From Cinnamomum chago (Eukaryota > Streptophyta > Magnoliopsida > Laurales > Lauraceae): a stretch of DNA of 64,000 bases. The position numbers and the translations under genes are program-made. Every line of letters starts with the position of its first letter. Positions within the stretch are counted from its first letter, which is position 1. The notes below the pieces were generated by a model. That model worked only from the letters and a program-made list of their open reading frames with translations, did not search any database and was not told the origin of the DNA. Location of the stretch: assembly GCA_038049695.1 (NCBI GenBank), contig CP142459.1:67386001-67450000 (forward strand), written 5' to 3'. Below, piece after piece: positions 1 to 64,000 of this stretch.

Positions 1-355
1 AAATTAAGAATATGAGATGGAGCTTCCTAAAGATAAGAGAAAAGTAGAGAGAAGAAGTTAGAAGGTCGGGAAAGAAGTTGGGTTTTCTTCTTTCGTGGAA
101 CACATGTTGTGATGGCATGACATACTTCTGATTATGACAGGATCGCGCAACATAATCACGATTATGTCAGGCCATCTCAACATAGGGTCATTTTCATCCC
201 AAAAAAGGGCCACATGGTCTGCTGTCTTTTTTCAAAATTTCATTTTTCCGCCATTAAAGGTATGGTTAACACGTTTTCCATAAAAACCGCATCTTTAAGC
301 TGAGAAGCATAAGAACAATAACACCAGTTTGACATCTATGTAATTTTTTACTTAC

Positions 356-3300
356 AGAACGCAAGTCCCAACCAGGAGATCTGCCATATACTGAAGTTTT
401 TTGTATCCTCTCTTTCTTTATCTCCCATAGTTCACCAGATAAGGCATCGGTAGCCTTACGAAGACCCCCATTATTAACCTATTTGGAATAGGTGAACAAT
501 GAATTTCAGTTATACCCATTGGTGAGAGCAAAATATGAACCACAAAACCATCAGCTACCATCACCTTTGGCTGTGCATCAGATGAATCCTGACCTGCTCC
601 TTTTAGGGGAAGCCCAGGAGGTGCCTCTCCTTTTGCTGCAGCAGCCTACAGATGATATACATGATAATTTACTATAAGGGTTCTGATAGAAGCATTGTGA
701 TAGTCTATAAGGGTTCTGATAGAAGCATTGTGATAGTCCTTCAATAAACAAGACAAGCATAAGCAAACAACTAAATACACCGTACACCCTACGCCTTGTG
801 GAACATTCTATTTCCATGCAAGCATAGAACATTGAAATTAAACTCAGTACTCGGAATTACACCATTTCTTCAAAAAAAAAATTATTTGTAATAGGAAAAG
901 AAAATTCACCACATAGTGTCTGACAAAGAAAATAAAATTTCGAGGCATTTAACTCATACAACTTACAGAATTAGCACCAGATGCAACTGATTGAATCAGA
1001 GGCCGGTACCAATTATAAAAATTACAACTGCTAAGCATCGATCATAGAAGCTAGTGCAGCTTTTAAGGAACTAAACCATTTTTTCTTTTCCTTTTTGGAA
1101 AAAAAAAAAAGGAAAAGAAAAAGATCATAATAGAAATGCATAATTTACGAAAAAAAACTTCCAAGAACACTTAAAACCCCACAGAAGCTATGATGCACGG
1201 ATACTTCATAATGGGCAACGTATTGTGTCGTATCATATCTGATACTTCACTTTTATGTGTAAAATCCATGTCCCTGCTGTGTCCATGGCATGTTCATGCC
1301 ATATCCATGTCGTATCTTGGCATCATAGCACATAAGTAACAAAAGTGCTGATAAATATCAGACAATCTTTTTTGAATATTTTTCTTGAATGCCAGGCACG
1401 TCTCATGGCTAAATTTTCACTGAGACAACGACATAAATGTCCCATGTGTTCTATTGGAATCTTGCAGGTGATGTATATTGACTTCAAGAACTTTTGACCA
1501 CTATTCAAAAGGTTCATATTCCAGAAAACAGTAAGGGCTGCCGAGTATGGAAGCCAGATACAAAAGGTGATTTTCTGTTGAAGTCTGATGAACAGTTGGT
1601 CAACAAAGGCAAAATCAGATTTTCGCATTTTGTGGAGGATACAAGCTCCTCCAAAGGTGCTGGCTTTTAGGTGGACATCAGTGTTGGATAAGATTTTAAT
1701 TCATCATCATAGGAGGCACAAAACTAAAGTGTAGAATGTAAATGCAAGTATTTTATGTTTCAAAGGAGTGGCAGATGTTCCACATTAGTTTACGATTCCT
1801 TGTAAGAGAAACAGGTAAGGAACCATTTTCATACCTATTTGGCATGCATTGGCTGAATTGTCAATCAGTCAAAGTGGTTTCCAAAATCCCGATTCGTATC
1901 CCAAATCTTAAGGAGAACGATTCGTATCTATGTAATGAATCTCATTTACAGATGTGTCTTAGGACTCAAGTGTGAATCCTACAATTCGATACTCGTTTCA
2001 TCGAATGTTACGATTCAAGCGATTCGGCTAAGCGAGAATAGCTATAACCAATAAGTTAATATTAATAATCTTTTTTTCTTTTTTATTATTTCTTTCTTTT
2101 AGCGCTTCTATTTTTAAAAGGCTATTTAGTAGTGAATGAAACCTCCTAAGAATGTTTTGCTGCTTTGATGAGGTTTTAATGATAAATAAAGAACATGCAT
2201 TTAATTAAACCATTCGACTATATGTATGATGCTTGTCTATATCTTCTTCTTCTTTTAGTCTATTTCGGTTTTTTTTTTCATGAACACTTTCTTAACTTCA
2301 AAAGATATCTTACTGTGTAAGATAGATGGTTTGGATTATATTTTTCTTTGTATATTTTGATTTAAAGATAATAATATAGATATACCATAAACTTATTTAA
2401 CTATTTACAGGCAATTTATTTCATACATATTTTATATTTATATGTCATGATGTTCTTGATATGATTGTATGATAGACTTACTTATTATTATATTTTTACT
2501 ACTATAAATGGGAAAATAGATGGTTATGAATGATTAGTTTTTCTTTCTCTTTTAATTTTTAATTATTTTTTATTTTTATTAGAATAATAAAAAATCCTAC
2601 GATTCTCGATTTGATTCGATTCATGGGTATGAACGATTTGTGATACGATTACGATTTTGAAAACTATGATTGGGATATGTTTCGATGCAAAGATATTCTA
2701 TGGACTTGCTTGTTTGCTGTTAAGTGGCTGATATGATTAGAAAGAAATATAAGGACCTTTCATAATATGTTAGAGTATGTGTATGGTTTAGGCCTTGGTA
2801 ATTCTATGGGCTATTTCACCAAAGGAATTTAAAGGAAGATATGCAGCAGAACTTTGGAGGTGTAGGGAGAATGGTGATGATATGCCATTCTAACATGTGA
2901 TTTTTTTTTTGTTTTGACATTGTTGGCCATGTTGCTTTTGAACTTTACCTTGTTATGTTAAAGAAAGAAATTTATCATTTAAAAATAACTAAATAAATGC
3001 TAACTTAACATATAATGGCGTGAAAAGGCATGCGTCTACTATGGAGAGGTGTAGGGAATGAGTCCGTTGGGGTTGGTTCTCTCTCCTGTAATTCCCCAAT
3101 AAAGATAAAAAATGTTTCTGCACTTTCAAATTAAGGGTATTTTATAGATCATTGATAATAGGATGTAGGTTAGTGGCAAATTAAGGGTATTTCAGTCCTT
3201 TTTATTTTGTTGACTTTAACGTGTCAACATTAAAATATTATAAGGTTAACATGATGCCTGAAACTATGTTTATGGTTTTCCCTTCTAAGAACATATATAA

Positions 3301-6300
3301 TCAATATGAGAGCTGAAGAGCCCTAGCCTTTGGCTTTGGTGAAAACATAGTCATCTTTTGGAGTTCACGTGCAATCGTAGGGAAGCTTTCAAACTTTAAA
3401 GTTGGGGGAAGAATATCTTAACCAAGATCAAGGTACCATCATCTTGGTTTGTGTAAGTTCTCTGCTTTTCTACTTGTTTTCTTGATCTCTTTTGGCATTT
3501 CTTGGGAGTAAGGATCAACGGGATTTATCCAGTTGAAAAGTTCCCTCAAGGTTGTTGGAGTCTGGATCAGCTTACATTAGATTAGTATCGGAGTCTTGAT
3601 CTTCCACCCTGACATTCATAAGTGATCACCTGACATCTTGCATGCCACATGGCTGAGCTAGAAGTCGAGCAGATGGAGGAGAGAAGACGAGTTGATAGAC
3701 TCAATTGAAGAAAGGTTTGAAACAAAAGAGAAGTAGTTCCATGCCATTACTCAACAATTTGTTAGTTTAGCAGTGGGTTCTGAACCTTCAATCTAACATG
3801 GTGTAAATGGATTTGAAGGGGGTACTTCCAACAATTTTTCCCAAAGAGCTCCACGTAATGAGCCATGACAAGGGGGTGTAAGTGTGATCGTGACCAAGGG
3901 GATGTCAGTGTGATCGTCACCAAGGGAATGTAAGTGTGAGCGTGGTGCCATGGGGAAATATCTCTAAGTTCAAATTGTTATCCTTGGTTGGACCACAGCC
4001 CCAATCTTCAATGCTTACCCCTGTTGATGAGAACTTGATCTTTCCACTCATGATAAACTTTTGAAGGAGCATGACACAAGTGACAAAGCAACACCTGATA
4101 TAAATGTCGAGACACCACATCTTAATTTGGAAGATGTCTTTGATATTTGTCAAGATAGTGACGCTAATGATAAATCTATCCTTGATGTGATGTGTATCCC
4201 TACAATGATGTTCATAATTGTAATAACCTGGGCCAGATTAGGCCCAGATTCGTCTGGCCCATAAGGTATTAGGTATCTGGGCCAGATTAGGCCCAGAATT
4301 GTCTGACCCATATGATACTAGATTGGGTTGGGTTGTATTAATTGGTTTTTCTTAACCTGCTTCCAATCCATTAAAGCCCATTTTGTTATGGTTAGGTTGT
4401 TAGAACGACATCTCCTTGAGAAGAGGTTTCCGTTCTGATACCTAGGGAGCAGTAGAGATCGAACCTTATCCCCGAAAATAATTTAACTTGTTATCTTCTG
4501 TATTTCTTTCCGATTGTTCCATTTTGGGTTAAAGAGGAGAAGAGAGGAAAAAGTACAGAGGGACTTTCCTTGGAAGCAGCAGAGAAGGATCTCAGGGAGG
4601 AAGAAGCTAGAGGACCTAGTGGATGCAGTACTCGAGATCCCACATCAACCGTGCCACGATCTGCTACACTAGAAGGTGAGTGATATTTCCAAGTACACAG
4701 AGAAATAGGGGTTATTTGGGTTATTCTATGTTTCCATTGATTATGAAGATAACCCAAATAGGGGAATCAGGGAATGAAGATCTGATTATTGACAGATCTT
4801 GAAATTTCCTTCCCTATATGAGGATCTAGGGTTTGACCAAGATCTGTGATCTCCTTATCAAATTAGCAATAGATTATAATTATTTTATCTGTTGGATATT
4901 ATAATTGGATATTTTTTATATACCTTAGTTGTGGAAGAAGAAATCAGATGAAGCCAAGCAATGTCCTGGCTGCAAACCAAATCGACAGGCACAAGATCTG
5001 TCGATTTGGGTAGTATGATCACGTGGCCCACCTTATCAGGAATCACTCCCAGGGATCTGATAGCAGACCCCTGGGCGACCCTAGTGTAGGTGGACCCATA
5101 TGGAAATGGGTCCCATCAGGCCCTCATCAGAATCCAGAAAGTTCCTGCATCGGTAATTTGGGGATTTTGGGTTTATCGGTGGATTGGATAGTGGGACCAT
5201 GTGGCCCACCCGATCACACATCTAACCCAGGGATCTGATAGCAAACCCTTGGGCGACCCTAGTGGAGGTGGACCCATCCGGGCTGGGTCCCATCTGGCCC
5301 ACCATCCATTGGTTCTAAGAACCTAGGGCGAAGTTGCAGAGCTTTGTTTGGGCAACATGCAGTAGCAGACCCCATTAGGGGGATCCGATCACAAATCTGG
5401 CCCGATCATATTGTTGTGCATGGCTAAGCGATGTGATAGTGATTTGGAGCTGTGATCTGTGGGGTCACCATTCTAAGCTCCCCTGTTGTTGTAGGCGTGG
5501 ACCACATCGTTCTGGAAGATGGGTTCTGAACTTGGTTCCTTCCACGTACTTAATCATGTAGTGGGGCCAAGAAATGTAACTTGATGATTGATCCGGACCA
5601 AAGATTTATTAGTGGGGCCCTGGGTGACATTGGAGGTCAGCTCCATCAACGGTGTTGATCGGTGGGGTCCACAATCTGAGTTGCCCAGCTTTGCAGGCGT
5701 CCAGCACTATTACAGAACGGTGTGAGTGAGGATGGCTTTGACTTGTATAGGAATAAAGGGGAGAATGGTGACCTGATGACTTGATGGCATGTGACCTGAT
5801 GACCTGTCATGGATTGGAATAAAAAAATGAGATCGGGATGACCTGGTTATTTGAGAAGGATGGGAATAAAGTAGATGGTGTGGTGATGACATGTGGTGTT
5901 GTAATCCCATTGACTCTTAGTGTGGTGAAATTATTTATATTGCCCCCTTTTGTTTCTCTAAATTAGGAAAAAGGCCCTAATTGAATTATATAACTCAAAG
6001 TTATCTATTATCAGTACACATTTTGGTAGTCCTTGAGCATGTTATTGACTTAGGAATGAATACCCAAGTCAATAGGGCAAACTCTAAAACTAACAGTAAT
6101 TCTGTATTTTTGCTTGAGCCATTATTGATAATATAGAATTTAGAAGATATGGGAGTAGTACCACAGAAGAGGGTACTAAATGTTGAATCTAAGTGGGGCC
6201 TAATCAATCCCGATTAGGATGAACTAATCCTATATCAAAATAATTAATGTACATAATCCTATGATAGTTCTACTTAATGCATAGTAGATATAAAGAATTA

Positions 6301-9300
6301 ATGAATTTCTAGTGAGAGTATTTCGATATGAACTTTATATGAGATAGTGGTATTACATTTGAAATATCAGCAAGGATCCCTACTTCTGAATATTGAATTG
6401 ATTATTGAACCCTTGAGGGCCAGGAGGAATAAGGTTGGACGAGGACTAAAATACTGTTTGTAGAATTAATCTCCTTATCGGGAGTTTTTTAATAAATTAT
6501 AGAAAGGACTTCCTTTTGGAAAGGGACTGAATTACTGAAAGCTCTATATGGTAGAGTTTTATTATAAGAACCCATAATTGGGATTACTGACCTTACTGAA
6601 GTTAAGGACTGAATATGAAATCTCACTAATTAATAAGAAAAATCTACATGTGACTCACTATCATCTCGTGAATTCTTCTGCACTTTTGTTAATGAATTAT
6701 ATTTGTAATGACCTGTGCATCTGGAATTATTATTCACCAGTTTTCTGATAAGTGGTTGCCCCCACTTCAGGTACGCAATGTTTGGGGGAGCTTGGCAACG
6801 ATGGGAATCTGCCATTGGACTTCAATTTACGTGGCTGATGAGAGAGCGTTACTAATAATCTGGATATTGATGTTTAGGATTAGTGATTTATTATTATTTT
6901 TATTTTATTTTATTAATATTGAACTTTGAATCCCTTATGATGATAGATTTGATTTGTCTGCGGACTTCATATTATTTATCTCTTATTAATGATCCTTTTA
7001 AATAAATTTAAAGTATTGCTCAATTCTGAGCCATAACTTGATTTATGTGGTGATCTTAATTTTCTTATAGTAAGACCTCGGGTCCTGATGAGCTCCGAGA
7101 TTCGGGGTGTTACAATAATCTAGCCTTAAATACGTGCTTTAATGCCGACTCCCACCCAAGCGATATGGACTTGGACACTAAAGACAACCTGGAAGAATCC
7201 ATTAACACCTTCAATTTATTCACAATTTGATAATCAGGCATTAGATTTAGTTGCAGTGGGCAGACTGGATGAATACTCTATAAAGATTTTGCCATTGTCC
7301 AGACAGAGATCTAAAAGAAAATCATGGTGCCATCAGCCGTGAACTATAGGAATGCAACTCATTCTTTTCCATCAATAGTATGCAATAAGAATTCAAGGAC
7401 AAATTCTTTTTCAATTAGAGAGGGAAATGATTTAGCCAAAGAGGAAGTCCATGAAGGCACAACTAAGCCCAACTGACCAGACCACACCAGGACCTAACCA
7501 TACTTTATTTTCGTAGTTTTAGTAAAATGATCTTATTTTATGCACCAAATGGGGTCTGACCAACATGAAACTGATTATGTTGGATAGCTTATTGAGTTAG
7601 CTTTTCAATGAGCCCAAGATTGTGTGATTCTGACTTCGTTTGAAAATGTTATGGACCAAATTATGATAGGATATATGTTAGCAATGGATTTTAGGTTGCC
7701 CTTAAAATTTAATTATCTTCAAAGTTCAAGATTAAAACATTGCTAGTACTAGATTAATTTGATGGTTCAGAACTTCAGATTATGCTAAGGGTTTTCTCTT
7801 TATGTGAGAACATATATAACCATTATGAGAGCTAGAAACCACAGCCTCTGTTTTGGTGAAAATATTGTTATCGTGGAGTTCAAGCCCAACCTTAAGGGAG
7901 CATTCAAACTCTGAATTGGAGAAGGAATATCTCAATCAAGATTGAGGTATCATCTTCTTGGTTTATGTTAGTTTTCTGCTTGTCTGGTTATTTTCTTGAA
8001 TCTGTTTTGGTAGACCATCTAAAATATATAAGGGATTTCCCACATGGTTGACCATCTCGTTTTCCCTTCATTTCTATTTTTTCTCCTCCACCCTTCTCCC
8101 ACATTCAACAACGTTTACGTGGGTATGGTGTGGATCAAATAAAACTTAAATCATATGCTCCTAACCCTTATTTTAGAGACCTAATGTTTAGTGGATTTAT
8201 AAGTAATTTCGTTTTGGTGAATCAGTCCAATAGTTTATAATGGTCAATTCAAAATCAAGTTATTTGCAGGCAGAGGGGTACATTCACTATGGATGTCCAG
8301 TCTTTGGGGTCATCATCATTGGCAACCAAGGAGTCTTCCATCTTCATGCTTGTTCATTGCATTCACAATAATGAGAGGGAAAGAGAATTTTCATTGAATC
8401 GCAAAAATGAGAAATTACGAGGGAAGTTTATATTACTTACTAGTTTGAGCATTGCTTAATAAATTCATCTATTTTAGAATCCAAAATGACCAAGTAGGTA
8501 CAATGTTGTGTAGGGATTTCAGTTACGCATTTATCTAAGCACATAGAGGTTTATAGTTCTACTCTTAAGCACCAAGAAATAACTAACTTTGCACAATGAA
8601 GTGATAAGAGACAATATGAAATGACATATGCAATGTGAGAGATTAAACAAAAATCAAAGGAACACGGAAAAAAATGCTGCATTGACATAAAAAGGCCAAA
8701 TAATGAACAAGAACTTAATTGCTGAGTTTATAATTGTTTATTCTGAAATTTAACTACAGTACAAACGATTAAAATATTACAACTTACAACAATAACTCCA
8801 ACTTACAGGCCCACCTTAGCTTCCTCTATAGCAATTGTGCTTGGCACACGGCGGTGATCCTTTCGACGTGCAGGCTCATGAACCTCTACGTCTTCCATGT
8901 TGACCCCAGGCACTGCTGTCAAAATGACACTTACCCATTCCACATTATGGTCTTCACCATTTTCTGAGCTGTCAAGCAATTGCTGCTCAACAGAAAGACT
9001 CACATGAACAAATTTCACTTTGGCCTCCCACAAATGAGCCATTGCCTTGTCAATAGCCTGAGAAGTAGATATTGACATCCCATCAGAACTATGATGTGCA
9101 TCCCGTAAGTTCCACAAAGGATACGCCCATGGAGGAGGCTTTGGCAATTGTGCATCTCGGTTTGCTAAAGGTATACCGCCTCTAGAAAGTTTTTGAGCAT
9201 CAAATGTCTCTTTAATATGGCTGAGGAAACAAGGGGAAAAACAAAGAAAACAAAACAATGTCCAATTGTTGAACTCTTTAATTTCAAATGGACAAGAAAT

Positions 9301-12300
9301 TAAAAACATAATATTAATATAATAATGCAAGCAATACAGTTAGATCATACAACTGCATAAATACCTTTGGACTTCACCCTTCAGAACCTCAACCCATATC
9401 ATATAGGGTGCTTTCTCCCTAGAATTCAAAAGAACAGCTTCTTCTTCAGGTATATGAACCACTCGATACAGCTCTTTCCCCATTGGAAAGCACACACCTG
9501 CAGTGGTAACACTATATTTAAGATGAAACCAAGAAGCATACAGAATGAAAAAAAAAATACAGAAAATTGAGAACATAACATCTTATAATAAGAGAAGTAA
9601 GAAATAGTCAGCAATAATATCCACAAGTTCTTAAGTGCATAAATCAGAAAAAAAATCTTCCAAAGAAACATGATTATTGTAGGAAAAGATAAATTAGAAA
9701 TATTAGGAGCACCTATTAAAAAAACTTCTCATACTTCCATCTAGTTGTGAGATATTTACAAAGTATAAATTAAAGTATATTAAGAAAATACTAGAAATCA
9801 ACCAATTCAACTAAGAACCATTCAGCAAGGGAAAGAGACAAGCTTCTTTCATGTGTGTGTCCATGTGTGCTTCATGTGAAAGGAAAGCTTCTCTGAGTTG
9901 TTATCCAAGCAAAAGTTTCTACATATATTACAAATTGTCTTATTCACGTTGTTTTATTCAGCCTTCTAATGGTAGATAATTAGGGACGTGATGTAATGAC
10001 CTGGACCCGGACCCACTACCTACATGATATTGTCTGCCTTGGCTCATGGGATTTCAACCCAATCTTGTCGCACGGTTTTAAAAGGCCTCATGTGGAGTTA
10101 AGGCCAGTTCACACACATATATACCCAAGATCAGGACTAGCAGGTTTCCAATGTGGGACTAATGCACCACTGCATAGCCAGTCCTTTAGAGTTTCACCAG
10201 CCCTCTCTCTCTAGGCAGATGCTCGCCGGACCCAACGCCCTTCTACAGGGGGTCCACAGGCATGACACTTAACTTTATTATCATAGTACAGAGAAGACAA
10301 AAAAAAAGAGCAAAAAAACCACTAAGACGAGCCTGCAGTGCCACATGAAGTGTCTTTCTCAATGTGCTACTAGTACGGAAATCATCCACATATAAGCACT
10401 TGTTTACTACAAGTGTAGCAATGCTGCTCCCTCCAGTTCAACAATTGGTTGTGATGCAATGCTTCTCAATATACCATTTTCAAGTTAGTCCAAAGATGTT
10501 TTCATAATTACAAATGAGGAGAAATTCATTTTCAGGTATGGACTTGACAGAAGAATTCAAGACAATTCCATTAGTGCATGTTGTTTGCAGATGACATCAA
10601 ACAAGAAATCAAGTAAATGACTGAGTAACAAAGTTTGGAGAAAAGCATTTCAGGCACATGGAAGTGAATCTTAGTAGACTGGAGACAGAATATAAGGTAT
10701 GCAAGTGTAGTAGTTACAAAAGTAAGGAGTATATCCAGTGTAAATTGAGAAATGCCCAGACCATGGCTACTTAGCGGCAGCATTAACGGCCGTAGTGGTT
10801 AAGGTTGCTGCGCTATTTTGAAAATAGCAGCGCTACAGTCTAAAATCTATTAGAGCCAAGCAGTTCTAATTTAAAACATTGTTTTTCCTATTTCTTCTCA
10901 TGTCCTTTCTTAAAGTTGTCTTTACCGTTAAACGGTTCTAAGTCACTAAAAGAACACAAGATTGGTTGCTATCGAGTTTTTTTTACCACTTCGAAAATTC
11001 TCATCGCTATGTCGCTATGTCACTGCAACCGCTACGTATTGCCTGCAACATAGTGTTTTCGCCACTAGCCACTACACCCACCGCAACCGCTATTCTGATC
11101 CTTGACCTAAACCCTCTCTCACAGATTCTGATTTTTAGGAGGAAATATATGGTTGTCCAAAATCTGTACCATTACAATGAGCATGCAGCAGCTGGAATTG
11201 ATACTGAGGTATTTCTTTAATTTTGATGTCCAAACTTAGTTCTAATGTGAAAGTTTTCAAATTTCACACTTATAGTTATGGTCCTCAAATTGATAATTAA
11301 CCCATGAATGACTGTCCTGCATGGATTACTCAAATTACCTTTGAAACTTCACCTCATCACCCATTTGCTTCTTTTTTTCTTTAATTTCAGGAAATGTAAC
11401 TTTCACTATAAGATAAAAGAACTTGCAAATATACTATGCCTTCAACGAACAAACCAATCTCAATTCTCAAGAGCATAAAAAGGATATAGTTCTGCCCAAG
11501 CAATGCTAAACAAGGATGAAAATAGCAGCAGCAGCGAGCCGCCAAAACTCTACGTAGCGGCGTAGCGGTGCGATTAAAAAAAGTTGTGAAAAAAATCAGA
11601 AAAATTCCCAGAAAATCCAGAATATTGAAAAATGCTTGAATATATGGTCCTTTTACAAAAGTAGCTAGTATAGGGGGGTGTAGCGGTCCCATCATTGCAT
11701 GAAATCCTGTATCACTGGATGATTATAAAATGATAATATTGATATATTTTTTCATATACATTCATGTTCGTTAGCTCTGCTAAGCTAAAAACCAAAAAAA
11801 TTGTTTATAATCAAACAGTGTTATCAAAATATCATCACCATTATGCTTAGAATATAACATTTTAGAGTTGCATTTTGATATTGATATATATATATATATA
11901 CATATATATATAGAGAGAGAGAGAGACAAAGAGGGAGAGAGAAATTTCCAGTTAAAGTGAAATTTGATTAGGGCCTTATTTCCTATTCGAGTTAAATTTT
12001 CCTAGGTCCCATGTCCTATTAGAGTGAAACTTGGTTGGGCTCTATTTCTTATTAAAGTGACATTTGCTTGGGCTCTATTTCTTGTTAATATGAGATCTCG
12101 TTGGAGCTCTATTTTTAATTGGTGTGAAATCTGGTTGGGGCCTATTTCCAATTGGAGTGAAATTTTGAGTGGGCCCTATTTACAATAAGAGTAAAATTTT
12201 AATTAGGTGCTATTTTTAATTAGAATGAAGTTTGGCTAAGGCCTTAATTTCAGTTAAGTAAGATTTGGTTAGGGAGTAACTTTTTTATTTTAATACTTGG

Positions 12301-15300
12301 GCCTCATTGTGGAGCCCACCAATTAAGGTTGTTTTTTTTTTTGCTGGGGCCCACTTAATTTTTTATTTGAATCTACCATAAGGTGGGCTGTGGGCCAAAT
12401 TGGGGTCCATATGTTACCCTTTAAAAACGATGGAGGGCAAAATCAACTAGGGCATTGGCTGCCCAATTGTTTTCGCTAAAACAGAAGCATCGAGAGAAAG
12501 AAAACGAAAAGAAAAGAGGAAAGATCTATTGCTGCTGTTCCAAGCTGTTGCTGCTACTGCAATTTCTGCTGCTGCGATTCGATGTTGCTGCCTGCTGCGA
12601 CAGTGGTGGTTGGTGGTAGCTGCTGCTGGTGCCTCTCCAGGTATGTCTCCTTCTTGCAAGTTGTAGTCGCTATTCTTTCTTTCTTTCTTCTTGCACTAGG
12701 TTGGATGGATACAGGGGTAGAGAAGGTTTTTTTTTTTTTTTAATTTCTGCAGCTGTGCCCGTTATGTAGCGGCGCTACATCAATGTAGCGGCCGCTACGC
12801 TTGTGAGCGCCGATAAATATCAAAAAGCGTCGCGGTGGTCGCCCAATTTTGCAGCCAATACGCTGCGTATTAGATGCTATTTACATCCTTGATGCTGATG
12901 ATTAACTCCACAAAATTCTACCTAGCACCTCCACAAGTTCAAAGGAAATAATCCTAAAATTCCTTTGTGATATAAACTTGACTCGAGCTTTTAATGTAGC
13001 ACTGTTTGGAGAATCTAATTTGTAAAAAAAAATGTTCAACAATGTCCCTCTAGCCAAAAAGACCATCATGCAACAACTCAAGTCTCCACTACATTTAACC
13101 CTGTCAATTAAAATAGCAATATTTCAACTTTTGAGGAAAGATGTGGTTGTTTGTGGCAGCATCCAGTGCACTCCAAAGAGTCTCATAAAATAATCCTAAA
13201 TTGATATTGCAAAAGGGCAATGTACAAGTAAATGGTGGATCTTTGCATATTGTAAATGCAGTACACACACATAACAATCATAATCTTTTGACTGTATGCA
13301 TGATCAATTGCCAATATCTTATCTTGAAAAGTAACTAATGAAATCCAACTTTCTTTGAGGATCCTTGATATTCCACGAATATATTAATCCCTTAGAAACT
13401 GCCCTTCAAGTTCAAATAGACTCATAAAGTCATTTTCGTTAAAAATACACCAGTGGCATCTGGTTTAAATATGCAGATATCTAGACCAATCTTTGGCGTA
13501 AAAAGGCCATGAATAAGAGCTAATAACTACACTAAAGTAGCAATCTCCCATGTGCTTATATTTCATATGACCTATATGTTTCCTTTCCTTGCCACAATCA
13601 ACCTCATTATTAAATAAGACTATAAGAGTAGATGGTTATCAATTAAGTGATGCATGCATGCAACCACGCTTAATGGTTCATGAATCATGAGTTACTAGAG
13701 AACACCATATATGTGGCTGGCAACTCTTTCACATGGCATTGGAACTTGGACATTAGAATAATGAATAGGCACCTAAGAAGGATACAAACATATTATCAAA
13801 ATCACCATTTATCATATGTGAGACTTGCAACCTCAACCAAATCCCAAGATTTATGCTCACATTTTCTAATAGGCGAATCGTTTGGCTAAAGCGTACAGGG
13901 AGGGGATTGCAAAGGAACTAGGTTATACAGCACTAGCCGGGATACGGTTGACAGTCTTGTTTAGCATCTCTTGTTCAGCCTGGATAAAAAGACATTAATA
14001 GAATGACATGTTATGTAGAACTTTCTTCACTTCGTCATTATTTATTTTTACACTCTTCTTTAGCCTCATAAACTTTCACGAGTGCTCGAAAACAAAGGAT
14101 ATATGTCATCGTAAGACCTTTCCACATTCTTTAGTGAAGCCAATTTGACAGCCACTATTAGAGATGTCAAATGGGCCAGGCCGGCCCGGTTCGGCCTGCC
14201 AGTCAACGGCCCGTCTGGGCCGAGGAGGCTGGGCCCGCCTGGCACGTGGGCTACCCTCTGTGGCCCGTCAGAATGGGCCCGCCAGGCACGGCCCGCCAAA
14301 AAGTGACTTTTTTAAAAAAAAAATGTCCATTTTACCCCCACCCAAACAGCCATAAAACGATCATATAAGGGGTATTTTGTGTCCTTTTCAATTTTACAAA
14401 GTCTATAATTTTAGGTGATTTTACTCCTGGCGCAACTACATCTCTAACATTGGTTAGCCACTTAGCCTTATCATTAAAGGCATGTTTGTGGTTTAAGTGA
14501 TAAAGAAAAGACGGTGGAAAAGTAGTCCCAAGGTTTGGTTTTCTTATTTTATCTATGGTTAGCAGATCACAACAAGTGGAAAAGGAAAGTCTAAACCTTG
14601 ACTTCATTTATACGCTTCATAAAACCCAAGAAAACTGAACCGGCTGTTGGAGTTTCTGATCTCATTTCTATTTCAATCCTTTCTTTCTCTCGTCTCTCAA
14701 ATTATTATTTTTTTAATTACTTTGATGTTTACTTTATTATTTCTCCGGATATTGATGGCCAGCTTGCAGTTTATCAAATAGGTTGGCCTTGAACAAATTT
14801 GGGCTTGCTGAAAATCCTGACCCCACCTGTCTGTTGATTGTTGGCAATGGCAGTTAACCATCTCATCTGTTCTCCTGGCTTTATCTTGCTCTATGTTTTT
14901 TGTCAATTCTTGGGCTCTTTTTAACTTTCAAGCATCGGTTATATCAACGGTCCAATACGTGCACCCTACAAAACCACTTCTTCCTGCACTTATTGTCGCG
15001 CCAGGAGTAAAAAAAAAACCCGCTGGCCCGCTAGCCCGTCTGGCCGGCCCGCTCCAGCCCGCCCCATGGCGTGCCGTGCCAGGGTATTTCCCCGTTTGAC
15101 ATCTCTAGCCACTATGCTGCCCAAATAAGCATGTAAGCATCAGTGCGTGCTATGCAATTATTTTCCACATCTCAGTGTATTATGAATAAATTTTACCAAT
15201 AGAAATCATTCTATCAAAATTTCCAATAAATCCACCTTAACCTGATTAAGAAAGAGATAGAATGAATTATAAATATGCACAAAAATACTAGAAACAAATA

Positions 15301-18300
15301 AAATTTGTGTACTTTCAGATCAAATTAATTTTCTTCAGCTGAGATTTTAAAAAAAAAATACCTCCACTACTATGAGCAGCAGCAAGAAGGGAATTGATCT
15401 CTGCAAGAGACTAGCAGCACAATAACCCCAGCGTCAGCATATTGAAGATAAAAAAAAATGCAAACCTAACAAAAATAAGCTCTAAACTAGCCAGCTAACA
15501 CAAGAAAACAAATAAGCAACCTCACGAAGAGCACTTTTGCGATCTTCAATTGGAAATATGTCAACCAAATTATATGATGTCTCGCACAATGATTGAACAA
15601 AGTCCAGTGAAACATGATATGTCCCTTTGCGAATCTGATAAGTGATATTATTAGGCAATGGAGGCTTTGAGTTTGATTTCTCATTTCGCTGCTTTGGTGA
15701 TCCGGGATGCTTCTGCCACATAGATCCATTAGCTATAAACAAAAAATATATATTTACATAATACAAACTACAAGTTGGTAACTGGTAGAAACATCTACAA
15801 CAATTATTCTCAATCAGCACAGCTATGAGGAAGCCCCCACGTACAGATAAGGATCTAAATAAAGTATAGTATGTTGCTAAAATAATATGACTAAATAATT
15901 GATACTTGAGAATACAGGTAGCACTTTTTAAATCAGGTAGTGTGTTCGTGACACAGAAACGGCTCATCCCCTTATCCTTTAATAGAAGTCTCCTTTTTTA
16001 TCGGTTAATAAAAGCCACTGTTGCACGCACAAAATGAATAGTAAAGAGGATTAGAGGTTGCATTTTCCTAATATGGTTGTATCGTTCTTGTCACTGTGAT
16101 TCGGACGGCATACGGGAATAGTTCATTCATTTGCCATTTTTTTGTCTTCAATATAAGCTTATGTTGCTTATCAACAAAAAGAAAAGGAGAGAAAAAAAAA
16201 ATCGCCCACAGGTGGACAAGTTCTGATAATCATTTCCAAGATTATTCCATGCATGAAAAAAATTAAATTAATCACAATTAGATTAGGGAAAAGCATGATC
16301 CGCGATTCATTTTAAAAGCGGGAGCAAAGCAAGAGCCAAATGCTTTGGGGGTGAGGTTTGCCTCTTTCTGGTTTAATGATTAGTTGGGGGTGGGTTCTTC
16401 GGCTCTTCCCTATTTGTTTATAGTGGTTTTCAATAAAAATTAGTTGGTTGAAGACTGTTAGCATGTGGGGGAAAGGGTCTGTCCTGGGTAGTGTCTCTTA
16501 GGAGAGTTTTGTGTCAGTATGAAGATGTGTCAAGTATTGAGTCCCTGTTGCTTTTACTTTCCAACAATTTTATCTGCAGGGAAGAAAAGGATAGCCACAT
16601 ATGGAAGCTTTAGAATAAAATGATCAGAACCTTTAGAGGGTCCCCATCTTCCGTCAACGTTATTAGCTCAATAGCGATCCTACAGTTGGCTAAGTGGCTC
16701 TCGACTAAGGAGCTTTCAGATGTAAAGCTTGAAGACATTATTAGAGATTGAGTTGCTTGCTCGTATGATATGTGGTCTTCCCAAGGAGAAGAAGAGATTA
16801 ATTGGTCCCCTCGAGCGTGGTTCCCTGAAGTTCAATGTAGATGGGGCAGTGAAAGGCAAGCTGGGTCCAACAGGTATAGGAGGTGTTCTTCGTAATTATA
16901 AATGGAAAATTTGTTCATGTTCTCTCAGAATGCCAGGGTTAATTAGCACAATAAACGAATTGAACGAGAAAAAATCACCATGAATGAGAAGAACAAAGGT
17001 CTTTGATGAGCCCCATGTGAGACCCACATGAATGAGAAGAATAAAGCTCCTTTTTTTCAATGATGAGAAGAATAAAGGTCTTTGATGAACCCCATGTGAG
17101 ACCCACATGAATGAAAAGAATAAAGGTCTTTGATGAGCCCCATGTGAGAAAAAATCACCATGTAGAACCTGTACCGGCACTTTCTGCCAAGAGGGGATGT
17201 GAGCAGAGGCGGATGGAGTGTAGAACCACTGGGGGCCTGGGCCCCAGTGGATTTCTAAGTTTCAATTCTAATTTTGGTGGGGCCCATTAATTTTTTCCAT
17301 AAGGCCCCCAGTGAATTTTGGGAAAAAAAAAATTATGTATACTAAGTTAGGCCCAAATCAATTAGGCCCCCAGTGACATTGAACCAGGCCCCCCAATGAA
17401 AACTCGTAGAGAACAATTGTGATAAATAAATATGTCTTGTTTTATTGCTTGAAATTATTATATTATATTTGTTCCATATAAAAGGTTTGGGGTAAATCTG
17501 CACACTATTTGTCCTTGCTAGGCATGATTTGCAATGCAGTGGAAATCTACAAACTATCTGTCTTTGAATGCACCTTTCTGTGTATTAGTTACTGATAGTG
17601 TATGTAAAAGGTCCACTATTTTTTTTGTGTATTGTTTTTTCTCAAGCATGAAGAAAAAAAGAAGAAAAAATCATATGCAATCATATAAATAACCCAAAAA
17701 AAAATTCCGGGGGCAACCCCCTACTACTTAATCGTGCCCCCAGTGATTTTGAATCCTGGATCCACCACTGGATGTGAGTCATTTTCACACCTGTGGAGGT
17801 GTGAAAATGATGGTCTGTAAATGGCCTCATTTAGGCACCAGATGCATAAATCTACGCAAACAAATGTGTGTGTAATGAGAACGCATGTGAATCATTTACA
17901 TATGTTAATGTGCACAGAGAAACAAACTCTAGGGTTATTCAAATCAGGAGGAAGAATTGAAAAAAAAAATACACTTATTCAAAATTTCAGTTGACCTTAG
18001 AATTTCATAAACAAGTAGAGCTTCGCAGATAATCTCGATGGTAACTTCTAGAGTGAGAACAAACTGACTAGCTTAAATCTTCAATCAGAACTAAGACATA
18101 CAAAACTAATTAAAATCCAGTCTTCTGGTTGATAAGAAGTGGTCTATTTGATCTCACAGGTTCCTAACACACATACCAATTCCATAAAATGTTCCTATGT
18201 TAGGAATGATTACATGATTACCAATAGCAACTGTGAGAAACATGTTAAATGAACATTAAAATAATCACTGCCAGACCTACGTACACAGTCTAGCCACTGA

Positions 18301-21300
18301 AGTTACCCCAATAAAGCAGCTAAAATATAATAAAAGAAGTAACAATATATTCTTGTATCTAAAGACGTGACCAAATTCTTATGAGTTGATAGAAGAGCCA
18401 GGTCAAAGCTTTAGATGACTACTTTCCCTAGAGAAACTTTGGATGATTTTCAGAACCATAATTCTCAGTAGTATATCAGAAACTATGCTAGAGCAAGATA
18501 AGCAACAAGGCAGCAGAAACTTTGGATGATTTTCAGAACCATAATTCTCATAAGTATATCAATTACTCTTCGAGTAGGATGTCGTGAGTTACGAAGCTTG
18601 GGAGGACGTAAAGCAATTATTGAAGGTGATTCTTTTTCAGCTGTTCAGTGGGGTTCCGGGAAGATTTCTCATCCTTGGAGATTGGCGGATTGGGTGGAGG
18701 AGATTCAAGATATTTCCAGACAGTTAGAGACTACTTTTCGTCATGTTCTAAGAGAAGCAAATATAGAGGCCGATGTCCTTAGAGAAGGAGGGAGTTTTTC
18801 AATCTTCTATTATTTTTTATGTTTAATCTGTTTGTATATTAGTAGGTATTGCATTTTTGTTTGTTTCTTTCGTGTTTGTAAGCTGGTTTTGGCTTTGTTT
18901 TTTGTTTCTCTTTTTTGTAGTAATAAAATTTACCATTATCAAAAAAAAAAAAATCTCGGAAGTATATCAGAAAATATGCTAGAGCAAGATAAGCAACAAG
19001 GCAGCAGGAATCTCTGAGTAGAGAGAACATAGCAGCTATGAAGAAGCATCCTACGGGTTTTTCTTAAGAAGTGACCGTGAATGAATTGATATGATAGAAC
19101 AGCCAAGTAAAAGCTTGAGATGAATATTAATCTTTAAAGAAACTTTAGATCATTTTTAAAACCCAGATTCTTAAAATGTATCTGAAAAGATATTAGAGAA
19201 AGCTAAGCACCGAGGAAGAAAACTTGGACAGCAGGTACTCTTCTTTAGTAGAGAAAACAGAGCAGCTTTGAAGCAGCATCCTTTCATATGAGAGATTGCA
19301 GTGTAGAATAAATGTAACCATGTAAAAAATATTATTTCATGACATTGTTGTGTTACCTGAACCTAACAGAAAAGAGTGTATAATAAAAGAACTCTGTGTA
19401 GAAAATAATTTATATACTGACCTCTTTGTGTTTCTTTAAACCAAACAGATCCGAGTCTTCCACTGACCGATCACGGTCTCTAAACATCCTCCGGAAGAAA
19501 TTCTCAGTCCCTGGACTACTTTCAAGTGAGCTGCCACCATTACTAATCTCATTTGCAGCCATAATTTTCACATCTTCAGGATGAACCCGAAACAACCTTC
19601 GGAATGACAGAAAGTCTGAGGGCTCTTCTTCTTCACAATTCCGGCTCCCCTTCTCACATTTGGCCTTCTCACTCCCATCTTTCTGCTCCTCATGTTTCTC
19701 CTTAAAAAGTCTACGGAAGAATCCATCCTTCTCATCAACTTCCCCTGTTTTCTCATCATCATCAGTCTTTGCATTCCCATCTTTCTTCTCCTCAAGTTTC
19801 TCCTTGAACAGCCTATGAAAGAAGCCTTCCTTCTCATCATCCTCCCCCAGTTTTTCCTCATTCCCATCTTTCTTCTCGCCGTGTTTCTCCTTAAAAATCC
19901 TACGGAAGAATCCTTCCTTCTCATCATCCTCTCTCACTTTCTCCTCATCCTCAGCCTTCTCCTTCCCATCTTTCTTTTCCTCATGTTTGTCTTTAAAAAA
20001 CCTATGGAAGAATCTGTCCTTGTCTTCCTCTTCACCCAATTTCTCCTCATTCCCAGTCTTCACACTTGGCCCTTTCTTCTCCTCATGTTTGTCCTTAAAC
20101 AGCCTATGGAAGAAGCTTTCCTTATCATCATCACCATCTCCCAATTGCTCCTCCTCCTCCACCTTCTCATTAATATCTTTCTTCTCCTCAAGTTTCTCCT
20201 TAAATATCCTTCGAAAGAACCCGTCCTTGGAATCATCCTCCCCTGATTTCAATCCACCCATCTTATCTTCTGAATCACTCCTGCTATCACGGAACAAGCG
20301 CTTAAAGAACCCGTCCGAATTGGGCGAGAAATCACCCTCAACATCCTTACTCTCTCTTTGCAGTCTTCGGAAGAACCCCTCCTTGTCTGCCTCCTCATCA
20401 TCCTTACTATCCCTGAGCAGCCTCCGGAAAAAACCCTCCTTGTCAGACTCCTCATAATCCTTACTAAGTAACCTACGAAAGAACCCTTCTTTATCCGTCT
20501 CCTCGTCGTCTCTGCTCTCTCTGAGCAGTCTCCTAAAGAACCCATCTTTGTCTGGCTCCTCGTCATCCTTCTCCACAGACTTCCTGAAGAAGAGCGCGTC
20601 TCGGACTTTCACCCCCGGTATGAGCTTCCTGAACAGCTTGTTCTCATCGGACGCAACCTTACCACTACTGTTATGCCCTTCCTGCAACAAATCACTACCA
20701 GATGAAGGTGGTGTGAAGGAAAACGACCTTTGAGCTGGCACCGGAGACGGCGAAGGCGACGAGGCCAGCGACAGTAACCGATGCTTCGACGAGAGTATCC
20801 GATCGATCACCGGCCGGTTCCTGGGACTGCCCGCGGGCGGGACAATGAGAGGCGGCCACTCCCCCATCAGTGTGGCGGCGATCTGGCACTTCTCCTGAAT
20901 TCTGCTAATGTCCTCATTGCCAGCCTCATCCTCGGAGTCCTCGAGCTCCGCCATGAGGAACCAATGGACCTTGAGCGAGATCTGGAGCGATTTTGTGCAA
21001 ATGTCGACGACGAACTTGTCGAGCGAAGGGCTGGGCTTGTGGAGGAGCATGTAGCAGATCTGGAAGAGGTAGCTCTCGATGCCAGAGAGCGGGAGGGTGT
21101 ACATGCGGTTGCAGAGGTAGTCGCGGACGCCGGGGTGGTCATGCTTGTAGAGATAGCTCACAGCAATCCACTCGCAGAAGAAGGCAGAGTCGAAGAATCT
21201 GATCAGCCACCCGTTCTCTCCAACGCCGCCGCCGTCTCCGGCCTTGGGAATCGTCGGTCGGGTGATCTCGCGAGGCGAATCGTAGTTATCGCTGAAGCGA

Positions 21301-21326
21301 TTCAATCCGAGGAGGAGCCGCACCAT
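356..21326 (-). CDS. PI4KB1: Phosphatidylinositol 4-kinase beta (PI4K beta), exons 1-7, 3' part outside window
   Basis: Seen: seven exons on the minus strand, 21326-19422, 15712-15521, 15410-15362, 9497-9365, 9220-8815, 645-565 and 478-356. All have GT-AG borders and joined phases giving 963 uninterrupted codons. Residues about 25-170 are the lipid kinase unique domain (WLIRFFDSAFFCEWIAVSYL). Residues about 240-600 form a very acidic/basic region with 13 copies of a GFFRRLF(K/R)-type motif, the plant PPC repeats. Exons 2-7 match the linker (NLVDIFPIEDRK, GGIPLAN, PPPWAYPL, AAAAKGEAPPGLPLKGAG, PGWDLRS) leading into the kinase domain. The ATP-binding and catalytic loops lie left of base 1. Known for the family: makes PI4P at Golgi/TGN membranes and binds RabA4-type GTPases through the N-terminus. 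The start at 21326 is chosen by homology; an in-frame ATG at 21608 lies upstream of a TATA box. Intron 5 is about 8.2 kb and intron 3 about 5.9 kb, both filled with transposons. Beta1 versus beta2 paralogue is not resolved. Confidence 0.93.
672..737. repeat. Two-copy 33-bp tandem repeat at the end of PI4K beta intron 5
   Basis: The unit starting CTATAAGGGTTCTG occurs at 672 and again at 705, almost identical. It sits just 27 bases upstream (in gene orientation) of the exon 6 acceptor at 645/646, so it could contain or duplicate a branch-point region. No longer array is seen. Confidence 0.8.
1188..1328. mobile_element. Short hAT-type MITE, copy 1
   Basis: A 141-bp element with terminal inverted repeats beginning CTATGATGC and ending GCATCATAG. 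Flanking 8-mers CACAGAAG and CACATAAG match at 7 of 8 positions, fitting an 8-bp hAT target duplication. The interior shares GGATAC/GTATC-rich sequence with the copy at 32451-32592. It lies in intron 5 of PI4K beta. Confidence 0.8.
1876..2666. mobile_element. Probable TIR element with CAAAATCG..ATCGTATC ends
   Basis: The left end (GTTTCCAAAATCCCGATTCG) is similar to the reverse complement of the right end (TTTTCAAAATCGTAATCG) over about 30 bases. The interior is AT-rich and noncoding. I could not find a convincing target duplication, so the boundaries are approximate and the superfamily is unknown. Confidence 0.45.
4219..7114 (+). mobile_element. Solo LTR, about 2.9 kb
   Basis: Begins TGTAATAACC and ends GGGGTGTTACA (TG...CA with short inverted ends) and is flanked by a perfect 5-bp duplication ATAAT at 4214-4218 and 7115-7119. 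No gag, protease or polymerase frame and no second LTR is seen inside. A solo LTR produced by unequal recombination is therefore the simplest reading. Large LTRs of this sort with these ends occur in Tekay/Del-type Ty3 elements; that assignment is inference. Removing it restores continuity of the surrounding older element. Confidence 0.72.
5017..5303. repeat. Tandem duplication inside the solo LTR, period about 178 bp
   Basis: GTGGCCCACC at 5023 and 5201, and CCCAGGGATCTGATAGCA followed by a GGGCGACCCTAGTG stretch in both copies, define one full and one partial copy at a spacing of about 178 bases. Internal LTR duplications like this are common and have no obvious coding role. Confidence 0.75.
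9992..10267 (-). mobile_element. Possible short solo LTR or TRIM-like fragment
   Basis: A 276-bp GC-richer block in intron 3 of PI4K beta. On the minus strand it starts TGTCATGCC and ends GGTCATTACA (TG...CA), and it contains the stretch TTAGTCCCACATTGG seen in many plant repeat families. No matching flanking 5-mers are visible (CGTGA versus CTTAA), so the call rests on the ends and the composition alone. Confidence 0.4.
10762..11104. mobile_element. Degraded hAT-like element with GTAGCGG subterminal repeats, short copy
   Basis: The right end GCTATTCTGATCCTTG is the reverse complement of a CAAGGAT...ATAGC end shared with the larger element at 11511-12891; the left end CATGGCTACTTAGCGGC is a diverged version. 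Flanking 8-mers GCCCAGAC and ACCTAAAC differ only by transitions. Several CGCTACG/GTAGCGG motifs lie near both ends. The boundaries are less certain than in the larger copy. Confidence 0.55.
11511..12891. mobile_element. Non-autonomous hAT-like element with CAAGGATG ends
   Basis: Inverted ends CAAGGATGAAAATAGCA (left) and TGCTATTTACATCCTTG (right). Flanking 8-mers ATGCTAAA and ATGCTGAT match at 6 of 8 positions. Subterminal regions carry repeated GTAGCGG/CCGCTAC motifs at both ends (11550-11570, about 11677, 12766-12800), as expected of hAT transposase-binding clusters. The interior has no transposase; it holds a 33-34-bp minisatellite (11957-12276) and a GCTGCT-rich stretch near 12530-12640. 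Located in intron 3 of PI4K beta. Confidence 0.65.
11957..12276. repeat. Diverged minisatellite, 33-34-bp unit, about 9.5 copies
   Basis: Successive units begin GTGAAATTTG or a variant and contain GGGCCTATTTC or a variant; I can parse nine full units and one partial one. Units differ from one another by many substitutions, so the array is old. It lies inside the hAT-like element 11511-12891. An adjacent TA and GAGA microsatellite covers about 11886-11942. Confidence 0.85.
14159..15107. mobile_element. Non-autonomous hAT element with TAGAGATGTCAAA ends and GC-rich flanks
   Basis: Inverted ends TAGAGATGTCAAATGGG (left) and CCCCGTTTGACATCTCTA (right) with a perfect 8-bp duplication GCCACTAT at 14151-14158 and 15108-15115. 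The outer 150 and 100 bases are strongly GC-rich, packed with GGCCCGCC-type motifs, while the middle is AT-rich. A second, inner inverted pair, TTTTACTCCTGGCGC near 14419 and GCGCCAGGAGTAAAA near 14998, lies inside. No transposase frame is present. Located in intron 3 of PI4K beta. Confidence 0.88.
16330..16950 (+). pseudogene. L1-type LINE fragment with the start of its RNase H domain
   Basis: A frame around 16801-16920 reads GSLKFNVDGAVKGKLGPTGI then GGVLRN, the first strand and turn of the RNase H domain found at the C-terminus of plant L1 LINEs. Upstream sequence looks like a decayed pre-RNase H linker. The match stops near 16945, before the remaining catalytic residues. Dead fragment in intron 1 of PI4K beta, antisense to the gene. 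Confidence 0.7.
16983..17148. repeat. Tandem repeat, about 48-bp unit, three or more imperfect copies
   Basis: Units contain GAGAAGAATAAAGGTCTTTG followed by ATGAGCCCCATGTGAGACC. The block is bracketed on both sides by the same GAGAAAAAATCACCATG string (16966-16982 and 17145-17161), suggesting local replication-slippage duplication. The periodicity and close packing rule out a CRISPR-type array. Confidence 0.8.
17204..17770. mobile_element. Non-autonomous hAT element with CAGNGGCGGATCCAG-like ends
   Basis: Inverted ends CAGAGGCGGATGGAG (left) and CTGGATCCACCACTG (right), with a perfect 8-bp target duplication GATGTGAG at 17196-17203 and 17771-17778. The interior is noncoding and contains inverted CCCCCAGTG motifs near both ends. 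Inserted in intron 1 of PI4K beta. Confidence 0.9.
18361..19230. repeat. Tandem duplicated intronic segment interrupted by a LINE
   Basis: An approximately 80-bp segment starting GAAACTTTGGATGATTTTCA occurs at about 18434-18513 and again from 18516. The second copy is cut by the LINE at 18560 and resumes at about 18959 (AAGTATATCAGAAAATATGC...). A third, more diverged copy with additional upstream similarity runs about 19050-19230. The region belongs to intron 1 of PI4K beta. Confidence 0.75.
18560..18953 (+). mobile_element. 5'-truncated L1-type LINE with poly(A) tail
   Basis: The frame at 18560-18790 reads as the C-terminal half of a LINE RNase H domain (AIIEGDSFSAVQWGSGK ... FRHVLREANIEADVL, including the H-x-x-R-E-x-N-x-x-A-D pattern). 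A T-rich 3' UTR follows and then an A tract at about 18940-18952. Flanking copies of AAGTATATCA (18550-18559 and just after TCTCGG downstream) are the target duplication. It is a separate copy from the fragment at 16330-16950. Confidence 0.82.
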
Positions 21327-21517
21327 CGTCAATCGACCATCCTCGGTGCAGAAACCCCCCAAATTCGATGCGGAAACCCTAGAATTCTTTTGGGTTGGGG
21401 GGAGAAACCCTAGTTGTAGGAGAGAGAGAGAGAAAGAAAGAGAATGTGGGAATTGGAAGGGAGTTCGAATGGATTGGAGGGGATGAGAGAAAGGGAGATT
21501 TGGAGGGGTTTGGGGGA

Positions 21518-21524
21518 TTTTATA
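21518..21524 (-). promoter_or_regulatory. TATA box of PI4K beta
   Basis: The minus strand reads CCTATAAAATCCC. Transcription would be expected roughly 30 bases downstream (about 21490), giving a 5' leader of about 165 bases that includes a CT-rich tract (21420-21445) typical of plant leaders. This placement makes the in-frame ATG at 21608 untranscribed and supports 21326 as the start codon. Confidence 0.55.
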
Positions 21525-21609
21525 GGTTTCGTCTGCAGCTTTTGGTTCTCCGTCGGCGTCGTCGTGGGTGGGGAAGAAGAGGGCTTGGCCAGCATCAGCA
21601 GCACGCATT

Positions 21610-22884
21610 AAATTAATTAAAAAGATTAGTAATAGTAAATGTAAAGTAAATGAAAGGGGTACGTATTAGTTTATAAGGGGTGAAATGAAATAAAATTAAT
21701 GATTAAATTAAAATAAACATAAATAAGAGGGATTTGAGAGTAAAATACTATGGCACTTTTGTGTACGTACTCTTTTCACAGAAAGTGGAAACTGTCGTAG
21801 CAATAAATTTCATAGAAATGGAAATCTAAGAAAATGATTTCAGCAGAATTTAAAAGTTTAAGTTTGGTGCGAAAAAAATTTCTCGTTGAATTTGTGCTAA
21901 TGTTGTTTTTTGTGCAACTATAGATTCCTTATAAAAAAAATCAAAATTTTTTGTTTGGTGAAACAATTTTTTGAAAAAATAATAACATAACATGTATATT
22001 ATTTATTCAATAGCAAATAATAATTTACTTAAATAAATAAAAATTGAAAGCGTGGTAAGGTTTTGGGTTGAAATGGAAAAGAGGGAGAAGTTTTCCAAAG
22101 AAATCCATTTCTCATACCCCCATAGGAAATTCATTTACAGCATTAGTAAAGAAAATGCTGACGATGTAGGAAGGCGTTTTCAATAGAATTATTCCGCACC
22201 AAATGCCTAAAAAATGAGCTTTTCGCTGAAAACTATCAACTTTTATACGGAAAAGTGTTACACAAATATGCCCTAAAAGATAAAAGTTCTCTCGTCTCTT
22301 TATTTCACTTATTTTCAAAGTTGGAAAACTTGTGACTCGTACTCGATTCATCCAATGCAAAAAAATTGGCTCAGGTGGAGTTAATGCAGAGATCGAAGAG
22401 AATCATAAATTTTTAAAATTAATCTAAAAGGTATTTAAAAAATAAATTCATTACTTATGAAATATTAAAAATACATTTATTTATGTGTTTTCATGATAAT
22501 CAATTCAAGTTAATAAATCTGTGTACGTAAGAAAAGTATTGCAATAAGAAAAACAAAAGAAAAAATATTATATATTACATAATTCGTTAGTCCAAATATT
22601 GAATGTACAAGATCAAATATAAGTTTCAGACTACATTATAGTCATCATTTTTTAATTATTGACTCCAAACCCCACGTATGATTACTTATAAATAAATTTT
22701 GATTATTTAAAATTAAAAATACCTATTAAATGGTTAGGAATGCAAAAAGGTTATTAAAATAAGATGACTCGGCTAAGCCTTCCCTATTTTTTATTTGGTC
22801 CTTCGTCAAAACAAGATTACTCGAGAGAGCTGAGTGCTAACTCGAAGAATTTTCCAACCATACTTATTAGGGCCTCTAAATTGT
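21610..22884. other. AT-rich intergenic DNA upstream of PI4K beta
   Basis: No coding sequence recognised. Two oppositely oriented TTTGGTGCG stretches (near 21863 and 22191-22200) could be the ends of a decayed MITE of about 350 bp, but I see no target duplication. The rest is AT-rich sequence without clear structure. Confidence 0.5.
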
Positions 22885-23495
22885 AGAGAAAGAAAACGTT
22901 AGGTACATTGGATCTATGGTGCAACAAGATGGAAAGATTGATACTGATGTAAGTCACAGGATTCAGGCTGCGTGGACCAAATGGATGAGTGTTTCGGGGG
23001 TCTTGTGTGATCGGAAAGTCCCCCTCAAGGTTAAAGGAAAGTATTATAAGGTGGCGGTACGTCCAGTGTTGTTATATGGATCAAAGTGTTGGGCAGTAAA
23101 GCATAATCATGTTAAGAAGATGGAAGTTGCGGAGATGAGAATGCTAAGATGGATGTGCGGTATCACAAGGAGAGATATGATTAGGAATGATGAGATTAGG
23201 GGCAAAGTAGGAATAGCACAAATTAAAGATAAAATGAGAGAAAATCGACTAAGATGGTTCGGTCATGTTAGAAAGCGCCCAACGGAGGCACCCATTAAAA
23301 GGTGTGAAAGCATGGAGCTTGCCAAGAGTACGAGAGAGAGATGGAGACCCAAGAGAAGTTGGAAATAAACTGTTAAACATGACATTGCCTATATAAATCT
23401 ATCGGAGGACATGATCTTAAACAGATTTGATTGGCGTCATCAAATCCATATAGCCGACCCCACTCAGTGGGAAAAAAATTGGTTTGGTTTCGTTA
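22885..23495 (+). pseudogene. RTE-type LINE, C-terminal coding remnant and 3' end
   Basis: The frame 22916-23365 encodes the region after the reverse-transcriptase core of RTE-clade plant LINEs: YKVAVRPVLLYGSKCWAVK, KMEVAEMRMLRWMCGITRRD and NRLRWFGHVRKRP. It is followed by a frame-shifted tail and the typical 3' end ATCCATATAGCCGACCCC. The polymerase and endonuclease portions are absent, so this is a 5'-truncated dead copy. The same 3' end recurs at 58711-58853. Confidence 0.85.
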
Positions 23496-23863
23496 CTTAT
23501 TAGGACTCTCTTTTTTTTCCCTTCAAAAGACAGGGTGGAATTCACTTGTACTTGGACATCGATGGATTCCTCCAAAAAGACAAACGATGGTAGAATGAAT
23601 CACATGTGTAAGAATTAATATTTATATATATATATATGTAGCATTTACATATGAAAATGACATTTTCCTATCCCATGTGTCAAAAAGACAAATGACCCTA
23701 AGGGATGGAATTTCAAAGGCCGTTCAAAAACATGTTAGGTAGTTGAAGTTTTAAAATGAATGTGAAAAAATACATTTGCAAATGCCAAAGAGGACAAAAT
23801 GTCAAATGATGTAAAAAAAAAAAAAAACATAGCAAATTTTTTATAGAAACTTTGAAATGCCTG

Positions 23864-23864
<1 letters not shown>

Positions 23865-23901
<37 letters not shown>
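23865..23901. repeat. (TA)n microsatellite
   Basis: About 18 uninterrupted TA units, directly visible. Confidence 0.95.
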
Positions 23902-23904
<3 letters not shown>

Positions 23905-26232
23905 TTTAGTGTGTTAAACATAGCTTTTCTGTCTTTCTGTGTCTTTACATTCAACCCCCCATTTTTCTCTTGTTTTGACCACCTAAATAGTTTCATTTTA
24001 CCCCACATGGCAACAAAAGGCGAGTTCGAAGGGTGGGGGAGGGCTCCACGCCGGGAGCCTTGTGCCAGCCTGGAACACATGTATTTGCCACCAACATGGA
24101 TTTCGAATCAGTTTGAATTTAGGTGGGCCACACATGGCCGCTGTTCACGGAGATGTATAATTGCTAGTTGTATGTACGGTCAACCTGAGGAATGGATCTG
24201 CCTAACTTCTCTTTGAATGGAGTTTACTATGATATTGTAAAGATGTATTTCTTTTTTAACCCTATAAAAAAGGGTACTTTTGTGCGTGTTGAGGTTAACA
24301 TCCACCATTGCTCTTGAGCAGTCATAAAGGTAGTCGAGCTCTCACCCTCGCCCTCACCATAAAAATATTGTTATACCGTCTTCTATCACCTATTGATTTT
24401 GAGATGAGTGGTAGCTGAGGTGTAAGATCCTACAGTGCAATATCACATAAATTAAAAAAATTATAAAATAATATGAATATGGGTAGTTTTGTTATTTCTT
24501 CTAGTGTGGAGAATGTGCGGGAAAATATCTCAATTCTCATTATAAGATGAGGTTATCCATGACTAAATATCACCTTATGGTCCTTTTGAGACAAGGAAAT
24601 GGGAAGAAATATGGTTAAAAAGAACTCACAAGGCTTGCCATCAAACACAGCAAGTTACCAAACTAACTTGCCAGATTCAGTGGAGGCCACTCTCAGTAAC
24701 TCACCAACCTGAGTTGAGTGCCTTAGACGCCATAAATTCGGGCCCATGCAAATTTTGCCACTGTGCTATCCTAAACGGCCGAAGCAAATTGCACTGGGTG
24801 TGTTCTTTTTTGAAAAACAGCATCAATTCTCACCAAAACCCCTCAATATAATGCAGTTTAAGCTGCTTGACCATTTCTTATTTAGACATGCAATGGTTGA
24901 ATCAGGACTTCCCCACAAGAGAATATTTCACCATGATTGATGAAGTTGAAGGGCCCATAATCAATACTAATAATTAAGTGAGCCCCAATGTCTATAGCTC
25001 AGTGAGGAACAACTCAAAACTTTTAAACAGCTAATATGTTTTTGTTTCATTTTGTGGAGATAGTCCCCTTCTATTGCCTTTGTAAGTTATAGTGCATATA
25101 CCCCCCTCTCTCTCTCTCATCAATGAGGACTTCAACTTACGATTGCTATCTTCTCTGAGGTAGACCACATGGTCATGTTTTGCCAATGAGTAGTTTATAG
25201 GTAGAAATACAAAGTCATCTCCAAATAAAGTCCACTTCTTCTTTTTTTTCTTTTTTTTATGTCTGCTTACAAAATAGACAAGTAGACCAAGTTAGCTATT
25301 TATATAGTTGTCCTTTCACAAGTCCTTCTCCAAAACAAAATGGGGTTGATGTGAGAAGTTGGAGATAGGTTCTATAGTAGATTGATGAACGGACCTATTT
25401 TACTGAAGAAGGAAAAAAAGCAGGAACCACTGACTTTGCTTTGATGCTGGATTACCTTTTGGTGATTGGATGATTATGCCTCATTGTTTTTAAAAACAAG
25501 ACGTTTAATTTAAAACTGTACTTTCCCGCTCAATTTTACCATCTCTTCTTCACTATTCATTTGAATTGTTTACTGGTCTTGATTGACTACACTTAAAGAC
25601 AAATGAGAGTGGCTCACATCAAGAATTCAAAGGTGGGTAGTTGGCAATTGATTATGCCGCCACACGATTCAAATTTAAAGCAATCCTTGATGACTAGGTT
25701 GCATATTGTATGCACCTGATCAATATCATTGCACAGCCCTCTTTGCAAGTGAGGTTGGGACCCTCATCACCCTTCACATGCTTCCCAACAATGGATGAAG
25801 GATTGAAGGACATTGTCCAATGTTTCCCTATCAACATGGACTTGTCATTCGAGCGGTCGAGGGGCCTAACTACCAAAAAAAAAAAAAGGGAAAGGAAAAG
25901 ATGAAAGGTGTGGCCCATCCACTGAGAGTAGGGAAAGGTTTTCCGTATGGAAAGTGCTCTACCGGAGCACTCATCAAACTGTCCCCAAAGGCAAACCCCT
26001 ATTGAATTCACTCATTCTCCCATGATGACCGGCATTGATCCAAATGGATTACAAAGCGTAGGGGTGCATGAAAAAAAAATTCTTTCTTGATGGTAGCACG
26101 TAACTTGTTTGCAAGTTTGTAATGCTACCATGAAGCTCATTGTGATATTCGTACAAACCCTCTCACCTTTGTTTGGATACATTCTCTACGGGAACCTCAT
26201 GAATTTGAGAAATTTCAAAGCCAACATAAGTG

Positions 26233-26236
<4 letters not shown>

Positions 26237-26287
<51 letters not shown>
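26237..26287. repeat. (CT)n microsatellite
   Basis: About 25 uninterrupted CT units, directly visible. Confidence 0.95.
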
Positions 26288-26288
<1 letters not shown>

Positions 26289-28782
26289 ATTTTTTATTTT
26301 TCTTTCTGACAAGGGTGTTCTGATGGTATTTGACCTAAAGGAACTAATCTCCTAAGCGACCCAACGCCTATATAAGTTGTTCATGGAGTATTTGTAAATA
26401 TCTTTTTATTTGATTTTTAAAATTAAAAAAAAACAAATCTTTTGAAATGTCAATTTTTACCTTTCAAATTCTCCAAATTTCAAAATTCTAAATGATAGAT
26501 TGTAACAGAAAGTTTGAAAACCCAGTGGAGGAGAGCATTTGGGAACTTGAATTCTTCCCAATAGAAATTCTCTAAATTCCCACAAACACAATGGGTAGTT
26601 TCATATGATCTAATTTATTTGGGATACTACTCCCTATGTTGATTTTAACACCTTTTATATATACAAAAGATGGTTTTAGAACTTGATGGCTACGTACCAA
26701 GCAATCGAGGTTTGAGACTTTGGACACAATTCCTTTGCGTGGGAGCAATACATAACTTGTCCACTTGGAAAGTGGAAACCACATGAACCGAGGGTTTTCC
26801 AACCTGCCAACCAAAGAAGGCAATGTGTAAACTAGTATGGTGATGTTATTCGTATATTGTTCAATCTTCACTCCTAAGTCCTAACCACCTCCTCATGCCC
26901 CATGCATTAATATATAATAAGGAGATCTCATAAGATATGCTTTCTTATTTAAATATAAAAGTAACTTGAGAAAACTAAGTTCCTTGATTATTAAGGGATT
27001 AGTGGTGTAAAGTGTGTGGTTTCATACTCTGCTAAAATTTATTTTCATGTTGGTGAACGAAAGCGATTTTGTCCTCCCCAAAAGTAGAAAAGGGATTTTC
27101 CTGGAATTGAAAAAATATTTAGTTCAAAATTTATACAGTTTCAAATGAAAATTATTGTAGCAAATCAAGAAAAAAATTTGCATGAAATTTTGGATGATTT
27201 TCAGAGTCAGGAGTCGGGATCGGATTCTAAGGTGATATGTTGAAATTAATGCAATACTATCAAAATATTCATCTTAAGAATAAAAAGTATTCAAGTGTTA
27301 ACTATCACCTCGGCTCTTATGTGTGTTCCACCCTTTTATTGTTTTTTTAGCCACTTAGCCCACCTATGATCAAGTTGCCTCCCTCACAAACAAGGGACAA
27401 CCCACTAGGAAAATGAATTAGTACACCTCCAAATTTGGCCTCCACCCAATTGTACACGTGTCATCTTGGATTGAAAAAGAAAATGATATCTAAATTCTTT
27501 TAACAATAAAAAAAATTTGAGATTCAATCCAACAGTAGATAAAGATTTGATGATAGTGAAGCAGAGCTTTGTACTGACTCATGAGGGGATGAGAGTGTAA
27601 AAGGGCCCACACTAATCCAAGGTGGCCCCCAATGGACCCCGCAGAGCCGGACTACATATGCAAGAGCTCATAGGAGAACATTTCTCTATTATTCAGAAGC
27701 CTCTTATATTGGCGCATCTATTCTTAAATACATGGGGCAACTACTAAAACCAATCCCTTCATATTCTTGGCCCCTTTCAGTTGGTGCTAGTCCTAGTTTG
27801 AGACTAACTCAGACAATGATCCATTAAACATTATCACAAGAAAGCTGTACAATGTGCAGCAATTGAACTTGAGGCACTAAAAAGGACTAGGATCATTTGA
27901 TTCAAGTAAGATAATGGACAACCCTAATCAACATGCTAACCTATGAAATACCAAGTGTGCGCCTGCAAGAATTTAAGTTTGGTTGAAGACATCTCAGTGA
28001 CATAAGGAAATATACTCCACAAGATGAGGTATTAATTTCTGAAAATGAAAATTCTAAGATTTTTAAAATTTTCTTATTTTTACAAAAAGAAAAAAAAAAT
28101 TAACCACGTGTACCACTGGAAGTCTTCCCTCTTATAGCCTTCAGCACACAATGGGAGAATCCATAGTGTAAGCACATGGACAGATGATTTGAGTTCTTTA
28201 TGGGCGGCTGAACTGAATATGTGGCAAGCATTGTAAGTTGCAAACCAACCACCAATTAGGCCTTGTATATACATCAACCCAAAATTCACAACAGTCACAT
28301 GATCGGAGCCATTTGTTTCAGAGAAGAGTGCAAAAAAGTGAATCACCATCTCGAACAAGTCAAAATAACTCACCTCAAACTTGAATGAGCAAGACTTCAC
28401 AAAACACATCAATCGGACAATCCACACCAGTTTCAAAAGATATAAAAGATCTTTAAGAAAGACATCAACCAACCATTATTTTCTGAAAATTTCTTGCACT
28501 TGTCCAATTAAAGTGAGTTAAAGGTCTTTACTCGTAGAATCCTCCCTGATACATAAGTAGTGTACAGTGCTAATGTGACGAAAACTAAAAAACATCAAGC
28601 AAGAATATGATAAATAGGACCTAATATCCAAAAATCATAATTGTTTTTATCAGATCTACCACGTAAAAATTATTATGACAAAACCACTGGATATCACTCA
28701 CCATATTGGATTTAAAAAATAAAAATTAAAATGGAATACATAGCTGACCATGTGTGTGTCAAACATTCAAACCCCATTTAAA

Positions 28783-31709
28783 TTAGAGCGCCAACTCCGC
28801 AATCTGTATCGCATTAAGAGCAGCTCCCTTGCGAATCTGGTCACCGCAGACGAATATATCCAACCTGCTCCAAAACCTTCATTTTCAGTGCAATGCCATG
28901 CGGAAATTGAATGATTGTAAAAAAATAACTCTATACCCATCTCTCCACAGTGCGCATCAGAAACCAAGCATCTGTATGACCCACCACGTTGATGACTAAC
29001 CCAGAATTCATTGGCCAAGCTTACTGCAACGGTACATTTGTTTTCAATGACCACGCGATGAGTGGACTGGTAACAGGGTTTAGCTAATGCATCAGCAGGG
29101 CGGGTCACAACTTTGGGATCTCCTGATCAGGCCAGCCTCTTTTTTTTTTTTTTTTTTTTTTTTAATTTATAAAAAAGAGAACATGAGCCAGGTTTACTGC
29201 ATGTGGAAATTAGCAAACATCTGTAACGAATCTTACCCATAATATCCATCTTGAGAAACATCCTGACGTATCCGGCCAACTGCAACATCATCTTTGTTGG
29301 AGACCTGGAAATAATAGGGAACATCATCTTTGTTGGATACCTGGAAACAATAGGGTAGGAAAGTGATTGGAAGAGAGAGAGACCTCCAAGGGGGTAGGAA
29401 AGTGATTGGAATCCCGTTCATCAATAACAACCACACCAGCAGCACTCCTAAGAATTTCTCTTGCAGAATCCTAAACAATCAATAAAAAAAAAAAAAATTG
29501 AACAGAACCATGTTAGAACATCTCAATAGCACACCTCAATTGGGGCAGGAGACATGGTAGACAGCTAAGGTCATACAGAATGAAGGCCCATTTGGATAAC
29601 CGAAAATTTTAAGCAGGAGCAACATCACAAAATGGATATTGTATTGTTATTTCCACTTAACTATGCATTTAAAATAATTCTATCTTCTTGGCCTCATCAG
29701 CCCCTTATGGACCTAATTCAACAGTCATTAGGTGAAGTAAACCAAAGTTATCCAATCGAACAAAACAGAAAATCCAAAAGAAAAGATTTTGTTTTCATTC
29801 AAATGGGGGTGTGTATGTATATAGACCCAGATCCGGCCCAACCAACTGAGACCAAATCCAGTAACTGAGGATTCAGGCTATCCAATGGGGTGTATCATGT
29901 ATGTAGACCCAGGTCCAGCCCAACCAACTGAGCCCGAGTCTAGTAACTGAGGATTAAGGCTATATCCAATGGGGCATATGTATACCCAGGTCCGACCCAA
30001 CCAAACGAGCCTGAGTCCAGTAACTGAGGATTTAGGCTTTCCAATGGGCTCTGGTCATACATTTTGTTTTAATATGAGCTTTATTCAGGTGACAACTATC
30101 CTCACGTAAGGATGGTGCAATCTGGCCAATGGGGCCCCAAAGTCAAGGCATGAGTTTCAAGACTATATCATGTAAGTTCAAAAAGCAATAACATCAAGCA
30201 TAGTGCTGGCAATAGAAACCAGCATTATCATATTCTATTTCTAACTAAAAAATTTGAGCTACAAGAGCCACACTATAACCCACATTACAACATTACCTCA
30301 TCAAGTGGCTTCTCGAATTGAAGATTCACACTCTCAGCATGCGCACGCATCACAGGAACTCTTACACAAGTGGCAGTCACCTTGACGTTCATGTCGTTCT
30401 GGAACAATGTTTAGAAACAGGTTAAACACGAATGCACGCCGCGCGCCCGAGCACGCACGCACACACACAGAAGGCTCGTACCAAACTACCAATTGAAAAA
30501 AAAGGATTACCCATATTTTTCGCGTTTCTTTCACTAGTTTCATTTCCTCTTCATTATACCCATTAGAGAGAACCGGCGCATTGTGTGAGAAAAGATTAAA
30601 TGCATACTGCATAGAAGTTCAGTTATTAAGAGATTTTGTAGTCTATAGATATAATTAATGTTACAAAAAACCAAAAAAGAAAAGAAGCCAACCTGTTGCT
30701 TGAATATTTTACAAGTTGGTTCCTTGCCCTCTAGGACCTAACTAAACAAAACAGAGAAACATAAGCTCCATAATTATAATGTGTTGATAGTTGAATATTC
30801 CGTTATACAAATGTAACAAGCATAATGAACGAAACAAAGGAAATAGTGGTAGAGAACCTCGCGAGTCTGCAGTTCCAGCTCTTCCATTGCCGCAGCACCA
30901 GCACCACTGGCTGCCTGATATGTGCTAACAACCATTCGTATTACCTGGAATATGCAATGCACCATCAAAGAAGAGCCGGCGGGATCAGTTTCTAAAAACT
31001 TCAATCATGTTAATCTTTCAGCCCCAAAACTAAATGGCGAAAAAACTTGAGAAAGAAGGATGGAATCTTCCAGCAAACCAGTCAATATTAATGCTTGGAA
31101 GCATTGAACTCACATCCACAGCAAGTAAAATGTCATGGAAATCTACCAAGATTGAGATATACAAAATTAAGCATAAACAAATTAATTACACCTTGACATG
31201 GCAATTGTACTCAAAACAATAGAGTGCAAAGAGTAAAATTAATGCATTGCAGAAGTCTCTCTCACACATGTTAAAAACCAAATCAGATTCAGGCCTGAAT
31301 TCAAACTTGAAATTACTAGCCTAAGAATGTACCTCAGTTGTTACCATGATTACACTTGAATAAAGTACACTTGGCATGTAGGTGAGGACGGTTGGTCTCA
31401 TAAAATATAGATCGAGAGACCACTAGTCAAATAAAAGATTGGTTGGTGGCTTATGGTATAAAAGATCAGCCACATTGAAAACAGTTGGATATCTTATTGA
31501 AGGCAACGGTTCTGAATCTTCAGTGCTTCCATATTTATTATAATTACTTCTATTTTCTTTAATCAGAGACTGGATTTTGATAGATAGCCAATCTAACACA
31601 CCTTATGTTTATATCAAGCCCTTTGGTCAAGATTTCATAGCATGTTTGTAATTGATATTTTTTCTGGATGAACAAAGATTAAAAACAGTTCAAATCATAG
31701 TTCTCTCTC

Positions 31710-31752
<43 letters not shown>

Positions 31753-33276
31753 CTATCTATCTAAAGATATAATTCATTTTCAAATGTTCTTTGATCAATT
31801 TTTTATGTGCTTGATTACTTGTTTGCAAAATTTATGACTTTCATGCATGACATAACATATCTGACCCGCAGAAATAGCTAACAGAATTGTAGTGTACTGT
31901 ATCCCTAACACCCCACCCTTCTTTTTTATGCACTTGATTACTTTTTTGCATAATTTATCACTTACATGCAAGACATGACATATCTGACCGAATAGCTATC
32001 AGCATTGTAGTACACACCATATCAAATTTTGTAAATATGCGATTTTAATGTTTTTAAGCTTTCTACTATATTATTCCTCTACAAAATTTTATAAATGTGT
32101 TCATCCATGGTGTTTTCTTTAAAAAATAATGATAATCATAAATAGAACACAAAAGCCTGAACACCTAAAATTTTCATTTCAAGGGCAAACCAGAATGGTC
32201 ACTAGAACAGAAATGGCATGTACAGTTTACATATTTTAGCAGAATGGAGAGTCAATTTCATTGTAACTACAGAAGCATATAAAGAATAAAAGACAAAATT
32301 ACATTAGGTGCAATGCAATAGTGATTTTACGATTACACCTCGATCAATATGTCATCACCACCAGCAGCATTGTTATGGAGCATTATTAAGAAAGAAAAAG
32401 GAAACATGTATATAAACATGTGTTCCCACCAAATGTGGACCAATTACAAACTATGATGCACAGATACGGCATGGATATGGTAAGGACACGTCATAGACAC
32501 GGCAGAGACACGGATTTAACACATAAAAAGTGAAGTATCGGATACGATACGACACGATACGTTGTCCATTTTGAAGTATCCGTGCATCATAGATTACAAA
32601 TGTAAAGAAAAACCAATAACAATCTGTTACTCGCAGTTCAGGGTACATCCAAATGCCATGGAAAAGGAGCAAAAGAAAGATTGCCTAGTACAGCAAACCA
32701 CAATACCTTGGCATGACGATGGAGAGGGGTGGCAGCCATCAAGCATATGATGGTGGAGCAATTGGGATTGGCAATGAGAGCCCCCTTCCCTGAGCCAAGC
32801 TTAATGTGGTCCATTGCTTGAGGATTTACCTCTGGGATGATAAGTGGGACACCCTCGTCCATTCGGAATGCCGAACTATTGTCAATGACGATACAACCCT
32901 GAGAAACTGCAACAGGTCCAAATTTCTTGCTTATGGATCCACCTGCACTGAAAAGGGCAATGTCGATGCCACCAAAACTGTCCTCATTGAGCTCTTCTAT
33001 GATGTACTCCTTGTCCTCAAAGGTGAGGTGATTGCCAGCAGAGCGTTTGCTAGCAAGCATGCGGATACTTCGATAAGGAAAATCACGGTCAGAAAGAACA
33101 TGAAGGAACTCCTGACCAACAGCCCCAGTGACACCCACAACAGCCAAAGAAGGGCCATCTTCCTTCAGACCCATGCGTACAGTGAAGTTCCCACTCCAGT
33201 TCTTGCTGCTGTTTCTTCCACCCCGAGCAAGAAAAGTACTAGAAGTGAGATGATGGTGGTAAGCAGCAGCCTGCAT
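28783..33276 (-). CDS. ASD: Aspartate-semialdehyde dehydrogenase, plastid precursor, 8 exons, complete
   Basis: Exons 33276-32707, 30944-30858, 30737-30693, 30606-30511, 30398-30297, 29470-29384, 29304-29237 and 28864-28783 (stop TAA) join in phase to 378 aa, close to the known plant length. Residues 1-35 are Ser/His/Arg-rich and look like a chloroplast transit peptide. GVTGAVG (48-54) is the NADP-binding turn; NPNCSTI carries the catalytic Cys173; TYQAASG has Gln200; RVPVMRAHAES gives Arg279 and His286 of the active site. Known role: NADPH-dependent reduction of aspartyl phosphate to aspartate semialdehyde in the aspartate pathway (Lys, Thr, Met, Ile), in plastids. The start is the first Met of the exon 1 frame. 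Introns carry a MITE, an 83-bp tandem repeat and a duplicated acceptor at exon 7. A 5' UTR exon further upstream, beyond the retrotransposon, is possible but unproven. Confidence 0.96.
29284..29355 (-). repeat. 36-bp tandem duplication spanning the exon 7 splice acceptor of ASADH
   Basis: On the minus strand two consecutive 36-base units differ at only two positions. Each contains a TTTCCAG acceptor followed by GT(A/C)TCCAACAAAGATG, the first codons of exon 7. Using the downstream acceptor (exon start 29304) gives the conserved protein and a 79-base intron. The upstream one (29340) would give a 43-base intron and add 12 in-frame residues. Confidence 0.9.
29805..30045. repeat. Tandem repeat, about 83-bp unit, three copies, ASADH intron 5
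   Basis: Units start at about 29805, 29887 and 29971. Each contains CCCAACCAA(C/A), AGTAACTGAGGAT and a TCCAATGGG boundary. The third unit is slightly shorter. Confidence 0.88.
31712..32025. repeat. Microsatellite and about 120-bp tandem duplication in ASADH intron 1
   Basis: An (AT)n(GT)n(AT)n(CTAT)n composite microsatellite covers about 31712-31765. Immediately after, a segment starting TTTTATGTGCTTGATTACTT (near 31800) is repeated in diverged form from about 31924. Both copies contain a CATATCTGACC motif and an ATTGTAGT motif. Confidence 0.75.
32451..32592. mobile_element. Short hAT-type MITE, copy 2
   Basis: 142 bp with inverted ends CTATGATGCACAGATAC and GTATCCGTGCATCATAG, flanked by a perfect 8-bp duplication ATTACAAA (32443-32450 and 32593-32600). 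Same family as 1188-1328, by its ends and its GATAC/GTATC-rich interior. Inserted in intron 1 of the ASADH gene. Confidence 0.92.
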
Positions 33277-34320
33277 TTTTTTTATTTTCAGATGCCAACT
33301 GGTACACCTTGCTTGCTAGTTCACTTACAAAACTGCAGGATAAAAAATACATCAGCAAATAGAAACTTATTTAAAACAAAGTTTTACTTTAGGTGCCTTG
33401 GCATTCTCCTAGTGGTTTCAGGAGAAAGGATGTAATTGGAAACTCTTAGCAAGAAATAGTCCATGCCTGGTCATATTTAGGGTTTTGGTTTGAACCCTGT
33501 GTTACTTGCATTGATAGGACAACTTAACAGTTAACAGCAATGACACAGAACGAGAACTTTCGGTGCAGGTTATTTCCAAATGATGTTATGCTATTACTGA
33601 AATAAGAAACTAACTAAATAATAAAGTAGAACTTTGGAGAAAAAACTTTTGAGGTAGACTATGATTTTATATGATCACGAGTTATATTCATTTCAATGTC
33701 TAAATGGAAATTGAAAATTGCAACAACTCAAATACGATATGGAATGAATCTAACAACACCATATGTAATCACTTTATCCCCCACATGCGACCAATCCCAA
33801 CCTAGTAACAATCCTATCAGTTTGAATGGCTTGGGCCAGTTGGAAATAATGTTCAAACAACATCATGAATTTCATTCTAGCAAGGAAATCATTCTATAAA
33901 AGGAGCAAAGGCGAGGAAACCTCTTTAGTTTTTTCAAAATTAATGATCTATTCTTACAGAGGAGGAGGAGATGCTTTAAAACAACACTCTTGTCTATGTG
34001 ATTCTTCCACTAAATCCATCTACAACAAACCAGAAAAAGGGTATGCCAAAAAGGACATGGACAGAAGTATCAAGAATATATCTGAAGAAATGAGCAACCC
34101 ATATGAGGACTTGGCCCAAGATAGACTAGAATGGCAAAGCGTATTCCCTTGGCATCATTCATCTGAAAATGAATTTGAAGACAAATAAGAGCTTAAGACA
34201 CAAATCAAGTAACTCGGGCAGCTGATGTGGAATGGCGTCCCATTTGGTTCTTATACTTTTTTTCTACTAATTAAGTTAAAAGATCCCATTTTTACAATGT
34301 AAGAACCCGCGACACAATTG
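33277..34320. other. Region just upstream of the ASADH start codon
   Basis: No gene recognised. A plus-strand frame at 33865-34185 ends with AQDRLEWQSVFPW, which faintly recalls the tail of an RTE-type LINE protein, but nothing else supports it. Otherwise AT-rich sequence that probably contains the proximal promoter, or a 5' UTR intron, of ASADH. Confidence 0.4.
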
Positions 34321-34325
34321 CCCTG

Positions 34326-34690
34326 TGATGCAGCAGCAATTCCACGTTATTGCAACAAGAGGCGTGGTCCACATGTGGGACCCGTACCATTCTGATTTGT
34401 TAATTGTTATTAGTTTCTAATTTTTATTTAAGAAGTTGTGTTTAGGAATAGTTTCTAATTTGGATAGGATTATTATTTGGTTTCCTAGTTTGATTAGGAT
34501 TGTTTCTTAGGATTTAAGTTTCTTTTACTATTTATATGGCTTGTAGAGAATTATTTATGAGAGATTAGAATTGGTTAATAGAATTTCCCATGTGGATTTT
34601 TCGTTGGAGACTGTTTCTTCTTCGAGTGATTGTTCTTCGGAACCCTAAATTGTGCCCAGGCACTTGCATCCTAACCCTAGGATTGCATCA
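34326..34690 (+). repeat. 5' LTR
   Basis: 365 bp, TG...CA, same length as the right LTR and about nine mismatches to it. Contains a TATTTATATGG stretch that could act as a TATA element. Confidence 0.93.
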
Positions 34691-34692
34691 AT

Positions 34693-34704
34693 TGGTATCA
34701 GAGC
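34693..34704 (+). promoter_or_regulatory. Primer-binding site, initiator methionine tRNA type
   Basis: TGGTATCAGAGC begins two bases after the left LTR and is the usual complement to the 3' end of plant initiator tRNA-Met. Confidence 0.9.
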
Positions 34705-35811
34705 CGAACGATCCTCGATCGTCGACATGTTACCCCTACCCATTATCCATCAACTCCGTCCATTCCCTGCACCATCGAAAATCCCTCCATGTCCAAGAGT
34801 CCCAGACTATCGCACACTGCCAGAACATAAAACCCATCTTCCCAACGCAGCCACCTTTGTTGAATCAGCCAATCAGTGCCTCTTCGTCCATAACTCGATC
34901 ACTATCTCATCTCCGTCAATCCCAGTCCCTCACACCAGTCATCATACCATCTGCTACCCCACATCCCCAAGGTCACCCAAGCCTCGACATCAAACCCCAC
35001 CCAGAATCCCCAAACCCAGCCCAGACCGCAGAATCCCCACTCCCATTCCACCAGACTTCCTAAACCGCCTAACCCAGCCATCGTCGTGTTCCATACCAGT
35101 CGAGAAACCTCTAGCAACAACCTAAATTCCAACACCCCTACTTTCAGAACCCCTTTTCGCAGTCGTCACTCTCCCTGCTACCCCGAAAACCATCGTCGCC
35201 TTCGTATGATCTCCAACTTCATTACCCCACACCAGAGAAAAAAAAAAAAAAGCAGAGAAGAGAAGAAGAAGAAGAGGCGAAGAGAAAGGAATTGTGTACC
35301 TTTCATCACGGACTCATCCGGCAACGTCACCGTCGCCCCGCACCAGCAGCGCCATCGCCAGGCCCCTCCATCGTTAATAGCCGCCAGCGCCATCGCTTTG
35401 CCACCGCCAGTTCCATTATCTTCTCTTCATCTTCGTTTGAGCAATAAGCAAAAAGGGAGGGAAGGAGGGCTCAGTTCTTTTCTCCCTTTCCGGCGCTCGA
35501 ATCGAAACAGGGGTATTCACCAACCATTGGGCCTCCTCTACACTTGGGCCAAGTCCATTCCAAGCCTAGTTTCTAGTTCGGTCCACAGGTGGATTTGACC
35601 CGTTGAAGAAGCCCACAAACAGCAGATCCATACCTTCCAGCAAACTTCAGCCAACGACAATTCTTGACCAAGATCAACCGTTGGATCTTGTTTCCGCACT
35701 ATCACAGCCATCCGCCATCAGATTTCAGATCCGTTTTCGTCAGCATGATCATGAAGAGCAGATCTAAACATCATGTCAGTCAGAACTTTTAAATTTGCTT
35801 TAAACAAAAAC

Positions 35812-37418
35812 ATGCCTCCCAAGAAGCAGGTTGAAGTGGAATCTTCATCTCACAATGATGATGAATTGAGGGGAACCATTGCGGAATTATCAGCAAATGT
35901 TAATTAACTATCCGCAATGATGATCCAAATGCAAGACACTCTTGCAAGGATTGACACCCGATTAACTACTTTAGAAACTAATCGGCATGAGGATAATCAT
36001 CAAGCTCATGGAGGACATAATCGAAATCAACGAGATCCACATTCAGTCAATGTTGATCGTGAAATGGGCATTAAGCTCGTGATTCCCGAATATGATGGAA
36101 AGTTGAAACCGGAGGAATTCATGGATTGGTTAGTGTGTGTTGAAAATATTTTTGCACACAAGCCAATGACGGATGGTCATAAAGTCACTTTAGTGGCAAC
36201 TCGATTGCGCAATTATGCTGCGATTTGGTGAGCCGAGTTGCAAAAGAAACGAAGAAATCAAAAAATTGACCCCGTTGAAATATGGATCGAGATGAAAAAT
36301 TTATTGAAGCAAAAATTCCTCCCTGTGAATTATTCAAGAGATCTTCGTTCAAGTTTTCAAGATTTAAAGCAAGGTTCCAAAACTGTGATTGAATATTCTG
36401 AGGAGTTCCTAACCATGCAAGCTCGTTTTGGCTTGAATGAAGATGATGATGTGTTGGTTGATTGATATTTTCATGGGCTGCGTATTGACATACAACATAT
36501 CCTTACATTCAAGAATTTTGATAATGTTGATGAGATTATTCAACATGCTATCAAAGCCGAGGGAATTGCAAATCATCACGCCCAAAAACTTAATGCAGCT
36601 AACTGGGTTATGCAAAAGAATTCCTCCATTGCAGGTTCTAACCCAAGTACATCATCGGAGAAAATTTTCACCAAGCCCGAAGGTCAAAATCGACTCACAT
36701 GCTTTAATTGTAAACAACACGGGCATCATGCAGCAGAATGTCCAAAACGTATCCACCTCATTGAGAATGAAAGTGATGTGAATGATGTTCCAGATGATCC
36801 TAAAGAGAATGAAACAGAGGAAGCAGTGGATATTCCGCCCGAGGAAGGTCTTGAGTCTCTCCTGGTCATCCCAGCAACTACATCGACTACTAAGAAGAAA
36901 TAGTTGTGAGAAAATATTTTCCGCTCCAAATGAACAATCAATGGTAAAAAATGCACAGTTGTCATTGATGGAGGCAGTTGTCAGAACATTATATCTCAAG
37001 CTTTTGTGGATCGCTTACAACTGAAAGTTCGGAAGCATCATCGTCCTTATTTTGCTAGATGGTTAATGACAGGTGATGAAGTACAAGTCCAATATGCATG
37101 TCCGGTTACCTTTTCCATTGGTGCCGATTATACAGATACAATATGGTGTAATGTGATACCCATGGATAGTTGTGATATCTTATTGGGTCGTCCATGGATG
37201 TATGACAAGAATGGAACTCATGGTATGCGCGACAACACATACACATTCGTGCATGGTGAAAAGCAAGTCACACTCCGTCCTCTGAAGCCGACGCCACCAA
37301 AGAAAGGTTCACGTTCTCGTCTTACCAAGAACGCGCTTCATGTGCACACTATTTACAGAAACAACATCCAGAAGAAGAGCCGAGTTCGAGGTCGAACTCT
37401 TTTTCAACCCGGGGAGAA
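35812..37418 (+). pseudogene. gag-protease frame of the retroelement, interrupted by stops
   Basis: From the ATG at 35812 (MPPKKQVEVE) the frame meets a TAA near 35904, then TGA codons near 36231 and 36465. Between them it reads as a Ty3-type gag: PEYDGKLKPEEFMDWL, VATRLRNYAAIW and DLRSSFQDLKQGSKTVIEY, then a CFNCKQHGHHAAECP zinc knuckle near 36695-36740. After further stops near 36902 a protease region follows: VIDGGSCQNI with DGG in place of the usual DTG/DSG, then CDILLGRPWMYD. Nothing resembling reverse transcriptase follows before the right LTR at 37419. Confidence 0.85.
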
Positions 37419-37783
37419 TGATGCAGCAGCAATTCCACGTTATTGCAACAAGAGGCGTGGTCCACATGTGGGACACTTACCATTATGATTTGTTAATTGT
37501 TATTAGTTTCTAATTTTTATTTAAGAAGTTGTGTTTATGAATAGTTTCTAATTTTGATAGGATTATTATTTGGTTTCCTAGTTTGATTATGATTGTTTCT
37601 TAGGATTTAAGTTTCTTTTACTATTTATATGGCTTGTAGAGAATTATTTATGAGAGATTAGAATTGGTTAATAGAATTCCCTGTGTGGATTTTTCGTTGG
37701 AGACTGTTTCTTCTTCGAGTGATTGTTCTTCGGAACCCTAAATTGTGCCCAGGCACTTGCATCCTAACCCTAGGATTGCATCA
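37419..37783 (+). repeat. 3' LTR
   Basis: 365 bp, preceded by a purine-rich tract CGGGGAGAA and followed by the CCCTG target duplication. Confidence 0.93.
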
Positions 37784-37788
37784 CCCTG

Positions 37789-39178
37789 CAAACAATTTTA
37801 CTTGTAAATCTACTTACCTCTAACTTTGTTCAACTTCACCTGCAATTGGTTATGGCAAATAACAAAACAACTCATATGAATCTACACACTGCCATGTTCA
37901 AGAACCCTCCTTTATGCGCAAAACCGAGTTACCTGAACTTGGTTCGTGGAAATCCAACCGACCCAAGAGACTCTACTCACATGAATCTCAGTTTTACAGG
38001 AATCCTGAGTTATATGAACACTAAAAACAGCTAAGGATTTCGTTTTCTATACCGAATAAAAATGATTTGAGTGATTTTTTTTTAAATCGGTATGATTTGA
38101 GTGAATTCCAAATGCTCTTCTACAAATCTTCAAATGAAGGTTGGAAGTTGATGGCTTTTAATGATTTCGATGCAAATCCAGAGAGAGATGGAGAAGTTAC
38201 CTTGTATAGAATGGGAATCGGTTAAGCTGATCCTCTCCTTTTGGGCGTTCTAAGTTTGTATTGAGGGGTTTTGGTGGAAAAGAAGGGTAAGTCTTTTCTA
38301 GGGTTTGGCGCTGCGAGTGGAAGGAGATTGACCAGCGTCGACCAGCGACCCCATGGGCTAAATGGTAATCTCTTGTGGGGCTAAAATCAGTACAATACAT
38401 TCTGACCCATGATCAAAATGAATTCTATCATTACCTCTGGTATTGAAATCTCAAAAAACATGTGCCTCATATAGAACCAGAAACTCAAAATCCACTAGTA
38501 AAGACTAGATTCCATTCCATAATAACGTAGTAAAAAAGTTCTCATCTTCACAAGAATCATCAAACTGTACAATAAATAATCCTAGAAGTAAAAGAAACTA
38601 GGAAAGATGTCCGCAAGCAACGCAGCAGAGAAGTAGAGACGGAGAGAGAGAGAGGTAGACTGGTATATACCTGAAAGACGATCGAACGTAAAAATGGAGC
38701 TTTTGAGAGTTGGGAGAAGTTCGGCGCCCGAAGCGGGCTTCTTTTAAGAGACAGTGTTTTAGGGTGGGCAGTGGCCCCCAAAGACCCATTGTTTTTTATG
38801 TGCTCTGTCACAGGCACGTCCTTTTATTAGGGTTTGGCGAGCGGTCAATACCATGGGGTTTATCGAGTGGAAAGAGCCCACGGAGCCTCCCGAAGGACCT
38901 AGAGGTCTTCAAGTTGACTCACAATTTATCCTTTTTCGGAAATTGAAGGTCGAGTCGAACTACTATTTCGGGCAAAAGAGTGTTTAGTCGAGTTCAAAGA
39001 TCAGGAATTCTTAAATAGCAAAAAAGAAAAGAAAAATTATCATAGGCACACTTGTTTAGGTAATAGTAGGCCATTTGATTAACCATGATAAAAGAGTCAA
39101 TAGCCATTAATTTTCCAACAAAGAATCAAGCACCAGTTGGATTCAATGAATCATCCCATTACATAACAATTACAATCA
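37789..39178. other. Possible distal 5' UTR/promoter region of ASADH
   Basis: No coding exon recognised. On the minus strand, candidate splice donors AAGGTAACTT (near 38200) and CAGGTATATACC (near 38670) follow pyrimidine-rich leader-like stretches (about 38201-38400 and 38672-38800). One or both could be 5' UTR exons of the ASADH gene, whose first intron would then contain the retrotransposon. This is inference from splice-like signals only. Confidence 0.3.
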
Positions 39179-39186
39179 CATGCAAT

Positions 39187-40681
39187 TAGGGTTGTCAAAG
39201 GGCCAAGCCCGGGTCGAGATAAGCCCTTATCCTACCCTCATATATGCGGGCTTGGCTTAAGTTAAGTCAAAGCCCTCAGAGCCCATGGTGGGCCTACAAT
39301 ATTGAAGCTCTTATCCTACCTCAAGGGTTAGGCCTGACTAGGGTCGGATCAGAGCTGAAAAAAATGATTATTTTTTTAATATTATCATATATAATTATTC
39401 TTCTATACCATAATGCTAACCCACCTTTATTCGAGGGGCAATATAAAAGTCAATCTTTTTGTAGCACTTCTAAAATAATGCACAAAACAAGTTACTTCAT
39501 CATTTTATAAATATATTAGTTAAGATTAAATGAAATAAGGTAATGTGATAGTATTGTGGCATGAAACTATGAAATACACTTTTAAATACCTTAACACACC
39601 AGCAGTAGTTACATGGTTTAAATAATGTGTTCGGTTTTATTTGTTTTCGATCTTAATACTTTAAATAACGTGCTCGGTTTTGTTTGTTTTCAGGTTATTA
39701 TTAAGACTGTCACAGTTGAAATTTTGCTAGTTGTTGCCTTTTTTTATTAGTTTCTGTTCTATATATTTTTATAAAGCAATAATGTGAACCATGAGAACAT
39801 GTTTGGCAGGTCGTGTCTGATTCAATTATATTTAGTTCAAATAGGCATTAGACTTATTCCAAATAAATTATTTGTATATGTGATTCAAATAAACATTAGA
39901 CCACTCATGAGTTGGCATTAACCCTAACATGTAATTCTTCGAAAAATCACCCTTGAATTTTATAACAAAACAATTAAACTTTGAATACCGAAGATGAATG
40001 ACAAAGATGATTTGATTTATGATTCACAAACTTTTAACTCCAAATGTGGGGTCCACGTGAATGAAACAACAATAATTATAAAAGCAAGGGTATAGAAAGA
40101 AATTAGCATCTATCAATAGTTAGTGGTTGAAACTTAACCTCACTTAATGATAATGTTAATGATCATCTATCTAAACTCTCAACCTTCAATAGTTTACATT
40201 GGTGAAAATCAATATGATGAATGACAACTTAAATTCCCTTTTCATTGAAGAATATATCCGTGTTGGGCAAACATAGAATCAAATATATCATTCAAATGAT
40301 AACATATAATTAAATATACATGGCAATATTGTGATCTATGGGGGTATCCATTAAAATTCTTTCTAAGCCTTGGTTATTATTGTTTGACAAAATATTAAAC
40401 CTCTATCATTAATTGCTAATTAGAGGAGTTCTTTATATATATTTTAAAAATCTCTATATATGTATTATATATATTATTTATTTTATATATTAATAGACAA
40501 AGGGCCTGGCCGGGCCCCCTCGAGTTGGCTAAGTCAAGCCCTAACCTGGCCCTCAAGGTTGCGGGCTTTTCAAAATTGGACCCTACCCTACCCTCGGGCT
40601 TTAAGACAAAAAGAAAAGCCCAAGCTTTGAAGGCTTTTGCGGGCCGGGCCCCCTCGTCAAAGGGCCGGATTGACAGCCCTA
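39187..40681. mobile_element. Non-autonomous hAT element with TAGGGTTGTCAAA ends
   Basis: Inverted ends TAGGGTTGTCAAAGGGCC (left) and GGCCGGATTGACAGCCCTA (right) with a perfect 8-bp duplication CATGCAAT (39179-39186 and 40682-40689). As in the element at 14159-15107, the terminal 100-200 bases are GC-rich (GGGCC/GGCCC motifs) and the interior is AT-rich and noncoding. Ends and layout suggest the two belong to one related group. Confidence 0.9.
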
Positions 40682-40763
40682 CATGCAATGCAAAGACTTT
40701 CTTGATTGTTGGTTTGGCAGCGTAAGTGTTGGGTTTGCTCCCTATGTCATATATTCGACTCTA

Positions 40764-41104
40764 GTGGCATGTTTGGTAATAGGTGAAGAATTCATAAATC
40801 TGATGATTATTCACTACCACTAGAACACAGATTCTTCACTGGGGATTTGTATAGTCGATGATTTCATATTGATATTGGTGTGTATCGATGCATATAACGG
40901 AGAAAAATAAGGTTCAGCGTGCAAATCCACTTAAGTAAGGATTTTCAAATCTTATTTGGGGTGGTCGGATCTGAAAATCATAGCAAATAAAGATTTTAAT
41001 TATTTCAAATTCTTAGGGATTTACAATTACCAAATATGGATTTACCACAACTTTAGGGAAACCGAAAATCTTTTCCCCAAAGATTTAGTTGCCAAACGTG
41101 ACTT
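40764..41104. mobile_element. Possible MITE with GTTTGG ends
   Basis: GGCATGTTTGGTAA at the left and TTGCCAAACGTGAC at the right are imperfect inverted repeats about 15 bases long, of the GTTTGG type found in Tourist/Harbinger or hAT MITEs. The interior is AT-rich. I see no clear target duplication, so this is tentative. Confidence 0.4.
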
Positions 41105-41743
41105 AAATTTACTTAGTGCACAAGTGTTGTAGGATTGTGCGTGTGCGATATTTTTGTCCTATAAAGGTCAAATACCACTGTCAACAATAAAAAAAACAAA
41201 AGAAGTAGAAAAAGAAATCACAATGCGATGAACATATCGATTGCTAGTGATCGAACCCAGCATTCGTTGGCTAAAATTCTTAAGAACTATTATTAAAAAA
41301 AATAGGCGTTTTAAGTGAAAGCAACAAAATTCTTTCTTCTTTGTAATTGTATGGAATCCATTATTTGGAAAAAAAAAAGTATAGTATATAAATTAAATTT
41401 GTGCATGTATATTTGTTTGAAAACGGTAACAAATATTTCATTAAAATAACGAAGAAAATAATACATCAAAACTAAAAGAAAAGAGAAGTTGGAAGTTGCA
41501 AGAAAATTGGGAACAGCTGAAAATTGTGCATGCATATGAAACTTGTCTAGTGAAGTTTGTAGGGAATATGAGAAGTCTTAAATGTATCCTCACTTGCATT
41601 GGCCATTGAATTGATCTTGTAACCCAACTTTTTTCATTTAAGAGGAAAGAGTCCCCATTCAATACATGGTCATCCCTCAAAAACAACATCATGTGCCAGT
41701 AAAATTGAGCAAGAAAGCTTGTGATTCTCTTTCATAGTAATAT

Positions 41744-41947
41744 CTTTTTTTTTAATTTTTTTTTTTTATCTTTTTTGCTATCGAGGGTTTTCAACCCTTG
41801 GGGCTGGAACCACTGGCCTAATCCCTCCAGGCTCAGAGAGAAGTCAGGTAAACTCTCATGTAGCTCCAGTGTGGCAGTACAATTTTAAACGTTCAACATC
41901 CGAGTGCAAATTATAGTACTAAGCCAACCGAGCTACCCTTTCGAGTT
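41744..41947 (-). mobile_element. tRNA-derived SINE with A tail
   Basis: On the minus strand it begins with GGGTAGCTCGGTTGGC, a polymerase III A-box match within a tRNA-like head, and carries a B-box-like GGTTCCAGCCC further on. It ends in an A-rich tail (T-rich at 41744-41775 on the plus strand). A 10-bp target duplication ATAGTAATAT flanks it (41734-41743 and 41948-41957). The spacing of the boxes is unusual for a simple tRNA SINE, so the B box may be another, weaker match nearer the head. Confidence 0.78.
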
Positions 41948-42344
41948 ATAGTAATATTTATTTGAAGAAACAGCATAAGCAGAAAAAATCACGAGACCAT
42001 TGATCTCAAACCACTTCAATCCAAAAACTTCCAGGCCGTGAGGATTTCCATCCCATTCTCTTTACGACATTAACTTATTTGTCTAAATAAAAAATTGACT
42101 ACATATTGTGAAAGTTTATGGAGAAAAAATTGACTACATATTGTGAAAGTTTATGGAGAAACCATTGTCACTAGTATCATATCCATGTCGGACCAGGATC
42201 AGAGCAAAATCAAGAGAGCTAGGTAATTCTTAAGTGATTGGATTCATCATGAGTGAGATTTTATTCTAAAACAGAAGCAATTGCCGGAAAAAGGGGAATT
42301 ATGAAGACTTTGTCCTTGGATTGTTTTGATATATATATATATAT

Positions 42345-44170
42345 GAGAAACGGTCTAGTGAGGACCGTCCTCACCCACATTTGAGAGGACCACTCCAGGC
42401 CGTCTGATTTCAAGGAAGATCCAACGGTCATGTTAAAAGCCATATATACCAAAGGAGGGAAACGAAAATCTCAAGACCGCCCAAATCGTCACAAGCCCCA
42501 AATCGCAGACCTCTTCTACCTTCCTCCTCGATCCGTTCGGACGTCTTCCTCTCATCGTCGCAGGGTTCGAACGGCCTGATCATCTTCCTCTTCCTCCTCC
42601 CCTTTCATTGACGACGTCTCTCCCTCGCCTCCATCACTTCCGTCGTGGAGCCATCTCGATTTCCCTCCGCAACATCGAAGTAGAACACCGAAGCATATCC
42701 TCATCTCCGTCGCAGCAGTCCCGGCCTGAACCAGGTCATCTCCTCTCGCCTGTCATCTCCGTTGGGTTATTTTTTTTTTCTTTCTTTTTTTTTTTTTAAT
42801 GAATGTCAGCAGCCATCTCAAATGTCAGCCGAAGCATATCCTTTCTTTCTTTCTTTTTTTTTTCATCTCCGTGGAACAGGTGACGTCCCAATGTCCCGTT
42901 CCATTGCTCTGTGTGTGTTTCACACCCTCTCTCCTGTTATTGGCATTATGGGGGAACCTCGGTGTCGTCATGACTGTGACCCACCCAACTTCAAGAAGCT
43001 CACTACATTTTGAAATCAAGGGCAGAATCCAAATCAGATCAGATCTGAAACAATATAACCCATCTCAAGATTTCCATCCAATATACCGGCTGCAGAGAGG
43101 AGAGAGAGAGAGAGAGGGGAGAAAATGAAGACCGGGATGCTTGAATTCATGGCCTTGAGTTTCTAGGCCTCTGATTCATGGTTCAAGGTGTTTGCATTCC
43201 TGTGGATTGCATCCCATGCATACAGTCCGGGAGAGCTACTGTGGATAAAGGAACGGTCAAGATGTGGTTGAATGAGACTCGGATGTGGATGATCAAAGGG
43301 GTTTCTTCCTTCCTCATGTCAGTGGTGGTCACAATCTTAAAATCCCTTGGCATTTCTGAGTCAGGATTTGAAATAACCAGCAAAGTAATAGATGATGATG
43401 CCGTCAAGAGGTCACTTGATTCTTTGTTGATCTGTGAATGGGTTTTTTTTTTTTTTTTTTTTTTTCCTCTTTTTTTTTTCCTGCTTCTATGGTTGTGTTG
43501 TCATGAAAAAAATGGCAAGGGTATTGTTGATTTCTGTTCTTTTTTGCTTGCATCAAGGTGGGTTCTTTTGGACAGGTGCTAATTTCCCTTGGATTTGTAT
43601 TCACTTGATTTGGGCTAGGGAAAGGGTTTTTGTCTCTTTGCATTTTTTCATCGTATCTATCTTTGTGTGAACATTTTGAGCTTTGTTTGCTTGCTTGATA
43701 ATGAATTAATTGGAATTCTAAGATGGCTTCCAATTAAAGTCAAGGTGAAGATCTCGACAAAGGGCCATCCATTAAAGGGCTTCCAATTCTAAGGGGCTTA
43801 CATTGAAGTCAAGGTGAAGATCTCGACAAAGGGCCATCCATTAAAGGAGGTAAAATGGCTGTTAGAGAAATCATAAGAACTCAATAAAGGAGGTAAAATG
43901 GCTCTTACAGCTTGTTTGTTGTTGCCCTGTCCTCGATGGAAATTTCTTAATCAAGCCCGGATTAGCTGTTTTGCTTTTTTACCCATCCCTACATAAAGCT
44001 ATGTTATCTTTGCTTACGGTAGACTTGAAGAAGGCATATGATTAGATGGTATGCCTGAAAGAGAGCTTCATAAATGTGTAGGATAGTTTGGAATTGGATG
44101 GCACAATGCCTCTCAATTACCTTATTTTCATTTTCAAATAATGGTCTTAAGAACTGATTGTTTCAGGTTT
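42345..44170. repeat. MULE left terminal inverted repeat
   Basis: Reverse-complementary to 50330-52114. Differs mainly in poly(T) length and in an extra tandem copy of a segment containing GGTGAAGATCTCGACAAAGG (two copies, near 43740 and 43810; only one in the right repeat). Contains GA-rich and T-rich tracts and probably the promoter and untranslated leader of the GRF gene. Confidence 0.93.
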
Positions 44171-44743
44171 CCTGAGGCCAAAGCAATTTTGCCCCTGAAT
44201 GAGAATGGTGAATGGTTACTGGATTTCTTTTTAGTATTCCCCTGAAAATCTGCTTCATTTGATTTGAATTACCAATCTCATCTGGATTTTTAATGAAAAA
44301 GGGCAGCAGATTTTATCTCCATCTGTTCAACTTTTTGATTGCCTTTTGAAAAGTAATAGGGAAGTTCGTTCGTGAATGCGAATCACTTGAAGAGATATAG
44401 ATGAGGAGGATTTTACTGATTGCTTGTTGCTTTTATCAAAGGTGTTCTTATAATTCCTTTCCTTTCCCCTATTTTTTTCCCTTTGCCTACATGTTCTGAT
44501 GTTATTTTATCTCTTCAAATTGTTAGGAAAAGATGAGCCATCAAGATGAACATAAAAGCTCGTCTCTTGTTGGGTTTTTTTTTTTTTTTAATGAATGTCA
44601 TCAGCCATAGAAACCCCTTTTCTTCTTCTTATTCTTCTTCTCCTTTGGTGTATCAGTTTGGAGTGCACTGTTATATAAAATGTCCATTTGTATTTTGTTT
44701 TTGTTGTTGGGGTTATTTTGACTCACAATATATTTTGCACAGA

Positions 44744-45237
44744 ATGTCATCTTCTAATACAATCCGTTCTGAATGTACTCCAAAATGCCGATGTGGAGCT
44801 GGAGACATGAAATTATATACTTCTCGTACACAATTGAATCCAAATAGAAAATTTTGGAAATGCCCAAATTGGAATGTAAGCGTGTTGAGGCTACCTCATA
44901 AACTGTTACTATGAGTTGTTTATGTTTCAAATCCAGCATTAATTATTTTTTATGTGTGTAAAACTTTATGCAGGATGAAAGTGGCTGTGGTACATTTCTT
45001 TGGAAAGATGAAGTAGCGAATTGGCAGCTTGCTGAAGCTAATTCAACGATCTGTGAAAGAGAAAATTGGAGAGAAGAAAAGAGAAATTTGATAGCAGTCA
45101 TTGAAAAGTTAGAAAGTTCGGTGTGTGCTTTCATTGAAGTAGAGAAAATTCGAAATGCGTATCTGCGAAAAATTTATCATGCTATTTTAGTTGCATGCTG
45201 TATAATAATATTAGTTTTCTTGTTCAACCATACATGA
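44744..45237 (+). CDS. GRF-type zinc-finger protein with coiled coil and C-terminal membrane anchor, MULE-borne
   Basis: Two exons, 44744-44875 and 44974-45237, with a 98-base GT-AG intron, encode 131 aa. KCRCGAG (14-20), NPNRKFWKCP (32-41) and GCGTFLWKDE (from about 48) form the zf-GRF signature, with four candidate zinc cysteines split across the splice junction. Residues about 68-108 are charged and helix-prone (ENWREEKRNLIAVIEKLE), then a hydrophobic anchor AILVACCIIILVFLF ends the protein. The architecture matches the plant At4g04775-like GRF family, whose function is not established. The start follows a CACAG acceptor-like site, suggesting a 5' UTR intron reaching back into the TIR. Position and orientation mirror mudrB of MuDR, but the family is different. 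A role as transposition accessory factor is inference. Confidence 0.82.
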
Positions 45238-46589
45238 AATACATGCTCTGGAGATATGTATTCTCTAAAGGTTTAAAACCATGTCTTCTGTATGTTGGAA
45301 CATAGTTGTTATGAATGGGCATTGCTTTTCTAATAATGTCAGATGGCATTACTAGACGTTTCATGTTCTGGTGTAGTATGATGATAAAGTGAGGGTGTGA
45401 CTTGGAGAAATTCTAATTTAGAGAATAAACTCGGATGTCTGTGAGGTGGATGGCTCAGATGGCCCTGTTAATCGGCCCATTGCCATTGCAATCTTAACCA
45501 ATCAATGCTTGGATATATCTCTGCATGGTACCGTCCATGAATGTATGTCAACATGACACTTGGTGTACAGTGAAGTGATTGATGTTGGAATTGGGCTGTG
45601 ATGGGTCTTGATGAATTGGTGACTTGCCCCCAACCTGCCTCTAGAAAGGATAGGTTTGGTAGTATTTTTGTCTAATTCGAGTCGTGTATGGTTTTATAAA
45701 TCTTGACTCCAATGTTAGCACGTACGGTTAACACCCCACACACACACACAATTTTTGAAGAACCCCTTCTATCTTAAGCAATTTTCAATACTCAGAGAGA
45801 AAAAAAAAGAGATACAGCAAGTTTTGATGGATTTTTTACATTGCTACAATCGTCCACAAGCAAAAATTCCCAGTTCTGCCTCTGGAGTCTGGATGCAGGT
45901 TTGGATTTTGCTATACCATTTGCCATCCATCCTTGAATTCTAGTAATGTGAACGCTGCTAAAAAGACTTGGAAAGTTAAAAAGTAGTCAATGATGGCCCA
46001 ATTCCATGTCCTCTGTTTCTACACTATCCTTATCACTCTTTTAAGTCATCACCGTCATCGTCACTCATCATCCAGCGTGATGAATGTTAATCAAAGTCTA
46101 AAATTGCAAACTGGCATTCCACATACCTCTACTGAAATCAGTCATAATGTTACTTGAAGAATATTGGTGGTTCAAATGATAGCCATGCAAAATGCTCACA
46201 AACATCTCCTAAGATTGAATTAACGGAAAAATCCAACAAGTAGATTATTTATACTATCAGTAAGATTACTTCATGCCTCAGTAGTTAATCAATTCACCTC
46301 AATTCATGTTAATCAAAACAACCCAGAAGCCTAAAATGAAATGCTGAGCTTCATTAAGTTGTTGACTACATCAGTTCTCTCCTCTACAAATCTCCCCTGC
46401 AGTAAGTTGCAATGATCATCCAATAACACTTGAAGAAGAATATACTTTAAAAAAAAGATTTTCATAGCACAAATAAGTCTAACCAGTTCAAAGGTTCACA
46501 ATGTATAAAAAACACAGAATCAACAATTGTATAAAATTACAACAATGGATAAAACTACATTGCTCTCCTTCTTTCCTTCATCTCAAGTG
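45238..46589. other. Convergent intergenic space of the MULE
   Basis: Noncoding, AT-rich, with a short (CA)n near 45738. It should hold both polyadenylation regions. No further gene is seen. Confidence 0.6.
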
Positions 46590-48984
46590 TCATATCCATT
46601 GGTTGACGTCAGAACCGGACACATCCGAATCACTTCCTTCAACGGACGCATTGGATGGGTCTTCTGACATTCTTGGAATGTCCACATGTAGATCAACAGT
46701 CCCCCTGAAATATATGATCAGGCAACATAATTAGTGATGTAAACTAAGAAGAACAAAACTGAAATGAAATATGAGAAAAATATAAGTGAACAAAATTATA
46801 GGGAAAAAATTACCTGTTCAAGAGAACTGGACAATTCCGTTTGTCATGTGAAACACCACGCTGGTTGCATCCACGGCAAAGTCTTTCTTTCTTTTGAGCT
46901 TTCTCCTTCGATGACTTTAGTCTTTTTGGACGACCATTTGTTGTAGCATGAGGTGGTTCAATCAATTGCACTGCATTACTAACTGCATCACTAACCACTT
47001 TATTTTTTCCATTGGATGTATGTTCTCCTCCAATTTCAAGTTGATTCATTTTACGACACATTTTATGAAGATCAGTCAGCACATTTATTACATATTCGTA
47101 TGTCCTTGAACACATACTTGCCTCATTAGAAACCATGTTGCCCCAATAGGACAAATCACCATGCCGGACAATCAAAGAGTTAGCACCAGTAGTATTCCCC
47201 ACCATCACACATTTGCTATATTTTGTACCATCTCTCGCGTGACGAGTCCATCTCTTTAATATAAAATGCTCAGGCAAGGTGAAAATCATCTCGTGTTTCA
47301 ACGCAGCAATCATATGACTACAAGGAATTCCTCGAAATTCAAATAGTTTGCAAGAGCAGTTTGCGCATTTAGAATCTTTTTTGAAAATGACCCTTTTTGA
47401 AGTTTTGCAATTATTTTTCATGGACCAAACATCATAAATGCTCTCTGCCGCATCTTCCTTTACAAGTTTTGGAATGGATGATACCATTGCCATGAATTGT
47501 ACCTGGAACTCATGAAACATTTTTCTCGAATATATTCCGGACATTTGTTCCTCCATCTCCAAATCAGTGAGGAGCTTTGGCCTCGTTTGCAAGTTTTCAT
47601 GCTCTGCTTTTAACTCTTGATACCTTTGACGTGTGATTGCACGTTCAAAGCGCATCATAAAGTCATGCAAACCACACTTATGTGTTTCAAACTGCTTAAT
47701 GAAGGCATTGAAACTTTCACTTCTTTGCGATGATGACATTCCCGCAAAAAACATGCCCTTTAAAAAGATTGGCACCCACATCTCACGAAGCATGTACATG
47801 TCTTCTAGCCAACTGTCTTCCTTCAATTTATATTGAATTCGTATCTTGGTCCATTCCATCTCAAAATGATCCGTTGAAACAGCATTGTAAACAACTTTAT
47901 TTATTGCATCCATAAGCCCGTCAGCATGAATTGCAATTCCGCCCAACTTGGATGGCAACTTTTGCATAATGTGCCAGATACAAAAGCGATGTCGTGTGGC
48001 AGGCATAACGTGCTTAATTGCTTTCCTCATCGCGGGATCTTGGTCTGTTACAATGGCTTCTGGTGGACCCGTAGGCATGGCTTCCAACCACCGTTTAAAT
48101 AGCCACACAAATGAATCAAAACTCTCATTGGATAAAAAACCACTTCCAAAGATGACAGTTTGATCATGGTGATTTACTCCCATAAATGCACCGAAGATAA
48201 GATCATATTTATTGGTTTGATATGTTGTGTCAAAAGTAACAACATCACCAAAAACAATGTATGAAAGACGACAAAGGTGATCTGCCCAAAATACATGCTT
48301 AATTTGATTGTTCTCATCCGTCTCTATAGAATAATAAAAACCCGGATTCATTTCTTTCATGTATTCAAAATACTCATACAACATCTTACCATCTCGCCCC
48401 TTTTTTGCTTTCTGCTTGTCCCGATGATGATTCCGCATGTCCTGCTCATTGAAACCAACTGCTCCTGAACCACCAGCTTGTGTGCTTAAGAGTCCCATTT
48501 GATTTGCAGGTCGTATGTTATTTACTTCAAATGCATTTATTAAGTTCTTATGGGTTGGAGTAATCTTACGGTGTGAACGAAACATATGGGTCTTACGTGG
48601 GGTAGATAAGATATGAGTATGTTCTTCAACAAATTTGTTAACAACCCAATGTCCGATTGCAATCTTTTTAAGCACAATTTCCGCCCCACAATTTTCTCTC
48701 GTATATGGAACACGCTTCTGTGCCACAATACCACAACCTTCCTTTTCTATTCTTTTACCTTGTTTAGAACACATAAACTGCTTCCAACATACTTCACCCC
48801 TCTTTTTTTTATCTGAGCCACGTCTAATACCAAAACCAGCAATCCTCGCATAAGTATTATAAAATTCGTAAGCTTCTTCCAAGTCATGGAAATACATTCC
48901 AACCTGTGGGGTTTTATCCTCATCTACTTCAGGTATGAAGATTCTACTCAAGGAAGATGCAGCTGATTCCAACTTCTCATCCAT
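46590..48984 (-). CDS. FAR1/FHY3-type MULE transposase, 2 exons, apparently intact
   Basis: Exons 48984-46814 and 46704-46590 join (AG|G) to 761 aa. FAR1 DNA-binding domain about 37-127 (EEAYEFYNTYARIAGFGI ... CSKQGKR ... NCGAEIVL). MULE DDE domain about 245-430: VVTFDTTY (Asp252), VTDQDPAM (Asp314), then HRFCIWHIMQ and SSSQRSESFNAFIK (Glu423). SWIM zinc finger 543-557 (CSCKLFEFRGIPCSH). CX2CX6HX4C zinc knuckle 703-718. Exon 2 adds a short acidic tail (EDPSNASVEGSDSDVSGSDV). No stop or frameshift interrupts it and all catalytic residues are present. Domesticated FAR1/FRS transcription factors share this architecture; here the gene sits between matched TIRs, so it is best read as a live or recently live transposase. 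Likely transcribed from the right TIR. Confidence 0.93.
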
Positions 48985-50329
48985 TTAAAAATGTGAACAG
49001 ACACAGATTACACATGAAGGAAAAAAAAAAATTTCAGGTAAATAACGTAGAATAGTTGCCCATCAGATTTTATCAACACAAAAATAAATAAGTAAAATAA
49101 AAATAATGTAACTCTAAAATATATTATTTGAGAAATACCTGAGTGTTTTCATGGTGGTTTGGGATTTCTGCATGGTCGGAGCTGGAGAACTCTTCTACCT
49201 CGTTACCAGAGGGCAAGTTCGGAGAGAACAAAGCTGGGTGAAAAGGGATAGGGTCATCCATGGATATAAAATAGATGGTTTTGCATTATACAAGGAAGAG
49301 AATGGTAGATCGTCCCTCGTGAGTGGCGGTCCTCTGCATGGACCTTGTCCTCTTGACTTCTGTTTCAGATAAAAAGAGAGAGTTCAGTTTGATATAATGC
49401 CGTATCAATGTTCTCTACAGGTTCCATTCCATGATACTACAATATCAGATTTAAGGAAATTCACCCAATTTAAAGAAGCTGGAAATTCACCCAATTTAAA
49501 GAAGCCAAAATCCATCACTGTGAACATACAGAAGCAAAAAAATCAACAGGCAAAGCACATGCAAAATAATTAAACAAAGATAATTGGCAATAGTCAACAG
49601 AAGTGAAAATCAACAACCAAAATGCAAAAAGAACAAATAAACAATAATATCAAACAATCATTTTTTTTCAATAAATTCAACATTCAACCAAAAAAGAACA
49701 AATAAACAAATAAAAAAAAAAACCCACCTTTATGGGCTCTCATCCTTCCGTTTAGTTTAGTAGGAATATGAATTGTCTTATAATTTTGTTTTGGAGGGCA
49801 AACCTGCATTGTTTTGGGCATTTGCAGGCGGTGCCTGTCATGTATATGTATATTTGACAGCCAAAGCTCTGGACTCATTGGGTCCTTATAAATCAGGTGG
49901 AGGAATGCAGAGTTAAACCTGGTTAAGTTGGGAAAGGTCAAGGGATACATCAGAGCCCATTTTAGCATCTGTAAATCGAGTGCGGGTATTTCGCTAGTCA
50001 CACATCAACGGTTGGGTTATTACCGAACCATCTTAATTTGAGAAGTTCAAGTAAAAGCTAGTTGGGCTACGCCCACACTTCCAAAAGGGCCATCAGATGA
50101 AGGGTGAATATCTAGGCTACACCCACACTTCCAACGAGCCATCAAATGAAGGGTGATAGCAAATACAAGAGAGCAAATGCTAGAAGAATAGAGTAGGCAG
50201 TGATAGATGTGGGCATCCGACCTTTGTCCCTCCTAAAAAACAAGGCCTCGTACAGGGGCAGGCTAACCAAGCTTATAAAACCCGAAAGGATCAATTGCAG
50301 GGCCATATGATCAAGATCAAACCACTTCC
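48985..50329 (-). other. 5' leader region of the transposase gene
   Basis: Between the transposase start codon and the inner edge of the right TIR. No conserved coding sequence. Splice-like sites (for example an AAATAC/CTGAG boundary near 49137) suggest one or more 5' UTR introns. A 50-bp imperfect duplication (GGCTAC(G/A)CCCACACTTCCAA) lies near 50066-50150. Confidence 0.45.
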
Positions 50330-52114
50330 AAACCTGAAACAATCAGTTCTTAAGACCATTCATTGAAAATGAAAATAAGGTAATTGAGAGGCATTGTGCC
50401 ATCCAATTCCAAACTATCCTACACATTTATGAAGCTCTCTTTCAGGCATACCATCTAATCATATGCCTTCTTCAAGTCTACCGTAAGCAAAGATAACATA
50501 GCTTTATGTAGGGATGGGTAAAAAAGCAAAACAGCTAATCCGGGCTTGATTAAGAAATTTCCATTGAGGACAGGGCAACAACAAACAAGCTGTAAGAGCC
50601 ATTTTACCTCCTTTATTGAGTTCTTATGATTTCTCTAACAGCCATTTTACCTCCTTTAATGGATGGCCCTTTGTCGAGATCTTCACCTTGACTTCAATGT
50701 AAGCCCCTTTAATTGGAAGCCATCTTAGAATTCCAATTAATTCATTATCAAGCAAGCAAACAAAGCTCAAAATGTTCACACAAAGATAGATACGATGAAA
50801 AAATGCAAAGAGACAAAAACCCTTTCCCTAGCCCAAATCAAGTGAATACAAATCCAAGGGAAATTAGCACCTGTCCAAAAGAACCCACCTTGATGCAAGC
50901 AAAAAAGAACAGAAATCAACAATACCCTTGCCATTTTTTTCATGACAACACAACCATAGAAGCAGGAAAAAAAAAAAAGAGGAAAAAAAAAAAAAAAAAA
51001 AAACCCATTCACAGATCAACAAAGAATCAAGTGACCTCTTGATGGCATCATCATCTATTACTTTGCTGGTTATTTCAAATCCTGGCTCAGAAATGCCAAG
51101 GGATTTTAAGATTGTGACCACCACTGACATGAGGAAGGAAGAAACCCCTTTGATCATCCACATCCGAGTCTCATTCAACCACATCTTGACCGTTCCTTTT
51201 ATCCACAGTAGCTCTCCCAGACTGTATGCATGGGATGCAATCCACAGGAATGCAAACACCTTGAACCATGAATCAGAGGCCTAGAAACTCAAGGCCATGA
51301 ATTCAAGCATCCCGGTCTTCATTTTCTCCCCTCTCTCTCTCCCTCTCTCTCTCTCCTCTCTGCAGCCGGTATATTGGATGGAAATCTTGAGATGGGTTAT
51401 ATTGTTTCAGATCTGATCTGATTTGGGTTCTGCCCTTGATTTCAAAATGTAGTGAGCTTCTTGAAGTTGGGTGGGTCACAGTCATGACGACACCGAGGTT
51501 CCCCCATAATGCCAATAACAGGAGAGAGGGTGTGAAACACACACAGAGCAATGGAACGGGACATTGGGACGTCACCTGTTCCACGGAGATGAAAAAAAAA
51601 AGAAAGAAAGAAAGGATATGCTTCGGCTGACATTCGAGATGGCTGCTGACATTCATTAAAAAAAAAAAGAAAGAAAGAAAGAAAGAAAATAACCCAACGG
51701 AGATGACAGGCGAGAGGAGATGACCTGGTTCAGTCCGGGACTGCTGCGACGGAGATGAGGATATGCTTCGGTGTTCTGCTTCGATGTTGCGGAGGGAAAT
51801 CGAGATGGCTCCACGACGGAAGTGATGGAGGCGAGGGAGAGACGTCGTCAACGAGAGGGGAGGAGGAAGAGGAAGATGATCAGGCCGTTCGAACCCTGCG
51901 ACGATGAGAGGAAGACGTCCGAACGGATCGAGGAGGAAGGTAGAAGAGGTCTGCGATTTGGGGCTTGTGACGATTTGGGCGGTCTTGAGATTTTCGTTTC
52001 CCTCCTTTGGTATATATGGCTTTTAACATGACCGTTGGATCTTCCTTGAAATCAGACGGCCTGGAGTGGTCCTCTCAAATGTGGGTGAGGACGATCCTCA
52101 CTAGACCGTTTCTC
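50330..52114. repeat. MULE right terminal inverted repeat
   Basis: Reverse complement of 42345-44170 apart from scattered substitutions, poly(T)/(A) length changes and one missing tandem duplication. Open frames within it (for example 51303-51851 minus) appear in parallel in the left repeat and are low-complexity, so I treat them as leader sequence. Confidence 0.93.
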
Positions 52115-52124
52115 TATATATATA

Positions 52125-52675
52125 TATATATGAATGGACGAGACTATTGAATTGATTTGTACTTACTTAAATTGACTCATCGGCCATCAATTAGGATGAT
52201 AATTCGAGCCTCATCACCCTACATAGGTAGGTAGGGGGGATTGAGTCCCATCCCCAAATGGGTCCCACAAGAAAGTGTGCCCCCCAAAAAGAAAAGAAAA
52301 GAAAAGAAAACAAGAAATCAGTCCCCTGCTATGGCTCCTCCAAAGTCTAAACCCAAGGTTCATAATAATGCACCCAATACTGAGCATGGCTCAGTGCTCG
52401 GTTGCATTAGTGGTCCTAGGGTTTCCGTGCATGCCCAGCACATGGGGTCCACTTGCCAATCATCTGATCTAACCATTCAAATTAAGTTAGGAAAGTTTCA
52501 GTAAACTCATTTTGGGTTTTCAGCTCAAACCAAACCAGAACAAGTACCAACACCAAAATTGGTTTAGTGGCTGGGATTGAGTCCAATTGATCACAGGTGG
52601 GCCAGATCGCCCTGGGTATTCTAATCTAATCACAAGAGGATAAACCCTTCTTCCTCTTCTACTGTGCTCGAAGGC
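52125..52675. other. Short promoter region of the FTSHI4-like gene
   Basis: About 550 bp between the MULE flank and the GA tract in the leader. An AAGAAAAG-type short repeat lies near 52285-52312. No gene seen. All proximal regulatory sequence of the host gene must fit here or in the transposon. Confidence 0.5.

Positions 52676-52713
<38 letters not shown>
52676..52713. repeat. (GA)n microsatellite in the FTSHI4-like 5' leader
   Basis: About 18 GA units ending six bases before the start codon at 52719. GA/CT tracts in leaders are common in plants and can bind GAGA-type (BBR/BPC) factors; that role here is inference. Confidence 0.9.
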
Positions 52714-52717
<4 letters not shown>

Positions 52718-52718
52718 G

Positions 52719-55700
52719 ATGATTTCTCAGATTTCTGCAACAAAACCCGCCTCCATTTCTCTCCTCCCCGAGCTCTCCTTCCATCGTTCAGATACCATAA
52801 AAAACCGATCTTTTCACCCATTTCTTTCATTCCAACGAACCCTCTTGAAGAACATAGCGATTCGGAAGAACCCCACAAAGCATTTCAGAAAATCCACCAT
52901 AGTGTCGAGCTCGGATTCTGGTACTGTCGCCCTTTCGACCTCACAGGACGGAGATGAAAATGCCGAAGCTGCTAAGCTCTTCGAAGTAAGTAATCTAAGC
53001 AACATTTAAAGAGATTTTGGCATAAGAAAGTTGCTATCATTGTGTCGTTATGTGTTTTTTGTGTGATTGAGCTATTGATGCATACTGGGTATGGTTTAGA
53101 AATGTAGAAATTCTGTTGATTTTGTAGTTATGTGATGCATTTGTTTTGTCCCCATTTCCATTTGATGTTTCCATGGGTATGTTTTGAAATCCACAGTGAA
53201 ATGAATGTTTTGACAGGTTAGTTGGAAAATGGAAATTGAGTTGATATGGGACAGATATCAATTTGGGTAGAAAATTATTATTTGTATGAGTTTCTTTCTA
53301 GGAGCTGTCTTTCTAGGGAGATAGGTGATTCTTTCATTCTTTTGATTCCCAAAGAGGATTATGCAGTTCCAATTTTCTTATTTTGGTCAGTAGTGTTCTT
53401 GGGAGTGTTTATGAGATTCTGGGAAAAGTCATGGCTACTTGCTTAAAATTGATTTATGTGTGATATTTTGCATCTCTGACGAGCAGGGTGCATTTGTGGA
53501 AGGGTGAAAAATCTTATATTTTGCGTGAATAGCCATGAGTGTATTATTTTGTAACGTCAATTTGAAAAGTCTCGTGACATGGTTGATTGTGGCTTTCTTG
53601 ATCACTATCTTTACTGGAAGGTTTTGGAGGCCATTGGAGTCAGTGGATTAACACTTGTGTATCATCAGTATATGTATTTATGTATCATCAGTATATGTAT
53701 TTATGTACATATATATATATTTGTTATGATTAATGGGTTTCCTAAGGAACTCTTTTACGGCACTCTCGTTTTGCATTGGGTGGATCCTCTATCTCCTCTA
53801 TTGTTTGTGTTTGTCTTCAAGGCATTAAGCGTTATGCTTAGAAAGGCTAAGTCAACTGGGTTGATTTTTGGACTGAGGATTGAACGCTCATTTGTTCACG
53901 ACACTCATTTACGATTTGCTAATGATACCATTATTTTTATGATGCATACATGGAGCAAGTGGAGAATTGTAACTATATTCTCCTCTGATTTGAAGCATTC
54001 TTGGGTTTGAAGATTAATTATTCAAGTGTGAGATTATTAGTTCTTCAACATTGTATAATTCCAAATGGGTCACTGGAAAACTAAAATGAATCATCATTAA
54101 CGAAGCATAATTCAGCGAGGAAACAGCTGTTTGTCTTATTTCATTCATTAATCATTAGAGAAGACTGTTAGAGTCAATAAGATGTTTATATTAATGGAAC
54201 AATGTATTTCAGGCCAATTCATTTGTTTATTTGATTATTTTTACGTGATAGATCTGAGTACCTTTTTGCTTTGGTGTACTTTCTGTGACTGCATACAAAC
54301 CGCTTTTCTCAGAGACTGAAAGAAGCAGAGAGGGAACGCATGAATAAACTAGAACAGCTAGATAACAAGGCGACCTTGCAGTTCCAGCGAAATCTTATTA
54401 TGGCTTCACATTGGAGTAGGGCATTGCTAAAGTTTCGAGGAAAATTGAAGGGTTCAGAGTTGGACCCTGAGAATTCACATCCAATTGTCTACAGTGAATT
54501 TTGGAGCCTTCTAAACTCTAACAGTGTCCAGTTCATGGAGTATTCAAATTTTGGTCAGACCATCTCTGGTAAGTGATCTCATTAAAAGTTCAATATTATA
54601 CCAGCATGAAATTTGATTTTGCTTCTTTCTTTTTTATGATTTGCAATGATATTGTTTACATTACAGAACAACTATATTGCCTACATTCTATAAGGCAAAC
54701 AAATAAAATGGTAACAATTCATCTGATTGCCCTGATAAAGTGTAATGAATTCTAAGACTAATTCAGCACATCTTCTTTATCATGCATGATTTAGCTATGC
54801 AACTTTTATTTGTTCTCTCTCTTCATTCTTCCCTTCCCTTTTTGAAGTTTTTCTCATTTTCTTTAAAAGTTAATTTTTTTAGTCCTTTATAAAGATTATT
54901 CTATAAACAGTTAGAGCGCATTGCAACATTGGATGCATGTGTTTGTTTCCTACTGCATATTTCAGTTTGCAGTTTCTCACCCCAATTTATATAGCTGTGA
55001 CCATAGTTCTATTTGTTGGTGAGTGTGTTACTTTAGATACATAGCTGTGGCATTTTGTGTTCATTTTATTTTTTATTTTTGACAATTTCAAACTGAAATT
55101 CTTTTTCGTTTCCTTCTATGTTGATTTTTGATTTTTTCCCCAGTGATTCTACCACATTACAAGGATGGAAAAGGGGAAGAGCATGGAAATACTAATAGGG
55201 AAATTGTTTTTCGTCGCCATATTGTTGATCGGATGCCAATTGATTGTTGGAATGATGTTTGGCAGAAGTTGCATCAACAGCTAATAAATGTGGAAGTTTA
55301 CAACAATAACACGGTTCCTGCCGAAATCTACTCCACTGTAGCAACTGCTGTTATCTGGTCCATGCGTCTTGCTCTTTCAATTGCTTTATACCTTTGCATT
55401 GATAATTTGATGAGACCAATTTATGCGAAGTTAATACCTTGTGATTTGGGGACTCCTACAAAGAAAGCAAGACAGCCCATCAAACGTGGTGCACTTGGAT
55501 CTCTAGGCAAGAGTCGGTAAGCGAAGCAATTTATTGATGAATTTATTGTGGAGTTAACTTTCCAGTGGCAAAATATTGCTAATTGTGATGCTTCTTTTTG
55601 ACTTGTAATTTCGAATTGACCAATGGGCAAAATATTGGGGCTGATGAATACAGTGGATCATTCCTCTCCATCGAAAACATAAGTGGTTCTAAAAGTTAAA

Positions 55701-58700
55701 AAGCAGCAATATAGCAAACGGGCTGGCTGCTATGTCGCTCCATCTTCTCTGCCTCGTGTACAACACCACCCTTTAGCTAAAATCTGCCTTCCTCATTATG
55801 CCTCTTGGTACATGAGAAAAGGGTCACTTAGCTTAACCATGTCCCTAAACATTGTTAAAAGGATATGAGAATCTACTACTTTTATGAAATGACCCACATG
55901 TTGGCATTGGTCAAATCTTCTCTCACATATATGCATGCACCATCTTTTGTTTCCACGACCAGCTGAGTCTGCTATTTAGGTATTATTCCTATTTGGGATT
56001 TCACCTGTCTGTAAGTTTGACATGACAAATTACAGAGTCATATTTTTGTGGCGACAGTCTGCCTATTATTTTCGATGACCGGCTAATACTGACATTTAGG
56101 TCACTCATTCTCATAAACACGTCTATTAAAGTTTCACATAATGGCTGGTGAAGTTGCATGTTTATAAGTTTTTAGTGACAATCGTTTGACATGCTTCTAT
56201 TTTAAAGGTTGCCCAGCTTTCTTGCAGTCATGTTTATTGACTCATAAACTCATATATTAAAGTTTTACATGATGACTTGTGAAGTTGCATGTTTATAAGT
56301 TTTTAGTGACAATCATTTGGCATGCTTTTATTTTAAAGGTTGCCCGGCTATTTTTTTTCCAGTCATGTTTATTGACGGTACTGTCTTGCTCACTTCTGCA
56401 TTTTATATTTTGTGCCTTTTCCCCCAATATCCAGTGATTCTTTCAACTATTTCTGTTATTACTAAATCTATGTGTTCTGTGTCAGTGTGTCAGTTACATT
56501 TCACTGTGAGGCAACAGTTCACCACATACACATGCTTGTCACTTTGGGAGACTGTACCGTCCTTTCTATCTGGAAAAAGATCCTTTTTATTCACTTTGTG
56601 CAGATAAACATTTTAGTGGCATATGCTTGTCTGACTTACGATCACAATCCCAAAAGATGGTTTTGTTTGGGGTATCATGATTCCAAAAGGTGCTTTTGTT
56701 TTGGGTATCCTTGTAACTTGTGAGTGATCGTGTAGTCTTAGGTTAGAAATTCTATTATAAAGCGGAGAGCTGGTTTCATATGCGCAAAAGTTTACTTTCT
56801 CGAATAAGGTGAGCCTAGATGATGCAAAATTTTGACTGGAGTTCTGGTTCATTTATCAGGGCAAAATTCATATCTGCAGAAGAGACTACAGGTGTCACAT
56901 TTGATGATTTTGCTGGTCAGGAGTACATCAAGAGGGAACTGCAAGAGATTGTACGCATATTGCAGAATGATGAGGCCTTCCAGGACAAGGGCATATATTG
57001 CCCAAAAGGTGTGCTTCTTCATGGCCCTCCTGGTACTGGTAAAACACTGCTGGCTAAAGCTATTGCTGGTGAAGCAGGGCTTCCTTTCTTTGCTGCAAAT
57101 GGCACTGACTTTGTGGAGGTGAAATATCCTTGGCATTTTTTTTTCAGCTGCTAATTTAGTGTAGTGAAAATTGGAACTATAAATCTTGAACCCATGTGTA
57201 CCCCAGGTCCCCAACAACCAAGACACCTACCGAGAAACACGAGACACCCCAGTAGTAAGGGTGTCTCATCTCATACAGCTGTTGGGTAGGTTATCACTAG
57301 AGGACTGTACCACTGGCCACCCATAAAAAAAATCTAAGACACCTGTGAACTATGGCTGGGTAGCACTATCAACAAAAACACAATAGTTGTCAAGAATAAT
57401 TAAATCAATTTTGTAGTTTCTCTTGTTTACATGGAATACCCCTGAATAATTGTTTCAATTGATCGGAAGGGGGTGAGGCAAAGATATTAAAGAATCTTGG
57501 AAGTCCTGGTAAGCCCAGTAGCCCACCCATCTGCTCTGGTGTTGTTCCTGAAATACATTTTTGATTAGTTTGATTCCTCTAGTACTGGCAACCAACCTTG
57601 TTATTGGCTGCATATTGAGTCTGTTCCAACGATCAGACATAAATGCAAGGTTGATTGAAAAAAAAGAATAATTTATTAGATATCTGAACATCTCATATAA
57701 TAAAAAAAATGCTGATAACTTTGGGAAATAGTTTGATATGATCCTTGAATTTTGGAAGAGTTGGGAGTTTTAAAACCAGTACAGAATATTCCTAGAGACA
57801 GAGAGAGGGTTGTCCTTAGCAGCAAAACCTGGGGAATGCTTAGACCACAAAACCTGGAAGAGGATTGTTTACCCCAAAGCAGCAAGATTCAAAAACTGAT
57901 TACTTCTGAATTACGAATTTTCACCAATCTGAGTCTGACACCAACATAAGTGGGGAGAGGAAAAGCTGCTTCCATTTCTTTTGCTTGAGCTATCCACCTT
58001 GATCTTTGTTTCAAACTTTTCCAAGATTTGGCAAACTAGTCTTTCGGACCACTTCTGCCATATTTGCACTGAAAACAGTAATAGTCCAGGTTCCTTCTCA
58101 GCTGGCATCTTTTTTATCTGCCCAGTTACTGTTATAAAGAAGTTGCTTATTTCTTGTCCAAAACAAGAAAAGAGTTTCTTATTACTCAAAATAAAAAGAA
58201 GACCTACTTATTACGACTGGAAAGATGCTCTATTTACATAATTTACAGGTGTAAAGACATTTAATTGCCTTCAAAGGTGAAACATGTTACAAAGGCGATC
58301 AGAATCTTTACTGTTGGAATTGCAGCTTGGATGAAATGCCAATGCTCGGTTGTCATTTAACTGACTTTTTGGAACTGCAGCGAATGGATTAAACTCTTAC
58401 AAGGAGAGAGGGTAGGCTAGATGCATTTTGTCAATGGATTTGAGTATCTAAATTTAATATGCTTGCAGAATGGTTGTTAAAATAACTGTCTCATTTAAAC
58501 TTAATCTCACCTCTTCAGGATCAAGAATGTGGATTTGAACTGTTGTAAAAAACTGACTGGCTGGCTGTAATTTCAAAGCAAGAAATTTAGAATGTTTAGT
58601 TGCACCTTTTTACTGGCCCCTACATACTGCACATGTGGATCAACGGATTAGGTTTTCTTTATTTTTTTATATTTGTATTTTCTATTTTTTTCTATTTTCT

Positions 58701-60117
58701 TTATTCTAGTTGGAAAGAAACTATTAAACATGACCTTGCCTGCATGGATCTAACGGAGGACATGGATCTAAACAAATTTGATTGGCGTCGTCAAATCCAT
58801 ATAGCCGACCCCACCTAGTGGGAAAAGGCTTGGCTTGGTTTGGTTTGGTTTGTATTTTCTATTGTTTTGAAGATGAAGTTGATTATACCTTTCATGATGT
58901 TGATTTATGAGATAAATAATTAATTAGATATCAATTGGGAACACTTGTTGGATTCTAAACTTGTGGTTGGTGCATGCTAGTCATCTTGTAGCTTTTGCAT
59001 ATTGAAAGTTGAATGCAGCGGTACTGAGATGTAACTCTGGTACATTGCTGTGTGTTTTTGTGCCCGAAATGGTTGGAATAAAGAGTCAAGTTGCGTTTTC
59101 AGTAACCTACTTGATTGGTATTTATAGTTACATGCGTACCATTCATGGGGAGATCTAGAAAAAAAGTTCAAACTGAGCACATATGCCATTCTTCCAAGGA
59201 AGAGGAAGAAATTACAAAAAGAATATTTACAAATCAAGTGCTGCAGTTGGATCCAAAATCTATGGAAAAGAAAAGAATATGATAGGATTTTAGATACAAG
59301 GAATAAACCATGGATAAAACAAAGTGATCATTTGATAGGCATTTTCCCCTTTTGGATCAGGGGATCGAATTGATAATAGAAACATGAGTTTAATTAGTCA
59401 ACTTTTTAGTGAACAAGGAAATCTTATCTAGATGAGTGAATAAATTGACTTTGAGAGAATGGCTGTTACTAGCTTTCTGCAAATTACTTTTGGTTACTGA
59501 TTATGTTTATGAAATTGAATGTCAGGTGTTCATCACTTTTTTTGTAGTGTACAATGTAAATGCAGGCGTGAATACTAGCCTTTCTGATTAAAACTTACAA
59601 GTGTGTAGGTTTGCAGGAAAACAATGTTCTATTTGAGTTCCAGAAGATTTTCCTTACCAAACATTCATTTTTGCAGATGTTTGTAGGTGTTGCAGCCGCT
59701 CGCGTGAAGGATCTTTTTTCTAGTGCCAGATCATATGCACCATCCATTATATTCATTGATGAGATTGATGCAATTGGTAGCAAACGTGGTGGACCTGATA
59801 TTGGCGGGGTGAGATTAGATGGTGCTCATTCTTATGCATTCCTGTGAATCATGTAAACTAGAATAAATTTTTAGCCTGTGTGATTTTCTAACTGCTTGCC
59901 ATTGTGATCCTGGGGTTAAGCACTTAATGATTTGGTTTGTTTGTTGTTTACTGCAAAGTTCAACTACCTGTAAGGATTCACTTTTTTTTTTTTCTGAAAT
60001 GGAAGGATTTAACATTTAGAACTGGCAGTTTGCTCTACTAGAGATTGTTATTTTTGACTGAGAAATTCGTCAATGTTTAATTTTAAATAAAATGACGTAA
60101 AAGGGCCCTAGTTAGTA

Positions 60118-60161
<44 letters not shown>

Positions 60162-63100
60162 CAGTATCCAAATAACACATGCTGAGATGCATTGAAGAAA
60201 CAAATGGTTAATAGATCCTCCGTGGACCAACACAAAGCTTAAGTTAGCAGGGCAGTATTTCTTCTTTGTCGTCGTCGTCGTCGTCATCGTTGTTTTTAAG
60301 AATTAATTTGAATTAATGTGGCTGTCCGAGCAAAAGCTTTACTCTGTGGGGAGCAACATCCAAACTGATGCTCTGAAAAATGAATCAATTTGCAAAATTG
60401 TGAATCATAAAAATTTAAGACTTTTAATAAGTTAATGTATGGATATATTATTTTCTTTATCATTATTATCGTAGAATTCTTACCCCATCCCATGATTCAT
60501 TCTCTCTTATTGGTATGAACTTTAGATTTATATCTTAACTCTTTGGTTGGGAGGGGGCATAGTCCCTAATGTGTGACCCTGGGGTTGGATCTTCTATGGA
60601 AAGGGATGGCTAGCCATTGTACTACTCATGATTGGCTTACAACCTTCACACATTTGCATAGTTTAAAATCAAGAGAGATTAAGCTTTTAATAATTGCTTA
60701 ATATGTCAAAGAAGTTCCTATTTTTGGGATTAGAAGGTTTCAAACAAAAAAAAAAAAAAAAGATAGGAAAAAGGCATGGATGTTGATTCAGTTGGTTATG
60801 GTTTTGTTCAAAATCATAATTGTTAAGGAGCTGTAGGATATGATTGTTGTGAGTTTCAAATGAAAAGTCATAAGACTCGCCAAGAAAATGATATGATCGT
60901 AGAAATTAAGATACAAAGCATATGGTTCAAATAATCTTTCATAAGATCTGATTCAAACTGTAATTCATAAGATAATAAAAACAAGGAGTCAATGCTTCAA
61001 ACACAAACGAAAATGGATCGAAGGATGTCCAGTAATATGGTGAAAAGGAGTCTGCTTGAAAATTTTACAAGGAAAACCAATATTGGAGCTCATTTATCTT
61101 TACCATCAACTGTTAAACTCATTCAGAAAGTGCAAAGGTAAGGGTGGGGTTCGAAATTCACCAACTCTCTTTCTAAAGGTGATATTCAAAGCCATTTTTT
61201 TTGTCCATCTCTATACACACTTTTATTAACTTTAAATCATATACATCCTTCAATTTTTATTTTTCAAAGAAGCTTGAGTGATCTATACATTTCCCCAAAA
61301 CCTTCTCTCACGTCCACCATTCCACACCTGTCATAAATTGATTTTTTTTTTTGGATTGTTAACATGACTTGAACCCACAACCTCAAGGTTGCAATAGTGA
61401 GCACCTTATACCATGCTGTGGGCTCTAGTCATAAAAAAACTGAGGATTCTCCTTTATATTTTGCTCACTTTGTCCAAATAATCACCATATTTTGTCTATC
61501 TGTCCCAAATCATTTATTTCACTCTCTCAAATCGCAGGCCCTATTTTTTTATCCCCATATTTTGAAACTACTCCACCAGGCTTCTCTTACCTATCCAAAT
61601 CTTCACCATGATTTTACTTCCACTGCTTAGTTCTTCTCCCCAATATTTTCCAACCTGGCAGCTATATTTTGAAATGACCTCATCTTTCTTTCAACATATC
61701 AAATATTTCCTATTCTAGCAACCTTTCCATCCCAAAGTGACTGCACTTTTTTTTTTTTTCCCTTTGAGATTTCCACAAGCATTGGAATTGAGATAAATAA
61801 ACATAAAAGATTCAGGGATAGGCCAAAGTAGATTTAATGAGTGCGACATGGCCATTGCAAGATAGGTAGGTTTTTCGAAATTCTATGTCCTCTTCTTGTA
61901 GATCTACAAAATAGCTAAAAGGGAGCCTTTTCCAATCTTATTGCCATTTTCCTTTTTGATCCCTTAATTGCCTAAATTCTTGTAGATGGGCCTCTTTCTC
62001 TTCTTTGTTTGTAGCTGCTTTCTTGATTTCCACACTGGTGCTAGTCGAGATTGCACATTATCAAAATGCTGAAATTTCACTTCCCTTTTGTTATTTTTTT
62101 AAAAGATTCTTTTTATCTTTTTATTATGGCTTCTTTTGCAACAGATGTTTGATTACAGTAGCCAGAATATTTTACTTATGGCGGTACTCTTATTTTAATA
62201 GCCATTTCTAGTTAGGGCGATCTGGTGAATTGGTAATTGATTGGTTGAAGTACCTATTACAGGGTGGTGCTGAAAGGGAGCAAGGTCTGCTTCAAATACT
62301 AACTGAGATGGATGGATTTAAAGTCTCAACAGCTCAGGCATGCCCAAAAAATTATTCCCTTGATGATAAAAACAATATTTTTGTATGTTTCTGCTGAAAT
62401 TATTTTTTCAGGTATTAGTTATAGGTGCAACCAATCGACTGGATATATTAGATCCTGCACTCTTAAGAAAAGGTCGTTTTGACAAGATTATACGGGTTGG
62501 TTTACCATCTAAAGATGGCAGGCTGGCCATATTAAAGGTAGTCTCTCTTTGGTTGCTGATGATAATATATACCTGTGTAGGTGTTCTGGATTATTGTAAT
62601 GGTAGAAGTTCTCATGCATAGTTTATACATATTACAGGTGCATGCTAGGAATAAGTTTTTTCGGTCAGAAGAGGAAAAAGACATCCTCCTCCAGGAAATT
62701 GCAGAGCTTGCAGTAGATTTCACTGGAGCAGAGCTGCAAAATATATTGTAATTAGTTTAGAACTTTTTGCTTGTTTCTGATTGCTCACTAGAAGATAGTT
62801 GTTTGACCATTTTTGATCTGTTCGGCAGGAATGAGGCTGGAATTTTGACTGCTAGAAAGGATTTAGACTACATTGGACGAGAGGAACTGCTGGAAGCTTT
62901 GGAAAGGGTAAATATTGTCTTCTTTTCTTTCATGCATGCTGTTAAAAAAAAAAAAAATGCCCTCACAGTTGTTCTGATTTTTTTTTTTTCCTTTTCTATA
63001 TTTTTCTTATGCTTTTACAGCAAAAGGGCACATTTGCAACCGGTCAAGAAGACAGCACTGAAATTCCAGAGGAATTAAAGCTTAGATTAGCATATCGAGA

Positions 63101-63872
63101 AGCAGCAGTGGCTGTTCTTGCATGTTATTATCCAAATCCTCATCGCTCTTTGACTGAGGTCAATTAGCTATTATAATCTCTCTTCTACTAAAAGATATTT
63201 TTCTGTTCCCTTTTCATTTAAATTCTTTTCAAGTTGTCTCAGGCTAATAGACTTAATTCTGCTATACGGCATTGTGAATATGATGCAGACAGATATTCGT
63301 TCCATTCGTAGCCAGCCAAATATGCGTTATGCAGAAATTTCTGGAAAACTCTATTCAAGGAAGTCGGACTACGTGGAATCCATAGTCCGTGCTTGTGCAC
63401 GTGAGTTTTCAACTTCTGGCTCTTGCTTTACTACTATTTTTCAACCATTCAGGTTCTTGTTTTGTGCCAGTGAGTTCAAGGCCCTCTTGCACTGAACCTG
63501 CATTACTCACATTAGCCTGGCTTCATAATAGATCGTCTGTTTTATGATTTTTTTCCTATTCATTTCTTTTTGCAATTAATATTGCCGACTTATTTTACTC
63601 CTGGATATATCGTATTCGTTCTCCTTTTCTAGTTCACTAATTGCATGTATGAACAGCTAGAGTAATAGAGGAAGAGATGTTTGGGGTTGACAACTTATGC
63701 TGGATTTCTGCAAAGGCTACATTGGAAGCTTCAAGGCATGCAGAATTTTTGATTCTGCAAACGGGGATGACAGCATTTGGGAAAGCATATTATCGGAACC
63801 AAAGCGATCTAGTACCACATGTAGGTTGATGCAGCTCCAACTTGTTCACGTCCTTCTAATTCACACACACAC

Positions 63873-63920
<48 letters not shown>

Positions 63921-64000
63921 TTGCTTAACTAAGATGTTTGGAGTTTTCATTTACAGCTTGCAGTAAAACTGGAAGCGCTGAGAGATGAATACATGCGATT
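52719..64000 (+). CDS. FTSHI4: FTSHI4-like inactive chloroplast FtsH AAA protein, exons 1-13, 3' end outside window
   Basis: Exons 52719-52985, 54313-54568, 55144-55516, 56860-57118, 59677-59808, 62263-62337, 62412-62537, 62638-62747, 62829-62907, 63021-63158, 63289-63400, 63657-63820 and 63957-64000+ give 711 consistent codons. The N-terminus is Ser/Arg-rich (transit peptide). A membrane segment lies at about 238-260, Walker A GPPGTGKT at 354-361, Walker B IIFIDE at 409-414, and [20 protein letters not shown] follows. The protease motif HEXXH is replaced by REAAV (585-589), so zinc proteolysis should be lost while the ATPase motifs are kept. Known for FtsHi proteins: Arabidopsis FTSHI4 is essential for embryo and chloroplast development, and FtsHi members join an envelope FtsH12 import-motor complex. 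The splice between exons 6 and 7 uses a GC-AG intron. About 20 percent of the protein is missing at the right edge. Confidence 0.94.
53290..54050 (+). pseudogene. L1-type LINE reverse-transcriptase remnant in FTSHI4 intron 1
   Basis: Fragments in shifting frames read [11 protein letters not shown] near 53326 and [19 protein letters not shown] near 53790-53850. Then [11 protein letters not shown] near 53905-53940 is the polymerase catalytic motif, with FAND in place of the active FADD. Several frameshifts and the missing Asp show that it is dead. Confidence 0.8.
56113..56375. repeat. About 132-bp tandem duplication in FTSHI4 intron 3
   Basis: Two adjacent copies contain GAAGTTGCATGTTTATAAG, then TTTTTAGTGACAATC, a GGTTGCCC motif and CAGTCATGTTTATTGAC. 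They differ by few substitutions, so the duplication is fairly recent. Confidence 0.88.
58711..58853 (+). mobile_element. Severely 5'-truncated RTE-type LINE, FTSHI4 intron 4
   Basis: Only the last 36 or so codons remain ([20 protein letters not shown] ... [10 protein letters not shown]) plus the 3' end with (TTGGT)n repeats. Clearly the same family as 22885-23495. TATTTTCTATT-like strings on both sides may be the target duplication. Confidence 0.8.
60119..60161. repeat. (TC)n(TA)n compound microsatellite in FTSHI4 intron 5
   Basis: About 11 TC units followed by about 10 TA units. A short (CGT)n run lies nearby at about 60268-60286. Confidence 0.92.
61338..61427 (-). mobile_element. Short tRNA-derived SINE in FTSHI4 intron 5
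   Basis: About 90 bp. On the minus strand it reads GCATGGTATAAGGTGC (A-box-like), then TTGTGGGTTCAAGTC, a good polymerase III B box, and ends in an A tract (T tract at 61341-61352 on the plus strand). An 8-bp duplication GTCATAAA flanks it (61330-61337 and 61428-61435). Confidence 0.72.
63862..63920. repeat. (CA)n followed by (TACATA)n microsatellite in FTSHI4 intron 12
   Basis: About six CA units then eight or so TACATA hexamers, only 36 bases before the exon 13 acceptor; it fills much of this short intron. Confidence 0.93.

Follow-up and report, generated by a model that had tools for sequence, protein, structure and literature searches.

In maize MuDR, the genes mudrA and mudrB converge, and mudrB is thought to be necessary for insertion of the element. 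FAR1-type MULEs, from which the plant FHY3/FAR1 transcription factors derive, are mostly described via their transposase alone, and Jittery and TED are not known to have any second gene. TSDs in the MULE superfamily measure 8 to 11 bp. At4g04775 is a short plant protein with an N-terminal GRF domain and a C-terminal hydrophobic segment. As described in PMC6446971, MuDR has two genes between its TIRs, one for the transposase and a second gene, and VANDAL/Hiun is a MULE with the accessory genes vanB and vanC besides the transposase; their products are divergent proteins, VANC being anti-silencing, and the main text of that paper does not contain the word GRF. JITA of maize Jittery has a FAR1 domain, and Jittery and TED are without mudrB-homologous sequences according to PMC9569675.

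The element analysed here resembles MuDR in having a transposase gene and a second gene between TIRs. However, its transposase bears a FAR1 domain, and the product of its second gene combines a GRF zinc finger with a C-terminal hydrophobic segment (GRF-TM). It shares the FAR1-type transposase with Jittery, to which it adds the GRF gene, and, like VANDAL/Hiun, it is a plant MULE carrying an accessory gene, in this case GRF. Literature searches aimed at the pairing found no description of it, in keeping with the original prediction that it is seemingly undescribed.

A two-gene MULE in Cinnamomum chago

Positions 42345-52114 of the window (the whole stretch of 64,000 nucleotides of Cinnamomum chago DNA that was analysed) form a 9.77-kb MULE with the following features, the exon borders of both genes being splice sites predicted from sequence alone.

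42336..42344, no strand: possible 9-bp TSD TATATATAT, left copy (sequence; within TA microsatellite)
42345..44170, plus strand: left TIR (arm-to-arm alignment)
43259..43453, plus strand: cellulose-synthase-like host gene fragment in the left TIR (Pfam PF03552, 25.1 bits, cut-off 24.7)
44577..44608, plus strand: short copy of TIR segment 42785-42816, immediately 5' of the GRF gene (31/32 bases; partly poly-T)
44744..44875, plus strand: GRF exon 1 (44 codons, start of GRF zinc finger; splice donor GTAAGC)
44974..45237, plus strand: GRF exon 2 (last GRF cysteine, linker, hydrophobic C-terminus, stop; sequence and Pfam)
46704-46590, minus strand: transposase exon 3 (C-terminal tail; frame and splice sites consistent)
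48975-46814, minus strand: transposase exon 2 (FAR1, MULE, and SWIM domains; sequence and Pfam)
49261-49139, minus strand: transposase exon 1 (41 codons; predicted from sequence)
50330..52114, minus strand: right TIR (arm-to-arm alignment; terminal 20-mer exact at both ends)
50993..51250, minus strand: cellulose-synthase-like fragment again, in the right TIR (Pfam PF03552, 23.7 bits, slightly below the cut-off of 24.7)
52115..52123, no strand: possible 9-bp TSD, right copy (sequence)

The two 1.8-kb TIRs, which enclose both genes, are the same at 1748 of 1771 ungapped columns, with 23 mismatches (20 of them transitions) and 5 gap events. The terminal 20-mer occurs just twice in the window even when up to three mismatches are allowed, once per end and inverted, with 0 copies expected. 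Long TIRs and a MULE transposase domain, both features of the superfamily, are present. The TATATATAT on either flank is compatible with a 9-bp TSD and is not diagnostic of one, because the insertion site is a TA microsatellite. Clean 9-bp TSDs were seen in the relatives L010 (AAATATGAA) and L025 (TTTAAATAA) and in L038+L036 (TTGTTTTAT).

The transposase gene encodes 799 amino acids in three exons, with no interruption of the reading frame; a single ORF of 724 amino acids approximates its middle exon. The protein scored 105.0 bits for MULE (PF10551; cut-off, 27.6), 64.9 for FAR1 (PF03101; cut-off, 28.1), and 31.9 for SWIM. The FAR1 DNA-binding domain places the element with the FAR1/Jittery-type MULEs. 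Judging from these predicted domains, it is not MuDR in the strict sense at the transposase N-terminus: DBD_Tnp_Mut, the mudrA-type N-terminus, was absent among the five Pfam families listed to E 1, and FAR1 was there instead.

The GRF gene encodes 131 amino acids in two exons. Its translation belongs to the Pfam GRF family (PF06839; 33.7 bits, curated cut-off 25.9) and has four zinc-ligand cysteines (C15, C17, C40, and C49). Residues 111 to 129 are hydrophobic (Kyte-Doolittle mean, 2.55), in accord with the C-terminal anchor of the original prediction. The genes converge, and their start codons are separated from the inner border of the closer TIR by 0.57 kb (GRF) and 1.07 kb (transposase). 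Arms, ORFs, and Pfam matches agree with the predicted arrangement of matched TIRs around an intact FAR1-type transposase gene and a convergent two-exon GRF gene, and the element looks like an autonomous two-gene MULE.

The host fragment within both TIRs is reminiscent of Pack-MULEs. However, Pack-MULEs have host fragments in place of a transposase, whereas this element retains an open transposase gene, and its GRF is a conserved whole gene.

Recurrence of the gene pair in the genome

A listed GRF match lay within 10 kb of 50 of the 62 best transposase loci in the same genome, at distances of 701 to 4700 bp, and was convergent with the transposase in 49 of the 50. Random relocation of coordinates, used as the chance expectation, gave a mean of 0.29 pairs for the 62 loci (maximum, 3; 1000 trials). 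The search had scored the best 62 of 2902 candidates, the loci being a hand collapse of 67 rows from which 5 second pieces of loci were dropped. When the best 150 of 3015 candidates with a MULE domain were taken, 39 had a listed GRF within 10 kb, 38 of them convergent (random relocation: mean, 0.67; maximum, 4; 500 trials). No listed GRF was found within 20 kb of the 37 best-scoring MULE-domain loci; the GRF association is not general to MULEs.

The reverse comparison started from two GRF searches in which the best 150 of 531 and the best 150 of 616 candidates were scored; 98 loci of the second, collapsed by hand from the listed matches with exons joined, were merged with the 128 of the first to give at least 222. 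Of 20 stretches fetched for their top-ranking (nonrandom) GRF matches, 18 contained a convergent transposase or part of one, and inverted arms surrounded both genes in 17; 8 further stretches were picked by GRF type. The expectation that GRF-TM genes elsewhere would be linked to FAR1 transposases and TIRs held in the window's genome, from both the GRF and the transposase side, as did the expectation that related copies would have GRF: most of them bear the gene. Gene distances co-vary.

More divergent GRF-TM genes of the same layout lie beside three other MULE transposase types, with different arm termini. L035 and L036 each have a GRF-TM-like gene and a MULE transposase between arms that are 78% and 97% alike, respectively, with termini unlike those of the window element. 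In L029, a single-exon GRF-TM gene is convergent with an open 750-amino-acid FAR1 transposase gene between 103-bp arms. The L030 stretch includes only the transposase C-terminus, the MULE domain lying just past its end (C3:105520714). An ORF in L032 was considered as a MuDR N-terminus, and this reading was dropped because Pfam gave no match even at E 10.

Selection on the GRF gene and its place in the element

Ka/Ks between GRF copies from different element subfamilies was 0.13 to 0.30 in nine hand-picked pairs (Fisher p down to 3e-10). For the window GRF against L022, L025, and L027, it was 0.16, 0.15, and 0.13 (Fisher p, 5.7e-9 to 2.9e-10), and among all pairs a value of 1 was reached in 4 of 201. 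Type-B copies gave weaker results (Ka/Ks was defined for 9 of 10 pairs and ranged from 0.26 to 0.56; Fisher p, 0.002 to 0.15). As judged from these substitution patterns, the values show purifying selection on GRF between element-borne copies. Intactness of the ORF is by itself weak evidence, since 1058 of 5000 neutral simulations of GRF versus P0001 (22 differences) were stop-free. Ka/Ks was used in place of a conservative-substitution test, which was strong for P0001 and P0006 (0 per 1000), weaker for P0004, P0005, P0108, P0109, and P0112 (5 to 26 per 1000), and failed for P0002 (186 per 1000).

Because the pair recurs genome-wide in several related transposon families, the GRF gene looks like a maintained transposon part. 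GRF-TM is best read as an accessory gene that one MULE group has kept for a long time and that occupies the place of mudrB; that it is an accessory gene, its role aside, we consider very probable. For this genome, the data show a standing component of the MULE group that is kept by selection and inherited with transposase lineages, with occasional exchange. If GRF-TM were instead a captured host gene that rides along as in a Pack-MULE and does nothing for the element, one could point to the cellulose-synthase-like fragment in both arms and to the free-standing, host-like GRF genes L001 and L003/L004 (the latter with a CCHC-like knuckle), for which no MULE transposase match was found within about 3 kb. 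However, purifying selection among element-borne copies is unlike a passenger, and capture also sits poorly with a pair found at 50 of the 62 best transposase loci and again in elements with other arms and divergent MULE transposases; we regard it as quite unlikely. Still less credible is a family of GRF genes moving in elements of their own and reaching MULEs by nested insertion alone. It would suit the 131 of at least 222 merged GRF loci with no MULE transposase within 20 kb among the matches listed, but it would not predict fixed convergence (49 of 50) and short spacing (0.7 to 4.7 kb) within shared arms. Insertion of the window GRF gene by itself was rejected, the inverted repeats around it being only short, chance-like pairs.

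Proposed role of GRF-TM

The near-identical TIRs probably give matching promoters, one driving the FAR1-type transposase and the other GRF-TM. The GRF ribbon would be the nucleic-acid-binding part, its target perhaps being single-stranded ends or gaps that arise when the element is excised or inserted. The helical stalk would, together with the anchor at the C-terminus, tether the protein to a membrane, perhaps the nuclear envelope. Tethered GRF-TM could then aid capture or re-insertion of the excised element or shield its ends, by analogy with mudrB and its supposed part in MuDR insertion. An accessory gene and this nucleic-acid-binding, membrane-anchored helper role, taken together, seem to us slightly better than an even guess. 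A regulatory function, in which GRF-TM counters host silencing as VANC does in VANDAL MULEs or dampens transposition, is a more tentative proposal, to which we would give about one chance in three: an anti-silencing accessory gene exists in another plant MULE, as described in PMC6446971, and a membrane-anchored nucleic-acid binder could act outside the transposition reaction itself.

The layout of At4g04775-like GRF proteins resembles that of GRF-TM, many of whose sampled relatives sit in MULEs here. GRF-TM may be the old, general, mudrB-like second gene of one large plant FAR1-type MULE clade. It would have followed the transposase by descent across several TIR families, and many At4g04775-like GRF families would have been left behind by it or domesticated from it; we consider this broader view evenly balanced. 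If GRF-TM is a constant companion of the transposase, plant genes of a so far unexplained class gain an origin and a testable function, MuDR's transposase-plus-helper layout recurs with a helper from a different family, and hypothetical proteins annotated in plants with a "GRF-type domain" may often be transposon genes.

The zf-GRF domains of NEIL3, APE2, and TOP3A are described as parts of DNA-processing enzymes (PMC9369019). GRF-TM shares with them the domain family and a predicted ribbon. The model of the relative P0001 has a three-strand sheet and one long helix (mean pLDDT, 73.6), the linker encoded by exon 2 being predicted as helical, and its best Foldseek matches are NEIL3 GRF domains, with a probability of 0.99 yet an E of 0.16. 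In GRF-TM, in contrast to the three enzymes, it is the sole domain, carried by a stalk whose end is hydrophobic.

Anatomy of the two-gene element

The MULE at positions 42345 to 52114 of the window (C9:67386001-67450000 of the 1.06-Gb assembly) is bounded by terminal inverted repeats (TIRs) that are identical at 1,748 of 1,771 ungapped columns of the arm-to-arm alignment, and in a scan of the window its terminal 20-mer was confined to the element's two ends. It is predicted to encode a 799-aa transposase in three exons, with the MULE, FAR1, and SWIM domains of Pfam, and, convergent to it, a 131-aa protein in two exons (GRF-TM), whose GRF domain exceeds the Pfam cut-off and whose C-terminus is hydrophobic. 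This GRF protein has its best named relatives in Cinnamomum micranthum and Persea americana, which makes a Lauraceae plant the probable source. Read from the sequence, the anatomy is as the original prediction had it, i.e., a two-gene MULE with convergent transposase and GRF genes between TIRs.

Both TIR arms contain a fragment of the same host gene:
43259-43453, + strand, cellulose-synthase-like host gene fragment in the left TIR
50993-51250, - strand, the same cellulose-synthase-like fragment in the right TIR
Its occurrence in both arms indicates that host sequence was captured into the TIR and is now present in both. The left TIR is ~54 bp longer than the right one at 43740-43790, where the surplus resembles a tandem copy of the adjacent piece. 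Elsewhere in the window are a long ORF (19410-21608, - strand), which we take to resemble plant phosphatidylinositol 4-kinase beta, and an ORF presumably resembling aspartate-semialdehyde dehydrogenase (32638-33276, - strand).

Recurrence of the gene pair in the genome

The window GRF protein has at least 189 matches in its own genome (best 150 of 616 candidates scored), and 10-kb stretches were fetched around 20 high-ranking GRF loci. At 18 of the 20 loci, as predicted for GRF-TM genes elsewhere, the GRF gene is followed downstream by all or part of a related transposase gene convergent to it, and at 17 inverted arms surround both genes. No related transposase was found in the 10-kb stretches L016 and L021, and arms enclosing both genes were not found in these two or in L026. 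Of 21 sequences (window included), 16 have GGTCTAGTGAGGA, part of the TIR end, on each of the two strands and 4 on one strand, with up to two mismatches allowed; L026 has it on neither. L010 and L025, which lie outside microsatellites, are flanked by perfect 9-bp target site duplications (TSDs); many other copies of the window family are inserted in TA runs. The pairing in the window is no one-off.

The genome search with the transposase gave 67 rows, corresponding to 62 loci (best 62 of 2,902 candidates), which were compared with 222 merged GRF loci among the matches listed in two genome searches. For 50 of the 62, a listed GRF locus is no more than 10 kb away, at 701 to 4,700 bp, and 49 of these 50 pairs are convergent and one is tandem, in agreement with the predicted arrangement. 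When the coordinates were relocated at random 1,000 times, an average of 0.29 and at most 3 loci had such a neighbor. The other 12 transposase loci have no listed GRF locus within 10 kb; one of them (C7:26800958) has a convergent GRF gene at 10.5 kb, and the 4 kb downstream of another (C2:22378896, 61% identity) contain no GRF gene. Conversely, among the matches listed, 50 of 98 GRF loci are no farther than 10 kb from a listed transposase.

In a search with the Pfam MULE domain (best 150 of 3,015 candidates scored), a listed GRF locus was within 10 kb of 39 of the 150 loci, 38 of them convergent (random expectation over 500 trials, 0.67 on average and never more than 4). No listed GRF locus occurs within 20 kb of any of the 37 MULE loci with the highest scores, so the GRF gene seems to be part of certain MULE groups, not of every one. 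Of the 222 GRF loci, 85 (83 convergent) are no more than 10 kb from a MULE transposase among those listed, and at 20 kb the count rises to 91.

Eight further loci, picked by GRF type, were read directly. In L029, 103-bp arms enclose a single-exon GRF-TM gene (47% identity to the window protein) and, convergent with it, a FAR1 transposase open over 750 aa; this transposase is 52% identical to that of the window over 705 aa and 95.6% identical to P0009 of C. micranthum over 548 residues. The more divergent type B GRF genes of L030 and L035 (35% and 33% identity) have two exons, spliced at a matching place in the GRF domain, and adjoin FAR1/MULE transposases, that of L035 sharing 51% identity with the window's along a piece of 269 aa (another scan gave 41% over 56-684). 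L036 has another two-exon GRF gene adjoined by a MULE transposase (41% identity over 243 aa). The arms of L035 are 78% alike and those of L036 are 97% alike over 1,008 bp, with a 9-bp TSD; the terminal sequences of both, the part compared across families, are unlike those of the window family. No transposase was found in the 6 to 8 kb read downstream of the type B genes of L031, L033, and L034. L031 also carries, in the opposite orientation to its GRF gene, an ORF (2852-3289, - strand) that matches the double-stranded-RNA-binding motif of Pfam (dsrm, 34.1 bits). A smaller element was also read:
L032:998-3182, small TIR element (inverted arms of 204 bp, 93%) containing an intronless GRF-TM gene (32% identity to the window protein) and a 191-aa ORF
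The 191-aa ORF has no Pfam match; the Pfam score of the L032 GRF, 34.8 bits, is also that of several GRF loci elsewhere. L001, L003 and L004 (overlapping), and L005 contain other kinds of GRF genes, which look like host genes, with no MULE transposase match in the 3-kb stretch.

Selection and descent of the two genes

The GRF gene is under purifying selection between element-borne copies. Ka/Ks of the window gene against each of 20 copies is 0.07 to 0.68, including L022 (Ks 0.44, Ka 0.069; p 5.7e-9), L025 (p 5.3e-10), L027 (p 2.9e-10), and L017 (Ka/Ks 0.30; p 6.6e-4). Over all pairs, which are non-independent, the GRF gene has a median of 0.29 (201 of 210 usable, 4 at or above 1) and the transposase one of 0.24 (153 of 210 usable, 3 at or above 1). 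The GRF frame is open, without stop or frameshift, in 9 of 21 copies, the transposase middle exon is open over at least 700 codons in 5, and both are open in 3 (window, L022, and L023).

GRF and transposase distances correlate (r 0.565, 18 copies; reached in 0 of 5,000 permutations) and both trees recover the window group, whereas L022 and L023 group with L017-L020 in the transposase tree (support, 0.77 to 0.85) and, in that of the GRF gene, with L025-L027 (support, 1.0). This conflicting placement suggests, from the sequences, that the GRF gene has been exchanged between element subfamilies. By tree branch lengths, the transposases of L022 and L023 are nearly identical to those of L017-L020 (~1%); the GRF genes are ~12% apart, with 46 changes in 127 codons between L017 and L022.

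Novelty and possible role of the GRF gene

The two-gene MULE layout is of a known kind; here, however, the putative helper is a GRF protein, of a different family. According to PMC9569675, mudrB homologous sequences are absent from TED and from Jittery, a FAR1-type MULE described from maize, and a literature search aimed at the pairing of a FAR1-type transposase with GRF found no description of it. We therefore take as new a two-gene MULE whose putative helper is of another family and recurs beside several transposase types in one genome.

Beyond the anatomy, recurrence, constant orientation, and selection shown here, the two genes may share TIR promoters, and the GRF-TM protein would be anchored in a membrane and bind nucleic acid. 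Zf-GRF domains tend to prefer single strands. For P0001, the relative from C. micranthum, the predicted fold has a three-strand sheet and, after it, a single long helix; the best Foldseek matches of this model, NEIL3 GRF domains (probability, 0.99; E 0.16), are weak but agree with the Pfam GRF assignment. PMC9369019 describes Zf-GRF domains from topoisomerase III, NEIL3, and APE2; it assigns those of NEIL3 a role in binding DNA and predicts such a role for fungal Top3.

Leaving its role aside, the GRF-TM gene very probably belongs to the element as an accessory gene. The most likely reading, which we favor with some reserve, joins this accessory status with the role of a mobility helper; integration apparently requires mudrB (PMC6446971), the second gene of maize MuDR, to which GRF-TM had been likened. 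A regulatory or anti-silencing role, ranked next after the mobility helper, is a more tentative proposal. P0112, a transcriptome protein from a eukaryote, has no GRF match in Pfam; it aligns almost end to end with the window GRF protein at 43% identity and has a hydrophobic C-terminus, and, coming from a transcriptome, it indicates that a relative is transcribed somewhere.
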